Assembly: GCA_003255025.1 (NCBI GenBank)
Contig: QANY01009387.1
Span: 124,001 to 188,000, forward strand
Direction: 5' to 3'
DNA: 64,000 nucleotides
From: Datisca glomerata
Taxonomy: Eukaryota; Streptophyta; Magnoliopsida; Cucurbitales; Datiscaceae
The notes beneath the pieces were generated by a model. The model ran no database searches. It was not told the DNA's origin and saw only the letters and a program-made list of their open reading frames with translations. Shown here piece by piece: positions 1 to 64,000 of this stretch. Numbering within the stretch: position 1 is the first letter of the stretch; the number at the start of each line of letters is the position of its first letter. The position numbers and the translations under genes are program-made.

Positions 1-40
1 TGAGAGAGATGCCAAATTTTCTTTAGGGCAAGTGGTAGAT
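1..40 (+). mobile_element. 3' end of Copia internal region with polypurine tract
   Basis: The last bases before position 41 read AGGGCAAGTGGTAGAT, the purine-rich tract that normally precedes the 3' LTR of plant Copia elements (usual form AAGTGGGAGATTG). The LTR begins directly after it. The coding part of the element lies outside the window to the left. Confidence 0.6.
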
Positions 41-137
41 TGTTGGGCATAGTGCCCTCAAAGCATATGTTTAGACAATTTCAATATAAAATTATATTTT
101 TCCAATAATTGTTCTTTTAAATTATTGTTGAATAATT

Positions 138-173
<36 letters not shown>

Positions 174-1239
174 ATTACATATTTATTAATGAAACTATGA
201 TCTTGTGTAAGTACGAGATAATTAAGATTATAGATAATAAATAAAGTAGTCTGCAACATATTAAAGCATGAAATATTTAATGAATGGTTGCTAGTACGGT
301 TCACTAAATATTATGAATACATGTGATCTAGATCTGGATCACTGATGTGGATAGACATCTTAGTGAAAGTACCAATTAGATTATATAGGACATGACCGAT
401 GTGGATTAATATCTTTATTAACTTATTGTTTATCATAAAAATTTAATACACATCAAAACTAATGAACATATGTAGATCAGTTTGAATCCTGAGTAGTCAT
501 GAACTCCTATGCATGTCTACTAAGTTTTTTATTCACTCGTTAAGGTTTGTTTGTAAAATAGACTAGTGACTTTTGTTTTGAAAATTCAGGGATTTGGATG
601 GCTGGGAACATTATCTTACAAGATTTAGATTCCAAGCTTTCCTAATAGATCGTATATTAGTTACCTTAAGTGTTAATTCTGGAATTGAATGGTTATTGAG
701 CTCAAATTTATAATATGATTATAAATTGGTCGTTAATTAGAAGGGTAAAATGATAATTTTGACCAACTCTAATTTACAAGCCAATAATTGGATGACAGAA
801 CTACATGAAGTGATTATATCAATTGACTACATGAGAATATTATGTCATTATATTATGTAATTACTATTCCATATTTATAGTAGAGTAATAATAAAATTAA
901 TAAATAAGATTATTTAATTAAAGAGTTTAATTAATAATCTGGTTTATTGGAGCTTAGAATTATGGTCCATGGTCCCCGATACACATTTGTACTACACACT
1001 CTAGGGTGTGAATATTTCAGGACATGAGAAAATGACAAACTTGCGAAAAGAATTAAATTTTTGGGCAAATATATAATTATGAGATAATTATGTGTAATTA
1101 ATTAAGAATAAATTAATTAAATTATTTAATGTAATTTTTGGAAATTACAAAAGTTGGCGGCTAAATCTTAAGGGTGAGACTAGACCAACAATGTTTCTTC
1201 TCTACTCCACTCTCTACACCTGCAATAGGGGAAGGTAAA

Positions 1240-2225
1240 GTAGAAGACCAAGGAAATGGGTGGTCTCCTTTTTACTCCTCCGAAGCTTAAGTCAGTAAGG
1301 GAGGAAGGAGAGAAAATTAGATAAGTAGTTGGAAGTTGTTACGTACCTTTAAAAGTTCATTTACTAGGATATTTATAGTGGGAAGCTGGCATTGAGGCTG
1401 GGTTGGTTCTGTACAATAGCAGACCTCTCCTCCAATGGGATGCCTCCTTGGAACCAACCCCCGGCTTCAGGCTTCTCTAATTGGCTTGGTAGGGTATGAG
1501 GTATCAGGTGATGACCTCGAGTGTCAGGACAACCTATCCTCATATCTCACAATGTACTTCAACGACCTCTATTGGGCCGTAATAAATGGATATGGTGACA
1601 CCCTGCTTGGTGCAGGTTGACTGACTCCTTGAGTAGTGGGCTTCATGCCTTGTCTCGTACCTCATCCTTGATTGGTCTAGGTGTATTATATGTATAAGAT
1701 GACACCATGCAAGCTTCTACCTCGACCTAGGTTCCCTATTTGAATTGAGGTGGGAGATTTCCCACCCGTAAGCTCCTCTTCAAGCACGAACCTCTCTATA
1801 TTGGGACTTACCCAAAATACGAGCTGATTTACATGAACAACATCTACGATCCTCGAGAATCTTGAAATGTTTGGCCAGGGTCTGGTCTCCGAGGTCACCT
1901 CAAGACCCTTTACGAAGAGTTACGCCTAAGCCTCAGGCTCTCTCGGGGTGCCCCCAAGAGGGTGGCCACGAGGTGCCCCCGAGGGGTGTCCTGGGGGTTC
2001 TCCAGAGGGGGTTGGCCTCGGGGTGCCCCGATAGATGTCCTTGGGCTTCCCCAGAGGGGGTGGCCTCATGGTGCCCTCGAGGGGTGGCCTTGGGTTGCCC
2101 TCGAGAGGTGGCCTCGGGGTGCTCCTGAGTCGTGGCCTCGGGACTCCTTGGGGAGTTCGGCCTCGGGTCCAGAGGACTTGTGGCGCCCGGTCTTCAAACT
2201 ATTTCAATATGTTATAGGATCCTAA
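1240..2225. mobile_element. Putative nested LTR-like insertion in the Copia LTR
   Basis: The composition changes sharply from the AT-rich LTR on both sides. A minus-strand TATAAATA lies near 1368-1376, as in the putative LTR at 5970-6472, whose flank (accumulated A/G-rich text around a TATA box) looks similar by eye. Borders are not resolved, and the family is not identified. Confidence 0.3.
1930..2175. repeat. GC-rich degenerate minisatellite, unit about 27 bp
   Basis: Imperfect tandem copies of a unit close to GGTGGCCTCGGGGTGCCC with CCGAG/AGAGG spacers, about nine copies. It creates overlapping open frames in all three plus-strand phases (for example 1862-2128 and 1962-2225), which are repeat artefacts rather than genes. 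Confidence 0.75.
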
Positions 2226-3347
2226 GAAATATGATTTGAACCTAGAGAGTCTCGGATGACCTCTAACATGTCCTAAAGGTCTTTTTCAGATATCCAAAAA
2301 ATGTGTATAACAACAAATAAATAATAATATCGATTAATTTAATGTTGATCGATTAGTGAGACATAATATTTTATTTGTAAAATTAATTAATATTAAATTA
2401 TTATGATATACTGATTCGATTTGGTTTATCTAATCTGTTAATTAACAGATAAGATAAAATATTGGAAGATTAGATAAGTTTATTTTAAATTAACTGGTAT
2501 CCTAGATATTTATCTGATTCATATATAAATTATAGGATAATTGCCACGTGGCATATTAGACTACCGCATGTCAGTCTCTGATTTTTTAATCTGAGACTAG
2601 CATGAGTTACTATAGTACCACGTGGCACTACAGTAACACGTGGCACACTGTAGTGCCATATAGCACTATAGTGGTGCTGTGAATCAGCAATGTCGTGAAG
2701 TACTGCTGATCCACACGGTACACTGTAGTGTCATATGACACTGCAGTGTTGGCTCGATTGTAGTGGATCCCACTACAATGACACATTTATAATTAATTTA
2801 TTATTTTGTAAATCCCTAAAAATCTAATGATCCTTGGTCTAGATATAGATAGATATTATTCTATTGGCCTCAGAGTGTGCAACTGGGTGATTAAAGGTTA
2901 ATAAAAAAGCTATGTGAGTTTTCCTAATTTTCTCTAAGTTTTGTCTCACAGTAGTATTTCTCAAAATTCTTTAAATCTTATGTGTTGAGTACATCTAGAT
3001 ACAGAAAAATATCTTTGATTTATTCTACGTGTACACACGTCCTAGTGTGTTTGATGATTGGTTTGGGAGATCTTGATGTGGATCTCGCAGTATGTTGTTT
3101 GTGGGATTATAAGTTCGTTTATTGCAAGGAAGCTTGATAAGACTACAAGAGGTGTAACTCTTATCTTTGTATATGTTTGATTTAATGTATAGATATATAA
3201 TGTATCCGATGAGAAAATATATATTTTCATTAAAAGTTTTTTTAGAAACCGTAGCGTCGCAATTATTTTTGTTTTCAATCGATAAAGTTCAAAAGATTTT
3301 TTTTTAAACCACCACGCTTTCGTCGTGCGCCGCCGTCAATTCCAACA

Positions 3348-4084
3348 TGTGTAACCTAAAAAAAAGGGTGATAAAATGAATCTATTATTTCTCTCATTAT
3401 TCTCTCTCATTTATTCCATACTGTAAAAGTCATTTCTAAATAATTTTGTTCTGATCTCCACTCCATATTAATTAGTTCATTTTATTTATATAATTACTTA
3501 AATAATTGTTTTTATTTACTGTATATAATTTTCGTAACTCGTTAAATATTGTTTTGATATTATATATATATGGAGTTTTAATGATAAACTTCTATATTTT
3601 TTTCATTGACATTTTAAGTTGTAGGCTAAAATACTAAAGAAAAAAATTGCCGCTATTTTCCGAAATATGTTTCTAACAAGTTAGATTCTGCTAAAAAACC
3701 CAATCTTTAAAGCGGCTTGGATGTTAGACATTATAGATGTATATATTTGGGACGAAACCTAAATATTCAATTTTTTCACTGTCATCTCGCGTCCCATTCT
3801 GTCCTACTCAGGACACGAGAGTTTTGTCCCTTTCTATCCCTTTAAATATTAAACAATTGTATCGTCCCGTTAGACTCGAACTGTGTGCGAGACATGAAGG
3901 ATTTTTTGGGTCCTTCCCACACCTCGAATTTCCATGGCGGCATAGGATCTTCATGAATTTGGAAATTCATTAATTTGTATTATAAAGAGTATTGAAATCC
4001 AATATTTTTCTTGACATAGTGACACACACTCACACACGCGGGGATAGAACAGAAATAAAACATAAAAATGACAGCAGTTAACTA
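3348..4084. other. Intergenic, nothing recognised
   Basis: AT-rich sequence between the Copia LTR end and a LINE fragment. The open frame at 3737-3973 has no recognisable domain. Confidence 0.5.
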
Positions 4085-5345
4085 CCTCCAAAAGTGCTAA
4101 TCTCCCAAGAAGGTTATGAAACTAGTTAATACAATTTTGAGAAACTTTTTATGGACCGGAAGAACAGATATTTGCAAGGGTTACAAAATTGTCTGGCAAA
4201 TCATTTGTGCTCTTTATAAAGCAAGTGGTTTGAACTTAAAGGACACTACTATATGGAGCCAGGCTGATGTTTCTAGGTATTTCTGGAAGTTGGCTAGAAG
4301 GGATAAAAGCTCCTTCTGGGTTACTTGGTGTTTACAAACCTACTTAATGGGCACTCAATTTTTATAGTGGAATGCATGCTGACCCCTCATGGTCTTGGAG
4401 GAAATTGATCAAATTGAGGGAGAAAATTGCTCACTTATGCAGTGTTAAAATGAGAGATGGTAGATCAATTTGTCTATTCACTTATTTGTAGCTCCCATTA
4501 GGCTCTACTTTAAAAGTTTGGTCTTGGTATTATCGTTCATTCTCGTCATAAGGTTAATTTCCCCCTTACTTTAATTGTTAGAGAAGGACAATAGTTCTGG
4601 CCTAGCACTTTTTTTGAGCGTTTATTGTCTTTCAGAAATTTTAATTCTCTTTTGCCTTTGCATGGAGAGGATAAATAGCTCTGGGATGGTGATGACTTCT
4701 CTACTAAACATACTTACAGCAAGCTAGTTGGTGATCTTCCTTAGATTGATTGGTGAAAAATTAGTTAATTTTCAGGCCATATTCCAAAATGTGTCTGTAT
4801 CATTTGATTAGCTCTTCACAACAGGCTTAGTACCAAAGATAGAGTCTCTCATTGGAGTCATGGTATTGACCGTGAATGTGTCTTTTGTATGGATGTAGAT
4901 GAATCAATAGTACATCTATTTTTTTAGTGTGACTACACTAGACATCTTATTCATCCTCTTATGAGGAAAGGGGGACATGATATATCCTATATGACTGGCC
5001 TACTTTTCTCTTATGGATTTCTTCTCTACAGTAGCAAAAATTATATGAATCTGAGTTATAGGCTTATATTTTCTATCTTTGTTTATTGTTTGTGGCTAGA
5101 AAGGAATAGGAGAATATTTATTGATAAATGTTTGAAAACTTGTTTGATTACTAGAAATATGTGTCTTATAATTAAAGAAAGACTTCTATTTCTCGATAAA
5201 AGTAGAGATTTGAAATTTGGTGATTATATTTTTGAATTTTGGATGTAAACTAGGTTCTTATTTTGATTTTGTAGCTCATGGAGTATGCTATTTATACTAG
5301 TGTAATATTTTTTTGGTTAATACAATTTTTTGTCTTTGACAAAAA
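4085..5345 (+). pseudogene. L1-type LINE fragment, 3' part of the reverse transcriptase ORF
   Basis: The translated pieces carry landmarks of the C-terminal half of plant LINE ORF2. At 4116-4367 there is RNFLWTG followed by a K-x-VW motif and a W-x-W-type segment. Around 4750-4950 comes the zinc-binding reverse-transcriptase-associated region, with CVFC and a downstream H-x4-C, broken by TAG/TGA codons. At 4961-5248 the terminal segment has YCLWLERNRRIF. The copy is 5'-truncated: endonuclease and reverse transcriptase core are missing. The 3' end has GGTTAATACAATTTTTTG followed by a short A-rich tail. Frames change several times, so no protein is made. It belongs with the minus-strand fragment at 13109-13640, whose 3' end is nearly the same. 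Confidence 0.8.
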
Positions 5346-5969
5346 GAATGCTAACTTAAGGAGGCCACACAACTGCTTACCCTCACAATTTTTTTTACCA
5401 TTTTTACCAATTTGGGACTAAGCTTGTTTGAATATCTAGTACACCATTGTATAATTTGTTGTCACGTGCATATTTTATTTATATTTTTAGAAGATAAATG
5501 GATTTACTCTTAAATTTAAAAAATTTACACATATAATAATATAGAGTAGTATTCAGTTTTCTCCACCAGAGAATGAAAAATCTACATAATTGAGTGTTTA
5601 ACGTCATTTTCCGTGTTTGCTATTACTTCAAATTTTATTTCTCAGTGGGACCCACATGTTTGAGCGAGTTGAGTGTTTTTTAATTTATCAACTTAATTAC
5701 CTCCAAATTTAGCCGGCACTCAATACTCCAAATTGAGGAATGCTTTTCCTGTCTCTTTATCGTTCCGGTCTGTTGGAGCTTCACTGGCTTTCGTCTTTGG
5801 TTCTTTATTGCAAATAAAATAATAAAAGTCCAATGACTTTTGCTATTATAATCTTTCCGACCCCGAGCTTTTTTTCTAGGCATTTCAACCCAAAATAAGA
5901 AATTGTATTGATATTTATATATAAAAAACATGGCAAATAAAAAAATAAATAATAATTATATTATCGCAT
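5346..5969. other. Intergenic, nothing recognised
   Basis: AT-rich. The minus-strand open frame at 5680-5931 has no family resemblance I can see. Confidence 0.45.
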
Positions 5970-6472
5970 GATTTTAGTAATTCTTCATCTTCCAAGATAA
6001 ATTCCCTTATTTGTGTCTCATAATTAAAAAGAACTAGCAGGATCAATGGATCATTACCCTCCAAAGCTTACTTAGATGTGAGGACAAGTTTTGGCATAAT
6101 TTAGTGAGGGTTGAGTGAATTTACATTCTCCAAGATTTAGAGGGGTATTTATAGGGAGGGTGAACCCGGGGTGACCTCTGGACATCGTCATGTCAGTTCG
6201 AAGTAAGTGAGGGGTTGTTGGAGGAAATGATCAAGCATTAAAGTTTTGAGCATTAAATTTAAATAATCTATGACTGTCGTACACCATCTCCTGGAGTATC
6301 ACCATATTGTATTCTTCCCAACTCCAAATAGGCCCGTTCTTAGATCTGCAGCTCTATGGTTTCCCCAAGCTGCTAGTCTATTGAACTAGGAACTCCTAGG
6401 TTTGTTTTGCCTCCTAGGTGAACCCCTTACACGTGTCGTCTCTATGAGTCATCTAACGAAATACCCATAACA
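5970..6472 (-). mobile_element. Possible solo LTR
   Basis: Read on the minus strand, the segment starts TGTTATGGG at 6472 and has a TATAAATACCCC box near 6147-6158, followed by non-coding sequence. That layout (U3, TATA, R/U5) fits an LTR. The far border is not defined, and no target duplication was confirmed. Alternatively it is unrelated moderately GC-rich intergenic DNA. Confidence 0.3.
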
Positions 6473-8379
6473 AAATCCCTGGGATCGTTTATTTTCGATT
6501 TTCCGAGTGATAAAGTTCGTGGTAAGCTTATTTTTCAGCATTTTCTCATATTTGTTACAAGTATTCTCATTTGTCATGGTAAAGTTATTTAGTCTCGTAA
6601 AATAACAACCTCACGTTACTTTCTCTACCACTTTTTACCAAATAACTTTCTCATCTTACAACACATCTATACATTTTTCAAAATAACTTTTACTTTCCCA
6701 AATCCCCATAAAAATATCATTATTTGTTTCAATTATTCCTACTTGATTATTCCTACTTGATTTTGATATTTTATTTTCTTCAAGACCAAAGCCTCACAAA
6801 AGTGTTGTAAAATATTTTGATCCTGGTGAAACTAAAACGGTCATGCGATTTTTGAGATTTTTTCGTCCATTCTGACTCGTCTGCCAACTCATCTCGGGGT
6901 CGTCTCGTGAGATTAAGATATACACGTTAATTGGAATGAATGAAAATAAAATATTAAGTTTGAATTAAAGATATATAAACTCTTCATATATACAAAATCT
7001 AAAATCTAAATTATTAGAATATATGTTAATAATATCAAATATTTTTTTAAAACTAATATTAATTTATTCCCTAAAATAAATATTATTCATAAACTATCAA
7101 TATTTAACTAGATTGTTTATCACATCTCATTTTTTGTGTGGAGGATCGGACCAGTGAGACGAAACTATGAATGACGGGTCTCTCAATCATTTAGATTCAG
7201 TTTTAGATTGTATTTAACCAAAATATAAAAAAAATTACATCATTATTCTATTTTGTTCCTGTGACAGAACTAAAATATTTTGCCCGCTCAAGTCAGAAGG
7301 GAAGGATATTGATAACCATGGTATACATATCTACTAAAAAAGTATATGTAACTGGAAAATTGTTATATATTATTAAATATTTTAATGTGTTAATATAAAT
7401 GACGGTTATTTATATCAGATTTATTTTTATTCATAAAAGAGGAAATTGTATGTTAATTAATTTATGGTATCAGATAAAATTTAATCAAACACGGCATGAA
7501 TTATTAAGATTTTTTAGTAGTTCTTAATAGAGAATCTGTATACAATTTTGTTATGTAATTTTGAACAATATATTTTGTCATTGAATTTATTTGTACAGCG
7601 TAAATAAAAAAATTATTTTATTTTTTGGCGTAGTAAGAAAAAAATAGTTGATTTAATTTTATTGATGGGATAATAATTAGTGCGTAAAATAATGTGTGTG
7701 TGTGTATATATATATAAAAGAATTATAATCTATAAATAATTATTGACAACAAATTACAAGTTGATAAAAAAAAGAAACTATAAATAATAAATAATTTTAT
7801 TACTTTAATATAATTTATATAACTTTCCCAACAATTTTATCAAACTTTTCCACACAACTTTACCCAAATATCTTACATACCAAATAAGAAAATCATACTT
7901 TCCAGTAATTTTTTTACTTAACCAAACATGATAATCTTAATATCTTATCATTTAAATTTACCACTTGAACTTTTTCAGTATTTTTATTTAATTCGTATCA
8001 AACAACCCCATAATAAGTTATGTGCTCTGTATGTTGGACAAACCTTCCGTTTGTTGAACTATCCTAGGTTGTCTTTTATGACATTTCCTTGTACGCGCTT
8101 AATTTTATGGCTAGCTTGTTTAGAGAGAGCGAGAGCCATAAAATTAGCAAAACCTGAATACTGTAATCATCACTTAGTTGCAGTAAAATGATGCTCTAAA
8201 TAAAATGAGCTCAATTCCTGAAAGAAAAGCTGGACACATATTTAAGAGACAATTCTAAAATAACATATAGTAACGATTTCAACATATATGCTGCTGATAG
8301 AATGCCTTTTACACTCTTAATCAGTTAAATCTCCATCCTATTTTCAACCTTAATAAAAAAAAAGATGAAAAGGTAAATA
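6473..8379. other. Intergenic, AT-rich, with a TG/TA microsatellite
   Basis: No gene is recognised. A (TG)n(TA)n run lies at 7693-7716. The open frame at 7928-8191 has no domain. The last few hundred bases probably hold the 3' UTR and terminator of the EPF-like gene, but no signal is decisive. Confidence 0.5.
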
Positions 8380-8911
8380 TTATGGTTGATAGAGCTTATC
8401 CCCACATCTGCATTTCCATGAGAGGAGATAATAGCTATCATCATCCCCATGAGAAGATGCTTTTAAACTCTTCACAAAATGAACAGGAATTACAAGAGTA
8501 GCCATGCAAGGCCTGCAATTAAAGCACTTGTTCACACATCCCGGTGGCTTTGAACCCAGCACCATCTTCTTCTCCTTCATCCAACTTTCAGCCTTTCCAT
8601 CTGAAAAGTCCATAAAATAGAAAAAAAATTCATTATTTCTCATTCCCATCTTTATCAGATTCTGAGACAACTTTCGTATTAAACTGTAAAATCACCCAGA
8701 AAAAGTTTGCAACTAAAAACAATGTTAAGTGATTAAAATAAATTGGGATTTTTGTAAATAATTAAGGGAAAATAAATAATTAAAAGATTTCAACAGAGAA
8801 TTGGATTTTTTTACCTGATAAGGGAGGTAGAAAAGTGCATGAAAAGATGAAAGCCACAGTGAATGCAAAATTAAGGAAATGTGGATAGGATCTTGGTGTG
8901 GCTGTGGCCAT
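8380..8911 (-). CDS. EPFL: EPIDERMAL PATTERNING FACTOR-like secreted peptide precursor
   Basis: There are two coding exons: exon 1 at 8911-8815 and exon 2 at 8600-8380. The 214-bp intron is GT..AG, and the phase-1 junction rebuilds a GAT codon, giving 105 residues. The ATG at 8911 is the first in-frame ATG and has a good context (AAAATGGC). Residues about 10-30 form a hydrophobic signal peptide (FLNFAFTVAFIFSCTFL). The mature end has six cysteines in the EPF pattern: CVNKCFNCRPC, a loop MATLVIP, then SYYLLSWKCRCGDKLYQP at the C terminus. Known for the family: EPF/EPFL peptides are secreted and bind ERECTA-family receptor kinases, often with TMM, to control stomatal spacing and organ growth. 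The CMATLV loop points away from EPF1/2, STOMAGEN and EPFL4-6, but I do not assign the exact paralogue. Length and cysteine spacing are normal, and the gene looks intact. Confidence 0.9.
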
Positions 8912-9056
8912 TTTGATAAGAAGCCGAGAACGTTGATGTTGATATGATTGACTCTGATTTATGTTACAGTGCAATGCAGAAAGAGATAACAAGAAAGAAG
9001 AACAGGAGGAGCTTTAAAAGGATTGGATACTTGGTGGAGAAATAGATTTGTTTCTT

Positions 9057-9066
9057 TAATATAATA
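9057..9066 (-). promoter_or_regulatory. TATA box candidate of the EPF-like gene
   Basis: TATTATATTA on the minus strand, about 150 bp upstream of the ATG at 8911. This would give a 5' leader of roughly 110-120 bases. It is inferred from position only. Confidence 0.4.
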
Positions 9067-10696
9067 GAAAAATTTGAAGAGTGTTCCTGTCGAAGAGACA
9101 TGTCTCTGTTTCCATGGCCCTGTTTACCAATAGAACTGTTTTCTTCTAGAAAAAAAGAGAGAAGAACTTGATTTAATTACTTTCCCCTTCTGGGAAAATG
9201 GTGCACTGACTTTTGGTTGTTAGTGAATGACTGTAAGTTGACCATTTGATAATCCTTAGGTGATAGATACAAATCGAACTCAATGAACATTTTGTATTTC
9301 TCAAAGACTTAAACTGTCACCAATTGAGTCTCACAAGACAAATAAAGATTTTTTTAATAATGCAGAGACTAATTCTACGGGTCCTGAGATGTAGTATGGA
9401 CTATGGATGGGTCTACGAGTCTGAGCCCCCATTTATTGTATGTTCCAATACTAGCTAAGTAAATTTTTAGTGACTATGGACGATGGTTCGAACTAGAGAC
9501 GTATAAAGATCAAGAAAGATTTCAATTAGATTATTAATGATATAATAGTAATAAATAATAGGGTTAGGTGTAAAAATACCTCTTGCCATTTGATGGTTAA
9601 GCAGTCACACCATCTGCACAATTTTTTTAGTCATTTAGTACCTTTATTTTATTTTATTTCAATTAAGCTCCCCGTTACACTAAAACTTCTAGTAAAACAT
9701 ATCAAACTAAAAACAAATTACGTTGCAAAATCATTTAATAGAAAAGTTTTGAAGTATCGTCGATAAATTATTGAAAATTTCAGTTATATAACTGTCATGA
9801 TCAGACTTAACTACAAATTTAAGTTGATATACCAAATCCACCAAAGTGGATTTGTACAAGAATGCAAATTTAAGTTGTACAAGAGTGTAATTGCAAAACA
9901 ACTAAAAAAAACATATGTACTAAATCCACTAACATTTGTACAATAATGCAAATCGTATATGTATATGTATAAATATAAATCGTATTTAGTATATGTACAT
10001 GTATATTTTACATGAAAATTGGAGAGGGAGAGGCGGAAATTTAATGTCTCTTCAACAAGGAAGCAGGTTGGCAATGGGAAAGGACAAAAGAAGAAGTGTC
10101 TTTTACCTGGTTCATGGTGGAAGCTTGTCAGTTAATAAGCTTTTGTACACAGTAATAACAACTAGTGGCTCAAGAAAAAGAAAGGCTTCGATTCACTATT
10201 TGACCTGAAACTTTTTTATTTTCACCTTCTACTTTTCCATTTGGTAATTTCTTTATGTACTCCGTGCCATTACAAAGTTAAAACATTTGAATCAAAAGGC
10301 ACCATTTTTCTTTTTTAATTTTTCAGTAAGAGAGATATTTGAACTAGAGACTTACGTCCACTTGAATAAATGTTTCGACTGGTATTGGATTTCCAGTACG
10401 TGAAATTTGTAGAGCAGACAGAAAAATACAGAATTTTCGGGTTTTGTAAAATTGTAGACCAGACAATTCTATTTTTCACGAGAAGCATAGAATAGCTTGT
10501 TGGGAAATGTATTCTCTATATCTTGTTTTCATTTCATGCCTAAATTCAATTTCTCATATTTCCAAAGGGCATGGGTCTAAAAAGGGGTTGGGGAAAGGGG
10601 CAATCCCGATGGGTTTGCTTACAAGATGTCAAAACTTTTTAAAGAGCAAAATGGCTTCTAGGTGAAACTCCTTTGGGGACAAGGATTCTCTATTAG
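9067..10696. other. Intergenic, nothing recognised
   Basis: This holds the upstream region of the EPF-like gene and then AT-rich sequence. There are TATATG-rich short repeats near 9955-10010. Open frames here (for example 9811-10074, 9993-10208) are low-complexity or without domains. Confidence 0.45.
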
Positions 10697-11057
10697 TCAT
10701 GTTTAATGCACGTGTGAGAAAACGTGTTGACTAATTGTATCTTGTCAAATTAAGATAAGACGGGTAATATTAGAATAATATTATTATAATTTAGATAAAA
10801 CCGTCCATAAAATTATTCTCATTTTATGTGATACATTTATATATTTTGCACACATTAAATTATAATTTATTTCTCTTTCAATTCATTCATGAAAATGAGT
10901 TAAGCAAGTTTAATGCACGTATGGGAAACACATGTCATTGGAATAACATAGTTATACCATAAATAGAACCACCCGCAAAATGATTCTCATATGACTCTAG
11001 AAATCATCAACAATGTTGAGCTTTACACTGTTTTTCTAGGGTTTTAGATATGTTTTT
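10697..11057 (+). repeat. Left copies of a ~200-bp repeat flanking the MULE fragment
   Basis: Two partial tandem copies start with GTTTAATGCACGT (about 10698 and 10908). The second ends with GAGCTTTACACTGTTTTTCT before the MULE segment. A third copy in direct orientation lies at about 12733-12985. The last ~200 bp match by eye at roughly nine in ten positions. Confidence 0.75.
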
Positions 11058-12620
11058 TATGGTTAAAATGTAAAATACACATTTGTACTTTGATCAAACT
11101 ATAAACTATACTCATAAATTTTGTTTCATATTTTTATACCCCTACACGTTGACTAAACTATAAAACATACCCCCTCATTAGAAATTCTGTAAAAAATAAC
11201 TTTAAAAGGCACTTGCCACGCGTCCGTTAACAAGACTATTAACGGAAGTGAAGTTAATCGCTTCTTTCTTTTTTTACTTTTACTTTGTCTTTTTTTCACG
11301 GCCCTAAATTGAAAATTACAGAGGGGGAGGGGTTTCATCGCGCGATAGAGATGGAAGATGTCTAGGGTTCTATTTTTTGGCAAGATCTGGGGGTCAAAGA
11401 GGTCAAAATTTCTTGAGGGATTCTTTCAGGTATGTACTTTATTTCGATTATTCATTTTTTTCTTCCAATTATGGGTTTTCATAGCTCAATTTCTGTTTTT
11501 TATTTCGGGGATAATTGACATATATCGCTCATTTTATGTTCTCGTTGGTTTCTGTTATGGGTTCGTTGATTTCTGTTCTAGATTCACTCAATTTTTGTTA
11601 TGTATTGATTTCGCGTTGGTTTTATAGGGTTCTGTTTATGCGGTTTATGGGTTCGCTCGATTTCTGTTATATGCATATGCGGTTTCAGGTTCTCGTTGGT
11701 TTCTGGGGTTTTAGGTTCTCGTTGGTTTCTGGGGTTTCTGGTTCTCGTTGGTTTCTGGTGTTTCTGGTTCTCGTTGGTTTCTGTTATGCGTTTTTTTTTT
11801 GTATTTGTTATGCACAGATTTGGCTTTTTATTTTTTATGGGGTTATTTGTTTATACACAATTATGGAGTTTTGTACTGTTTTATTTTTGTTTTGTGTTTG
11901 GCTTTGTTTTATTCTGTAAAGTTTTATTTGTTCTATAAAGTTTCTTTGTTTTGTTTTGTTTTGTTTTCTTCCATGAAGTTGCTTTGTTTTTAGGCTTTGT
12001 TTTGTTGTTCGAGTATTGTTTATCTTCTGTAACTCCTATGTTTTGTCACTGTAGGTGAAAAGGACAACAAGTATTGTGAAAATGAGGGACGTAACACCAG
12101 AGATTTATTGTGGTTGTACGTTTGAATATGTTTCGAAGATAACATATAAAACGGTGAGCTATGTAAGTTTCATAATATTGATCTTGATTTATTATCCATA
12201 TCTAGAAATAAAAGGTATAGTGGAAGAAATAGGATATGGTAATATATAAAGGTATAGTTATAAGTTCCCACATGAAGACTTGAGTATGTTAAAGCCTATG
12301 TGTTCTGATGTCAATATACACGAAGTGTTCTCTCAACTTGAGTTATTTGGTCATGATTTGCTGCAAGTTTGTGTCACATCCATTGAATAAATTTATTGAA
12401 AGTCAAGGTGAATGTAGTGTTCATGCACCTAGTATTGTATCTCCCCTGCACTTGCACTTGCACTTGCCCCACATCCTGAATTAAATGAACTTGCTCTTGA
12501 GGAAGATGATGATAATGATAATAGGTCTAGTGATGTGTTGGAAGATTTTAGTGAGCCGGAGGATGGGATAAGTTGATGCAAATCAATTTCACATAAATGA
12601 GAATGACTTGAACAAATGGC
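11058..12620 (+). pseudogene. Truncated MULE: 5' end and N-terminal transposase region
   Basis: The first ~120 bp, with repeats of ACTATAAAC/ATACTC, resemble plant MULE termini. A T-rich leader with a probable 5' UTR intron follows (donor near 11430, acceptor before 12054). Coding then starts near 12055 and reads MRDVTPEIYCGCTFEYV..., the small N-terminal domain of plant MuDR-type transposases. It is followed by the expected EEIGYG..YSYKFP piece, a D/S block (SDVNIHEVF) and an acidic stretch (EEDDDNDN) ending near 12580. Stops interrupt it (for example TAA at 12247). The zinc-finger, DDE and SWIM parts are absent, so it cannot be an active transposase. Confidence 0.65.
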
Positions 12621-12623
12621 TTA

Positions 12624-12735
12624 GTAATAAGAGTCAAAATAATGACAAAAGAAGCATAGAAACACATGTCAATTAATTGGTAGTAAGAGTCAAAATAATG
12701 ACAAAAGAAGTAAAGAAACACATGTCAATATTTTG
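12624..12735 (+). repeat. 56-bp tandem duplication
   Basis: GAGTCAAAATAATGACAAAA and flanking bases occur twice (starts 12624 and 12680), just before the right-hand ~200-bp repeat. Confidence 0.8.
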
Positions 12736-12985
12736 CATACATTAAATTACAATTTATTTCTCTTTTAATTCATTCATGAAAATGAGTTTGCGAGTTTAAT
12801 GCAGGTATGAAAAACACATGTCAATTAATTGTATCTTACCAAATCAATATAAGAGGGTACTATTAGAATAACCTAGTTATACTATAAGTAGAGGCACCCG
12901 CAAAATGATTCTCATGTGACTCTAGAAATCATCAACAATGTTGAGCTTTACACTGTTTTTCTAGAATTTTAGATATGTTTTTTTA
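12733..12985 (+). repeat. Right copy of the ~200-bp repeat
   Basis: Direct repeat of 10846-11057, including the shared stretch GAGCTTTACACTGTTTTTCT, on the other side of the MULE fragment. It is too long for a target-site duplication, so it reflects a duplication of host sequence around the element. Confidence 0.75.
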
Positions 12986-13108
12986 ATTTCTCAAAAATAA
13001 ATTTACAAAGTTGTAACAAAATTCGTCCTAAATCAGTACTAAAATTTCGTAAATATTAATGTCAAACATGTCTTCAGATATTAAATTATTTTTAAAACAT
13101 TACTTCTC

Positions 13109-13640
13109 TTTTTTTTTTTGTCAAAAGTTAAATATATTAACCAAATGGAAAACATAAAATAAATGAATGCAAGGGCATACCAAGATATTTACAACCTACA
13201 AAACCTTATACATGGTACAAGGAGGTAACCTAAGACAAACAAAGATGACCTAGATCCACCTATCAAGTAAATCAAGGTCAATCCTGACATTTTTAACAGT
13301 TTGAAGAAAATAAAATCTCTCTCTAACCATAGTTACAATCTTCTTGGAAATAACAGGAGACTTAACAATTTTAGCTAGAAATACTCTTCTATTTCTGTCA
13401 ATCCAAATATAGTAAACAAAGATAGAAAATAAACACTTCACGACAAGGCCAGTTGTAAAATTTCCAGAAGCAATGTGCCGGAACCAATGGATGAAGCTCT
13501 GACAAGTATTTATTGCAATACAGATTACACATGCCCGACGGGTCAACCAAGATTCTGTTTATAGCTTTGCACTCAGAAAAACAAGTGAGAAACTGATTCC
13601 AATCTAGAGGGGCAGAAAACACAAACTAAGCCACCAAAAG
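13109..13640 (-). pseudogene. L1-type LINE fragment, C-terminal end
   Basis: Minus-strand translation at 13546-13250 has the LINE ORF2 C-terminal motif FVYYIWIDRNRRVF and ends in a stop. The 3' UTR then reaches GGTTAATATATTTAACTTTT and a tail that appears as T11 at 13109-13119 on the plus strand. An overlapping frame (13622-13398) carries the preceding part, so there is a frameshift. Only the last ~130 residues remain. Same family as 4085-5345. Confidence 0.75.
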
Positions 13641-14281
13641 GGCTTATGGTACTTGGATGGATTGCAAGAGTTTTAGTTCTTGGCCTTTTGAGAGCAACAT
13701 TGAACCCATGTCAGACCTGGCTATATAAGGTTGCAGAAGAAAGGGACTGAAAGGAAGTAGAACCACACACATATATATATATTTATTGCACACATATATA
13801 TAGGCACACACATGCATGTATTAGTTGAATAGGATGTTGGAAAAAATAAAAATTCAATCACGTTCGTTTACGATGAAAAACAATACATCGTGTATTCAGT
13901 TTTCCAGACATACTAGATATTTTCTCTCAGCCACGAAGCCCATATAATTTTTTTAACAAGGGTAGAATCAAATTAAACAAAAAGCAAAGAAATCCAACTA
14001 AGACAAAAGGCAGAGAGGAACATAGAATTCTGAATATGTTTTGAACATAAGAAAGACTGCAAGCCAAAAAGGGCGTATATATATTAAAAAGAAAGGCCAG
14101 AGTGGGCGTTTGATGATATTGTCCTCATCTTGTTACACAAGCCACTATTCTGCACTCATAGTCTTCTTTTTCTTCTTTTTTTCTTTTTTTCTTTTTTTTT
14201 TGTAGAAATTCAATGTTTACAAGAAATCATTCAATGACTTTTCAAATTTAAGCATTTTGTGATGTCTTTCACGTCACATTC
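13641..14281. other. Intergenic and 3' region of the Gag1-like gene
   Basis: There is an (AC)n(AT)n run at about 13766-13802. A pyrimidine-rich tract lies at 14162-14202, just downstream of the stop codon of the minus-strand gene. Nothing else is recognised. Confidence 0.5.
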
Positions 14282-16528
14282 TTAGTCATATAACCCGTCT
14301 TGTTCCCACACGTCCACGAGAAAATCTACCATTTCCTGCAAATTTTTAAATCATTGATCAACAAGATAAACTACGATTTTCAGACGAGCGGGATGGAGAC
14401 TTACGCTGAGAGGAATTGGTTGTGGAAACGGCTTGTTGCTTCCCAGTAAACTGTCATATGCCGCTTTCCAACTGCAAGCAAAATATTTTGGTACGGAGAG
14501 ATGATAGGGAATGGCAAGATGCAAAAGAACAAAGACCAATCAATAACCAGCCTATTTCACGTGCACTAAGTACTTGTTGAAACCATTGTTGATTCAAATA
14601 GGTAAGAATTCAAAATGGGCATTCAACCAGAGTCTTTGATGTCTTAGTAACTCTTATTCAATTGAGTTTAGGAAAGGTAAAATGACAAAAATCCAGTTAT
14701 AACTTCATATATTTTCCTGCGCATACGTGTGGACAGCAGGCAGTAATTATGATTTGATAATTGGACGATGGGGAAACAGCTTACTTTATCATTGGCTCTC
14801 GAGCCTGCTTAGCTCGGTCTGATTTTTTATTTCCCGTCCAGCGGTGCCTAGTTTGATTCCAGAGAAGAAGACCTACAACCAAGACACACACAATAAGTTA
14901 TTATACTGTTATTGAAAATGATTGCTTGTCAATTTTAGCAGCGAATAAGGATGTATAAAGCGCAGAACTTTGAGACCTTTCAGATATATTGCAGCAAGAT
15001 GAAGTAAAGCATGGAGTTGAACAACATAAAACGAAACAAAGAGCTAGATAATCCTCAACCATGAATGTATACTCTGATATCAGTAATGCAAAGAGCCAGC
15101 TTAATCCTCAACAGTAATCAGTTGCAATGAACCAAAACCCACCAAATAGTGAGTTGCGTGAACTTTTAGTGTTCATAGCTATATCACATGAGCTAGTTAA
15201 GTAAAGTCACTGGAAGCTCACCGTGATTAACAAATTCAGAAGGAGTGTTAGCATTGCCAGAGACACTATGTGAATCAAGCATCTGGTTGGCTGTGCTGAT
15301 TGATGACATACTTCCCTGTGATTGGCCAGCACTGTTGTCCATATCAAATGTGCTTGTGGTCCAGAAATCCTCTGATACGCTAGATTTCTTCCCTGTCAGA
15401 CCTTGAAGTGATAAGCCTTTCGATGGTTCATCCAATGTAGTAATCACTTTCGGCTTGGTATGGGATCCAAGACAACCACTGCTCTGTTACAAATCACATA
15501 TGATCATGAAACTGACAATACCACTAATCAATAGCAACAAGAACATAAATAATCTTTAAATTCCATTTAACATTTTAAGTAGAAACTAAAAGATATTCTC
15601 CTCAACTTCAAAGCTTGAAAGGTATGAAAAGTAAGCAACCGACGCAAAAGAGAATAAGTAAGTGCAGAAAACAAATACCATAATAAAACTATTAGCAATG
15701 GAGAAAAGAGTCAAATGACAGAAAATATATAAACTCAAAAAGAAGTCATCAACAAGCTCTTGCAGACAGTTTGGACAGGATTTAAGAGATGTAAGACACA
15801 AAACGGCGTGAGGTAGTGATAAGTTACGCAATACATATGTCAACTGAGCCATGATCATTTGCCTAAACATTTGGCAGAAAAATGCCTCACTCCTAGACAG
15901 GAATTAAGAGATGTAACACACAAAAACGGCGTGTGGTAGTGATAAGTTACGCAATACATATGTCAACTGAGCCATGATCATTTGCCTAAACATTTGGCAG
16001 AAAAATGCCTCAATCCTAGACACTGGTAACCCAACATCCAGAAAGCTAGCAACTGTAAAATAACTCAATTTAGAGGATACAAGAATGTTCACATCAACCA
16101 TAATAGTAAACGAATCTCTTTGAAATCAATGAGATTCGGGGGAGGAGATATGCATTGTATATTGAATTAGTTTACCAATCGAAGTACAAACAGCCTCAAT
16201 CAGCAACTGGACTCACAATCTATAAACTAAAAGGGATCAACAAAAACTGGCCATGGAACTCGACAGATCAACGTTGAGCTAAGTTAGACTCTGTTCCAGA
16301 GAAGAGAATGCATAAGTCACATTCACAACCAATTTCCCCTTCCTCCTCTTCCACTTTCTTAAAGAAAATGCTTCTTTACTCAGTTCTACATTAGTTTTCT
16401 ATATAATCAAACAGATAGCCCAATCAGTCCTGCAGATAATCAGGAAATTTAGATTCCGATTCACAAAGAAAGAAAATCAAAATCTCTAGAAAATTCGTTA
16501 TGAAATGAAGAAAACGTACCCCATACAT
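14282..16528 (-). CDS. Gag1-like clamp (DUF4050) domain protein
   Basis: Five coding exons: 16528-16520, 15483-15222, 14872-14785, 14471-14405 and 14335-14282. All introns are GT..AG and every phase joins, giving 480 nt and 159 residues. The first coding exon is only nine bases (ATGTATGGG) ahead of GTACGT. Exon 2 encodes the variable part with SEDFWTTSTFDMDNS and ends EFVNHG. The next exons give LLLWNQTRHRW, then NWKAAYDSLLGSNKPFPQP, then EMVDFLVDVWEQDGLYD at the C terminus; these are the hallmarks of the plant Gag1-like clamp family. No signal peptide or membrane segment is seen. The biochemical role in plants is not known to me. The ~1-kb first intron contains a recent 122-bp tandem duplication. 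An upstream 5' UTR intron (acceptor near 16640) is possible. The assignment of exons 2-5 is firm; exon 1 is inferred from phase and donor. Confidence 0.9.
15776..16020. repeat. 122-bp tandem duplication in an intron
   Basis: Two adjacent copies (about 15776-15897 and 15898-16020) differ at only a few positions. Both contain AAACGGCGTG and AAACATTTGGCAGAAAAATG. They lie inside intron 1 of the Gag1-like gene. Confidence 0.9.
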
Positions 16529-17209
16529 ACAATATACAGAAAACCCAAAAGCCTAAATAGATCCACTGCTGAGGATTCTTCTTCAAAACCACAATCTAAC
16601 GAAACATCCGATTCCAGAAATGGAGATGAGAGCCCTCCTGATAACAAGAAAATTCAAGGGTACAATAAAATAACTTAAAAGTAAACTCAACATAAGTCAG
16701 ATTAATACGAGAAACGAAAGAAAGATGTTAATGAGACAGACCCTTGAGATTATAAGTCACTTTCAATTACTCTCGCTCTCCTTCCTGGAATCTCAAGCAC
16801 CCTTTGGTCTACAAATTCTTCTCCTCCTCCTCTGCCAATTATTGGCGAAAGATAAAAAAATATTAATAAATAAAGTGCATAAAGATAATATTGTAGTTGC
16901 CCACTTGCCCAGTAATTTTTCTTGTTTCTTTTTTTGCCTTTCTTTCTTTCAACATAGCAATACTTGCCGCCACGTTAAGCAAAACTGCAAACAAATATGC
17001 TTAACTTAAATTTTAAATGATAACTCCACAGTTTAATTAAATAGTATCTAATGTCCTTATCTTATAAAAAAATATTGGAATATATATTCTCTATGTTCTA
17101 TAAGGAATATATGAGGATGCAGAAATGATTTACTAACAGAAGGATTCTGTTTTTATTGATGTGATAGCATCAATTTTTATAAAATGTTGATACAATAAAA
17201 ATTATAGGT
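16529..17209. other. 5' region of the Gag1-like gene
   Basis: Likely 5' UTR and promoter of the minus-strand gene, with GA-rich (minus strand) text at 16770-16840. No clear TATA box. The plus-strand open frame at 16725-17009 has no domain and is rejected as a gene. Confidence 0.4.
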
Positions 17210-17530
17210 GTTCAAGGTTCGGTTCGATCGATTTTTTGATAAAAAATCGAACTGAATCAAAACTTTGGATCGGTAATAAAATCGAACCATTCATGTCAAA
17301 GAACCGAACCGAACCATGAGTTTCGTTTCGGTTCTTCTGTTCGGTATTATTAATTAAAAAATTATTTTTAAATGATATTATTAAAAATATAATATAAAAT
17401 CAAAGTTTTGTTTCGATTCGGTTCGGTTTGATATGAAATTATAAATTAAAAATAATAAAATATATGAATTTAATGTTTCGGTTCGGTTCAAAAACCGTCA
17501 GAAACTTGAACCAGACCAAAAACTTCAGTT
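17210..17530. repeat. GGTTCGG-rich dispersed repeat fragment
   Basis: Multiple GGTTCGGTTCG-type words (17220, 17410, 17480) with their complements. It is the same style of sequence as the MITE at 53221-53644, but no terminal inverted repeat was found here. Confidence 0.5.
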
Positions 17531-19559
17531 ATCTCATTTTCGAGAATATTTAAGGACAATTTTACTTGTAGACTTTATTCACTGTGTGATATCCAACTAA
17601 AAAGTTCATCAATACTTGATATATTTTTCAAGGGTACTTTGCACCAGTTGTTGTTAAATATGCACTCAAGAATCAAGAAAAGATCAAGGATTTAATACTC
17701 GTAAACCCTCATATATGAACTCTTAGACTTTTGAAGTTTTCAATTTTCTTCCATCTTCTTCTCAGTTTTAATATGTGCGGCTGCTATTGCGATTGATAAG
17801 ATAGACATAGCCAATAAGCAGGGTCATGAAGAAGGAGTTGAAGGTAAATTATTTTTAAAAAACCAACGGGCATGTGAATTTTTCTCTATGTTGAGGGAAT
17901 TATGGAGATGTTATATCCAAATACTTATATATGATATATAAGAGCCCTATATCCAAATACTTCTTAAAAAGGTTGTGATCTTTCACGCTTCACCAAGCAA
18001 ACAGTTCTCATCTTGACTAAGTGAACAGTTTGTTCCTCGTAGAAAGCTTATTCTACTTATCAAAAACTTAAAGCTATGATTCATACTAGACTTCAAGAAC
18101 CACACCAAGCTTACCTAAGGAAGCCTCATGAAAGGGTCTAAGTCTAAGAGCTCTGTAGTTGAGTGATTTTGGTTTTCTTTTTTGTTTCAGCCAACCAAAA
18201 AGGACAACTTACCCCAACCATTGTTGGCCTGCAATTAGCTGTCAACGCTCTATCTATTATCACGTAACCTTATTTAATTTCTCTTAAGATCGTTTGGCAA
18301 GACATGGTTGACTTGATTCTATTTATAATCCTATTGTTGGTTATGCTTGAAAGTTATGGAAGAAACATATTTTTGCAGTATCTTGTTTTCCTTGAAGTAA
18401 GGTGGATATGTGATAATATTTTTTAGTCCTTTGTTTTGATATCCACACGTGGCATACGTACGTGGAAGAGATGAAAACTGCATTGATTGATGAATGTAGA
18501 TTAATTATATTTGTTAATCTAGACGTTATTATTTTAGGGCTTACTGCCCCCCCTACGGTCTGTGACTTGATGAACACAAATCACTGTGTTATGTGTTGTT
18601 TTATAGCATTCTACTGTTAGATTTGTATATGTGACAACAATGGTGATAAGAATTTCCGCATGATTAAAATTTGAACATGAAAAGATATGACGTTGGATTC
18701 TATTTGTTACATTAGTGAGTATTTATATACTTCTACCTCATGTTTTTACTAGCGAGTGTCTTTATGTATGTTCATAATTTTTTACTAGTAAAGAATCTAT
18801 TTGCTCCATTAGAATTTTACTTTTTTCTAATTTTATGTTCATATGACAATGTATTCAATTCATTATAATTGTAGTGTATATTAGTTGTGAGAAATTTAAA
18901 CAAGTACACTAACTATATTTTTTCTTTAAAACGTAGGACCTACAATCCCTTGAGACTTTTCAACTTGACATCAAAGTTTGAAGAGTTGAGCAATGAAAAT
19001 TTGAAGTTATTTTATACCGTTTGTGAAACTTTTAGATGTTTTTTTGCTTTTTGAAACGAATGATGACTCTATTGTATTAGTAGACTAAGCACTAGTACTT
19101 TTAGATGATACTTTTGGATAATATTTTGTGAAAATGAAATGATGTACGAATGCATTTTAGTCAAGTAATGTATTAATTTTGAATACTTACATAAGTATGG
19201 AAACATGAGCATATAAATTGATTGAAAAAAATAGTATTTATAAAATGCCAGAAAAATCTCTTTATAAGAGGGATAATTTATAACAAAAAGCTATTTCAAT
19301 GAGATTTAAAAAAAATTATGGTATCTGATTTAATAGGATACAAAAATACATGTGAATATTAATTTATGAGAATTAAAAACGCGTGTTGAATAAAAGTAAC
19401 AGGAGTCGTAAAACCTCATTAAACAACGTTCTACAGGAGTCGAGAAATTGTGTAAAAAAAAGAGATACCATAGGGGTCTTCAAAAGACGCGATGTGCCTC
19501 GCGAAAAATGCAAACTGTTAATATGAGGGACTGTGACGGGCGCCGCATGATCCTTATGG
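17531..19559. other. Intergenic, nothing recognised
   Basis: AT-rich. Minor local duplications (ATATCCAAATACTT near 17916 and 17949). The minus-strand open frame at 18341-18577 has no domain. Confidence 0.45.
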
Positions 19560-20290
19560 ATTACTTTTCACGGAGATATTCGTATTACAGAAAACTTGAC
19601 ATGACATGCTTATGCTAAGGAAATGGATGGTAAATTACGTCACCCAATCGATTCTCCATTGTAGAAGCTTATAGACCACGAGTGGCCAGATTCTGCTGCT
19701 GAGCCAAGGCATCTTTGACTAGCTATTAAGGTGATGGGGTAAATCCATTTAGTTCCCATAATAGTAAATATAATTGTTGGCCTATGATTATGGTGATATA
19801 TAATCTCCCTCCATAGTTGTGCATGAAGAGAAAATATGATGTTAACATTATTAACAGCTGGTCTTAGGGAATTACGTAATGATATTGATGTTTATTTAGC
19901 GTATTTGATTGATGATCTTAAAGTTATCTGGAAAGTGAGAATTGAGGCGTATGATGCATATCGGGAAGAGAGTTTTACGCTAGGAGCAGTCTTAATATGG
20001 ATGATCAAAGATTTTCCTACACATGAAAACTTATGTGAATGCAGTATTAAAGGTTATTATGCTTGTACAATATGTGCAGAAGATACATCTTTTATCAGGC
20101 CAAAACACAGTAAATAAAATGTATATATATGACATAGAAGATTTTTACCACTCCCGCATCCTTATAGAAGGCAAAAAGAGCTTATATATGCTCATCCACC
20201 TTTAAGTGGAAAATAAGTGTTGGAAAGGGTTGAGAAAATTAAATTTTATATGAAGGAATCTAACAATGCCCCTAATAAAAATGACTAATT
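19560..20290 (+). pseudogene. CACTA (En/Spm) TNP2 transposase fragment
   Basis: Translation across frames gives KEMDGKLRHP, then AAEPRHL, and then at 19836-20117 the core NDIDVYLAYLIDDLKVIW, ESFTLGAVLIWMIKDFP and CTICAEDTSF. It ends with the HRRFLP-type motif near 20140. These match the central region of plant TNP2 transposases of CACTA elements. Several stops interrupt it (for example near 19730 and 20117). Both ends of the element and the CACTA termini are missing, so this is a relic. Confidence 0.75.
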
Positions 20291-20639
20291 TGACTGTATA
20301 GCCCTTTAAGAACTCAACTAATGAAAAGTAGCACACTTCACATCTTATATTATATACATATAAAGTTGGTATGTATTTCTTCAATGATGACACGTGTCCA
20401 TTCTCATTACCTACAATTACGTCATATGTCATTGTATATTTAATGCATTGATATTAAATGTTTATAAAGTAAATATTCAAATAAATATTACTTATATGTA
20501 GTTAATACATAATTAGTGAGTTATTACAACTCCTTGATTAAAATTATAGAAAAGTAATAGAAAAATTACCATAAATTAGATTAAATGAATTTTATTTTCT
20601 ATAATATCCAAACCATGACAAAATTAGTAATTTGCAGTT
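20291..20639. other. Spacer, nothing recognised
   Basis: AT-rich spacer between the CACTA relic and the pararetrovirus copy A. Confidence 0.4.
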
Positions 20640-23600
20640 AGAGTATGATCAACTTCCATTCAATATATATAACGGACATATAGTTTAGGCCTTTTATGAC
20701 ATTACCTTTCAAGCTTATATATTTTAATATTTTTAAATATTTCTTCAATATTGTGAGTGGTGGAGGGTTCATAGGCAGAATTGGATCTATGTCTTTCAGA
20801 ATCAGAAGTCTTCAATAAATTACAACACGTGACTATAGTAGTCAATAGTTACATTACCACCCATAATATAACTCACAATGAGATTGTAAAACTCTTATCA
20901 CATGATTTACATGAATGCATCATTCCTGGTGGGAAAAATATATCACCTAAGAATCCAAAAATACAATCCTTATGGCAATAAAGATTGATGTCGCAGGTAC
21001 CCCAAATCTTGGAGAAGATCAGGAAACAATGTTTGATGCTATTTATACACTTTTTATACAATAATTGAACACTTCAATGGTACACCAAGTAATATTACTT
21101 CACGTATCCATGATTAATTAACTAATCTTAGGTGTCCTACCCTAAGTGATTTTGCGGTACAAAAATATAGTTTTGTCCAGAGTAATGGCTAGGGATGATA
21201 GTAATCAATTTTTTGGAAAAAAAATTTATAAATGGCTTACCGAATTTGTTTGCCCATAAAATGAGAACCGTCATCAATGGTGACCTAGGAACATACACTA
21301 TAATAGTCTCACCTATGGTACCATTATCACTACAGAAGGAATGATTAAGAATGTGTATTGATATGAAAATCAATAAACAAATTCAAAAAGAGAAGAAAAC
21401 TACCAAATATGAATTAGGCAATTTCTGTGAGCAATACGGATTGCCAGCTATTGCTCATTCTCAAAAGAATATGAAAAATTCTCAACTCAATCCTATAAAA
21501 ATTTACAAATCCTATAGGAGAAAATTTTACAAACAGAAAAATAAAAATTTTGACAAATATTTCTCTAAGAATAAAAATCATCCAAAAAGAAAATCTAATA
21601 AATAATTTATTGATAAAAGTAAAATCAAGTTTTTTAAGTGTGGTCAAAATGGTCATTTTTCTAACACTTGTCAAGTTAAAAATAAAGTTAATCAATTAAA
21701 AATATATGATGAAGAAAAACAAGAATTGTATAAAATTATAGAATCCATAGATTACTATGAAAGTAGTAATGAAAATTTAGGAGAATTTGATTCCTCTTAT
21801 TCTAATGAATTAAACTCTTCAAGTTTTAACAGTGATTCTCATAACATCTCTATAGAGTGTAATGATAACTGTTATCAGAAATTTGTTGATGTTTTAAATA
21901 AAAATGAAGAACAGAAAAAACTTTTGTTAGATTTAATTAGTAGAATTGAAAATAATTAATTAAAACAAAATTACCTTAAAAGACTTAGAAATATAATCCA
22001 AAAGAAAAAAAATTCTAAGTATAATAATAATATTGTTAACCTTTCACAAACCCTTGAAAAATTCAACAAAATGATATTATAAAACTCTTAGTCACAAGAT
22101 TTATAAGAATGTTTCATTTCGGGTGGGAAAAATATATCACCTAAAAATCCAAAAATACAATCCTTACGGCAATAAATATTGATGCCGAAAGAATCCTAAT
22201 TCTTGGAGAAGATTAGGAAACAATGTTTGATGCTATTAATACACTCTTTACACAATAATTGGAACACTTGATTGGTACACAAAGTAATATTACTTCACGT
22301 ATCTATGATCAATTAACCAATCTTAGGTTTCCTACCCTAAGTGATTTTGACGGTACAAAAGTATATTTTTGTCCAGAGTATGGCTAGGGATGATAGTAAT
22401 AAATCTTTTTGGAAAGAAAAATTTATAAATGGCTTACCAAATTTGTTTACTCATAAAATTAGAATCATCACCAGTGGTGACCTAGGAAAATATACTACAA
22501 TAGTCTCACATATGGTACCATTATCACTACAGAAGGAATGATTAAGAATGTGTATTGATTTGGAAGTCAATGAACAAATTCAAAAGGAGAAGAAAACTGT
22601 CAAATATGAATTAGGCAATTTCTATGAGCAATACGAATTGCCTGTTATTGCTTATTCTCAAAAGAATATGAAAAATTTTCAACTTAATCTTAGAAAAATT
22701 TACAAACCCTATAGGAGAAAATTTCACAAACAAAAAAATAAAAATTTTGACAAATATTTCTCTAAGAATAAAATTCATCCAAAAAGAAAACCCAATAAAT
22801 AATTTATTGATAAAAGTAAAATCAAGTTTTTTAAGTGTGGCCAAAATGGTCATTTTTCCAACACTTGTCAAGTTAAAACTAAAGGTAATCAATTAAAAAT
22901 ATATGATGAAGTAAACCAAGAATTATATATAATTATAAAATCCATAGATTACTGTGAAAGTAGTAACGAAAATTTAGGAGAATTTGATTCCTCTGATTCT
23001 AATGAATTAAACTCTTCAATTTTTAACAGTGATTCTCATAGCATTTCTATAGGATGCAAGGATAGCTGTTATCAGAAACTTGTTAATGTTTTAAATAAAA
23101 ATGAAGAACATAAATTTTTTTTTAGATTTAATTATTAGAATTGAAAATCATTAATTAAAATAAAATTACCTTGAAAGACTTAGAAATATAATCCAAAAGA
23201 AAAAAAATTCGAAGTATAATAATAATATTGTTAACCTTTCACAAACCCTTGAAAAATTCAATAAAATGGGATTATAAAACTCTTAGTCACAAGATTTACA
23301 TGAATGCTTCATTCGTGGTGGGAAAAATATATCACCTAAGAATCTAAAAATACAATCCTTACGGCAATAAAGATTGATGTCGAAAGAACCCCAATTCTTG
23401 GAGAAGATTAGGAAACAATATTTGATGTTATGAATACACTTTTTTATACAATAAGCGAACACTTCATTGGTACACCAAGTAATATTACTTCACGTATCCA
23501 TGATCAATTAACCAATCTTAAGTTTCCTACCCTAAGTGATTTTGACGGTACAAAAATATATTTTTGTTCAGAGTAATGGCTATGGATGATAGTAATCAAT

Positions 23601-24460
23601 CCTTTTGGAAATTAAAATTTATAAATGGCTTACCAAATTTGTTAGCCCATAAAATTAGAACCATAATCAGTAATGACCTAGGAAACATAGAGTACAATAG
23701 TCTCACCTACTGTACCATTATCACTACAATACAAAAGGAAGGAATAAGAATGTGTATTGATATGAAAATCAATAAACAAATTCAAAAAGAGAAGAAAGCT
23801 GCCAAATATGAATTAGACAATTTCTGTGAGTAATACGGATTGTCTGCTATTGCTGCTTCTCAAAAGAATATGAACAATTCTCAACTTAATCCTAGAAAAA
23901 TTTACAAACCCTATAGGATAAAATTTCACAAACAGAAAAATAAAACATTTGACAAATAATTCTCTACCAATAAAAATCATCCAAAAAGAAAACCTAATAA
24001 ATAATTTATTGATAAAAATAAAATCAAGTGTTTTAAGTGTGGCCAAAATGGTCATTTTTCAACACTTGTCAATTTAAAAATAAACCTAACCAATTAAAAA
24101 TATTTGATGAAGAAAACGAGAATTGTATAGAATTATAGAATCCATAGATTAGTATGAAAGTAGTAATGAAGATTTAGGAGAATTTGATTCATCTGATTCT
24201 AATGAATTAAACTCTTCAAGTTTTAACAGTGATTCTCATAACATCTCTATTAGGTGTAAGGATGGCTGTTATTAGAAATTTGTTAATGTTTTAAAAAAAA
24301 TCTAGAACAAGAATATTTTTTATTAGATTTAATTAGTAGAATTGAAAAGCCTTAACTAAAACAAAAATACCTTGAAAGATTTAGAAAGATAATCCAAAAG
24401 ATTTTTTTTAGTATAATAATAATAATAATATTGTTAACCTTAAAAAAGAAGTTACTCTTC
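20640..24460 (+). pseudogene. Caulimovirid coat-protein region, copy A (triplicated, broken)
   Basis: Each repeat encodes a basic, Lys/Asn-rich stretch followed by a CCHC-type zinc knuckle (C-G-Q-N-G-H-F-S-N-T-C) and an acidic Ser-rich tail, the layout of caulimovirid coat proteins. Knuckles lie at about 21627-21671, 22825-22870 and 24020-24070. In the first two copies the first Cys is replaced by Phe. In the third that Cys is present, but a one-base loss breaks the frame before the last Cys. An N-terminal piece at 20781-20981 (ending KNPKIQSLWQ) matches a minus-strand piece in copy B at 35506-35201. Coat protein role: binds and packages the viral nucleic acid. None of the copies is intact. 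Confidence 0.65.
20888..24430 (+). repeat. Three-copy tandem repeat, unit about 1.19 kb
   Basis: Units start with AAAACTCTTA at 22081 and 23277, and in diverged form at 20888. Periods are about 1193 and 1196 bp. Units one and two end with a CTTGAAAAATTCAA segment that is natural downstream sequence (also seen in copy B near 34070), and then jump back to the unit start. Each unit has its own substitutions and small indels, so the amplification is not recent. Confidence 0.9.
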
Positions 24461-24724
24461 GAGAACTTAAAAAAGAAATAAAAAAACATTAAGAATGAAA
24501 TAAAAGAATTAAAGAATTCAAACACTGAAATAACAAAGAATTAAATCTTTTCAAAAAATAGAAAATTTAATTAAAAAATTTGAGTCTAGTGAATTAAGAC
24601 AATCTAGTAAATCCCCAATATCACATAATGAAATTAAAGAATCTGTTGTCAACGTATAAGATGATGACAACTTCCTTCAAACCCTTAATCAAATAAACTT
24701 AAAAATGACACATAATGGTCAAAG

Positions 24725-25085
24725 TTAATATCCGAGACTTTGATTTCACCGTCATGGCTCTTATTGATTCAGAAGTTGACTTAAATTGTATGCATGAATG
24801 ATTTGTTCCTACCAAGTACTTCAAGAAGATAAAAGAATATTTGTCCTCTGTCAATGGTATACGCACACATATCAATTAAGAAATCTCCAAAGTCCATATT
24901 TGTCAAGACAATGTATGTTTTAAGACATTATTTGTTTTAGTAAAAAATATTACAGATAAAATTATTTTGGATTTACCATTCATTTTTCTATTGTATCCTT
25001 TCACAACAGAGCATGATGTAATTATTACTTATCTCATGGATACGCCTGTCAAATTCAAGTTTTTTCTTTTTCTCACAATGAGAAA
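24725..25085 (+). pseudogene. Caulimovirid aspartic protease region, copy A
   Basis: The translation includes VMALIDS (protease active-site region; the usual D-S/T-G is D-S-E here), VHICQDNVCFKT, FVLVKNITDKIIL and LPF, with a stop in the middle. The same order of motifs is read on the minus strand at 33738-33415 in copy B. In the family this domain cleaves the viral polyprotein. Inactive here by substitution and stop. Confidence 0.65.
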
Positions 25086-25439
25086 TTGAAGACTTTAAAA
25101 CAAGATTCAGTTTATAAAACTGTGAATTTAATTTCTTGTAAACAAAACAGCTATGTTTTCTTGAAAATGAAATAAAATTCAAAAGAATTGAAAAACAAGT
25201 TCAAATCATACTCTTAAAAATGAATTAAAATTCTTGAAGAGAAAATTTGTAAAGAATTGTATGCTAGCATTCTCATGCATTCTGGCATAGGAAGCATCAT
25301 ATTGTCAATCTATCTTATATTAGAGATTTGATGAGAAGAATATCCCTACTAAGGCACAACCAATTTAGATAAATTATTAATGCTTAAATTCTGTATGAAA
25401 GAAATTACAGAACTCCTTAATATAAATATTATCAGGAGA

Positions 25440-25855
25440 AGCATATCTCATTGTTCATAAATTGCCTTTATGTCCAAAAAGTAAGTGAAATTGAACGAGG
25501 AGTTCTTCGATTAGTCATTAATTATAAGCCCCTTAATAATGTTTTGAAATAGATAAGATGTCATATACCAAACAAGAGGGACTTAATCAACAGACTTGAA
25601 GTTGTTGTTGTATTTTTTAAGTTTGACCTGAAATCTGAATTCTAGAAAATCTAAATAAATGAGAATGATAAGTATAAAACTATATTTGTAACTCCATATA
25701 GTCATTATGAGTGAAATGTAATGTATTTTGGTCTAAACAATACTCCTAGTCAATTTTAGAATATAATGAATGAAATTTTCAATAAATTTACTGGTTTTTC
25801 TACTGTTTACATTAATGATGTCCTCAATTCTAACCCATTTACTTGCACACAATCA
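25440..25855 (+). pseudogene. Reverse transcriptase fragment, copy A
   Basis: RT landmarks in order: RLVINYKPLN, FKFDLKSEF, YKTIFVTPYSHYE, MYFGLNNTPSQF and the catalytic box region VYINDV. The family has Y-x-D-D, so the first catalytic Asp is Asn here. Several stops precede 25766. The frame that starts at 25766 fuses the RT tail directly to the AlkB-like region, which implies an internal deletion of RNase H. Confidence 0.75.
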
Positions 25856-26390
25856 TTTCAAGATCCTGTCATGGAAGAATTTAAAAAATTTGACCTATCA
25901 AACATTTCTAACTATCTTGAAGAAACTGGAAAGGTAAAGTCAAGAATACTCAACCAAAATTTATTTAAAACAAAAAAATTCAATGGAAGGACAACTGCTT
26001 TTTGCTCAAATTTTTCATTCATTGATTACGGTCATAACACATATAAATATCCAAGAAATAAATGGGTTGATGAATTGGATAAAATTCTGGAAGAAGTTAG
26101 GTTGAAGCATGACTTCAACGCATCATTAATTCAATGGTATGAAAAATATGAAAAAATAAGTTATCATAAAGATGATGAAATCTGTTATAAAGAGAGTAAA
26201 ATTTTAACTATGAACCTATTGGGAGAAGTAATTTTCAAAATTGAGTTTTCAAACAAATTAGTCATAGAACTTTTTACATAGCATGCCTAATGGATTTCAA
26301 AAAAGTCATAGGCATGTTGTGGAATCCCTAACTAAAACAAGAATCAATATCACTTTTAGAAAGCATGTAAGGTTGATTAATGATTAGATT
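25856..26390 (+). pseudogene. AlkB-like 2OG-Fe(II) oxygenase domain in pararetrovirus copy A
   Basis: The 171-residue frame from 25766 continues past the RT tail into an AlkB-like domain. It has FNASLIQWY, the iron-binding H-x-D in SYHKDDE (His at 26165, Asp at 26171), then ILTMNLLGEVIFKIEF. A TAG at 26279 ends it, but the next frame at once gives MPNGFQKSHRHVVES and RINITFR (distal His at 26313, Arg at 26340 and 26358). This set (N-x..Y, HxD, LT-N-L-G, H..R..R) is the AlkB signature, and it is closest in wording to the AlkB domains of plant RNA viruses, which demethylate RNA. Known members act as oxidative demethylases using 2-oxoglutarate and Fe(II). Here all metal and 2OG ligands are readable, but a frameshift separates the two halves. 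Assigned by motif only. Confidence 0.7.
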
Positions 26391-26419
26391 ATAGCAGAGT
26401 CATCGACTCCGGAATTGGC

Positions 26420-26935
26420 CCTTAAGGACAAAATTAAAGATGAGTCTTCTACTCCTAGTCAAGCTCAATTAATAATTCTTGGGTCCATCAGACCTAATTT
26501 TCAATCAGCCTTTGTCAATCAATTTGACCATTTTCAATATCTGAACCTTTTGATGCCTAATCTCTTAATCAATCAATCACAAAATATAAGAAATCATCTC
26601 TATTTCTGAAAAAATCCAAGCAAAAATCTCTTTCATATTGATCTCATATTTACTCATATAAAAGATCTTGCTCAAATTGTAAAAGCCTATTTCAGACACA
26701 AGGACAAAAGTATCAGTTTCTACAGAGACATTCTCTTGGAAACCAAATCTATAAATATTAACCCAATTGAAAATCATGAAAGAAATATTCTCTATCATTC
26801 CTTCTATATGCTTAAAATTGGGACTATAGAAGGCTGGAAGGCTCATCCTTCAGCTATTAAAATACTTTTAAATAAAAAATAATATAATTATATTGATTAT
26901 ATTGATGTTTGGTACAATCTTCTTGCATCAAAATA
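26420..26935 (+). pseudogene. Conserved unrecognised domain after AlkB, copy A
   Basis: A broken frame encodes a Ser/Gln/Asn-rich linker (26415-26609) and then NLFHIDLIFTHIKDLAQIV, SISFYRDILLETKSI, LYHSFYMLK, EGWKAHPS and YIDYIDVWYNLL. Matching words (NLFHIK, AHLKDPAQIAKG, LSFYRDIFLETESI) are read on the minus strand in copy B at 31714-31352, so the domain belongs to the element. I do not recognise its function. Confidence 0.55.
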
Positions 26936-26936
26936 T

Positions 26937-27120
26937 TAATTTTTGTCACTCATGATTTTTAAATTTCGATTTTAAAATTGATTTTTAAAATTAGTTCTTA
27001 AGATGGTGGTCCATTCACGGTCCTGTCATGGAACTATTTTCGATAGATTTTCAACAATGTTTTTATTTATTTCTAAAAGTTTACAAGCTCTCACCAATTG
27101 AGATTTTTTTTCCCTCAACT
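26937..27120 (+). repeat. 3' non-coding end of pararetrovirus A, inverted in B
   Basis: Inverted match to 31090-31300: both contain words around ACCATTTTAAGAACC / CCATGAATAGACC and CTCACCAATTGAG. The two viral copies therefore face each other tail to tail. Confidence 0.7.
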
Positions 27121-27349
27121 TCTATGTTTCTCAAAAAAATATAAAATACCCCGGATCCTAAAGTGGTAATATGCAATTGAAGATGGAATCCTCGCCCAGC
27201 AATATTATATTAAATAGTGGGACACGTTTAATACCCAGAAAATAATTGCCTCCATTAACCCAAATCCACAAACCAAACAATCCAATTCAAACTCATCCAA
27301 AGAATCCAAACCTGGCTATAAATCATCTGTGAATTCTTGTTTCAATACT
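27121..27349. other. Spacer after copy A
   Basis: Non-coding, somewhat C-rich in pyrimidines. A CTATAAAT word lies near 27316. Origin not clear (host or viral intergenic). Confidence 0.35.
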
Positions 27350-27785
27350 AATTAATCATTATAAATCAAAATTTAAAGACTTGTAAGTTTTATTTTCGTT
27401 AAACAAAAATTCACAGATGATTTCAATACCATGTCTTAAAATAAAATGCAATTCCGCCTCTTTTGGTAGCAGAGCCAAACCTGATAGGGTATTTACTACT
27501 TGCCTAATTCCACCTCTTTTAAACTAAATGCAATTCCACCCAAGTGGTTGAATTCTTGTTTCAATACCATGTCTTTAAATCAAACGCAATTTCGCCTCTT
27601 TTGTGGTATCAAGTAAGTAAGTAGTAAAAACCCTATCAGGTTTAACTTTGATACCAAAAGAGGAACAATATAATTAATGCTCCTTCTCACTAATTAATGT
27701 TGGAAAGAAAGAAGAAATGATTACAAAGAAAGTAGTTTTATTTTCCTTAAATAAATATTTGAATTATTGTTTCAATACCATGTCA
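27350..27785. repeat. Pararetrovirus leader fragments in head-to-head arrangement
   Basis: A plus-oriented piece with a primer-site-like word (TTGGTAGCAGAGCCAAAC, about 27463-27480) is followed by a minus-oriented piece with TTGGTATCAAAGTTAAACC (27641-27658). The same pair recurs at 29330-29700. The block ends at a (TA)n tract. Confidence 0.65.
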
Positions 27786-28648
27786 TTATATATATATATT
27801 AAAAGTCGGGTATGGACAGTCCCTAATGCACCAAGTGTCCATATCCAACAGTTGTTATGTGTAGTAAATATTTCCATTAATTATCAATTCATTGTTTTCT
27901 AAATTAAAAATGTACATTTTGATTATTAAATATTTTAATATAAAATAAATAAACAATTTTTTTTTGTTGAATTGTAATATGAAATCTTAATATTAAGTAC
28001 CTTATATTATTTTCATAGGATATATTTTTATGCTACCATATTTTTAAGCTAAAAAATTCTATTTTGTTTTTCAAAAATGAAAAATTGTATCTAATTAAAA
28101 AAAATTACCCTCCCTTATGTCCTACCCAGTAACCAACCCCTCGGACAATTTCTGGTCTATAATAGCTAAAGCCTATAGCATTTTTTAATCTATTCAAATT
28201 CCTAACAGTTTCAAATAGAGTAAAAGTTTATATATTTATAAATTAAAATCTTATATGTTGTCACACATTTTACTAAGGTTGTCACCTTTTAGTTCCACTC
28301 CACAAATGCAACACTTAGTAATTTTGGGTATCTAGCTTTTCACCTTCCAATCTATTGTTCTTGATTAATTAATGTAGATTTAATAGTGAAAATGATTAAG
28401 ATAAGCTTTTAACCGAAGGATGTGAATAGATTCTCAGTTATCACTACAATTAATATTTTTTTTTCAAATTATTAGCCTTAACTTCATTTGATGTTGTAGA
28501 GTATGATAAACAAACTCACACAAATCGAGACATTCTACTATTGAGACCTGAGACATTCTTTAATGAGGTTAATTCATACCGGCCTTTTTTATGTTGATTG
28601 TATTTATCTTTTTCTTCCCTATTAGATATGAGCAATCAACTTTCTTTC
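27786..28648 (+). repeat. Direct repeat H1 (host-like), 863 bp
   Basis: Direct copy of 37700-38518. Shared landmarks are TGCACCAAGTGTCCATA, TTGATTATTAAATATTTTAA and GAGCAATCAACTTTCTTTC at the end. It starts right after a (TA)n tract. Small indels separate the copies. No coding capacity is seen. Confidence 0.85.
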
Positions 28649-29530
28649 AAGATTATCAAGACACATTTGATGACGTTAATCTAACTAACGATGAATGAAT
28701 AAAAAAGGGATAAAGGAAAAAAAGTATATTTATGGCAAAATCGTCAGATCTTCAGATCAATCAATTACTCAATAGAAGAATTTATCCTTGGAAAAATGTC
28801 AAAAATTCTAACAATTGGATAAATAAAGGAATATATCCTTGACAAAATGTCGATGATAGAATCAAGAAATTTGATGGAATAGCAATTTTAGATATCATGA
28901 TGACTCTCCAGCATGCAGCAATAGTCATGATAAGTTTTCAAGAATACAATTATGACTTTCCAACATGAAGTAATAATCAATATACAATTTTCAAGATAAA
29001 AATTATCAATGAATATTTGTATTTTGTCTTATTGTGGAATTATTGTACAAGTTGTCTAAAGATTAGGCAGCTATTTATCATGTAAAATATTTTTACTTTA
29101 GTAGAAAAGAATAGTGCATGTAAGTGATGAGTTTCCGGTGAATCTCACTCCTTGCCTATAACTAGGTTACATTCTCACATTTGTGATTGAGAACTTGATT
29201 TTCACTCATACTTATTTTGAGAGAAAAACTTTTTTTGAAAAATAAAGTTTACTTCTTCCTCCTCTTTTGTAATCCTTTTTTTTTCTTTCTTCTCAACATT
29301 AATTAGTGAGTGGAGCACTAATTAATCATTACAATCAAAATTTGAATACTTGTAAATTTTATTTTCCTTAAATAAACATTTGAATTCTAGTTCCAATACC
29401 TTGTCTTTAAATTAAACATAATTCCGCCTCTTTTGATATCAGAGCCAAACTTGGTAGGGTATTTACTACTTGCTTAATTTTGCCTCTTTTAAATTAAACA
29501 TAATTCCACCAAAGTGGTTGAATTCTTGTT
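28649..29530 (+). mobile_element. Pararetrovirus intergenic region, plus orientation
   Basis: Non-coding. The stretch 29040-29320 is an inverted match of 30250-29900 (for example GAGAGAAAAA, TTAGTGAGTGGAGCACTAAT, TTAGGCAGCTATTTAT). It leads into a primer-site-like motif at 29434-29447. It represents promoter and leader DNA of the same virus family. Confidence 0.55.
29434..29447 (+). other. tRNA-Met primer-site-like motif
   Basis: TGATATCAGAGCC, one change from the usual TGGTATCAGAGCC that is complementary to the 3' end of initiator tRNA-Met and primes minus-strand synthesis in caulimovirids. Confidence 0.45.
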
Positions 29531-29612
29531 TCAATGCCCTATCTTTAAATCAAATGCAATTCTGCCTCTATTGTGGTATCAAGTAAGAAAGTAGTAAATA
29601 TCATACCAGGTT

Positions 29613-29626
29613 TGGCTTTGATACCA
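29613..29626 (-). other. Primer-site-like motif downstream of copy B
   Basis: TTGGTATCAAAGCC on the minus strand, about 8.04 kb from the equivalent site at 37654-37667. That spacing fits one caulimovirid genome length. Confidence 0.5.
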
Positions 29627-30084
29627 AAAGAGGAATAATACAATTAGTGCTCCCGCTCACTAATTAAGGTTGAGAAGAAATAAGAAAGGATTACAAAAAA
29701 AATAGTTTTATTTTCCTTAAATAAACATTTGAATTCGTGTTTCAATACACTATCTTTAAATGTATATATATATATATATATATAACAAAAGAGGCAGAAT
29801 TATGTATAATTTAATAAATTAAAGACTATATATTAAGATGCAAGGATTGAACAAGAAAATAGTAAAAGTTGTATTAAGGTGTAAGATTAAAAGCTTACAC
29901 AAACAATATTTATTGGCAACAATTAAATAGTGCTCCCACTCACTATTTAATGTTGAAGGAAAAAGAAGAAGAAATATTTACAATAGAGGAAAAGATGAAG
30001 GGAGCTTTGCTCTCAAAACCAATTTTTCTCTCAAATAGTTAAGAGTTCAAAACAAGTTCTGAGGAACAAATGAGAGAAGGCTAA

Positions 30085-30096
30085 CTATTTATAGCC
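30085..30096 (-). promoter_or_regulatory. Pararetrovirus promoter TATA box
   Basis: GGCTATAAATAG on the minus strand, in the intergenic region of copy B and upstream of the leader and primer site. The inverted plus-strand relative has the degraded form CCTATAACTAG near 29156. Confidence 0.5.
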
Positions 30097-31089
30097 AAGT
30101 AAAGTGGAGTTTACCGGGAACTCATAACTTACCTGAACTATTCTACTCTACAAAAGTAAAAATATTTTACATTTTTACTTTTGTATACTTTTGGCTAGAA
30201 ATAGTAAAAATCATAAATAGTTGCCTAATTATTTGACAACTAGTACAATTATTACAGAAAATGATAAATTATAAAGATTCCTCGATAATTGTTATCTCGA
30301 TCTTCTCATGTCTTGATCGTTACCTTATTCTGGTGCAGCCATTATTGTCAATCCTTGATAATTGCTATCTTGGACTTTTGTGTCTTGATTGTTGATCATA
30401 ATTATTGTCCGAAAAAGTCATTGGGGCTTGTTATTGTGCATTGGATTCTAGTTTGTGGAGAAGCCATTATTACTTATCTTGAAGATCATTATAACTGTTG
30501 CATTGTGCTGAAGTGTCATTATGATTCATCAACTGATTTTTGGCTTTTAAGCGTTTTGCCAAAGATACTTTTGTTCATTTACCACTGAGATCAATATTAT
30601 TGAATGAGTCATTCAATTGCTGAGGAGTAACCTTTCTAGAGGATTGATCTTTTTGATTTAATTTGGCGACTTCAGTGTGCAGATGATTCGGAGTCAAGTT
30701 CATTATTATCTTATAAAAGGAGAAGCATTTTTTGGATTGATTTTTTCTCCAATTTGGATTTTGGCTTCATGGCCTTTGATTTACCTTTTGAAGAGTGTTC
30801 TGATTTGGTTATGGATTTCAGATTTCGATGGATTTAAACTGGATGGTTTGATTTGTGGATCTGGGTGAATGGACTCATTAATTTTTAATGGAGGTTAGAT
30901 AAAAAGATTTTCTAGTCTCATAATGTGATGGACACTTGTAAATTCATACTTGATGGAAGCAATTATTTTATGGGTATTTAACTTATCCCACCATTTAATA
31001 TAATACTTTCTGGTGATGATTATCTTTTCAACCGAGTATTGTCATTTCAAAATCAGTTATTTTTTATTTTATTAAAAAATAAAGTATTT

Positions 31090-31300
31090 GGGGAAAGGAA
31101 ACCTCAATTGGTGAGGCCTTGTAAGCATTTAAAAACAAATTAAAACATTGTTGTAAATCAATTAGAAAAAGTTCTAAATAAGACCATGAATAGACCACCA
31201 TTTTAAGAACCAATTTAAAAAACTAATTTTGAAATTGATATCACAATTTTAAAATCAAAAGTGGGAGAAATCGCTATTTTGATGTAAAAAAATCATGTGT
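31090..31300 (-). repeat. 3' non-coding end of copy B
   Basis: Inverted counterpart of 26937-27120 in copy A. Confidence 0.7.
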
Positions 31301-31351
31301 CATGCGTCGATATAGTCAAAATAATTATATTGTTATTTATTTAAAACTATT

Positions 31352-31715
31352 TTAGAACTTAAAGGATGGATTCTCTAATACTTCATAGTTATAATTCTGA
31401 GAATAGAGAAAGAAAAACAAAATTATTTTCTCAGTATTTCTGGTTGGGCTAGTTTTTATGGACTCTGTTTCTAAGAAAATGTCTCTGTAGAAACTGAGTT
31501 TTTTGTTATTATGTCCACGGACATAGTGGAATTTAGGAATAAAATGTCCTTTGGCAATTTGAGCAGGATCCTTCAAATGAGCAAATGAAGGCTTAATATG
31601 AAAGAGATTTTCACTGGCCATTTTTTGAAAATCAAATGATGATTTCTTGTATTTTGAAATTGGTTGATTGGACAATTGGACATTAAAAGATTGAGGAATT
31701 AGTTGATTGGACAAG
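31352..31715 (-). pseudogene. Conserved unrecognised domain, copy B
   Basis: A 120-residue frame with ENLFHIKPSFAHLKDPAQ and LSFYRDIFLETESI, collinear with the domain after AlkB in copy A (26420-26935). It lacks the WKAHPS and DYIDVWY part in frame. Function unknown. The shared position after AlkB in both copies supports it as a genuine module. Confidence 0.55.
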
Positions 31716-31719
31716 AGTC

Positions 31720-32072
31720 ATTGTCCTGACTTTGTTCCGTCCAGTCCCGATATATACACATTGTATTTTTTAATTTTAGCCTTAATTCTTTTGATTTTTA
31801 ACCTGTAATTGATTTCTAAACTTCTTAACATAATCTAAATCTCTAAAAAGGCCCAAAACAGCCCAAAAGCAAAAAAAAAAAAAAATCAAATTCAGCCCAA
31901 AACAGTCCAAAAAAGCTAAAAAAATGGAGTAAAAAATGGGAAAAACCCCCGTTTCGTCCCGTCCTGCTTGAGATTTTCTCTCTATACGGGATGCGACAGG
32001 ACTAAAAAAAATTGTCCAGTTCCGATTGGGACGGGACAAAAAGACCCAAAACCTGTCCCATACACACCCCTA
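31720..32072. mobile_element. Nested non-coding insertion in copy B
   Basis: Interrupts the viral coding order just after the AlkB RISITFR motif. It contains GGGACGGGACA-type words and CCCATACACACCCCTAA at the right edge, reminiscent of MITE-like repeats with GGGGTGTG termini (compare 53221). An A13-14 run lies near 31870. The open frame 32039-31782 is an artefact of this insert. Confidence 0.45.
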
Positions 32073-32560
32073 AGTTTCTGAAAGTGATACTGATTCTTTT
32101 AGTTAAGAATTTTAGTGCATGTCTATAACCTTTTTGAAATGCATCAGGCATGAAAAAGAAAATTCCTTCCAATATCATTAATTATTTTATCTGGAAATTC
32201 AATTTTAAATATTGCATGTCCCAATACAGTTAAAATTTCTCTATTATCATAACAGATTTCATTATGTTTGTGAGAACCTATTTTTCCACCATTTTCATAT
32301 CATTGAACTAGTGCTGCATTTAAGTCATGCTTCAACCCAACATCTTTCAAAAATTTATCTAATTCATTAATCTAGGCATTTCTTGGATATTTAAATCAAT
32401 TATGACCATAATTAATGAATGAAGATTTTGAGTAAAAAGCGGCTACCATGTCATTGAGCTTTTTTATTTTAAAAGAATTTTGATCGAGTATTATGAGTTC
32501 TAACTTTCTGTATTCTAGTAGACCAAAATTTTCCAATTCTACCATTGCAGAACCTTGAAA
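32073..32560 (-). pseudogene. AlkB-like domain in pararetrovirus copy B
   Basis: Minus-strand translation shows NAALVQ, then GGKIGSHKHNEICYD (the Asp of HxD is His here), EILTV with HAIFKIEF, and then FMPDAFQKGYRHAL with KRISITFR just before the insertion at 32072. The order and spacing match copy A. Stops occur, and one iron ligand is lost, so it would be inactive even if translated. Confidence 0.65.
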
Positions 32561-33320
32561 TGATTTCCTGCATAAACTTATGAAAGAGAAAGTTAGGAAT
32601 TAAATTATTAATATATCGTGTAAATTCAGTATTGAGATAAAGAATGCTAAAAGTAGATTGTTAGGTGGCAAAACTTTGTTTGGAAGTAATTTCATAACAT
32701 GTTTTGCAGATTTGAAATTAATCGAAAGAAATTTTTGACTTAATAAAGTAAATTGTATGATTTGATCAATTGATTTAATATATATTTCAAATTCTGAAAA
32801 TCTACACATAGGTCGAAACAATTTGATTTTTCTTGTAAAAATAACTAAACTATTTTATTTTATTATCTTGGAAATAATTTAAAATATTTCAAGTATTGTT
32901 TAACATATTTATTAATGCAAACAATCAAAAAATTTAACCAGTATTGTTTAATAAGAATATTATTAATGTACACAATTAAAAAATCAGTGAATTGGTTGAA
33001 AGTTCCATTTATTATACTTGGAGCATTTCTAAGATCAAATGACATTATTTTTCATTTATAACTTCTAAATGTAATTTTGTACTTAATAATTTTATTTGTA
33101 TGGCTTTGCCAAAATCTATATTGTTTTGTCAAACTTAGAGAATACATCAGTATTTTCAAGTTTGTTGATTAAGTCTCTTCTGGTATTGGATATCTTATCC
33201 ATTTCAAAACATTGTTAAAGGGCTTGTAATCAATTACTAAACAAGGAATTCCTCGTTCAAAGATTTTAATTTGATTTTGAAGAACAAGATTTTGAATTTG
33301 TTCTTAAATTCTTCTATATT
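32560..33320 (-). pseudogene. Reverse transcriptase and RNase H remnant, copy B
   Basis: The RT part at 33045-32863 has MSFDLRNAPS and VYINNIL, where the catalytic Y-x-D-D is Y-I-N-N. Further along, 32821-32600 gives CRF..YI and FKSAKHVM, and near 32600 words like NNLIPNFLFHKF that correspond to the caulimovirid RNase H end (family form LPDFLTREF). Both enzymes are broken. Confidence 0.6.
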
Positions 33321-33414
33321 TTAATTTTCTTGTAGAAAACACAATTGTTTTTTCTTACAAGAAATTAAATTTATGGATTTGAAAATAGATTTTTCCTTTA
33401 AAATTTTCAATTTT

Positions 33415-33760
33415 TCATTGTGAGAAAAAAAAATTGAATTTAACGGGTTCATACAAGAGATTCGTAATTATATGATCATACTCTGTGGTAAAAGGATACA
33501 ACAGAGAAATGAATGGTAAACCTAAAATGATTTTATAAGTCATATATTTTACTAAGACAAATGATGTTTTGAAACATATACAGTCTTGGCAAATATGAAC
33601 TATGAGTATTTTATAATTGATATGCATACGAGTATCATTGGCAAAGATAATGATTCTTTTGTCTTCTTGAAGTACTTGGTTGGAACTAGTCTTTCCTTCA
33701 TACAATTCAAATCTATCTGTTGAATCAATAAGAGCCATTATTGTGAAATCAAAATCTTGA
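33415..33760 (-). pseudogene. Aspartic protease region, copy B
   Basis: A 107-residue open frame with MALIDSTDRFELYEG, VHICQDCICFKTSFVLVKY and ILGLPFISLLYPF. The active-site triad D-S/T-G reads D-S-T. Collinear with 24725-25085 in copy A. Confidence 0.65.
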
Positions 33761-34329
33761 ATTATAATCTTGACCGTTATGTGCCATTTCTTGATTTTGA
33801 TATGATTAAGAATTTAGATGAAGTTATTATCAATTTAATTGTTGATAATAAGTTCTTCAACCTTATTGTCAGAAATTGGGAGTTTACTATGTTCTCCTAG
33901 CTCACTCGATTCATAAATTTTAACTAAACTCTCTATTTTTAGGAGGTTTAATTCTTCTTTCATTTGTGTGTTTGAGTTTTTTAATTCTTTTATTTCAGGA
34001 TTAATATCTTTAATTTATTTTTGAAGTTCTTATATGGTAACTGTTTTTCCTTTCCTTTAACCTTATTGAATTTTTTGAGGGTTTGCAAAATGCTTGCAGT
34101 ATTGTTATTATTAGACTTAGAGTTTCCTTTCTTCAGAATTACTTTTTTAAGTCTTTCAAAATATTCTTGTTTTAATTTTAGATTTTAAATTTTACTAATT
34201 AAGTCTATTAAGAGGTTTTCTTGTTCTTTAAAACATTAATTTTTTCACAACAACTATCCCTATACCCCATAGAGATGTTAGGATAATCACTATCAGAATT
34301 TGAAGAGTTAGACTCTGAGAATTCAAGGC

Positions 34330-35510
34330 ATTCAAACTCTTCAAATTTCATTTTCACTCTCATAATATTCTATTGTCCTGATGATTCTAAACAATTCTTG
34401 TTTATCTTCATCAGAGATTTTTAATTGATTAATTTTATTTTTATCTTGACAAGTATTTGAAAAATGACTATTCTGACCATATATAAAACACTTAAATTTT
34501 TTAATAAACTTTTTATTGAATTTTCTTCTAGAATAATTTTCACTCTTAGAGAAACGTTGGTCAAAATTTCTATTCTTGGAGAAGTATTGGTTAAAACTTT
34601 TATGCTTATTTTTGTGGTATTGTCTCCTATAAGGCTTATGATTCATTCTAGGGTTTAAATGGAAATTCTTTCTATTTTTTGGAAAAGGGCAATAGTAGAT
34701 AACTCATACTGCTCACAAAAATTACCTAATTTATATTTTATAGTTTTATTTTCTTTTTAATTTGTTTATTGATTTTTATGTCAATGCACATTTTTAGACT
34801 TTTCTTATGTATTATTGTACCGTAAATGAGACTTTTATAGTCTATATTACCTAGGTTATTACTAAGGACTCTTCTAATTTTATGTGTGAACAATTTGGGT
34901 AATTTATTAATGAATATTTCTTTCTAAAAGAGTTGATTACAACCATCACTTGTCATTACTATGGATAAATATATATTTTTATACTAGTACAAATCACTTA
35001 GGGTTGGACACTTAAGATTAGTGAATTGATCATGGATACGCGAAGTAATATTACTTGGCGTTCCAATGAAGTGATCAATTAATGATAAATATATCATGCA
35101 TTATTTCCTGATCTTCTCCAATAATTAGGGTTCTTTCAGTATCAATCTTCATTGCTCAAAGGATGATATTTTTAGATTCTTTTGTAAGATATTGTTCTCA
35201 TCAGGAATGAAGTATTCCTGTGAATCCTGTGACTAAAAGATTGATTACCTTAATGTGAAGTAAACTATGTGTGGTAATGTAGCTGTTAGCTCCTATTGCC
35301 ATGTGGTGTAATTTGTTGAGAACTTCCAGCTCAGAAAGTCTATCAATATTATATTCGTATAATTTCTTGGCAGACACAGAAAATTGATTAACTAAAGAAT
35401 TTTCATAAATTTGAATATCAAGAGGAATAGACTTTTTAGGCCATTTCCTTTCTAATTTATTAATTTCAAAGTGATTCTTCAATATTATTAATGTTTGAAG
35501 ATTCACTTAT
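34330..35510 (-). pseudogene. Coat-protein region, copy B (single copy)
   Basis: Minus-strand frames give ELEVLNKLHHMAIGANSYI (35506-35201), the basic segment YRRQYHKNKHKSFNQYFSK (34646 onward) and a zinc knuckle whose second Cys is Tyr (CFIYGQNSHFSNTC). In contrast to copy A, the segment is present only once. Confidence 0.6.
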
Positions 35511-35860
35511 TGTGGATGATTCATAGGTAGATTCTGACCTATGACTTTTTGAATCTGAATTATTGTGTTGATTAATTACCTTCAATTCTTGAGGTATATT
35601 ATCTATAATCTTTTCAGATTTAATTTCAGATGATTCTAAAATTTTAAATGATTATTCAGTATTATCAATGTTTAAAGATTCACTTATTATGGACGACTCA
35701 TAGGTGGACTCTGATCTATGGCTTTCTGAATCTGAACTGTTGTCTTGATTGATAATAGATGGACTCCCACTTTTACTTCTTGAAGCATTTCATCAACAAA
35801 TTTTTCCTGATAGAATTTCAAATTCTGGACGACTGTCTTGGTTGACAACCTTAACAGAAG
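35501..35860 (-). repeat. 180-bp imperfect tandem repeat in copy B
   Basis: TTCACTTATTRTGGAYGAYTCATAGGTRGA and following bases occur at 35501 and 35681, with a weaker third copy near 36290. In the viral frame they encode a recurring ESTYESS-type motif. Confidence 0.7.
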
Positions 35861-36138
35861 AAGATGATTCAACAGATTTATTCTTCAATTTTTGAAGCTT
35901 TTTATCAATCTGTTTGTTAAGAGAAACGATGTTTAAAGTGCTTTATCTGAAAGATTTATTAAGAGTTTTTCTTTCAGAGATTCATTAGATTTAGGTTCAT
36001 GAAAATCATCAACCTTATTTTCAATTTTATCTAATTGTTTAGCTACTGTGATTATACTTTGATTGGTGTAAGTGAGTTATTCAACTACTTTTTTATTAAG
36101 TTTTTTTTCCTTTGAAATCTTAAAAGGAGAAGCAGTGA

Positions 36139-37232
36139 TTAAAGAATTTTGTGATTAATTAAGATTTTTTCAGGTTTAATTTGAAATTTTGAAAGATTGT
36201 CTTGGTTAACAACCCTAACAGAATATGATGATTCATTAGTTTCGAATTTCTTTAATGTTTCTTTAATCTTATTAATATTTGAAGGTTCATTGGAAGATTC
36301 ATAGGTAGATTCTAACCTATGGTTATCTAATTCAGAGATACTATCTCGCAAATTTTTTAATTTTTAAGTATTCTATTATCAAGAATTTTTTCATAATGAA
36401 TTTGCAAGGGTTTAATGAATTCTTTTTTAGGTTGAAATTTTTTTATGATTAATTAGGATTTTCTCAGGTGATGGATGACTATCAGTCATTACACTAGGGT
36501 CTTCCTTGACAAATCTAGATGTAAAAATTACTTTACTATTTTTTTCATAAATATCATCGATATAATCAAGGAAAAACATGTCAAATTTGTATTTTTGGAT
36601 GAATGTATTCCATTCAGCAAGTGTGATTTTTCTTTGATCTATACTATATGAATCTCTGAACCTACTACGTCTATCTAGATTGACTGGGTCATTATTGTAC
36701 TGATTTAGACTTGCCCAATCTGATTTGTATTCTTGGTTCAGGGAATCTGGATTCAAATTTTTAGAATGTTTTAACTCTTGTTCTAATTTTTGAATCCTAA
36801 AATCTTGATTATTAATAGATGATTTAGAAAATGAACTCCTAGGGATACTAGACTGGCTATACTCTTTAATTGGAGGATAAAAACTAAAAGTTTGAGAATT
36901 TGTGGTTATGCCTTTAGGTTTAAATTTAAATTTTTAATTCTTGTTCTATTCAGATCCTAAGATCTTGATAAATATTAATGGATGACCTAGAAGAAGATTT
37001 GAAGCTAATATTTTTATTGGGGATTTTGGATTTATTACATACCATATGATCTACTTGATCATTTGCAGAGTATTCAAAATTATCTTCTTGATCATTTGGA
37101 AGGTATTTAAATTATTTATGATCTACTTGTTTATCTGCTAATTCAAAATGTTCTTCATCCATTATGTCAGATATTGAAGACATTGTAGACCCAATGCTAC
37201 TAGAAGAACTACTTCTAGATAATCTAATCATT
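36139..37232 (-). pseudogene. N-terminal region of pararetrovirus copy B
   Basis: An ATG at 37232 begins MIRLSRSSSSSSIGSTMSS, and a stop follows within 40 codons. Later pieces (36756-36427, 36351-36139) include DRRSRFRDSYSIDQRKITL and FFLDYIDDIYEKN and repeat PEKILINHK. Low-complexity and charged. I cannot assign it to a movement protein. It precedes the coat protein in the viral order. Confidence 0.45.
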
Positions 37233-37653
37233 GCTAAATAATAACTAAATTATTCTTATGATTGAAAATTTCATACTATATTTTGGTTACTAATCTGTTG
37301 TGACTTCTACAACCTTCTATTAGGGTCGCTCTTCTCCAACATGCCTCTACAACCACCATAGCCTCAGGATTTACATCTCCAAGAGGTCTTACTAAGGTAC
37401 ATGAAGCTAACCAAATAGAAGCTGATACATCAGCTTCTGATAAAACAGATTCACATATTAGATAATGAAATATTATAGAGAAATAATCAAGCATAAAAAT
37501 AACCAGTCATTTAGACGGAGAGTGAGATTAAATCAAAGTAATTATTCATGTAAGCAATTGATAAACAATAAAAGTAACAACCAGCCATAACATGCGATGA
37601 ACAAATTACTGAAGTTGATAATAAGTAAACAGTAAATACACTCTACTAGGTTT

Positions 37654-37667
37654 GGCTCTTATACCAA
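37654..37667 (-). other. tRNA-Met primer-binding-site-like motif at the 5' end of copy B
   Basis: TTGGTATAAGAGCC on the minus strand, one base from the usual TGGTATCAGAGCC, located at the border with a (TA)n/(CA)n tract (37671-37700). Confidence 0.55.
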
Positions 37668-37699
37668 ACCTATATATATACACACACACAATACACATA

Positions 37700-38518
37700 T
37701 AATATATGTATTAAAAGTTGGGTATGAACGGTTCTTAATGCACCAAGTGTCCATACCGAACAATTGTCACGTGTAGAAATATTTCCATTCAATTCATTGT
37801 TTTGTAAATTAGATATGTACATTTTGATTATTAAATATTTTAATATAAAATAAATAAACAATTTTTTATTGAATTGTAATATGAAATCTTAATATGTAAG
37901 TACCTTATTTTATTTTCATAGGATATATTTTGTTTTTCAAAATTGAAAATGGTATGTAATTGAAAAGATTACCCTCCCCTATGTCCAACCCAGTAATCAA
38001 CCCCTTGGACAATTTCCGATCCATAATAGCTAGAGGCTAGAACATTTTTTATTCTATTCAAATTCCTAACAGTTTCAAATTGAGTAAAAGTTTAGATATT
38101 TATAAAACTAAAATCTTATATGTTGTTACACATATTACTTAACTCAGGTTGCCACCCTTTTAGTTCTCCTCCACAATGAAACCACTTAGTAATTTTGGGT
38201 ATCTAGTTTTTCACCTTCCAATTTATTGTTCTTGAGTATTTAATGTAAATGAATATAGTTAAATGATTAAGATCAATTTTCAATCCAAGGATGTGAATAG
38301 GTTCTTGGGAAATAATTATAATTAGTATGTTTTTTCAAATTCTTAGCCTCAACTTCATTTGATGTTAGAGAATATAAAGAACAAACTCATACAAATCGAG
38401 ACAATTTACCATTGAGACTTGAGAGATTCTTTGATGAGGTTAATTCATACCAACCTATTTATGTTGATTGTGTTTCTCATTTTCTTCCCTATTAGGTATG
38501 AGCAATCAACTTTCTTTC
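37700..38518 (+). repeat. Direct repeat H2 (host-like), 819 bp
   Basis: Second copy of the 27786-28648 segment, in the same orientation, directly beyond the 5' end of pararetrovirus B. Ends at GAGCAATCAACTTTCTTTC as H1 does. Confidence 0.85.
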
Positions 38519-38989
38519 GTATAGACTTTTACACAAATGTGAGAAATATTTTTTTGTACATCATGTACGTCATCCTGATTTATCTTCATTGATTTTTTCT
38601 TTCTATTATTGTTTGACTTCAAAACAAGATTATTGGAATAAGTACATTATTTTCTTGATTGATTTGATTTAAATATGTAAGTTTTTCTATCACTTTTACT
38701 TATATGTTAGATATATCTTAATATTTCAATCTTCCATTGAATTTCATAGTCTCACTTTTTTAAGGATAAAATAACTTAAATAATAATTAACATTGTCGTT
38801 ATTTTTCGGGTTGAAGGAGAAATCATTGATTATATCTTTTGGTAATGTAAATATTTTTTAAAAGTTTGTATTACACACACGATTTATACCATCATTTAAA
38901 ATGAAAAGGCATGTATATTTTTAATCTTTTATTTTCACATTTTGAGTTTAGTTTGTAATTTGATAATTTTAAATATTATATTTATTTTA
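38519..38989. other. Spacer, nothing recognised
   Basis: AT-rich. May include the 5' end of the MULE that follows, but no terminal inverted repeat was identified. Confidence 0.4.
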
Positions 38990-40880
38990 AAATGTCCCTA
39001 ATAGTTTTGACATTAAGAAGTCATTGTTTAAAGATAAATATGAGTTAAAAAGGCGTTCATATGCTTGCGTTGAAAGGGAATTTTGAGTTTAGGGTTGAAA
39101 GGTCTATCGGGAAAGAATGAATGTGCGGTGTGTCAATGACCAATGCAAGTGGTTTTTTCGGGCATCGACATACATAGGTGGTCCGCTCTGGATAGTTCGA
39201 GAATATATTAAGGAGCACAACTGTTCTGTAGAATTTATTTAGTGTGATCATCGTCAAGAAACATCAGACATTGTTGATCAATGCATCAAAGGTAAATATA
39301 GGAATGACATACGAGATCGGACCGCACCTAAAGATATCATTGATCACATGCATTTGAAGCATGAGATTACTATTAGCTACTACAAAGCATGGAAAGCAAA
39401 ACAAAATGCATTGGATTCACTTCGAGGTACTCTAGAAGAATTGTACAGAAGGCTACCATCGTATTGTTATGCTTTGAAACAAAAGAATACAGGTATTTAA
39501 TTTCTTTAGTATACCACTTATTGATTACACATTCAATATACCTTATTTACTTTTATTTTTTTGTAGGTACTGTGACAATTAATTAGAACGATAAGAATGA
39601 CATGTTCAAATAACTTTTCATGTATTTGGGGGCTGCTTTGAAAGGCTGGCAACATTGTAAACCTGTGATTTCAGTTGATAGTACGTTTTTGAAGAACAAA
39701 TATCTCGGTACGCTTTTTAACTACATCATTGTTGGATGGTAATAATCAAATTTTTCCAATGACATTTGTTGTGGTTGATTCAGAAAATGATTTGTCTTGG
39801 GGAAGGTTTTTTGAAAAATTGAAGGAAGTAATTGGCGATAGAGAAAATCTAGTAATTATATCTAATAGACACAATAGCATTCCAAAGGCAGTGTCGAAAT
39901 GGTTTCCCAAATCTGTTCACGGTCTCTGTATGCAACATCTACTGTTTAATGTCAAGTCCAAATATAAAAACTCAGCTGTGGACCCAATTTTCTATCGATG
40001 TGCAAAAGCATATACAATTGAAGATTTTGAAGTCAATATGCGTGCTCTAGAATCTATTTACCCTTCAATTCGCACATACCTTAAAGGTGTTGAAGATGAG
40101 AAATGGGTTCGATCTCATTTTGTTAGTCATCGATATAATGTCATGGCAACAAATATATCAGAAAGCCTCAATAATGTATTGAAAAATGCTCGTGATTTAC
40201 CTGTTACATTTTTTTATTGAATTTCTTAGGTAACTTTCTCAAAGATGGTTTTATGAGCGTCGAGTAGCATCTAGTTACATGATCACAACATTAACTCAAG
40301 GGACTGAAAAACATCTACATAAGCAGATGCAACGTTCACAGACAATGACTGTAAGCCTGTTTAAATTTTAATTTTTTATTTTTAATGAATTAGCAAAAAT
40401 AAATAAACAATAGTTCATATACTATGTTATTAAATGTCTTTTTTATAGGTCATCGCTGTTGACATGCATGAGTTTCAGGTGGTTGACGGTGATTTAATAT
40501 GTATTGTACAACTACCAAACAAATCATGCATGTGTCGAATATGGGATATAAATGCAATACCATGCACACATGCTCTAGTTGCAATGGCTAAAAGGCACTT
40601 AAATCCATACTTGTACGTATCTCCATATTATTTAAAGACCACGTTGGATGCAACATATGAGGGTTTGGTGCATCCTCTCGAAAACAATAATCAATGGAAT
40701 GTTCTTGAAGATGTTCAAATGCAACATATACTTCCACCTAAAAATTAACGTTTGACTGATAGACCTAAGAAGCAGAGGATACCATCAATAGGTGAAGTTA
40801 ACAAAGTGAAGTGTGGGAGGTGTCTAATGATAAAACATAATCGTAAAGAGATGCAAGAACGTGATCGCTTCGACAAGTAA
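38990..40880 (+). pseudogene. MULE (MuDR-type) transposase pseudogene with SWIM finger
   Basis: N-terminal MuDR domain pieces (GNFEFRVERSIGK, VRCVNDQCKWFFRA, REYIKEHNC) are spread over frames in 39000-39240. They are followed by the helix region (ITISYYKAWKAKQNAL) and an intron at 39493-39566. The catalytic core comes next: ISVDSTFL (Asp at 39677), then DSENDLSWGRFFEKL. The second catalytic Asp is Asn (IISNRHNSI, codon 39864), and HGLCMQHL and NISESLN (Glu at 40161) follow. A second intron lies at 40351-40448. The SWIM finger CMCRIWDINAIPCTHAL follows at 40530-40580. A C-terminal CCHC remnant (KCGRC) ends at a TAA at 40878. Frameshifts and stops near 40217-40235, plus the D-to-N change, make it dead. 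It sits convergent with a DUF1985 gene remnant. Confidence 0.85.
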
Positions 40881-41639
40881 TCAGTCGAAGAAACAAAAAG
40901 TGGAAATTAAAATTTGAGCTCTTTATATTTCATGTTGAACGACTATTATTATTGCTATTTATGTTCTTTTTTTTTGTTGTTGAACTTGTTAACGTATTAA
41001 TAGTATTTTTAATTTCAATCAATTATTACTATTACTAATTATTTACATTCAATCAAATATAATCATTTATTGATAATGTTATTGATCACGCAATATCTAT
41101 ACATATATATAGACTAATTGTCTCAAATTACTTGATTACTAAATCTGTTTTAGGATTGTTTTAACTAAAAAAAAATATCGTCAAAACAATCGCGTCATTG
41201 ATATACCTAATGTGACAATAACATTGTGCACAATGTGTATTTATTTAAGGACAATATATATTGGGATAAGTTTACATTAATTACACTATGTTACAATGTG
41301 TATATATAGATAAACATGTGGTTACAATCTGCATATATATGTACACCATTTATCACGTTACACTTAAAAAAATAAGACAAGTATATTCGTTATGAAACAT
41401 TTGTCAATATAGTCAATAAAAGATTTATAAAGATATTAATCCATTATATATTGATCAAAATATTCATTCACAAAAAACTAGCATGTTCAAAGACCATATT
41501 CACATAATTGTTCATTATCTAATTACCACCACATATAGAAACCATCAAAGAAACAAATCCAACACACTTGCAGTCTTACAAAAAAAGTTCTTTCTTTCAA
41601 CCAATATCAATAGCTAAATGTCCAAATGGCTACTCATCC
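40881..41639. other. Spacer between convergent MULE genes
   Basis: AT-rich with short TATATA runs near 41100 and 41330. It likely contains the 3' ends of the two convergent transcription units. Nothing else seen. Confidence 0.45.
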
Positions 41640-44168
41640 GCTTCTTGTGTTTGTGTGATTATGTGAAAATTAGGAGGTGTGAAAGCTACTGGATGCGGAA
41701 TGATTGTCATACTTGGTTCTTCTTTCTTCTTCTTTTGTAGCTTTCCAAACCAATTTAGCTACATCAATACCCTTCTCCTTACATTGCCTGGTCAATGGAA
41801 CCCTGGTGATTGATTGGTGGTTGATGTCTTAATAGGTGGGACACGTGTCTTAATAGTAGGTTGAACAACAGATGAAATTTTTAGTTGAATGGTTGGATGA
41901 ATAACATAACTTAGATTCGGTAAATCACCTTCGTCTTTAGTTCCTTTCAGTGGATTTGTTCCTTCTTGTGGATCCTTTTGTTGCACATCCACTTTCTTAG
42001 CCAATAACTTCCTTAAATAATATTAAAATAAAATTAATAAAAGTAAATAAATTATAGAAGTATATATATTGAAAATACCATATAAAATCTTTAATCATTG
42101 TCAATAATTTATTATTACCTCAACCTTCGAAATGCTCAATAACTTGTCCAATTTCGAGTTTATCTTTCCAGTCTCCAAGGAAAATATCTCGTTTTTTACT
42201 TTTTACGGTTCAAAATCTCTTCAAGCTCATCGTCATCGCGTTGAGCCTTACCCTTCTCTCGCTGTGTATCAACAACCTGTTTACCCTTTGATTGAACAAA
42301 TTTTCAAAGTCTATAGACTTTAACTCATCAATGGTAGCTTCAAACTCATTGATCACAAGCTTAATTTAGAAAATATAAATAAAGAAGTAATATATATCTG
42401 TGTGTGTATTAACTATAATACTTACATTACTCTTTTAAAAAACCATGTCACTCAAATCTCGTTTGTCTGGTTGAATGATAATTGTCCAGTTATTGATCCT
42501 TGGTTTAAGGTCTCCTATATTTTTGAAAAATACCATCGGGGGCGTTCTCAATAAAGATATAGTCTCAAGTTCCCAGACGATTATTGTATGTGAAAAACCG
42601 TAAAACGCATGAGCAGAACTTTTCAGAAAATTGTCCAATTTTCCGCATACTTGCTATTGTTATATCAAAATATAATTTCCCCCAAGTATATAAATCAAAC
42701 ATCTCATCATTATGAACCGACAGTAAATGAAAGGGGTCAACTAGTATATTTCATGTTTTGGGATCAATAGGCTTTCCAAGTAGTACAATTTTGCTAGCTT
42801 CACAATCGTGTCATTCTCATCATGTTTTGAAATTGTACAAGTGTCAAAAGCAAAATTAAGCATCTTCCTAGACACTGTTTTATTATTCTTAAAGTATTTT
42901 TCCTTCAACCTCCCTTCCCCTATTTTTGCTCTATCCACGTGCATCGATGATGTGCATCGTAAACAAGTGATAGCACCAAAATCTCTCATTGTAAATCTAG
43001 TAACTTTCCCATTGAAGTCAAAGTACATAGCATATGTCCTATCGTGGTGACACTATTTCCTAGCTATGTGCAACAATAGTTGTTCTAGAAATTTGTTAAT
43101 TTTCAGATCACCAAAACAACTTGTTCGAAATGTATCTCTTTGCTTCTCGGTCAGAGACAGGTTGACATGGTCCATGATTATTGGTTTTGAAAATAGGTTC
43201 ACCTTCTTGTTCTTATTCCAATTCTCATCTGGAACAATCAATTGTAGTCCCTAAAAAAATATAATATTCATTAACCATCTTTCTCAAGAAATATGTTAAT
43301 AATCAACAAATTATTATCTCCTACTGACCTCATTTTGCTAATCTTCGTTTATACGCAATCGTCACTTACTAGATGATTGACCCTTAATGACTTTTTTGGA
43401 TGATTTTGATGCTTCCACATCTTTTGATGAATTCTTTTTTGTCATCGTTAATGTTGCGGTTAAATAACAAAAGAAACTAATATCAATAAATTATGGTTAA
43501 ATAGAATCAATAACACACGGACTCAGACATGTTAAAATACATTATTGAATCTCAGTTATTTGATGCAATTTTTTTTTACATATATACATAATATTCAATC
43601 AACTATTTCGATTATTTACACCATCATTGAACTATTAAACAAAATACCGAACTATGACTTTATATATACAAATCACCTTCGTCTATTAAAACATTGTCAC
43701 ACACATGCATGTCTGGAATCAAGATTTTTTTTGAATGTTCGTGTCATTAATCAATATTCATCAATATTTTATATTTTAAAGTTTTTGTATAATTTATTGA
43801 AGAAATACTTTTCTTACATGCATGTTCAATCAAATAGCATTAGTATGACCATTGAATCAGTTTTGATTAGAAACTTTGAAATATTTTTATAGTTTAATCA
43901 AGAAATTGTTTTTTGTTAAATGTCAATAATATTCTGTATATAATAGTCAATAAATAAAAAGAAAAAAAAATTAACGAATTACATCTTCTTTCTTCTTCAA
44001 ATACTGAACAATATTTGCTTGATGAAAGTAACCACGAGCTTCTTCGTCGGCGTCAATGGAGGAGAGGGGTTTTCGGGACTGTTCTTGAGAGTGATTGTTT
44101 GGGTTTGATTTTTTTGTTTTAACGTTTTCTTTTGTTGATGGATGGTTTTCTACCTTAGTTAGGGTCAT
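41640..44168 (-). pseudogene. DUF1985-domain gene remnant (Ulp1-associated, MULE cargo)
   Basis: The first exon candidate starts at the ATG at 44168. A second stretch near 43440 begins MTKKNSSKDVEASKSSKK and ends at a GTAAGT donor. From 43253 the DUF1985 domain follows: LQLIVPDE, FGDLKINKFLEQLLLH, then GKVTRFTMRDFGAITCL, KYFKNNKTVS and VKLAKLYYLESLLIP (43241-42741), and after a frameshift LYTWGKLYFDITIASM near 42690-42640. Down to 41792 come low-complexity and coiled segments. DUF1985 is typical of the N-terminal half of Ulp1-like (C48) protease genes carried by KI-type MULEs. I did not find the protease domain itself. Frames shift, so it is probably a pseudogene. Confidence 0.65.
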
Positions 44169-44899
44169 TGACTGTAGTTAGAAGGGTTAGGTTAGTGGTA
44201 CTTACTGTATGTTAGTTTAAGATTTTAATTTTCTTTTATTAATTCAAATTGCTGATTTTGGTAATTAAATTATTGCAATTAATTCATGTTTTCTTATGAT
44301 GTATCCACATCTCGTTATTTACCATGTAAGTGGCGTGATTATAGGGATTGTTTAAGATTAGTTATATTGAGATCATATTCTTATTCGGAGATTAAGTAGT
44401 TTTTGGAAATTTAAATTATATGTAATTATGGTAAATAATTTATTAGCTATTAATGAACTTTTATTGGTTGTTTTCAAATTTCTGTTTTGGTTCATTAAAT
44501 TCGATGTTGTTGATGATTCTAATTTTCTTTTTTGGTTGATATTTAGACAGGATGGTAGGTACATTCAATTTTTAAATTGTAACAATATATATTTATTGAT
44601 TGTTTATTTTATTTTAATTTTTTAACATGATATATTTCAATTTATATATTTTATTGATAATTGATTATATATTCATTGATTTCTATGGATTTTATTCGTG
44701 TTTGTTGTTAAATTTAAATTTTAATTGACCTTTGGTTGCTGGCTTGTGTTGATAATGGTATAAATATAAATTTTAAAATTACAAAATATATATTTTCCTT
44801 AGTATTTTGATCTAAATTTATTGACCGTTTAAAAACCTACTATTTACCTACAAGTTTTAAAAACCGGCCATTTCATAATATACTACTATTAATATGGTC
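44169..44899. other. AT-rich spacer, nothing recognised
   Basis: Very AT-rich. The open frames 44373-44564 (minus) and 44428-44625 (plus) are low-complexity. Confidence 0.45.
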
Positions 44900-45639
44900 T
44901 GTATTGAAAGTTTTCCCTTAACTTACTTTATTTTTTACTTTTCACATTTCTCTTTTTAAGTTAAAATCAAAACTAAATTTTTTTACTTATTTACAATAAA
45001 ATAATTCCATCTCTTCATCTCCCCCAAATTATAATGCTTTTCCCTTACTCCACAACCATTTTTCAGTTCTCTTCAAAACAGTCTCTCACCACCAAATAAC
45101 TTGTGTCCATGTCTTTCCCTTTCGTACAAGCACGAGTACTTTTTCCCATAATTTTCATTTGACGTTTGGTTCAACAGCTCCAATTTCAACCCTCATCGGT
45201 AGCTTTTTTCCCCTGATTTTAATTTTCTTTCAACTAATTTGTATTGTTTTGGTTTTAATGTTAATTAATTCTGTTCCTTCTGCCCCTCCCATTTTTTTCT
45301 TTTTTAAATTTCTTACATGGAATCAATCTTGTAATCTACTCGGGCTAATCCTACAAGCTAACACTTTTTCCTGTATTTAACTTTTATTGCAGACTTTTGA
45401 GTCATCATTGAGATTATTTGTAGGTAAAGTCCTCTTCTTTAACTCTTCTTTTCTCTTGCTCATCTTTTCTCTCTTGTTCATCTTTTGATTGATTTTATAC
45501 TTCACAGAGCTAATTTACTGTTTATAACTTTAGTAAAGAGCATAACCATTATTTATATCCAGATCATGCACACTATTTTCCTTGTCATAGAAGCATTGGA
45601 TGTCATGATAAGAGAAATTTGACAATTTACATGCAGTTG

Positions 45640-45780
45640 GTGTGTGAGTACAAATAAATTTTTTGCTGCATTGGCTAATGAAAATGGCGGATATGAAACT
45701 GTTGGGTTCTTGGAGAAAGACATTCGAAATCATTTAGATAAAGAATGGCGTTTAGCACTAGCTTTGGGAGGATTATAATT
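45640..45780 (+). pseudogene. FAR1/MULE-like exon fragment
   Basis: One plus-strand segment reads NGGYETVGFLEKDIRNHLDKEWRL in pieces, resembling the GGYENVGF..KDL.N..DKERR stretch of FAR1-type and related MULE transposase proteins. A stop precedes it (TGA near 45650) and another follows (TAA near 45776). No other exons were found in 44900-46480. Judged a relic. Confidence 0.4.
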
Positions 45781-46480
45781 TACTTAGTTTATATTTCATG
45801 TATCTAATACTTTGTTTTTGTTTTTTTTTTTTGTATTTTAGCTACAACGAAAGGAACAAGAATTTGATGGTGCAGTAAACATATGTCATAGATAAAAACT
45901 CTTTTAGTTAGAAATTTTGTAAACTTAATTTCTTTGAGGCTCCTTTCATTTTGGTATTATTGTTTTGTAATTTATGTAAAATTTTCCATCATTGAAATCC
46001 AGTTGAAGAATATTAAGTACTTGATTATAATCTGATTCCTAAATTTTGTTTTAAATGATATTTACTAAATTTTGACATGTTATCTCCAGGACATGTTATC
46101 TCTCGATTTCCCATGTGTTGTTTAGTATTCCTTTCGGAAATGATTTTACTGGATGAGGAAATATTGGAAGACTTGAAAAATTATCACATTTGTTATATGT
46201 TTAGAGCATAGTCTTGCTTTAGGTGCAGTAAATGCATGACTTAAATAGATGTCCATGTTGGAAATTATATTTAAGTTTCTTGAGTTGATTGGTTCAAAAA
46301 ATGGAGGGGAAAAGGTGAGAAAATAATTAGAGTTTGTTAACTTTTAATTTTGATTAAACAAAATGGAGTGTGGAGATTGACGAAAAAAAAATGAAAAGGT
46401 GACTTATGAAGAAGAAGAGAGAAAAGGGATGGTAAGTTAATGAGATAAATTTATAAATAAAAAGAAAAGTCATCCCTCAA

Positions 46481-47829
46481 AATTTAGTTCAATCTGATAT
46501 TTTTAATGAAAAATAAAACTATAACACTGACGTTATTTTAGGGCGAGAGTGTTATAACGACGGTTGAAATGAAATGGTTTTGAATATTGAAATTACTCTC
46601 TCTCCCTTTGTAGTCGTCGCAATTCTGCCTGCGAAAAACCTCGCTGATGTGTCGTAGCTCCTCCGCAGAAACCCTCGCCGATGTGTTGCAGCTCCTATGC
46701 TGAATACCATAGTCGGTGAAGCCTTTGCTGCATCCTCTCACCAATCGCGTGGTTTCTCAAAAAATCCCTCGAAAAACCTTGAAATCCGTCGACCCTCGCT
46801 AGCGAAGCCGACGAAGCCCGCAACACCTCCCTCCCCTGCTCTACACGCGTTGGCTGGTAGACACTGAAATCCCTCAGAAATCCACTGGAATCCCTAACTC
46901 GTCACAATTCTCTCATTAAAAGGTAAAAAATCCAATCTAAGTTGGGGGAGTTGTAAGGTCTGTGATGGGGATAGGGTTCTGTGTTGTCGGGTATGTATGT
47001 TGAAATTGACAAACCATTTACTAGACTCTGGTCTAGCAAGACTGTGAATGACTAAACCATGTGCTAGACTCTGGAATAGCTCCACTACAGGTATTAAACT
47101 CTGGTCTAATAGTGTTTAAATTATTACGTATTGGAGTTTTAATAGTAGGATTCTTCCAACAATGGGTTTCAATATGCAAAATTAAAAAGGAAGAGAGAGT
47201 GTGTCGTAGAAGATGGAGGAGACAGAGAAGATGGAAGGAACCTTTTTGAGGGAATTAGTAAGAAGGATAAGGGTCTCACCATGATGTCCACTTTCATTTA
47301 GGAGTGTCTAAATAATTGTATCCCTTAAAACCACTACTTTTCGTTATTTAAATGGTATGGTTCTAGTTTTCATTGGTCGGGTTCTTAAGATGCTATTCAA
47401 GGAAATTACTCACGAAAAACAATGTTAGTGAATATATTTTTATAACATTAGAAAATGGTTCGATTGAATCTTAAGAGATAGGTTTAAGTGTTTAAAAAGA
47501 GAGAGATTGGGTCAATTCGTGAATTTCTTAGATTTGAAAGCATGATTTATTCTAGGATTAGGTTTGGATCCTTTTGGCCGTAAACAATCTTTAGAACCAT
47601 GTCTTAAGTGTTAAAGATATGTCGAGATATGATCAAGCTATTCGGACACACATGGATACCAAAAACAAAAAAAGTTGGTTTCATTCCTTCATTTTTTGTC
47701 AAAATTACCTAAAAACTGGGAAGGATTGCCTCGCCCCGATCAAATTTAATCATGATGCCAACATCACTTGTCATTTAATTAGACCAATTATGATGTGGTG
47801 AACTTTAAATAAGGGGGTTTGGCGTATAA
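46481..47829. other. Non-coding stretch with a GC-richer patch
   Basis: 46600-46860 is GC-richer with repeated CTCGCCGATGTG / CTCGCTGATGTG words. 47010-47120 has recurring TAGACTCTGG/AAACTCTGG words. Open frames here (for example 46538-46744, 47619-47801) have no domain. Confidence 0.4.
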
Positions 47830-48369
47830 TGCATTCTAAAAAAAATTAAAACTAATACAAGTTTGAAAGTATTTAGAAAAATGATGCTTTTCTACCACAT
47901 GGGAAAAATGATGCTTTTCTCCGATCCGAATCTCGCCTCTTGAAGAGGTGAGTTTGAACGTAGAACTCTCATTTTCAAGAGGAATATGCGAGTTCTATTA
48001 ACGTGGAACTCAACTCTTCAAGAAGAAGAGGCTACTGTCTGCCTGAAAGAAAAACTTTAAACCACAGTATAAGCCAACTTGCAAAAATCTTATCTCCTGT
48101 GAACATTCAACATGTAAAAGTCATTCAATCTCATCCAACCCAAATGTATTTCATTAGAACTCGGAGTAATTAGAACTCAGACTAATCAAGAACTCAAACT
48201 AACAAAATAGATAGAAAATCAAACTATAACATGCTAAATTTAAGAATAAAAAAGCTAATGGTAAATGAATAACATAAAGATGTATTAAAAATGTCTTGGA
48301 GTGTGAAAGAGAAATTAAAGGACTCATCAGGTCTCACATGTTACTGCTCTCCTTGTTCTTCTAGGATGT
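47830..48369. other. Non-coding flank of the PMD pseudogene
   Basis: Contains a degenerate pair of CTCTTGAAGAGGTGAG / TCTTCAAGAAGAAGAGG words (47936-48030) of the sort found beside plant-mobile-domain elements. No gene. Confidence 0.35.
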
Positions 48370-49640
48370 CTTTATCCATTTACAATTGCGCTGCTTCTTG
48401 TGGTGGATCCTCTCTGAGTTGTATCACCTTCTTCATAAGACATAATTGAGACGTCATCAAAGTTATGGGTGTGCCTTCCACTACTTTCTCGTGTTAGCCC
48501 ATTTTCTACGTCTTTGAGATTGATGAAATGGTTCATACGTAAAAACACCTTGCGTAACCGACTCATCTCTAAAATGCTCTGAAGGCTGATGGTGTATATG
48601 GTTCATGCTTAGGCATGTCGCATCATCCTCTACCAGTTTGGCTATAGGCTATGATGAATTATGTTTCTTATGTCTCGTAGTGAATGGATGATCTTCATTC
48701 ATTTGTTTCATTGCTTGTAGTGCTGTGCCACAAGTAGCATACATATATGGCATTGCCCGAGCTAGCTCCGTATAGTGTTAAGTCATTGATGTGGTGCATA
48801 GTTTCCCTTTATTTTCAATTTTAGGTATTCTTGCGAATCAACAAAATTATTGCATAAATCCTAATAATCTTAGAATTCAACGGGTTTTAAAAGTCGATTG
48901 TTAGAAATCGTGCGCGATTCAACAATTTTTTATATTGTTAGGGTTTTGTTGAGGGTTCCGCTACATCACATACCCATATTTGTAATAAAATATAAAGTGA
49001 CTGACAATTTCATATGAATCTTTAAGGCAAGCTCTGCACATATCTCTATAAATCAAGCTAGACTTACACCGTCCCAACTATATTAATCTTCAATGAGGAA
49101 GTCCTCTAAAAATGGTAGAAACATCAACTACACAAAACTATTTGACTTTTCAGCAATTAGAAACCCTCCTATGAATTGCAAAATATACACTTGTGCATAA
49201 CGTTGCACACTAAGTTTATCAGCTTTATCAATAAAGTGAGAAAATTGTGATGTCAAGCATGATAAATTCAACTGTGATCATGTCAACTAGTGATTTTTAG
49301 GTCTGACACCTAGAAAATCCTTATATACTTGCCCCTAATCTACAAGTGAAGTACCTGATACAGTCAGTCAATCAACTAAGAGTCTTAGTTACATAGCTAC
49401 ATCCTGAAGAGTAATAGTGCATCACCATCTACAACGTGGAATGTATGCATCTAATTAGGGCGTCATCTCTCCATGAATATTATGATCAAATGCATCTCAG
49501 GGCATCATCTATCCACTAATGTTGTGAGCAAATGCATCTTAGGGCATTATGGTCTGTTGGACTACAACCCCTCGACGAAGACAACATAAAGCTTTCGACT
49601 AGTTGAATTCTCAAACAGATTGAGATCAATGTCCACCTTG
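48370..49640 (-). pseudogene. Plant mobile domain (PMD/MAIN-like) pseudogene
   Basis: Minus-strand frames give, in order: an HTFHVVDGDA / TITLQDV block (about 49440-49395), FLGVRP, then FSHFIDKADK, VQRYAQVYILQFIGGFL, LMFLPFLEDF and YSWDGVSLA (49260-49080). A C-terminal tail follows with YTELARAMPYMYATCGTAL (48780-48720) and 48566-48372 (ending STTRSSAIVNG). The middle motifs are characteristic of the plant mobile domain found in MAIN proteins and in transposons that carry the domain. Stops and frameshifts are frequent. A 55-bp internal duplication lies at 49448-49560. Confidence 0.7.
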
Positions 49641-50129
49641 TATATACTGGTCAATGCACACATGCAAGTCCAAGAATGCATTTAGCACCGTTAGAGATGA
49701 AAAATTGTTACCGAACCGAACCAAATCTAAAATAGTCGATTCAATCGGTTATATAAGTTATCTCGGTTCGATTTGCAATACATACCCATCCAAGCACAAA
49801 TATTTTAACGAAATAGCTAAAAGTATTACAATAATTAATGAGTAGAAAAAATGAGTTGTACGAATAACAAGAATGTGATATTGGTAACCATTGGGTTACC
49901 CATATTCTATAGGGTAATACCCAAATACACTCGATGTAATTTTAAGCGGGTATAAATAGGTATGAATAGTAAACAAGTAAAATATGTAACATAAGGTAGA
50001 TAAACTCGTATCAACCCATACCACCCATTGACAACCTTAGGCATGATTTTATATTTCAAGGATGAACTAATAAATTAGATAGAGATCAACATTCTAATGA
50101 ACAATATTATAAACTAGGCTATGTTTTGT
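49641..50129. other. Spacer with GGTTCGG-type words
   Basis: 49705-49790 has ACCGAACCGAACC and TCGGTTCGATT, a fragment of the same dispersed low-complexity repeat as 17210-17530. Otherwise nothing. Confidence 0.4.
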
Positions 50130-50462
50130 CTTGTTTTGAGGTCGATAATTAGGTGGATTATGCGTAGGCTATGATGGCGGGTGTTTGTGTTCTGTTATGT
50201 CTGGTCATAGTTCTATCCTGCTTTGGTTAGTTTCATGTGGTCCAACCCTGGTTTAGTTCATGTTTGTATCTCCATTATGATGTGTTATCCTTCAGTGTTC
50301 TTATTTGTCATGTCTGGCTCCATTGTTTGCAGTGTAGTGTTGTTTGTATCTTTTATCTAACTCTGAGTTCCTGCACTATAATGTTTGTTATATAAATGGG
50401 TTACGTATCCCTTATAGAAGTGTACCTTTTGGTTGAAATACATTTACCTTTTAACAAAAGAA
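50130..50462 (+). mobile_element. Probable LINE 3' UTR fragment
   Basis: T/G-rich non-coding text ending GTTGAAATACATTTACCTTTT then AACAAAAG, which resembles 3' ends of plant LINEs. No coding part is attached. Tentative. Confidence 0.35.
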
Positions 50463-51553
50463 TGGTATTTGATATCAGGGGCGGTGAAGGAAGAATAGGC
50501 CACGGGCATGCCCCGGATCAACTCCTCCTCCTTTAACTCTCATCCCATACCCCAAGGCTCCAAGCTCCCATATATCACCCTTGTGCCCTTTCCACCCCAA
50601 AACTCCAATGGCCATCCATTAATTATTTTTTTTGTTAATGTTTATGACTATAAATATTCTTATATATCGAAATGATAATATTTTAATTCATAATTATACC
50701 ATACATTAAAAAAATACGTGCATATATATATTAAAACATATCATGTGCAGGTAAAAAAATATTTTAGAAAATATTAGAGTATGTATTTTTTATAAAAGTG
50801 TTTCTACATATAAAACTATGTTTCAAACAATAATACTTATTAAATATATGTGATTTGAAATAACATTTTTTAACACGTTAAAGTGTTTCTAGAATAACCG
50901 CTCACAAACTCACTCATAATTTATTTTTTTGAGAAAATCTCACTGGCAACCCATGTAGTTTCATTAAATGACACTTACACCCTCTCTAGGTTTAAATATC
51001 CATTCACATCCCCTGTCATTTTTAAGTAAGGGCACTCACACACTCTATGGTAGATTTTCTGTTAAAATATTATTAGAAGACAATTATACCCTCAATCAAA
51101 ACTAAATTCTACTATAATTTTTAACCCTTTATTAAAAAACAATTACTTTCATTTTTTTACTCCTCTCCCAACCAAGTCTGACCGCAATCATAATATTTAA
51201 AGGGGAATCGGTTATTTAATTTCCATTATGAAAAGCAATCGATGTAAGTTACTTAATTTCCAGCAATCATAATATTTGCTATTGGATACTTACGCTGAAA
51301 GAATTGTTACCCAAATGGGCTCTACGCAATCAACCCAAAGAAGTGTAGAAGTCTTTGTTCAGGAATCACTCCATAGGTGGTGCTGAGGTGCGCAAATGGC
51401 CAAAGTTTCCAACCTGCCTACACAATAATTATCTCCAAAACAAGATTTAAATGAAAGACAAGGTAGCTGAACTGATTCCAACAAGATTTAAATGCAAGAG
51501 TAAAAAATTGAAGACAGAGACAGGATACACTAGGCTTTAATCAAATTCAGAAG
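50463..51553. other. Intergenic, nothing recognised
   Basis: AT-rich to mixed. Includes a C-rich patch at 50500-50610. No domain-bearing frame. Confidence 0.4.
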
Positions 51554-51559
51554 TTGAAA

Positions 51560-51745
51560 ATCATACTACGACGGCTGTTGTGGTGGGGTTCTGCAGCTGC
51601 CGTGATGGGGGTTCACGAGGCTGTCCAAGGCGGCCGTGATGGGGGTTCGCGAGGCTGCTGTGGTGGAGGTTTTCTCACGGGGATGATGGAAGAAGGTAAT
51701 GCGGTGGAGGAAGGAAGGGTTTGGTGTGGAGAATGGCAATGAAGG
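51560..51745. repeat. G-rich degenerate repeat
   Basis: GCCGTGATGGGGGTTC with following CGAGGCTG occurs twice (about 51598 and 51633), and CTGTGGTGG recurs. Opposite-strand frames 51554-51742 and 51754-51566 are by-products of this composition. Confidence 0.5.
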
Positions 51746-53220
51746 AGATGGCAAATTAGCTAAGTTTGGGTATTTAGGTAATTTCGTCTCATTTAGTCTT
51801 ACTTGTCAGTGGAATTTTCTCGTACTTTTTTAATAGTTCCACTGTAAAACTCATTAATCAATTATCATTATTTGATTTATATGATTCATTACTACTGCTC
51901 ATTTATTTATTTTATAAGAGCTAATATGTCTATATTCTTGATATTTTTTTACAAATGACTTCATTTTCAAATCAAATGATAAATAATTATTGATATTGCA
52001 AAATAAAAATAAATGAGTTGAAAATAATAATGTCTCTATTATTCAAAAAACATCTCATTGTAATCTCTAAACTTTTGATTTGAAAGTGAAAATGATTACA
52101 ACATCAGATTCAAAATTGATTATTGTTTTCAGTAAGAAGAACTAATATATTATTTAGTTTTAATAATTGATGTGTAAATTAATCGTTTAGAAAATTAGAT
52201 GGTGTAAATTCAAAGTAAATCGATAAAGCTAAACTAAACATGTATGCTCACATAATGTTATTGCTTTTAAAACTCAAAAAAATTCATTGTTAAAAAGTGC
52301 CCCTTTAACATATGAATTTCTAGATCCACAACTGTTTGAAATCACAAGATCAGATGGTTAAATTGGCAGAGGAACAAAATATCTCGCGCAACTTTATTTA
52401 CTTAGAAGTAAAGTTAAGAAGCACAACAAAAATGGTAATTACATGTTAAATTCATGCATATACATATTAATTATAGTTATATTTCTCGCAATAGCATGCC
52501 ATGAATATATTTGACAAATGTTGCACATCATCGTTTCGCATAATCTACATGGTGAGCATATGTTATCCATATATCAAACTATTTTTTTTTCTAATTAACA
52601 CAAAAAGCATCGCAAATAATTCTTTAACCAATTGAAATGGATTGATCAAATGGTTCGTTTACTTGATTCTCATGAAATTGAATTTCGTAGAATCTGATTT
52701 TAAATTGTCATTACAGTAATTTATTATGGCTTTGAAGTTCGATTCAAAGTGGGTTTCATAGCTTTGACTGGAATGGATTCCTTTGACTACATGAAATGAA
52801 ATTCTTAATAAATATGTGATAATGTGATTCCATATTTCTGATTCATTTGGAATGAATTATGAAAAGTCTATCATATCCACAAAATATTTATCTAACTAAT
52901 AATCACCTCTTCTACTTATTTTTCTTGAATGACGTTTTAGTAATGTCATATAATTTATTCTGATTCATTGATTTGGTAAATACAAATAATTATTCTTATT
53001 CTAAATAATCTAATTCCTTATTCTAATTTTTAATGATTAATATATGCATTAATCTGATTCCAGATTTTAATTCTTGATCATTTCATTCTTCATCTGAGAG
53101 GGGGAAATGGGAGGGAGACGTGCTAATTATAGAGTTGAAACCAAGGAGGGGAGCGCGGGAGGTTATGAAGCCCATCAACTAAGCTAGTTTCATCTCTTTA
53201 AGTGTAATGGATTGATTAAA
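51746..53220. other. Intergenic, nothing recognised
   Basis: AT-rich with no gene signal on either strand. Confidence 0.45.
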
Positions 53221-53644
53221 CTAGGGGTGTGCATGATTCGGTTCGGTCTGTTAGTAGGCTATTTTTGTAATCAAACTGAATCCATAAGTTATCTACGATA
53301 TCGAATCAAACTAAACCAGTGAGGGTATAAGAGACAAACTGAAGTAGTCAGTCCGGCTCAGTTAGTTGTAATCAGTTTGGTTATCTAGGATTTTGATATT
53401 ATATATATTAAAATATTAAATAGGGTTTTAATATTACATATATGTATGCACGTATATATGTTGCTAAAATATTTAATAATATATTTTCACGGTCTGAACC
53501 AATCACTTTTTTAGAGAAAACCTAACAAAACCGAATTTACATTCTTTAAATTAGTCGAACCAATCTGAAACTGAACTAACAAAAGTACTTATTTGACCGA
53601 TACAGTTCGGTTCAGCAGTTTGGCTAATTTTTGCACAGCCCTAG
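53221..53644. mobile_element. MITE with GGGGTGTGCA termini
   Basis: Left end CTAGGGGTGTGCA (53221-53233) and right end TGCACAGCCCTAG (53632-53644) are inverted repeats matching at 12 of 13 positions. The interior is GGTTCGG/AACCGAA-rich and non-coding, 424 bp. Flanks GATTAAAC and GGTCAAAC could be a decayed 8-bp target duplication, which would suit a hAT-type MITE. Confidence 0.6.
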
Positions 53645-53939
53645 GTCAAACTAAATTTTTCTCAAATAATAGTTCTGTGAAGTTTATAAAGTGATAATTT
53701 ACATTCTTATGTCCCTTGCTAAGTAATGTAAAGTGAAATGTCTCCTTAGATTCATATTTGTTAGAAAAAAGATTTATTTCAACATTGAAATTGTTCACTA
53801 ATAAAAAAACATTTGAAATTGTTAAATGATTAGCACTCACTTGAGCTTTTCAATCTAAAAGCTTATGTTTTAGGTGGAGGGGTCTAATTGATTATTTGAA
53901 TTGATATGTATTTCTGCATCAATATATCATGTTATACTC
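53645..53939. other. Spacer, nothing recognised
   Basis: AT-rich. The minus frame 53840-53646 has no domain. Confidence 0.4.
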
Positions 53940-54660
53940 TGATTGGGTGAGAAACGACTCCTAGCGGAGTCGCCATTGTTTAGGTGTGGATTTTGGACCG
54001 GATTCGGGTATATAAACGGTGAGTTGTCTAATCATCGGAGAAGCCTTGAGAATGTGGATGTCTAGCATGGAGGAAAGGATGAGCATTCTTAGCGGCCTAG
54101 ACGATGACAATCGCCACTAAACTCACCTCTTTGGGATTGTCAAGGAGGTACTCACAATGGTGCTAGCTATGGTGATTTTTCATATGAAGTTTAATGTGTG
54201 TGTGTATGTGAGAGAGAGAGAGAGAGAGAATGCTTAATGATAAACGTGTGTTTAGATGTAAAAATATCCAACCCCCCCCCCCAATAGAAGTGTCATGCCT
54301 CTTTATATAGAGAGTGAGGCTAAACCCTACTTTATGATAGCCAATGAATGATTGTCAAGTCTATGTAGAGGCCAACGTATATGACGTTGTCACATATTGC
54401 TAGGTTTATCCTCAATGAGAGGACAATGTGTTTAAAACCTATTGAGGAGGTCGTGGCGGCGGACCGACACACAAACGAACCTCATCCTAATCCTATCAAG
54501 TCATATGCCTCTAATTCATTGTCAAGATGGTAAATGTCCGTTCAAGTCTTGTCACTTGACTTGATGGTTATGGATAAATAATAACATGGATCCGATCAGG
54601 ACAGGTGGACCCAGTGAATATGTCATGGACAAAAATCCATGTATAAACATACTCAAAACC
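53940..54660 (-). mobile_element. Gypsy-type leader and LTR fragment
   Basis: On the minus strand, AATGGCGACTCCGCTAGGAG (53957-53976) matches the leader text commonly found just inside plant Gypsy elements. A TATAAAG box sits upstream at about 54300-54312, placing an LTR at higher coordinates. A (GA)10 run (54210-54229) and C11 (54272-54282) lie between. No coding region remains. Confidence 0.45.
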
Positions 54661-56879
54661 CTCTCTCACCCCAATGCAAGTTGCAAAGACCTTTTATATA
54701 AGCTTAGAAGACTCAACTTACATAGTTGAAGTTAAATAATTGATGAGCTTTGTGTTGACAAGTGAAGCCCAATACAGATTGACATAAGAGGTTGATCATT
54801 TATATATGTTAATCAAAAAGTAAAGTAATGTTTTGTTAACCTTATGATATGAGCCCGATGAAAGTGGATTTGGATTCTCTTATATTCTGAAGGATAGGAG
54901 AGATCTTGTTAAATCATGTCTCTCTTTTTTTTTAAAGATCGATAAACTCTAACATTAAAAAAATTAAAAAGAATATAAAATTAATCACATCAACTTTATT
55001 TTTTTAATTTTTTATTTAAATTTAATCTAAATCATTAAATAATAATTTAATCACTCAATTCAACAAACATCACCACCTAATAACAGCTTTCACAGGTCCA
55101 TCTATTGAATAGTCTATTTGTTAGTATTAAATACATGACTGATTGTTGCTTACTGATTTTTTTTAGACTTTTTATTTTACATTTGCAAAATACTCGTGCT
55201 CTGCACCACACAGGCTAGTACTGGAATATTTTTTAAATATTAACAATAAAAAACTAAAACATTTTGCTCAGTATCTTAATCTTGTAGCGAAATTGGTATA
55301 AAAGAATACTAACGACCCTCTGATGATTTTTAAAGTCAAGGTCTTAGAAGTTTGGGAAACAAATTTGATGATTTAGAAAAACAAAGAAAGTAATAAAACA
55401 AATTGAAGTTTGAAGCATAATAAAACATGCTAAAAATGCGGAATAAATGTGATATGTGAATCATGTCTAAACTGGCTAAAAAAACAAGAATAAAAGTGAT
55501 ATGCCAATCATATGTCTAAAGAGAAGATACATGCTTTGTAAGCTAACAACTGAGATCCAAATCCTCACAATTTAATTGAAAAGTGAATAATTTACAGCTA
55601 TAAAATTAATTATGAATCAATGAGAAAATAATGAGTAAATAAATAAAAATAATAATTATCATGATTTATGTAGAAAACTTTTAATGAGAAATGATAATGA
55701 CATGATTATTGAAAATAATAAATAAAGCGGTTTAATTAAATACTCAATCGATTAGGAAAGTATGCAAACACTTAAATATTAAAAAATCTGAGAAAAATAT
55801 ATTTCTTTCATGATGTTACGATCAACAACGATAACTCGTGACAATGCCCGAGCTACCTTCTATCGCATCGAGACTCTTCTCGTTTGGTTAACACTTCTCA
55901 AGATGTCACTACATCTAACTTAACCAATCACCAATGATTTTATCACTTTAGCCACATTGACTAGCTCCTATGAGAGATTTCAATGTGCTTCGGTCTAAGT
56001 ATTTAACCAACGCATCGACTTTAAAGGTTACTATGAATTAACAGTCCGTCTAGAGACGATCCCGCCTCACCACTTCCTTTATAAGCTTTAGTTTCTCAAG
56101 CAATTCAATGACTCAAAGTCACGATTTCAAAATTTCTCCCATTGAAGAGAGGATCGCTAGGGCGTCTCTAAATCATTCCTCGTGCCACGATCAAGTTTGC
56201 GTTAGGAACTTGGGAACGTTTCAACGTAAACAACCCTCCCACTTAGTTTTTAAAAAATTAGATTTTTCTTTACTTTTTCAAAAATCACAACTCTTTATAA
56301 ATTTGAAGTTTTTTAAAAATTATGAACTTTAATAAAATTAAAATCATAATTTAAAATTTATAACTTTTACAAAATTGGCATTGTATTTAAAATTATAACA
56401 CATTATAAATTTACACTACAATGATGTATGTACACGCTGCATGGTAATTTAATATTGGCATATCTTTATTTCTATATGACATGTTATATGAGAATACAAG
56501 ATTAATAATAAATCATACATTCAAAATTAACCTCTCTATGACTCATTTCTAATTACAACCCATAAAAAATAAAAAATAAATTACAATAATTTAAATGTTA
56601 GTCTTCATTGCGTTTGTTATTATCTTTTTCATGATTTTCAAGCTATAATCAAACTCTTTTAATTAAAGAAAATTATTTTTCTAATTAAATAATCCTATTA
56701 ATTATCATTTTTAAAATAATTGATTTTGATTTGTAAAAAAATGAATGACTTATCAAACTTGGATCAAACCTAATAAATTAATTAAATTTTAATTTTTGAA
56801 AAATTAAAATTGATAACTATTCTTTTAAAATTCAAAATTTAAAAGATAAAAAGATAAAATTGTTAATTATCTTTTAAAT
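54661..56879. other. Intergenic, nothing recognised
   Basis: AT-rich. 55800-56210 is more balanced and may be old LTR sequence, but I find no boundaries. The open frame 56108-56332 has no domain. Confidence 0.4.
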
Positions 56880-58640
56880 TTTAATTATCCTTTTAAAATT
56901 TAAAAGATAAAAGATATGATAAGCATCACGGAGATAGGACAACACGGTATCAGGGCATCTTAGCCCCGTACCCTGGTAATCATAAGTATTTCCATCGGCC
57001 ATGACAGTGGGACAGTGCCGGCGGTGGACACGGATGGCACGACAGCGAGCGTCGCAGTGGTGGACGGCTCGGTGAGCTGTGTGGAGCAGACGGCGGCGGG
57101 CGACGCTAGCGGCGGTGGCGAGGCGTGAGTAGCAACATCTCAGGATTCGTGCGGTGATGGATTTCGTGAAATTTAAAGATACAATGCTTGCAAAAATTAG
57201 ATTACATAAAATTATATGCCTCAATTTTATCTTACATCAATTCTAAAATTGAAAAAGAACACCTAGAGCCAATCGATCGGGATCCATATATAAAACATAT
57301 TCAAACATGTTTTAAATCTACCATACAAAATTATATGCCAATATCATAATATTCATCAATACATACGTTTAATCAAATAATATGCATAATCAGGAACCTT
57401 AGGTTCTGGTACCAGGATCAAGTTTTAGATTTAGAACAAAATTGATGAACCACAAACGGTTCATAGGCAGAATATAAAATTTTTTTAAAATAAATATTTA
57501 ATCAAATTAAATATAAAACTACTCAATGATCATACATATTCAGATAAACGTATTGAGAAAAGATAGAAATAGTTTATAACTTTTCTTGTTTTGGAGAAAA
57601 TATGATTTGGTGGGATCCAATTAGTTGTCTTGCGGTTTTCGTTATTGATCCAAAATATGTTTTTGGTCCAACTAATGTTGTTTTTTATTCATGTCCTTAT
57701 GAGCTACTCTTGTGACTGAATGGACTCACATGAACAAATCTATGAGATTTAAATACCTAATTAATTTATCTTCATGAATTCTTGACATATTTAATCCCAA
57801 CATCGTATGACTCCACTAGAGATCTGATGCTGAATCAACTCTCGATTCATGCACGCTACATTTTCTGTTGGTGCAAATAAAAATTTTCATTTCATGGTCC
57901 ACATGTAGTTTACAATGTTACCCTTCCAAAATATCAGTAACAAGAGTGTATAAAATTATTGTTTTACCCCTCTAGTTATTATTTCCTTAATTCATTTATT
58001 GACTGTGAATAAGAAAGACATAACAATGAAATGTATCGTACAGTTCACCGTGTCTTAATCAATGATTTATTTCATCAAGTACCTGTCCATGTTTATTTAT
58101 TCACACACTCATCAATAAAGCATAAAATGATATTGTTCCTTTCACAATCTCCTCATGAATTCATATATGTGAATCAACTCCAACATAGTTAAATCACGGT
58201 CTCAACAGTTGAGGTCTTGTCCGGAAATTCAAACTCACTCATTTGGCATATCGAAGATCGCAAGTAACGAAGTTAAGTTTCGTATCTACCTCAGGATTGA
58301 GATAATTATGAAAATACCCTTAAGGTGTAACAATTAGATTTATAACTAGATAAATGGTTTTACTCTAAACTAACATGTTACAAGTCTATTCAACATGTTC
58401 CATAATATGTTTAGGTCATCCGTTAGAGTCTCCACTTCATGCCCCGAGACTGACATCCTTTGGTTCAATCTAGTCATAATTGGATTCGATTGTCTAGTCG
58501 ATCCTAAGATTGCAAATAATATTTTAAACTATCTTAGAAGGGTTTTTCTGGAAGACCGCTCAATCTTTACTCTTACTTTGATAATAGTTTTAGGACTTAA
58601 GTAAATTATAAACATATTTTAATTAAAGAAATTTTTTATT
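56880..58640 (-). mobile_element. Copia LTR-like non-coding region
   Basis: On the minus strand, CTAGTGGAGTCATACGA is followed by TGTTGGGATTAAATATGTC at 57805, the form of a Copia polypurine tract and LTR start. A GC-rich stretch at 56990-57130 would be the LTR tail. The sequence 57826-58640 has the text of a second, related LTR or LTR interior. I could not define ends or target duplications. Confidence 0.4.
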
Positions 58641-58789
58641 TATTCATAAAATTCAGCAGTACATAAATACCAAAGAAATAACTAAATACTCATAAATAGT
58701 TATTACACCATATTTTATGGATATAATTACAATACATTTTAGATAAATATATATCCATCCTGCCACTAAAAGTACATCTTTTACCGTGT

Positions 58790-58882
58790 AAAGATACACA
58801 TTTACTATGTAAACATATTTGTTTACAATGTAATTATATTTGTTTACTGTATAAACATGTTTGTTTACTTTGTAAATATGTC
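58790..58882. repeat. Minisatellite, unit about 22-24 bp
   Basis: Four imperfect copies of TTTGTTTACTRTGTAAAYAT. They create a spurious minus-strand frame (58898-58653) with recurring YTVNKY-type words. Confidence 0.7.
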
Positions 58883-59114
58883 TTTTGTCAACTCTCAATA
58901 TATTTTTTTAGCCAACTTTTGATGTGCGTCTATTCTTAGTGCATGGCAGCTCTTTAACCATTTTTTCAAGAAGAGAAATAAAACTTTACTTGACATGATG
59001 AGATCAACACTTAGTTACTCAACCTTACCACTTCAATTTTGGAATATGCACTACAAACCGCCACTTAAATTCTATCTTGATACCATGTACGTCAATACTT
59101 AAAACACCTCTAGA

Positions 59115-59700
59115 CTTGTAAAATAATCACAAATCTAATTTTAAGACACATTCACATATGGGGTGTCCAACATGTACTAGAAGGTAAGACGGGTGAATTG
59201 GAACTTCATTCTAAAATAAGTAATTTTATAGGATTCCAAAGGAGTCAAGATGAGGTCTGTTTTATAGTCATTAAGTCAAGGAAGTTTGTGCCGAAAAATG
59301 CTATTTTGAGAGTGAATGACTATATGAATGTCCTCGAATCGCGTGGAAAAGTTGTGCTAGATGAAAAAATTAGTCATTTGTGTTCCTATCTCTCATAAAT
59401 GATAGTAAGACTCTACCCACTCCTCTTCTACAAAACACTCATCTCACTTCTTTTGATGAGTCACCACCTGGCACTTGATGATGCACCACTATATTGACAA
59501 TTAATGGGAAGTATAATTTATTTTACTATTATACGACCTGACATTGTCCATGATGTTCAGGCTGTTAGCCAATTTCTCTCGACCTCTTATTCAATTCATT
59601 TTACTGTCGTAATTCTCATACTGAACTATGTTAAAAGGTCTTATTCCATGGCATACACTTCTCATAAAAATGTATGTACTCTGATCCCCTAAAGCAAATT
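59115..59700 (+). pseudogene. Copia polyprotein remnant (integrase end joined to RNase H start)
   Basis: WGCPTC-type words near 59158 and the frame 59198-59398 (SNFIGFQRSQD, FVPKNAIL, RGKVVLDE) match the integrase C-terminal stretch of Copia polyproteins. After a short spacer, 59478-59692 reads LY, a stop, then QLMGSIIYFTIIRPDI and AVSQFLSTS, the RNase H-proximal segment. The whole RT core between them is deleted. Multiple frameshifts. Dead. Confidence 0.7.
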
Positions 59701-59877
59701 GAAGCAGTAACTTAATTGTCATTCAGAGCACGAATGCACTTAATTGTGCACAATGATTTTTCTCACGAATGCACTAAAATGTCAAGATTGATAGTCATGA
59801 CATCCGTAAACATGTTTCTTGGACAGAATTCAATTGCTTCAAGTTGCTTTAGGGGATCAGAGTACATACATTTTTAT
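59664..59877. repeat. Perfect 34-bp inverted repeat around a 146-bp loop
   Basis: 59664-59697 is the exact reverse complement of 59844-59877 (core TGTATGTACTCTGATCCCCT), and similarity continues about 10 bp inward. The left arm overlaps the end of the Copia fragment. Confidence 0.9.
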
Positions 59878-59955
59878 AAAAACTCATCTGATGCTTTCAA
59901 GATTTGGTATTGAAACTCAAGTTACTGCTTTGCCGCATTGAGTTTAAGGGATGAT

Positions 59956-60111
59956 ATTATATATATATATATATATAGTGTGTGTGTGTATATATGTGTG
60001 TATATATGTTTATACACACACACTTACATACATAGACACACATATATATATATATATACACACACTTACATACATATACACACATACACACACACATATA
60101 TATATATATAG
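59956..60111. repeat. Compound (TA)n (TG/CA)n microsatellite
   Basis: Alternating TA, TG and CA runs with mirror symmetry. They yield a repetitive spurious frame (59951-60148). Confidence 0.9.
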
Positions 60112-60141
60112 TATTTATTTATTTTTTATGTGTGTCAACTT

Positions 60142-60186
60142 TGACTAGCATTTAGTTCATATCTGACTAGCATTTAGTTCATATCG
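60142..60186. repeat. 22-bp tandem duplication
   Basis: TGACTAGCATTTAGTTCATA occurs twice in tandem just before the sequence that begins GGGAAATTCTACAATG. Confidence 0.85.
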
Positions 60187-60338
60187 ACATCTACTGCACG
60201 GGAAATTCTACAATGCTGGGAATATTCTCAGCATTGATGCTGGGCCATTGTGACTCTTGGATTGATTTTGTAGCAATGGGCCACACAAGGTCCAACCGGT
60301 CACTTGTCAAAATTTTACTTACAAAATTTGTTTTTTAA

Positions 60339-61130
60339 GGTTCACCAAATATGTACTGGGGTTCACCAAATACGTACTGGGGTTCACCAAATACGTACAA
60401 ATTAATAATTCTTGGATGTGTTCACTAAATATGTACGGAGATTCAACAAATATGTACCGATGTTTTCACCAAATATGTACTGAGATTCAACAAATATGTA
60501 CTGGGGTTCACCAAATATGTATAAGTCAATTTTGTACGTATTTGGTGAACTCCCAGTATATATTTGGTGAACCCCTATACATATTTGGTGAACCCTTCTA
60601 AGAATTATTAATTTGTACATATTTGGTGAACTCCACTACATTAGGGGCTCACCATATTCACTAAATATATACTGAGGTTCACAAAATATGTACAAATTAA
60701 TAATTCTTGAAGGGATCACTAAATGTATATAAATGTTCACCAAATACGTACATGAGTTCACCAAATATGTACAAATTAATAATTCTTAGAGGGGTTCACC
60801 AAATATGTACATGGGTTCACCAAATATGTACAAATTAATAATTCTTGGAGGAGTTCACCAAATATGTACATGAGTTCACCAAATACGTAATGAGGTTCAT
60901 CAAATACGTACTATGGTTCATCAAATATATACAACCCGTAATGTAGTGGGGTTCACCAAATATGTATAAATTAATAAATTTTGGAGGGGTTTATTAAATA
61001 TGTATAGGGGTTCAACAAATATGTATCAGGGTTCACAAAAAATATACCAGGTTCACCAAATATGTACAAAATTGACTTGTATGTATTTGGTGAACCCGAG
61101 TACATATTTGGTGAACCCCAGTATCAAGTA
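60339..61130. repeat. Minisatellite array A, unit about 18-20 bp, both orientations
   Basis: Roughly 35-40 copies of GTTCACCAAATATGTAC with short spacers. Blocks at about 60535-60645 and 61078-61122 carry it inverted (GTACATATTTGGTGAAC). An AAATTAATAATTCTT spacer also recurs. Frames 60402-60620 and 60416-60601 are artefacts. Confidence 0.9.
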
Positions 61131-61639
61131 AAATAATTTTTCACCATTTAATGAACATGTATAACCCAAAATCTTGCTTCATGTACAGAATTAAAATCAA
61201 TAAGTACGTCGTACAATCATACATAAATCTAAATTCTAGATCTCTTTTTTACATTTGGTGAACCATTTTATACCAACGGTTTTAGGGGAATATTTAGTGA
61301 ACATCAAGTTATTTTTAGTGATCACTTAGTCATTATTAGCGAACACTTGATCATTTTATTAATTATAAAAATAACAATTTTAGTGTATTGACACGGGCCA
61401 AACAACACTGTGTCAAGCGTTTGGGGCCCAAAATTAGCCAGAATACCCTAAACGCCATTCATGAATGGTATTTGGTGTCCAAGTGACACGAGCCAAACGT
61501 CATCCGTGTTTGACGATCGCATCAAGGACTGGTGTTTGGAGCCCAACTGGTCTATTTTAGGCCCCAAAAGCCATTCTACAATGACAATTGCTTAAGACAA
61601 TGGTGATTGGGTCATTCCACAATGGCAATTGCCTAAGCA
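61131..61639. other. Non-coding segment between arrays
   Basis: Contains diverged TTTAGTGAAC words (61228-61345) and then a balanced block with GGCCAAACA / GAGCCAAACG and TTCTACAATG motifs. Possibly part of the same element as the arrays and the MULE. Confidence 0.4.
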
Positions 61640-62415
61640 ATTTGCACTTAGTTATTTTTACAATTTAGCCACATGCATGTAGCAATTTTCTTTTACTTAG
61701 TAATCTTCTCACACATTACCATTTTCATATACTTATTTTGATACAATTAACTTTTTTCATGCATTTAGATATTTTCACGTGCATTTAGCCATTTTTACAA
61801 TTTAGCTACATATAATTAGCAATTTTCACATATCTATGTCACACATTTAGTCATTTTAATATAATCCGTCATTTTAAAACACTTAACCATTATACATATT
61901 GAGTAATTTTCATACATTTAACCATTATACATATTTAGTAATTTTCTTACACTTGACCAATTTAACCATTTTCATACACTAAACTATTTTCACGTACTTA
62001 ACCAATTTCACACACTTGATCATTTTCAAACACTTAGCTATTTTTTTGTACTGAACCTTGGTCATTTTACACACTTAGCTATATTCACACTTAGCCTTTT
62101 TTATATTTTAGTCACGTACACTTTACAATTTTCATTCATTTAGTATTTTTTAACCATTTTCCACTTTTATGCACCTTTTTGTCACTTAGTCATACACTTA
62201 GTCATTTTTAAACACTTAATCATTATACATATTTAGTCATTTTCATACATTTAAGCAATTTAACCATTTTTACAAACTTAGCCAATTTCAACACTTAGCT
62301 ACTTTTTTGCACTTAGCCATTTTCAAAACTTAGTTATTCTCACAAATTTGCTTATTTTCACACGCTTAACTATTTTCACACACTTAGTCATTTTCAAACA
62401 CTTAGCCATTTTAAA
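61640..62415. repeat. Minisatellite array B, unit about 18-20 bp
   Basis: About 35-40 degenerate copies of CATTTTCACACACTTAGC. No inverted copies were noticed. It ends just before the MULE coding region. Confidence 0.85.
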
Positions 62416-62517
62416 TGATCGCTACGTAAGGTTTTTCATTGCTGAGAATAGTTCTGAAGCACTTTGAAATAACTCTCTCATAGTAAGATCGTTATGGTCA
62501 CATTCCATGCTTTATAG

Positions 62518-64000
62518 GTGAAACAAGTCAGCTTCGTGAAACAGCTCCCTCGCAGCGATATGGTCACATTCCATGTTTTATGGGTGAAACAATGGTTGAT
62601 GGTGATGAGAACAATGATAATGACAATTCCATTTAGGGAGTATTACTGTGGGAGATATGATGATGATGATTTTCAACAAGATGTTAATGATGATGAACTT
62701 GAACATTCTGACAGTGATGGTGGGCTTGATATTGATGTTGATGATGATCATGATTTTGAGCTTTATGAAGAAGTAATTCGGGATGATCCGTCAACCTTAC
62801 CAGATTTGAATAGAAGATTAGAGGCTAATGCATATCCATCATCAATGCTAAGTAACATTGTATCTTCATCACGACCATCTTATAATGCTCCGAGATTATC
62901 GCAACTAGACGATTACGAGCATGTAAGTGTCTCAGATATTTAGATACATAAGAACTCTACCAAGACAAAAATGAGAGTACTTTGAATTTAATATTGTTAA
63001 ATTTAACTTGAGACTTTTGTTTAAGTTAAGATTTAAATTGAACTATGTATTTCATATTTAATGTTTAATTAATGTTAGTGAGGATAGCTCTTCCTAAATT
63101 ATAATCAACAAGAAATTTTTAGTTTGGGGGTGTTACAGTTTTGGTATCAAAGTTTACAAACATTGAAGTTCAAAAGAATTGTTGGACTATTGGCAATCCG
63201 TCAAAACTTTGAGTTTAAAGTCTTCAAATCCATGCCGACATTGCTGGTGATTGTTTATGCTGAGAAAATATGTTCATGGAGGCTACGAGCTATTAAGGTG
63301 TGATTTTCAGAATATTTTAAAATAAAAAAGTTCATAAATACTCTAACGTACTCTTTTGACATCTTACAACACGATCAACGCTCAAGCAACAAGCTTATTG
63401 GTCGGTCATTGCATAAAGTCAAAATGCACGGGTGTTGGATGGATTTATAGGCCGAAAGATATCATCAAAGATGTTCGTAAGGGTTATGGCATCAATATAA
63501 GCCATGACAAAGCTTGGAGGGCTAGGGAAGTTGCATTGGCTCTAGTTCAAAGTTCACCTGAAAGTTCATATTTGAGGCTCCCATCCTACTGTCACATATT
63601 AGAGGCGAAGAATCTAAGTACTGTTACTTATATATAGACTGATGAACATAACCATTTCAAATACTTCTTCATGTCGATTGGAGCCTCGATTCATGGATTA
63701 ATTAATTGTATACGTCCTATAATTGCTGTCGATGGAACATCATTAAAAGCAAAGTACAGGAGGACAATATTCATTGTAACTTCTAAAGATGAGCATAACC
63801 AAGTATATCCACTTGCCTTTGGGATCGCTGACTCTGAGAATGACAGATCATGGGAATGGTTCTTAAATAAGCTACACGGGGTTGTTGGAGACTTGGTATT
63901 TGTGTCGGACAAAAATGAAAGTATAGCAAAGGGTATACTGATCGTCTTCCCACAATCATTTCATGGAGCTTGCATCTACCATATGGGAATGAATATAAAA
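62518..64000 (+). pseudogene. MULE (MuDR-type) transposase, runs off the window
   Basis: An acidic N-terminal segment (YDDDDFQQDVNDDELEHSD, 62650-62940) is followed by a gap holding an unrelated insertion-like piece. Then come FEFKVFKSMP and SWRLRAIKV (63220-63300), and the conserved region RKGYGINISHDKAWRARE and LPSYCHILE (63356-63635). A TAG stop at 63635 interrupts it. The catalytic core follows: IIAVDGTSLKAKY (Asp at 63731), FGIADSENDRSWEWF, FVSDKNESIA (Asp at 63908) and HGACIYHMGM to the window end. Both visible catalytic Asp residues are kept. The rest, with the Glu and SWIM finger, lies outside. Stops and frameshifts suggest a pseudogene. Two minisatellite arrays sit directly upstream. 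Confidence 0.8.
63121..63150 (+). mobile_element. LTR-end plus primer-site-like word inside the MULE
   Basis: GGGGGTGTTACA followed by TTTTGGTATCAAAG looks like a Gypsy LTR 3' end next to a tRNA-Met primer site. It lies in the non-coding gap between MULE exon-like pieces, so an LTR-element fragment may have inserted there. Confidence 0.4.

What the first reader, a model, noticed from the sequence alone, without database searches (positions are those of the whole stretch)
25856..26390. AlkB-type oxygenase domain encoded after the reverse transcriptase of a pararetrovirus-like element
Directly behind the RT tail, copy A encodes N-x..Y, H-x-D-D-E, ILTMNLLG, then (after a frameshift) MPNGFQKSHRHVV and RINITFR. 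This is the full AlkB ligand set in the right order and spacing. AlkB domains are known in plant flexiviruses and a few other RNA viruses, where they reverse nucleic-acid methylation. I do not know of a described caulimovirid carrying one. It could indicate a pararetrovirus lineage that protected its RNA or DNA from methylation damage or host RNA marking.
Basis: partly seen in the sequence, partly recalled or inferred. Interest (0 to 1): 0.87.

Follow-up and report, generated by a model that had tools for sequence, protein, structure and literature searches.

The report
Demethylase domain in fossil plant pararetrovirus
A plant genome holds many copies of a fossil DNA virus whose polymerase genes have decayed but which carries an AlkB-type enzyme domain (a kind that can strip methyl marks from RNA or DNA), while the polymerase-bearing sister elements examined lack that domain, hinting at a two-part virus in which one part supplied a demethylase.

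Summary
The AlkB domain is real and not a chance join. In copy A its first part (25889-26278) and its tail (26283-26384, next frame) match Pfam 2OG-oxygenase profiles. A decayed minus-strand element, copy B, has it in the same place. In the window's own genome 150 of 150 scored places match copy A's N-part, itself included, from 2722 first-look candidates. The better copy L022 passes the PF13532 cut-off; 21 of 33 stop-free copies keep all five core residues. The element is a caulimovirid, and AlkB is the N-terminal domain of its ORF2 protein. In the copies examined it occurs where RT and RNase H have decayed: 12 of 12 RT-type junctions lack it, and 10 of 10 ORF2 loci fetched without AlkB in the query have it. 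The leader-MP region is 94.5% identical between the types in one pair. This resembles 'component B' of bipartite florendoviruses with an added domain. Four full-text searches found no report of a caulimovirid AlkB. Deep selection is supported, recent selection is not; activity is untested and the donor unknown.

The parts
20793..24771 (+). Copy A: coat-protein region, about three partial tandem repeats, with zinc knuckle
   Evidence: tblastn with coat-protein pieces of related copies; repeats about 89-90% alike; zf-CCHC weak match, below cut-off
24775..25199 (+). Copy A: aspartic protease region
   Evidence: tblastn, 66% identity over its first part
25460..25825 (+). Copy A: reverse transcriptase remnant (fingers/palm, YINDV), with stops, cut off by a deletion
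   Evidence: tblastn to RT of RT-type element, residues 10-131, 72% identity
25889..26278 (+). Copy A: AlkB domain, N-part with H-x-D; stop at 26279-26281
   Evidence: PF13532 E 3.2e-6, 27.9 bits against cut-off 31.2, for 25856-26278
26283..26387 (+). Copy A: AlkB domain, C-part with second His and Arg...Arg, in the next frame, ends at TAG
   Evidence: PF03171 E 2.8e-4, 21.6 bits against cut-off 23
26418..27259 (+). Copy A: C-terminal part of the ORF2-like protein
   Evidence: tblastn
27464..27479 (+). Copy A: primer-binding-site-like sequence after ORF2
   Evidence: pattern match with 2 mismatches; aligns with the PBS stretch of L089
37651..37666 (-). Copy B: primer-binding-site-like sequence at its 5' end
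   Evidence: aligns with the PBS stretch of AlkB-type piece L089
33721..35464 (-). Copy B: coat-protein region (DUF7746 part, coat domain, zinc knuckle)
   Evidence: tblastn; PF24925 5.9e-10; PF22909 0.0083, below cut-off
33175..33713 (-). Copy B: aspartic protease region
   Evidence: tblastn
32747..33258 (-). Copy B: reverse transcriptase remnant incl. thumb
   Evidence: tblastn, RT residues 21-132 and 154-192
32568..32705 (-). Copy B: C-terminal remnant of RNase H (residues 107-152 of the 159-residue probe)
   Evidence: tblastn E 3.6e-7
32074..32545 (-). Copy B: AlkB domain, decayed (stops, frame breaks, iron Asp replaced)
   Evidence: tblastn 60-63% identity in two pieces; 75.6% DNA identity to copy A
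30823..31687 (-). Copy B: C-terminal part of the ORF2-like protein, separated from AlkB by an insertion
   Evidence: tblastn

Best explanation
Copies A and B are old, decayed members of a high-copy endogenous caulimovirid family whose ORF2 protein begins with an AlkB-type Fe(II)/2-oxoglutarate oxygenase domain. Two element types coexist in this genome. An RT-type has coat, protease, RT, RNase H and ORF2 without AlkB, with a primer site and movement protein at the expected distance upstream. An AlkB-type has coat protein, protease, a decayed RT/RNase H stretch, AlkB and ORF2, and, in the one copy read that far upstream (L089), a primer site and movement protein. SHOWN: the domain, its recurrence, its fixed place, its absence from the RT-type junctions looked at, and a near-identical leader and movement-protein region in one pair of copies. 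INFERRED: the AlkB-type behaved like component B of a bipartite (or partner-dependent) florendovirus. It was copied by RT and RNase H supplied in trans from RT-type genomes and shared their leader by recombination. It supplied a demethylase acting on methylated viral pregenomic RNA, or on host RNA, so as to blunt an m6A-based or similar host control. My split of confidence: domain real and recurrent 0.97, component-B-like element 0.8, demethylase used in replication or counter-defence 0.5.
For: Profile matches. Recurrence: 129 PF13532 matches at E<=1e-3 in the genome (150 of 427 candidates scored; host genes included), and 150 of 150 scored places matching copy A's N-part, copy A itself included (2722 first-look candidates; 75 of 150 free of stops by my hand count). 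In L022 AlkB lies in one frame with most of the protease and with ORF2. Old copies L060 and L044: RNase H ends in a stop that overlaps the AlkB ATG; RT-type L083 and L084: the ORF2 ATG overlaps the RNase H stop in the same way. RT-type junctions lack AlkB in 12 of 12 (L083, L084; L092-L101), not counting the chimera L082. Ten ORF2 loci found with a query free of AlkB carry it in 10 of 10, with only RT remnants of 31-37% identity. Leader-MP-DUF7588 region 94.5% identical over 2209 bp between AlkB-type L089 and L090, a piece about 5 kb upstream of an RT-type RT; 89.4% over 959 bp with L091; coat-protease 79-86% and ORF2 69-76% in the pairs compared. RT-type: RVT_1 1.2e-33 and RNase H 9.2e-20. 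Pairs more than 12% apart: AlkB dN/dS 0.30, adjoining RT/RNase H remnant 0.72. Simulated neutral decay of random codons gives 0.40-0.72 after choosing the best 150 and 0.60-0.88 without choice.
Against: Between copies A and B the AlkB block shows no coding constraint (0.64 in frame, 0.65 in a shifted frame), whereas protease and coat do (0.20, 0.15). Among young copies AlkB dN/dS is 0.40, against 0.52 and 0.65 in its shifted frames; neutral decay plus choice of the best copies can also give 0.40, and in that simulation the chosen copies were only 3-8% apart, so it does not match the deep pairs. 12 of 33 stop-free copies lack at least one of five core residues. Of the ten ORF2 loci, seven were already in hand from AlkB searches, one of them the query's own; the three new ones (L103, L104, L111) all have AlkB in broken pieces. 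The RT-type may carry every viral gene itself, so strict bipartition is not shown. One intergenic comparison was only 84% over 152 bp. That L090 and L091 belong to the same copies as the RTs downstream is inferred from spacing. Comparison with solved structures found no AlkB and with NCBI AlkB models only E 0.05 and 0.064 for one of three proteins. No expression, enzyme or infection data.
Confidence: 0.8

Rival explanations
1. The AlkB-type is a defective, satellite-like genome amplified by RT-type helpers or by host duplication; AlkB is an old passenger with no recent function.
For: No coding signal in AlkB between A and B; young-copy dN/dS not separable from neutral decay plus choice of the best copies; 12 of 33 stop-free copies miss a core residue; the three ORF2 loci not already known from AlkB searches have broken AlkB frames.
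Against: Pairs more than 12% apart: dN/dS 0.30 and third-position share 0.46, against 0.72 and a flat profile in the adjoining RT/RNase H remnant. In L022 the frame is open through the decayed RT into AlkB and ORF2.
Confidence: 0.25
2. A host ALKBH gene piece was joined to the element by chance.
For: AlkB matches that look like exons of host genes exist in the genome.
Against: Same junction in A, B and ten further loci; 150 of 150 scored places. Against the element profile, the ORFs of L018/L021 (one AlkB gene, probably a host gene) score at most 9.7 bits and those of L014-L017 (the two best genome hits, probably host genes) at most 3.2 bits, below all 11 AlkB-like proteins of viral contigs (10.0 to 26.3 bits).
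Confidence: 0.02
3. The element is an LTR retrotransposon with an AlkB ORF, like the orchid Ty3/Gypsy elements.
For: AlkB ORFs are published in Phalaenopsis Gypsy elements (PMC9289625).
Against: Viral movement protein, caulimovirid coat-domain match (24.6 bits, just under the cut-off of 27), initiator-tRNA primer site, no integrase match in the pieces scanned.
Confidence: 0.02
4. The oxygenase domain is made but is not a demethylase: it binds RNA or acts as a silencing suppressor or structural ORF2 domain.
For: Gln replaces the usual Asn of N-x-Y in 32 of 33 copies; sequence distance from characterised AlkBs.
Against: Each iron ligand is kept in 31 or 32 of 33 stop-free copies, which a mere binding role would not need.
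Confidence: 0.2

Closest known systems
Component B of bipartite endogenous florendoviruses (Geering et al. 2014, PMC4241990, passages read)
   Same: MP, coat and protease kept; RT and N-terminal RNase H missing or decayed; C-terminal extension homologous to ORF2; leader/MP close to the RT-bearing partner; both types at compound loci
   Different: Carries an AlkB domain between the RNase H remnant and ORF2, not mentioned in the passages read; the partner here is not visibly truncated in the pieces seen
Non-autonomous pararetroviruses eRTBVL2/ePVCVL of grasses (Chen et al. 2017, PMC5491270, abstract and passages read)
   Same: No RT/RNase H; an accessory domain in place of it (eRTBVL2); noncoding and MP regions shared with a partner virus
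   Different: Their accessory domain (SFKTE) has no known function; here it is a recognisable AlkB-type oxygenase
Phalaenopsis Ty3/Gypsy elements with an AlkB ORF (PMC9289625, first part and passages read)
   Same: A plant reverse-transcribing element with an AlkB domain; m6A demethylase activity was shown in vitro there
   Different: LTR retrotransposon; there AlkB is nested in Arabidopsis AlkBH5 homologues; here a caulimovirid ORF2 domain far from the presumed host AlkB sequences tested
AlkB domains of flexi- and closteroviruses (recalled, and as mentioned in passages of PMC9289625 and PMC2714080)
   Same: Virus-encoded AlkB with an F-Q...H-x-H and R-x-S/N-x-T-F-R ending (recalled likeness)

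Membership tests
Caulimoviridae | Initiator tRNA-Met primer-binding site | tested here: met
   TGGTATCAGAGC in L089, L090 and L091; degenerate matches in the window, 4 against 0.46 expected
Caulimoviridae | Movement protein, zinc-knuckle coat protein, protease, RT, RNase H without integrase | tested here: met
   RT-type: RVT_1 and RNase H; MP by Pfam beside an RT-type copy and by homology upstream of two others; zinc knuckle and coat domain by Pfam in AlkB-type L022 (coat under the cut-off) and by homology in RT-type; protease by homology only; no integrase match in the scanned pieces
Florendovirus (tentative genus) | Two ORFs in different frames, ORF2 of unknown function after RNase H | tested here: met
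   Overlapping ORF1 stop and ORF2 ATG in L083 and L084
Florendovirus (tentative genus) | Monophyly in AP-RT-RH1 tree | not testable with these tools
   No reference caulimovirid sequences were at hand; not filed as a member on this ground
Component B of bipartite florendovirus | MP, coat, protease present; RT and N-terminal RNase H missing | tested here: met
   MP read in one AlkB-type copy only (L089), and not found in the window
Component B of bipartite florendovirus | C-terminal extension homologous to ORF2 of the RT-bearing component | tested here: met
   ORF2 69-76% DNA identity; tblastn
Component B of bipartite florendovirus | Intergenic region >90% and MP >87% identical to the partner | tested here: inconclusive
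   Leader-MP region 94.5% over 2209 bp in one pair and 89.4% over 959 bp in another, but only 84% over 152 bp for one intergenic piece
AlkB family (PF13532) | Score over Pfam cut-off | tested here: met
   L022 41 bits against 31.2; copy A's N-part alone 27.9, below
AlkB family (PF13532) | HxD...H iron site and R...R | tested here: met
   All five kept in 21 of 33 stop-free copies; each iron ligand in 31 or 32 of 33
AlkB family (PF13532) | N-x-Y 2OG motif (recalled from E. coli AlkB) | tested here: not met
   Gln in place of Asn in 32 of 33; Tyr kept in 33 of 33
AlkB family (PF13532) | Oxidative demethylation activity | not testable with these tools
Orchid-type AlkB Ty3/Gypsy retrotransposon | Integrase and paired LTRs | tested here: not met
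   No integrase match in scanned pieces; no LTR pair seen around A or B in the self-comparison; LTRs not sought in other copies

The most novel reading that the evidence does not exclude
A reverse-transcribing DNA virus of plants with a divided genome: one component carries the polymerase, the other traded its polymerase for a nucleic-acid demethylase fused to ORF2, so that epitranscriptomic (or DNA-damage) counter-defence was delegated to a separate genome segment.
Probability: 0.45. Interest if true: 0.88.

Novelty: new variant of a known kind. Interest (0 to 1): 0.77.

Why it matters
AlkB domains were known in plant RNA viruses and in one group of LTR retrotransposons, but I found none reported in a caulimovirid. 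Finding one at a fixed place in many fossil copies, and on the RT-decayed partner in the copies examined, suggests a job for the accessory domain of partner-dependent pararetroviruses, whose counterpart in grasses (SFKTE) has no known function. It would make testable whether RNA methylation restrains reverse-transcribing plant viruses. A mining tool for such elements reports reduced sensitivity for component B sequences (PMC9719215, passages), so other cases may be hidden.

Tried and rejected
Chance host-gene join and LTR retrotransposon: rejected on call results (see rivals). An early idea that AlkB replaced RNase H outright was corrected: old copies keep the RNase H C-terminus before AlkB. 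A candidate for RT-RNaseH-AlkB order at C722 turned out to be an RT-type to AlkB-type chimera. Comparing the AlkB-type MP with the MP beside the RT-type C775 ORF2 alone was judged unsafe, because that MP could belong to a neighbouring copy, so two other RT-type copies were checked.

Led nowhere: protein database searches (none at E<=0.001), viral contigs (no relative), PDB by sequence (no AlkB), a structure model of copy A's N-part alone (mean pLDDT 47, not used further). Not done: a tree with plant RNA-virus AlkBs, and other plant genomes (none held). Literature: four searches joined AlkB or 2-oxoglutarate to caulimovirid words (8, 11, 4 and 1 papers listed); (25 listed of 13,989) and searches had other terms. 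I judged from listings and opened seven papers in part: PMC9289625 (first part and passages), PMC4241990, PMC10377300, PMC9719215, PMC9794742 and PMC2714080 (passages), PMC5491270 (abstract and passages). Subscription papers are mostly not held.

Full report
What is there. Copy A carries, on the plus strand, an open frame 25760-26281 that runs from an RT remnant into an AlkB-like domain; the domain ends in the next frame at 26387. The two pieces, searched apart, match PF13532 (3.2e-6) and PF03171 (2.8e-4), each slightly under its Pfam cut-off. A second element, copy B, lies on the minus strand; its AlkB block is 75.6% identical to A's over 446 aligned columns. Copy B's AlkB has stops and a broken frame, and its iron-binding Asp is replaced.

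Genome-wide. The window lies in a 678-Mb genome. PF13532 gives 129 matches at E<=1e-3 from 150 scored of 427 candidates, with likely host AlkB exons among them. Copy A's N-part gives 150 matches of 150 scored, itself included, from 2722 first-look candidates; 75 of the 150 have no stop inside by my hand count. In L022 the domain sits in a frame that also reads most of the protease and ORF2, and scores 41 bits against a cut-off of 31.2. All 12 copies of alignment A2 match PF13532 at E<=0.001.

Anatomy. With probes from related copies, copy A reads coat (three partial repeats), protease, RT remnant, AlkB, ORF2 C-terminus. Copy B reads coat, protease, RT with thumb, the last third of RNase H, AlkB, ORF2 C-terminus. 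The movement-protein probe found nothing in the window. In the old copies L060 and L044 the RNase H frame ends in a stop that overlaps the ATG of AlkB; in RT-type copies L083 and L084 the ORF2 ATG overlaps the RNase H stop in the same manner. AlkB is therefore the N-terminal domain of ORF2, not part of the polymerase polyprotein. In L022 a frame change in the RNase H remnant puts protease, RT remnant, AlkB and ORF2 into one frame.

Two types. RT-type pieces have RVT_1 at 1.2e-33 and RNase H at 9.2e-20, and a movement protein (8.1e-16) lies beside one of them, though it could belong to a neighbouring copy. In 12 of 12 RT-type junctions (L083 and L084; L092-L101) there is no AlkB; in L092-L101 ORF2 follows the end of the RNase H match by about 55 bases. 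Ten loci fetched with an ORF2 C-terminal query that contains no AlkB all have AlkB in front and only RT remnants of 31-37% identity. Seven of these ten were already known from the AlkB searches, one being the query's own locus; the three new ones (L103, L104, L111) have AlkB in broken pieces. The AlkB-type piece L089 has a primer site and a movement protein. It is 94.5% identical over 2209 bp to L090, which lies about 5 kb before an RT-type RT, and 89.4% over 959 bp to L091, likewise upstream of an RT-type RT; that these pieces belong to those RT copies is inferred from spacing. Coat-protease is 79-86% and ORF2 69-76% identical in the pairs compared. Loci mixing both types exist: a chimera at C722, and C277, where a leader, an inverted coat piece and an RT-type stretch follow an AlkB copy.

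Selection. Among 33 stop-free copies, pairs more than 12% apart give AlkB dN/dS 0.30 with a third-position share of 0.46; the adjoining RT/RNase H stretch gives 0.72 with a flat profile. Among 22 young copies AlkB gives 0.40 (shifted frames 0.52 and 0.65), the RT/RNase H stretch 0.81, a protease-RT stretch 0.65 and, in 11 copies, an ORF2 stretch 0.67. Simulated neutral decay of random codons gives 0.60-0.88 without choice and 0.40-0.72 when the best 150 of 2722 are taken; those chosen copies were only 3-8% apart, so the control does not fully match the deep pairs. Deep constraint is thus supported and recent constraint is not. Against it: between A and B the AlkB block looks neutral (0.64, against 0.65 in a shifted frame), although protease and coat show 0.20 and 0.15, and 12 of 33 copies have lost at least one of five core residues. 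The 33 were what remained of 61 sequences searched after dropping short, stop-bearing and duplicate rows and copy B, so they overstate intactness.

Origin. The element profile gives at most 9.7 bits against the ORFs of one likely host AlkB gene (L018/L021) and at most 3.2 bits against those of the two best PF13532 loci (L014-L017), but 10.0-26.3 bits against 11 AlkB-like proteins of viral contigs. That argues against recent capture from the host genes tested. No plant RNA-virus AlkB was available, so the donor is open.

Comparison. Geering et al. 2014 (PMC4241990, passages) describe component B: MP, coat and protease, no RT or N-terminal RNase H, a C-terminal extension homologous to ORF2, a leader and MP close to component A, and compound insertions. 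The AlkB-type fits these points as far as tested, though one short intergenic comparison (84% over 152 bp) is below their 90%. Chen et al. 2017 (PMC5491270, abstract and passages) describe non-autonomous pararetroviruses with an unexplained SFKTE domain instead of RT/RNase H. A word search for AlkB and oxygenase in the main text of PMC5491270 gave none; in PMC4241990 I did not search those words, and the passages read do not mention them. The orchid Ty3/Gypsy AlkB (PMC9289625, first part and passages) is the nearest functional precedent, with m6A demethylation shown in vitro.

Verdict. The AlkB is a genuine, recurrent ORF2 domain of a component-B-like endogenous caulimovirid. The demethylase role and dependence on the RT-type are inference.

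Noticed in passing
window 20793-24771: Copy A has its coat-protein region in about three partial tandem repeats, about 89-90% alike.
   Followed up: partly
window about 31718-32073: Copy B has a stretch inserted between AlkB and ORF2 that is absent from copy A; its nature was not studied.
   Followed up: no
L089, L090, L085; window 36427-36933 and 35201-35506 (-): Pfam 'unknown function' families DUF7588 and DUF7746 map between movement and coat protein, and to the coat N-terminal region, of these elements, so they are probably caulimovirid domains.
   Followed up: partly
G000, whole genome: The movement-protein family PF01107 gives 150 of 150 scored matches (2644 first-look candidates): the genome looks rich in movement-protein-bearing viral elements.
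   Followed up: no
L082 (C722): Chimera in which an RT-type RT is joined in frame to the coat end and protease of an AlkB-type, suggesting recombination between the two types.
   Followed up: partly
L001, L004-L013: 11 of 13 viral-contig stretches hit by the AlkB motif pattern carry AlkB-like proteins; their contigs are 30-500 kb and probably phages.
   Followed up: no
window 60340-61118: Cluster of short imperfect direct and inverted repeats.
   Followed up: no
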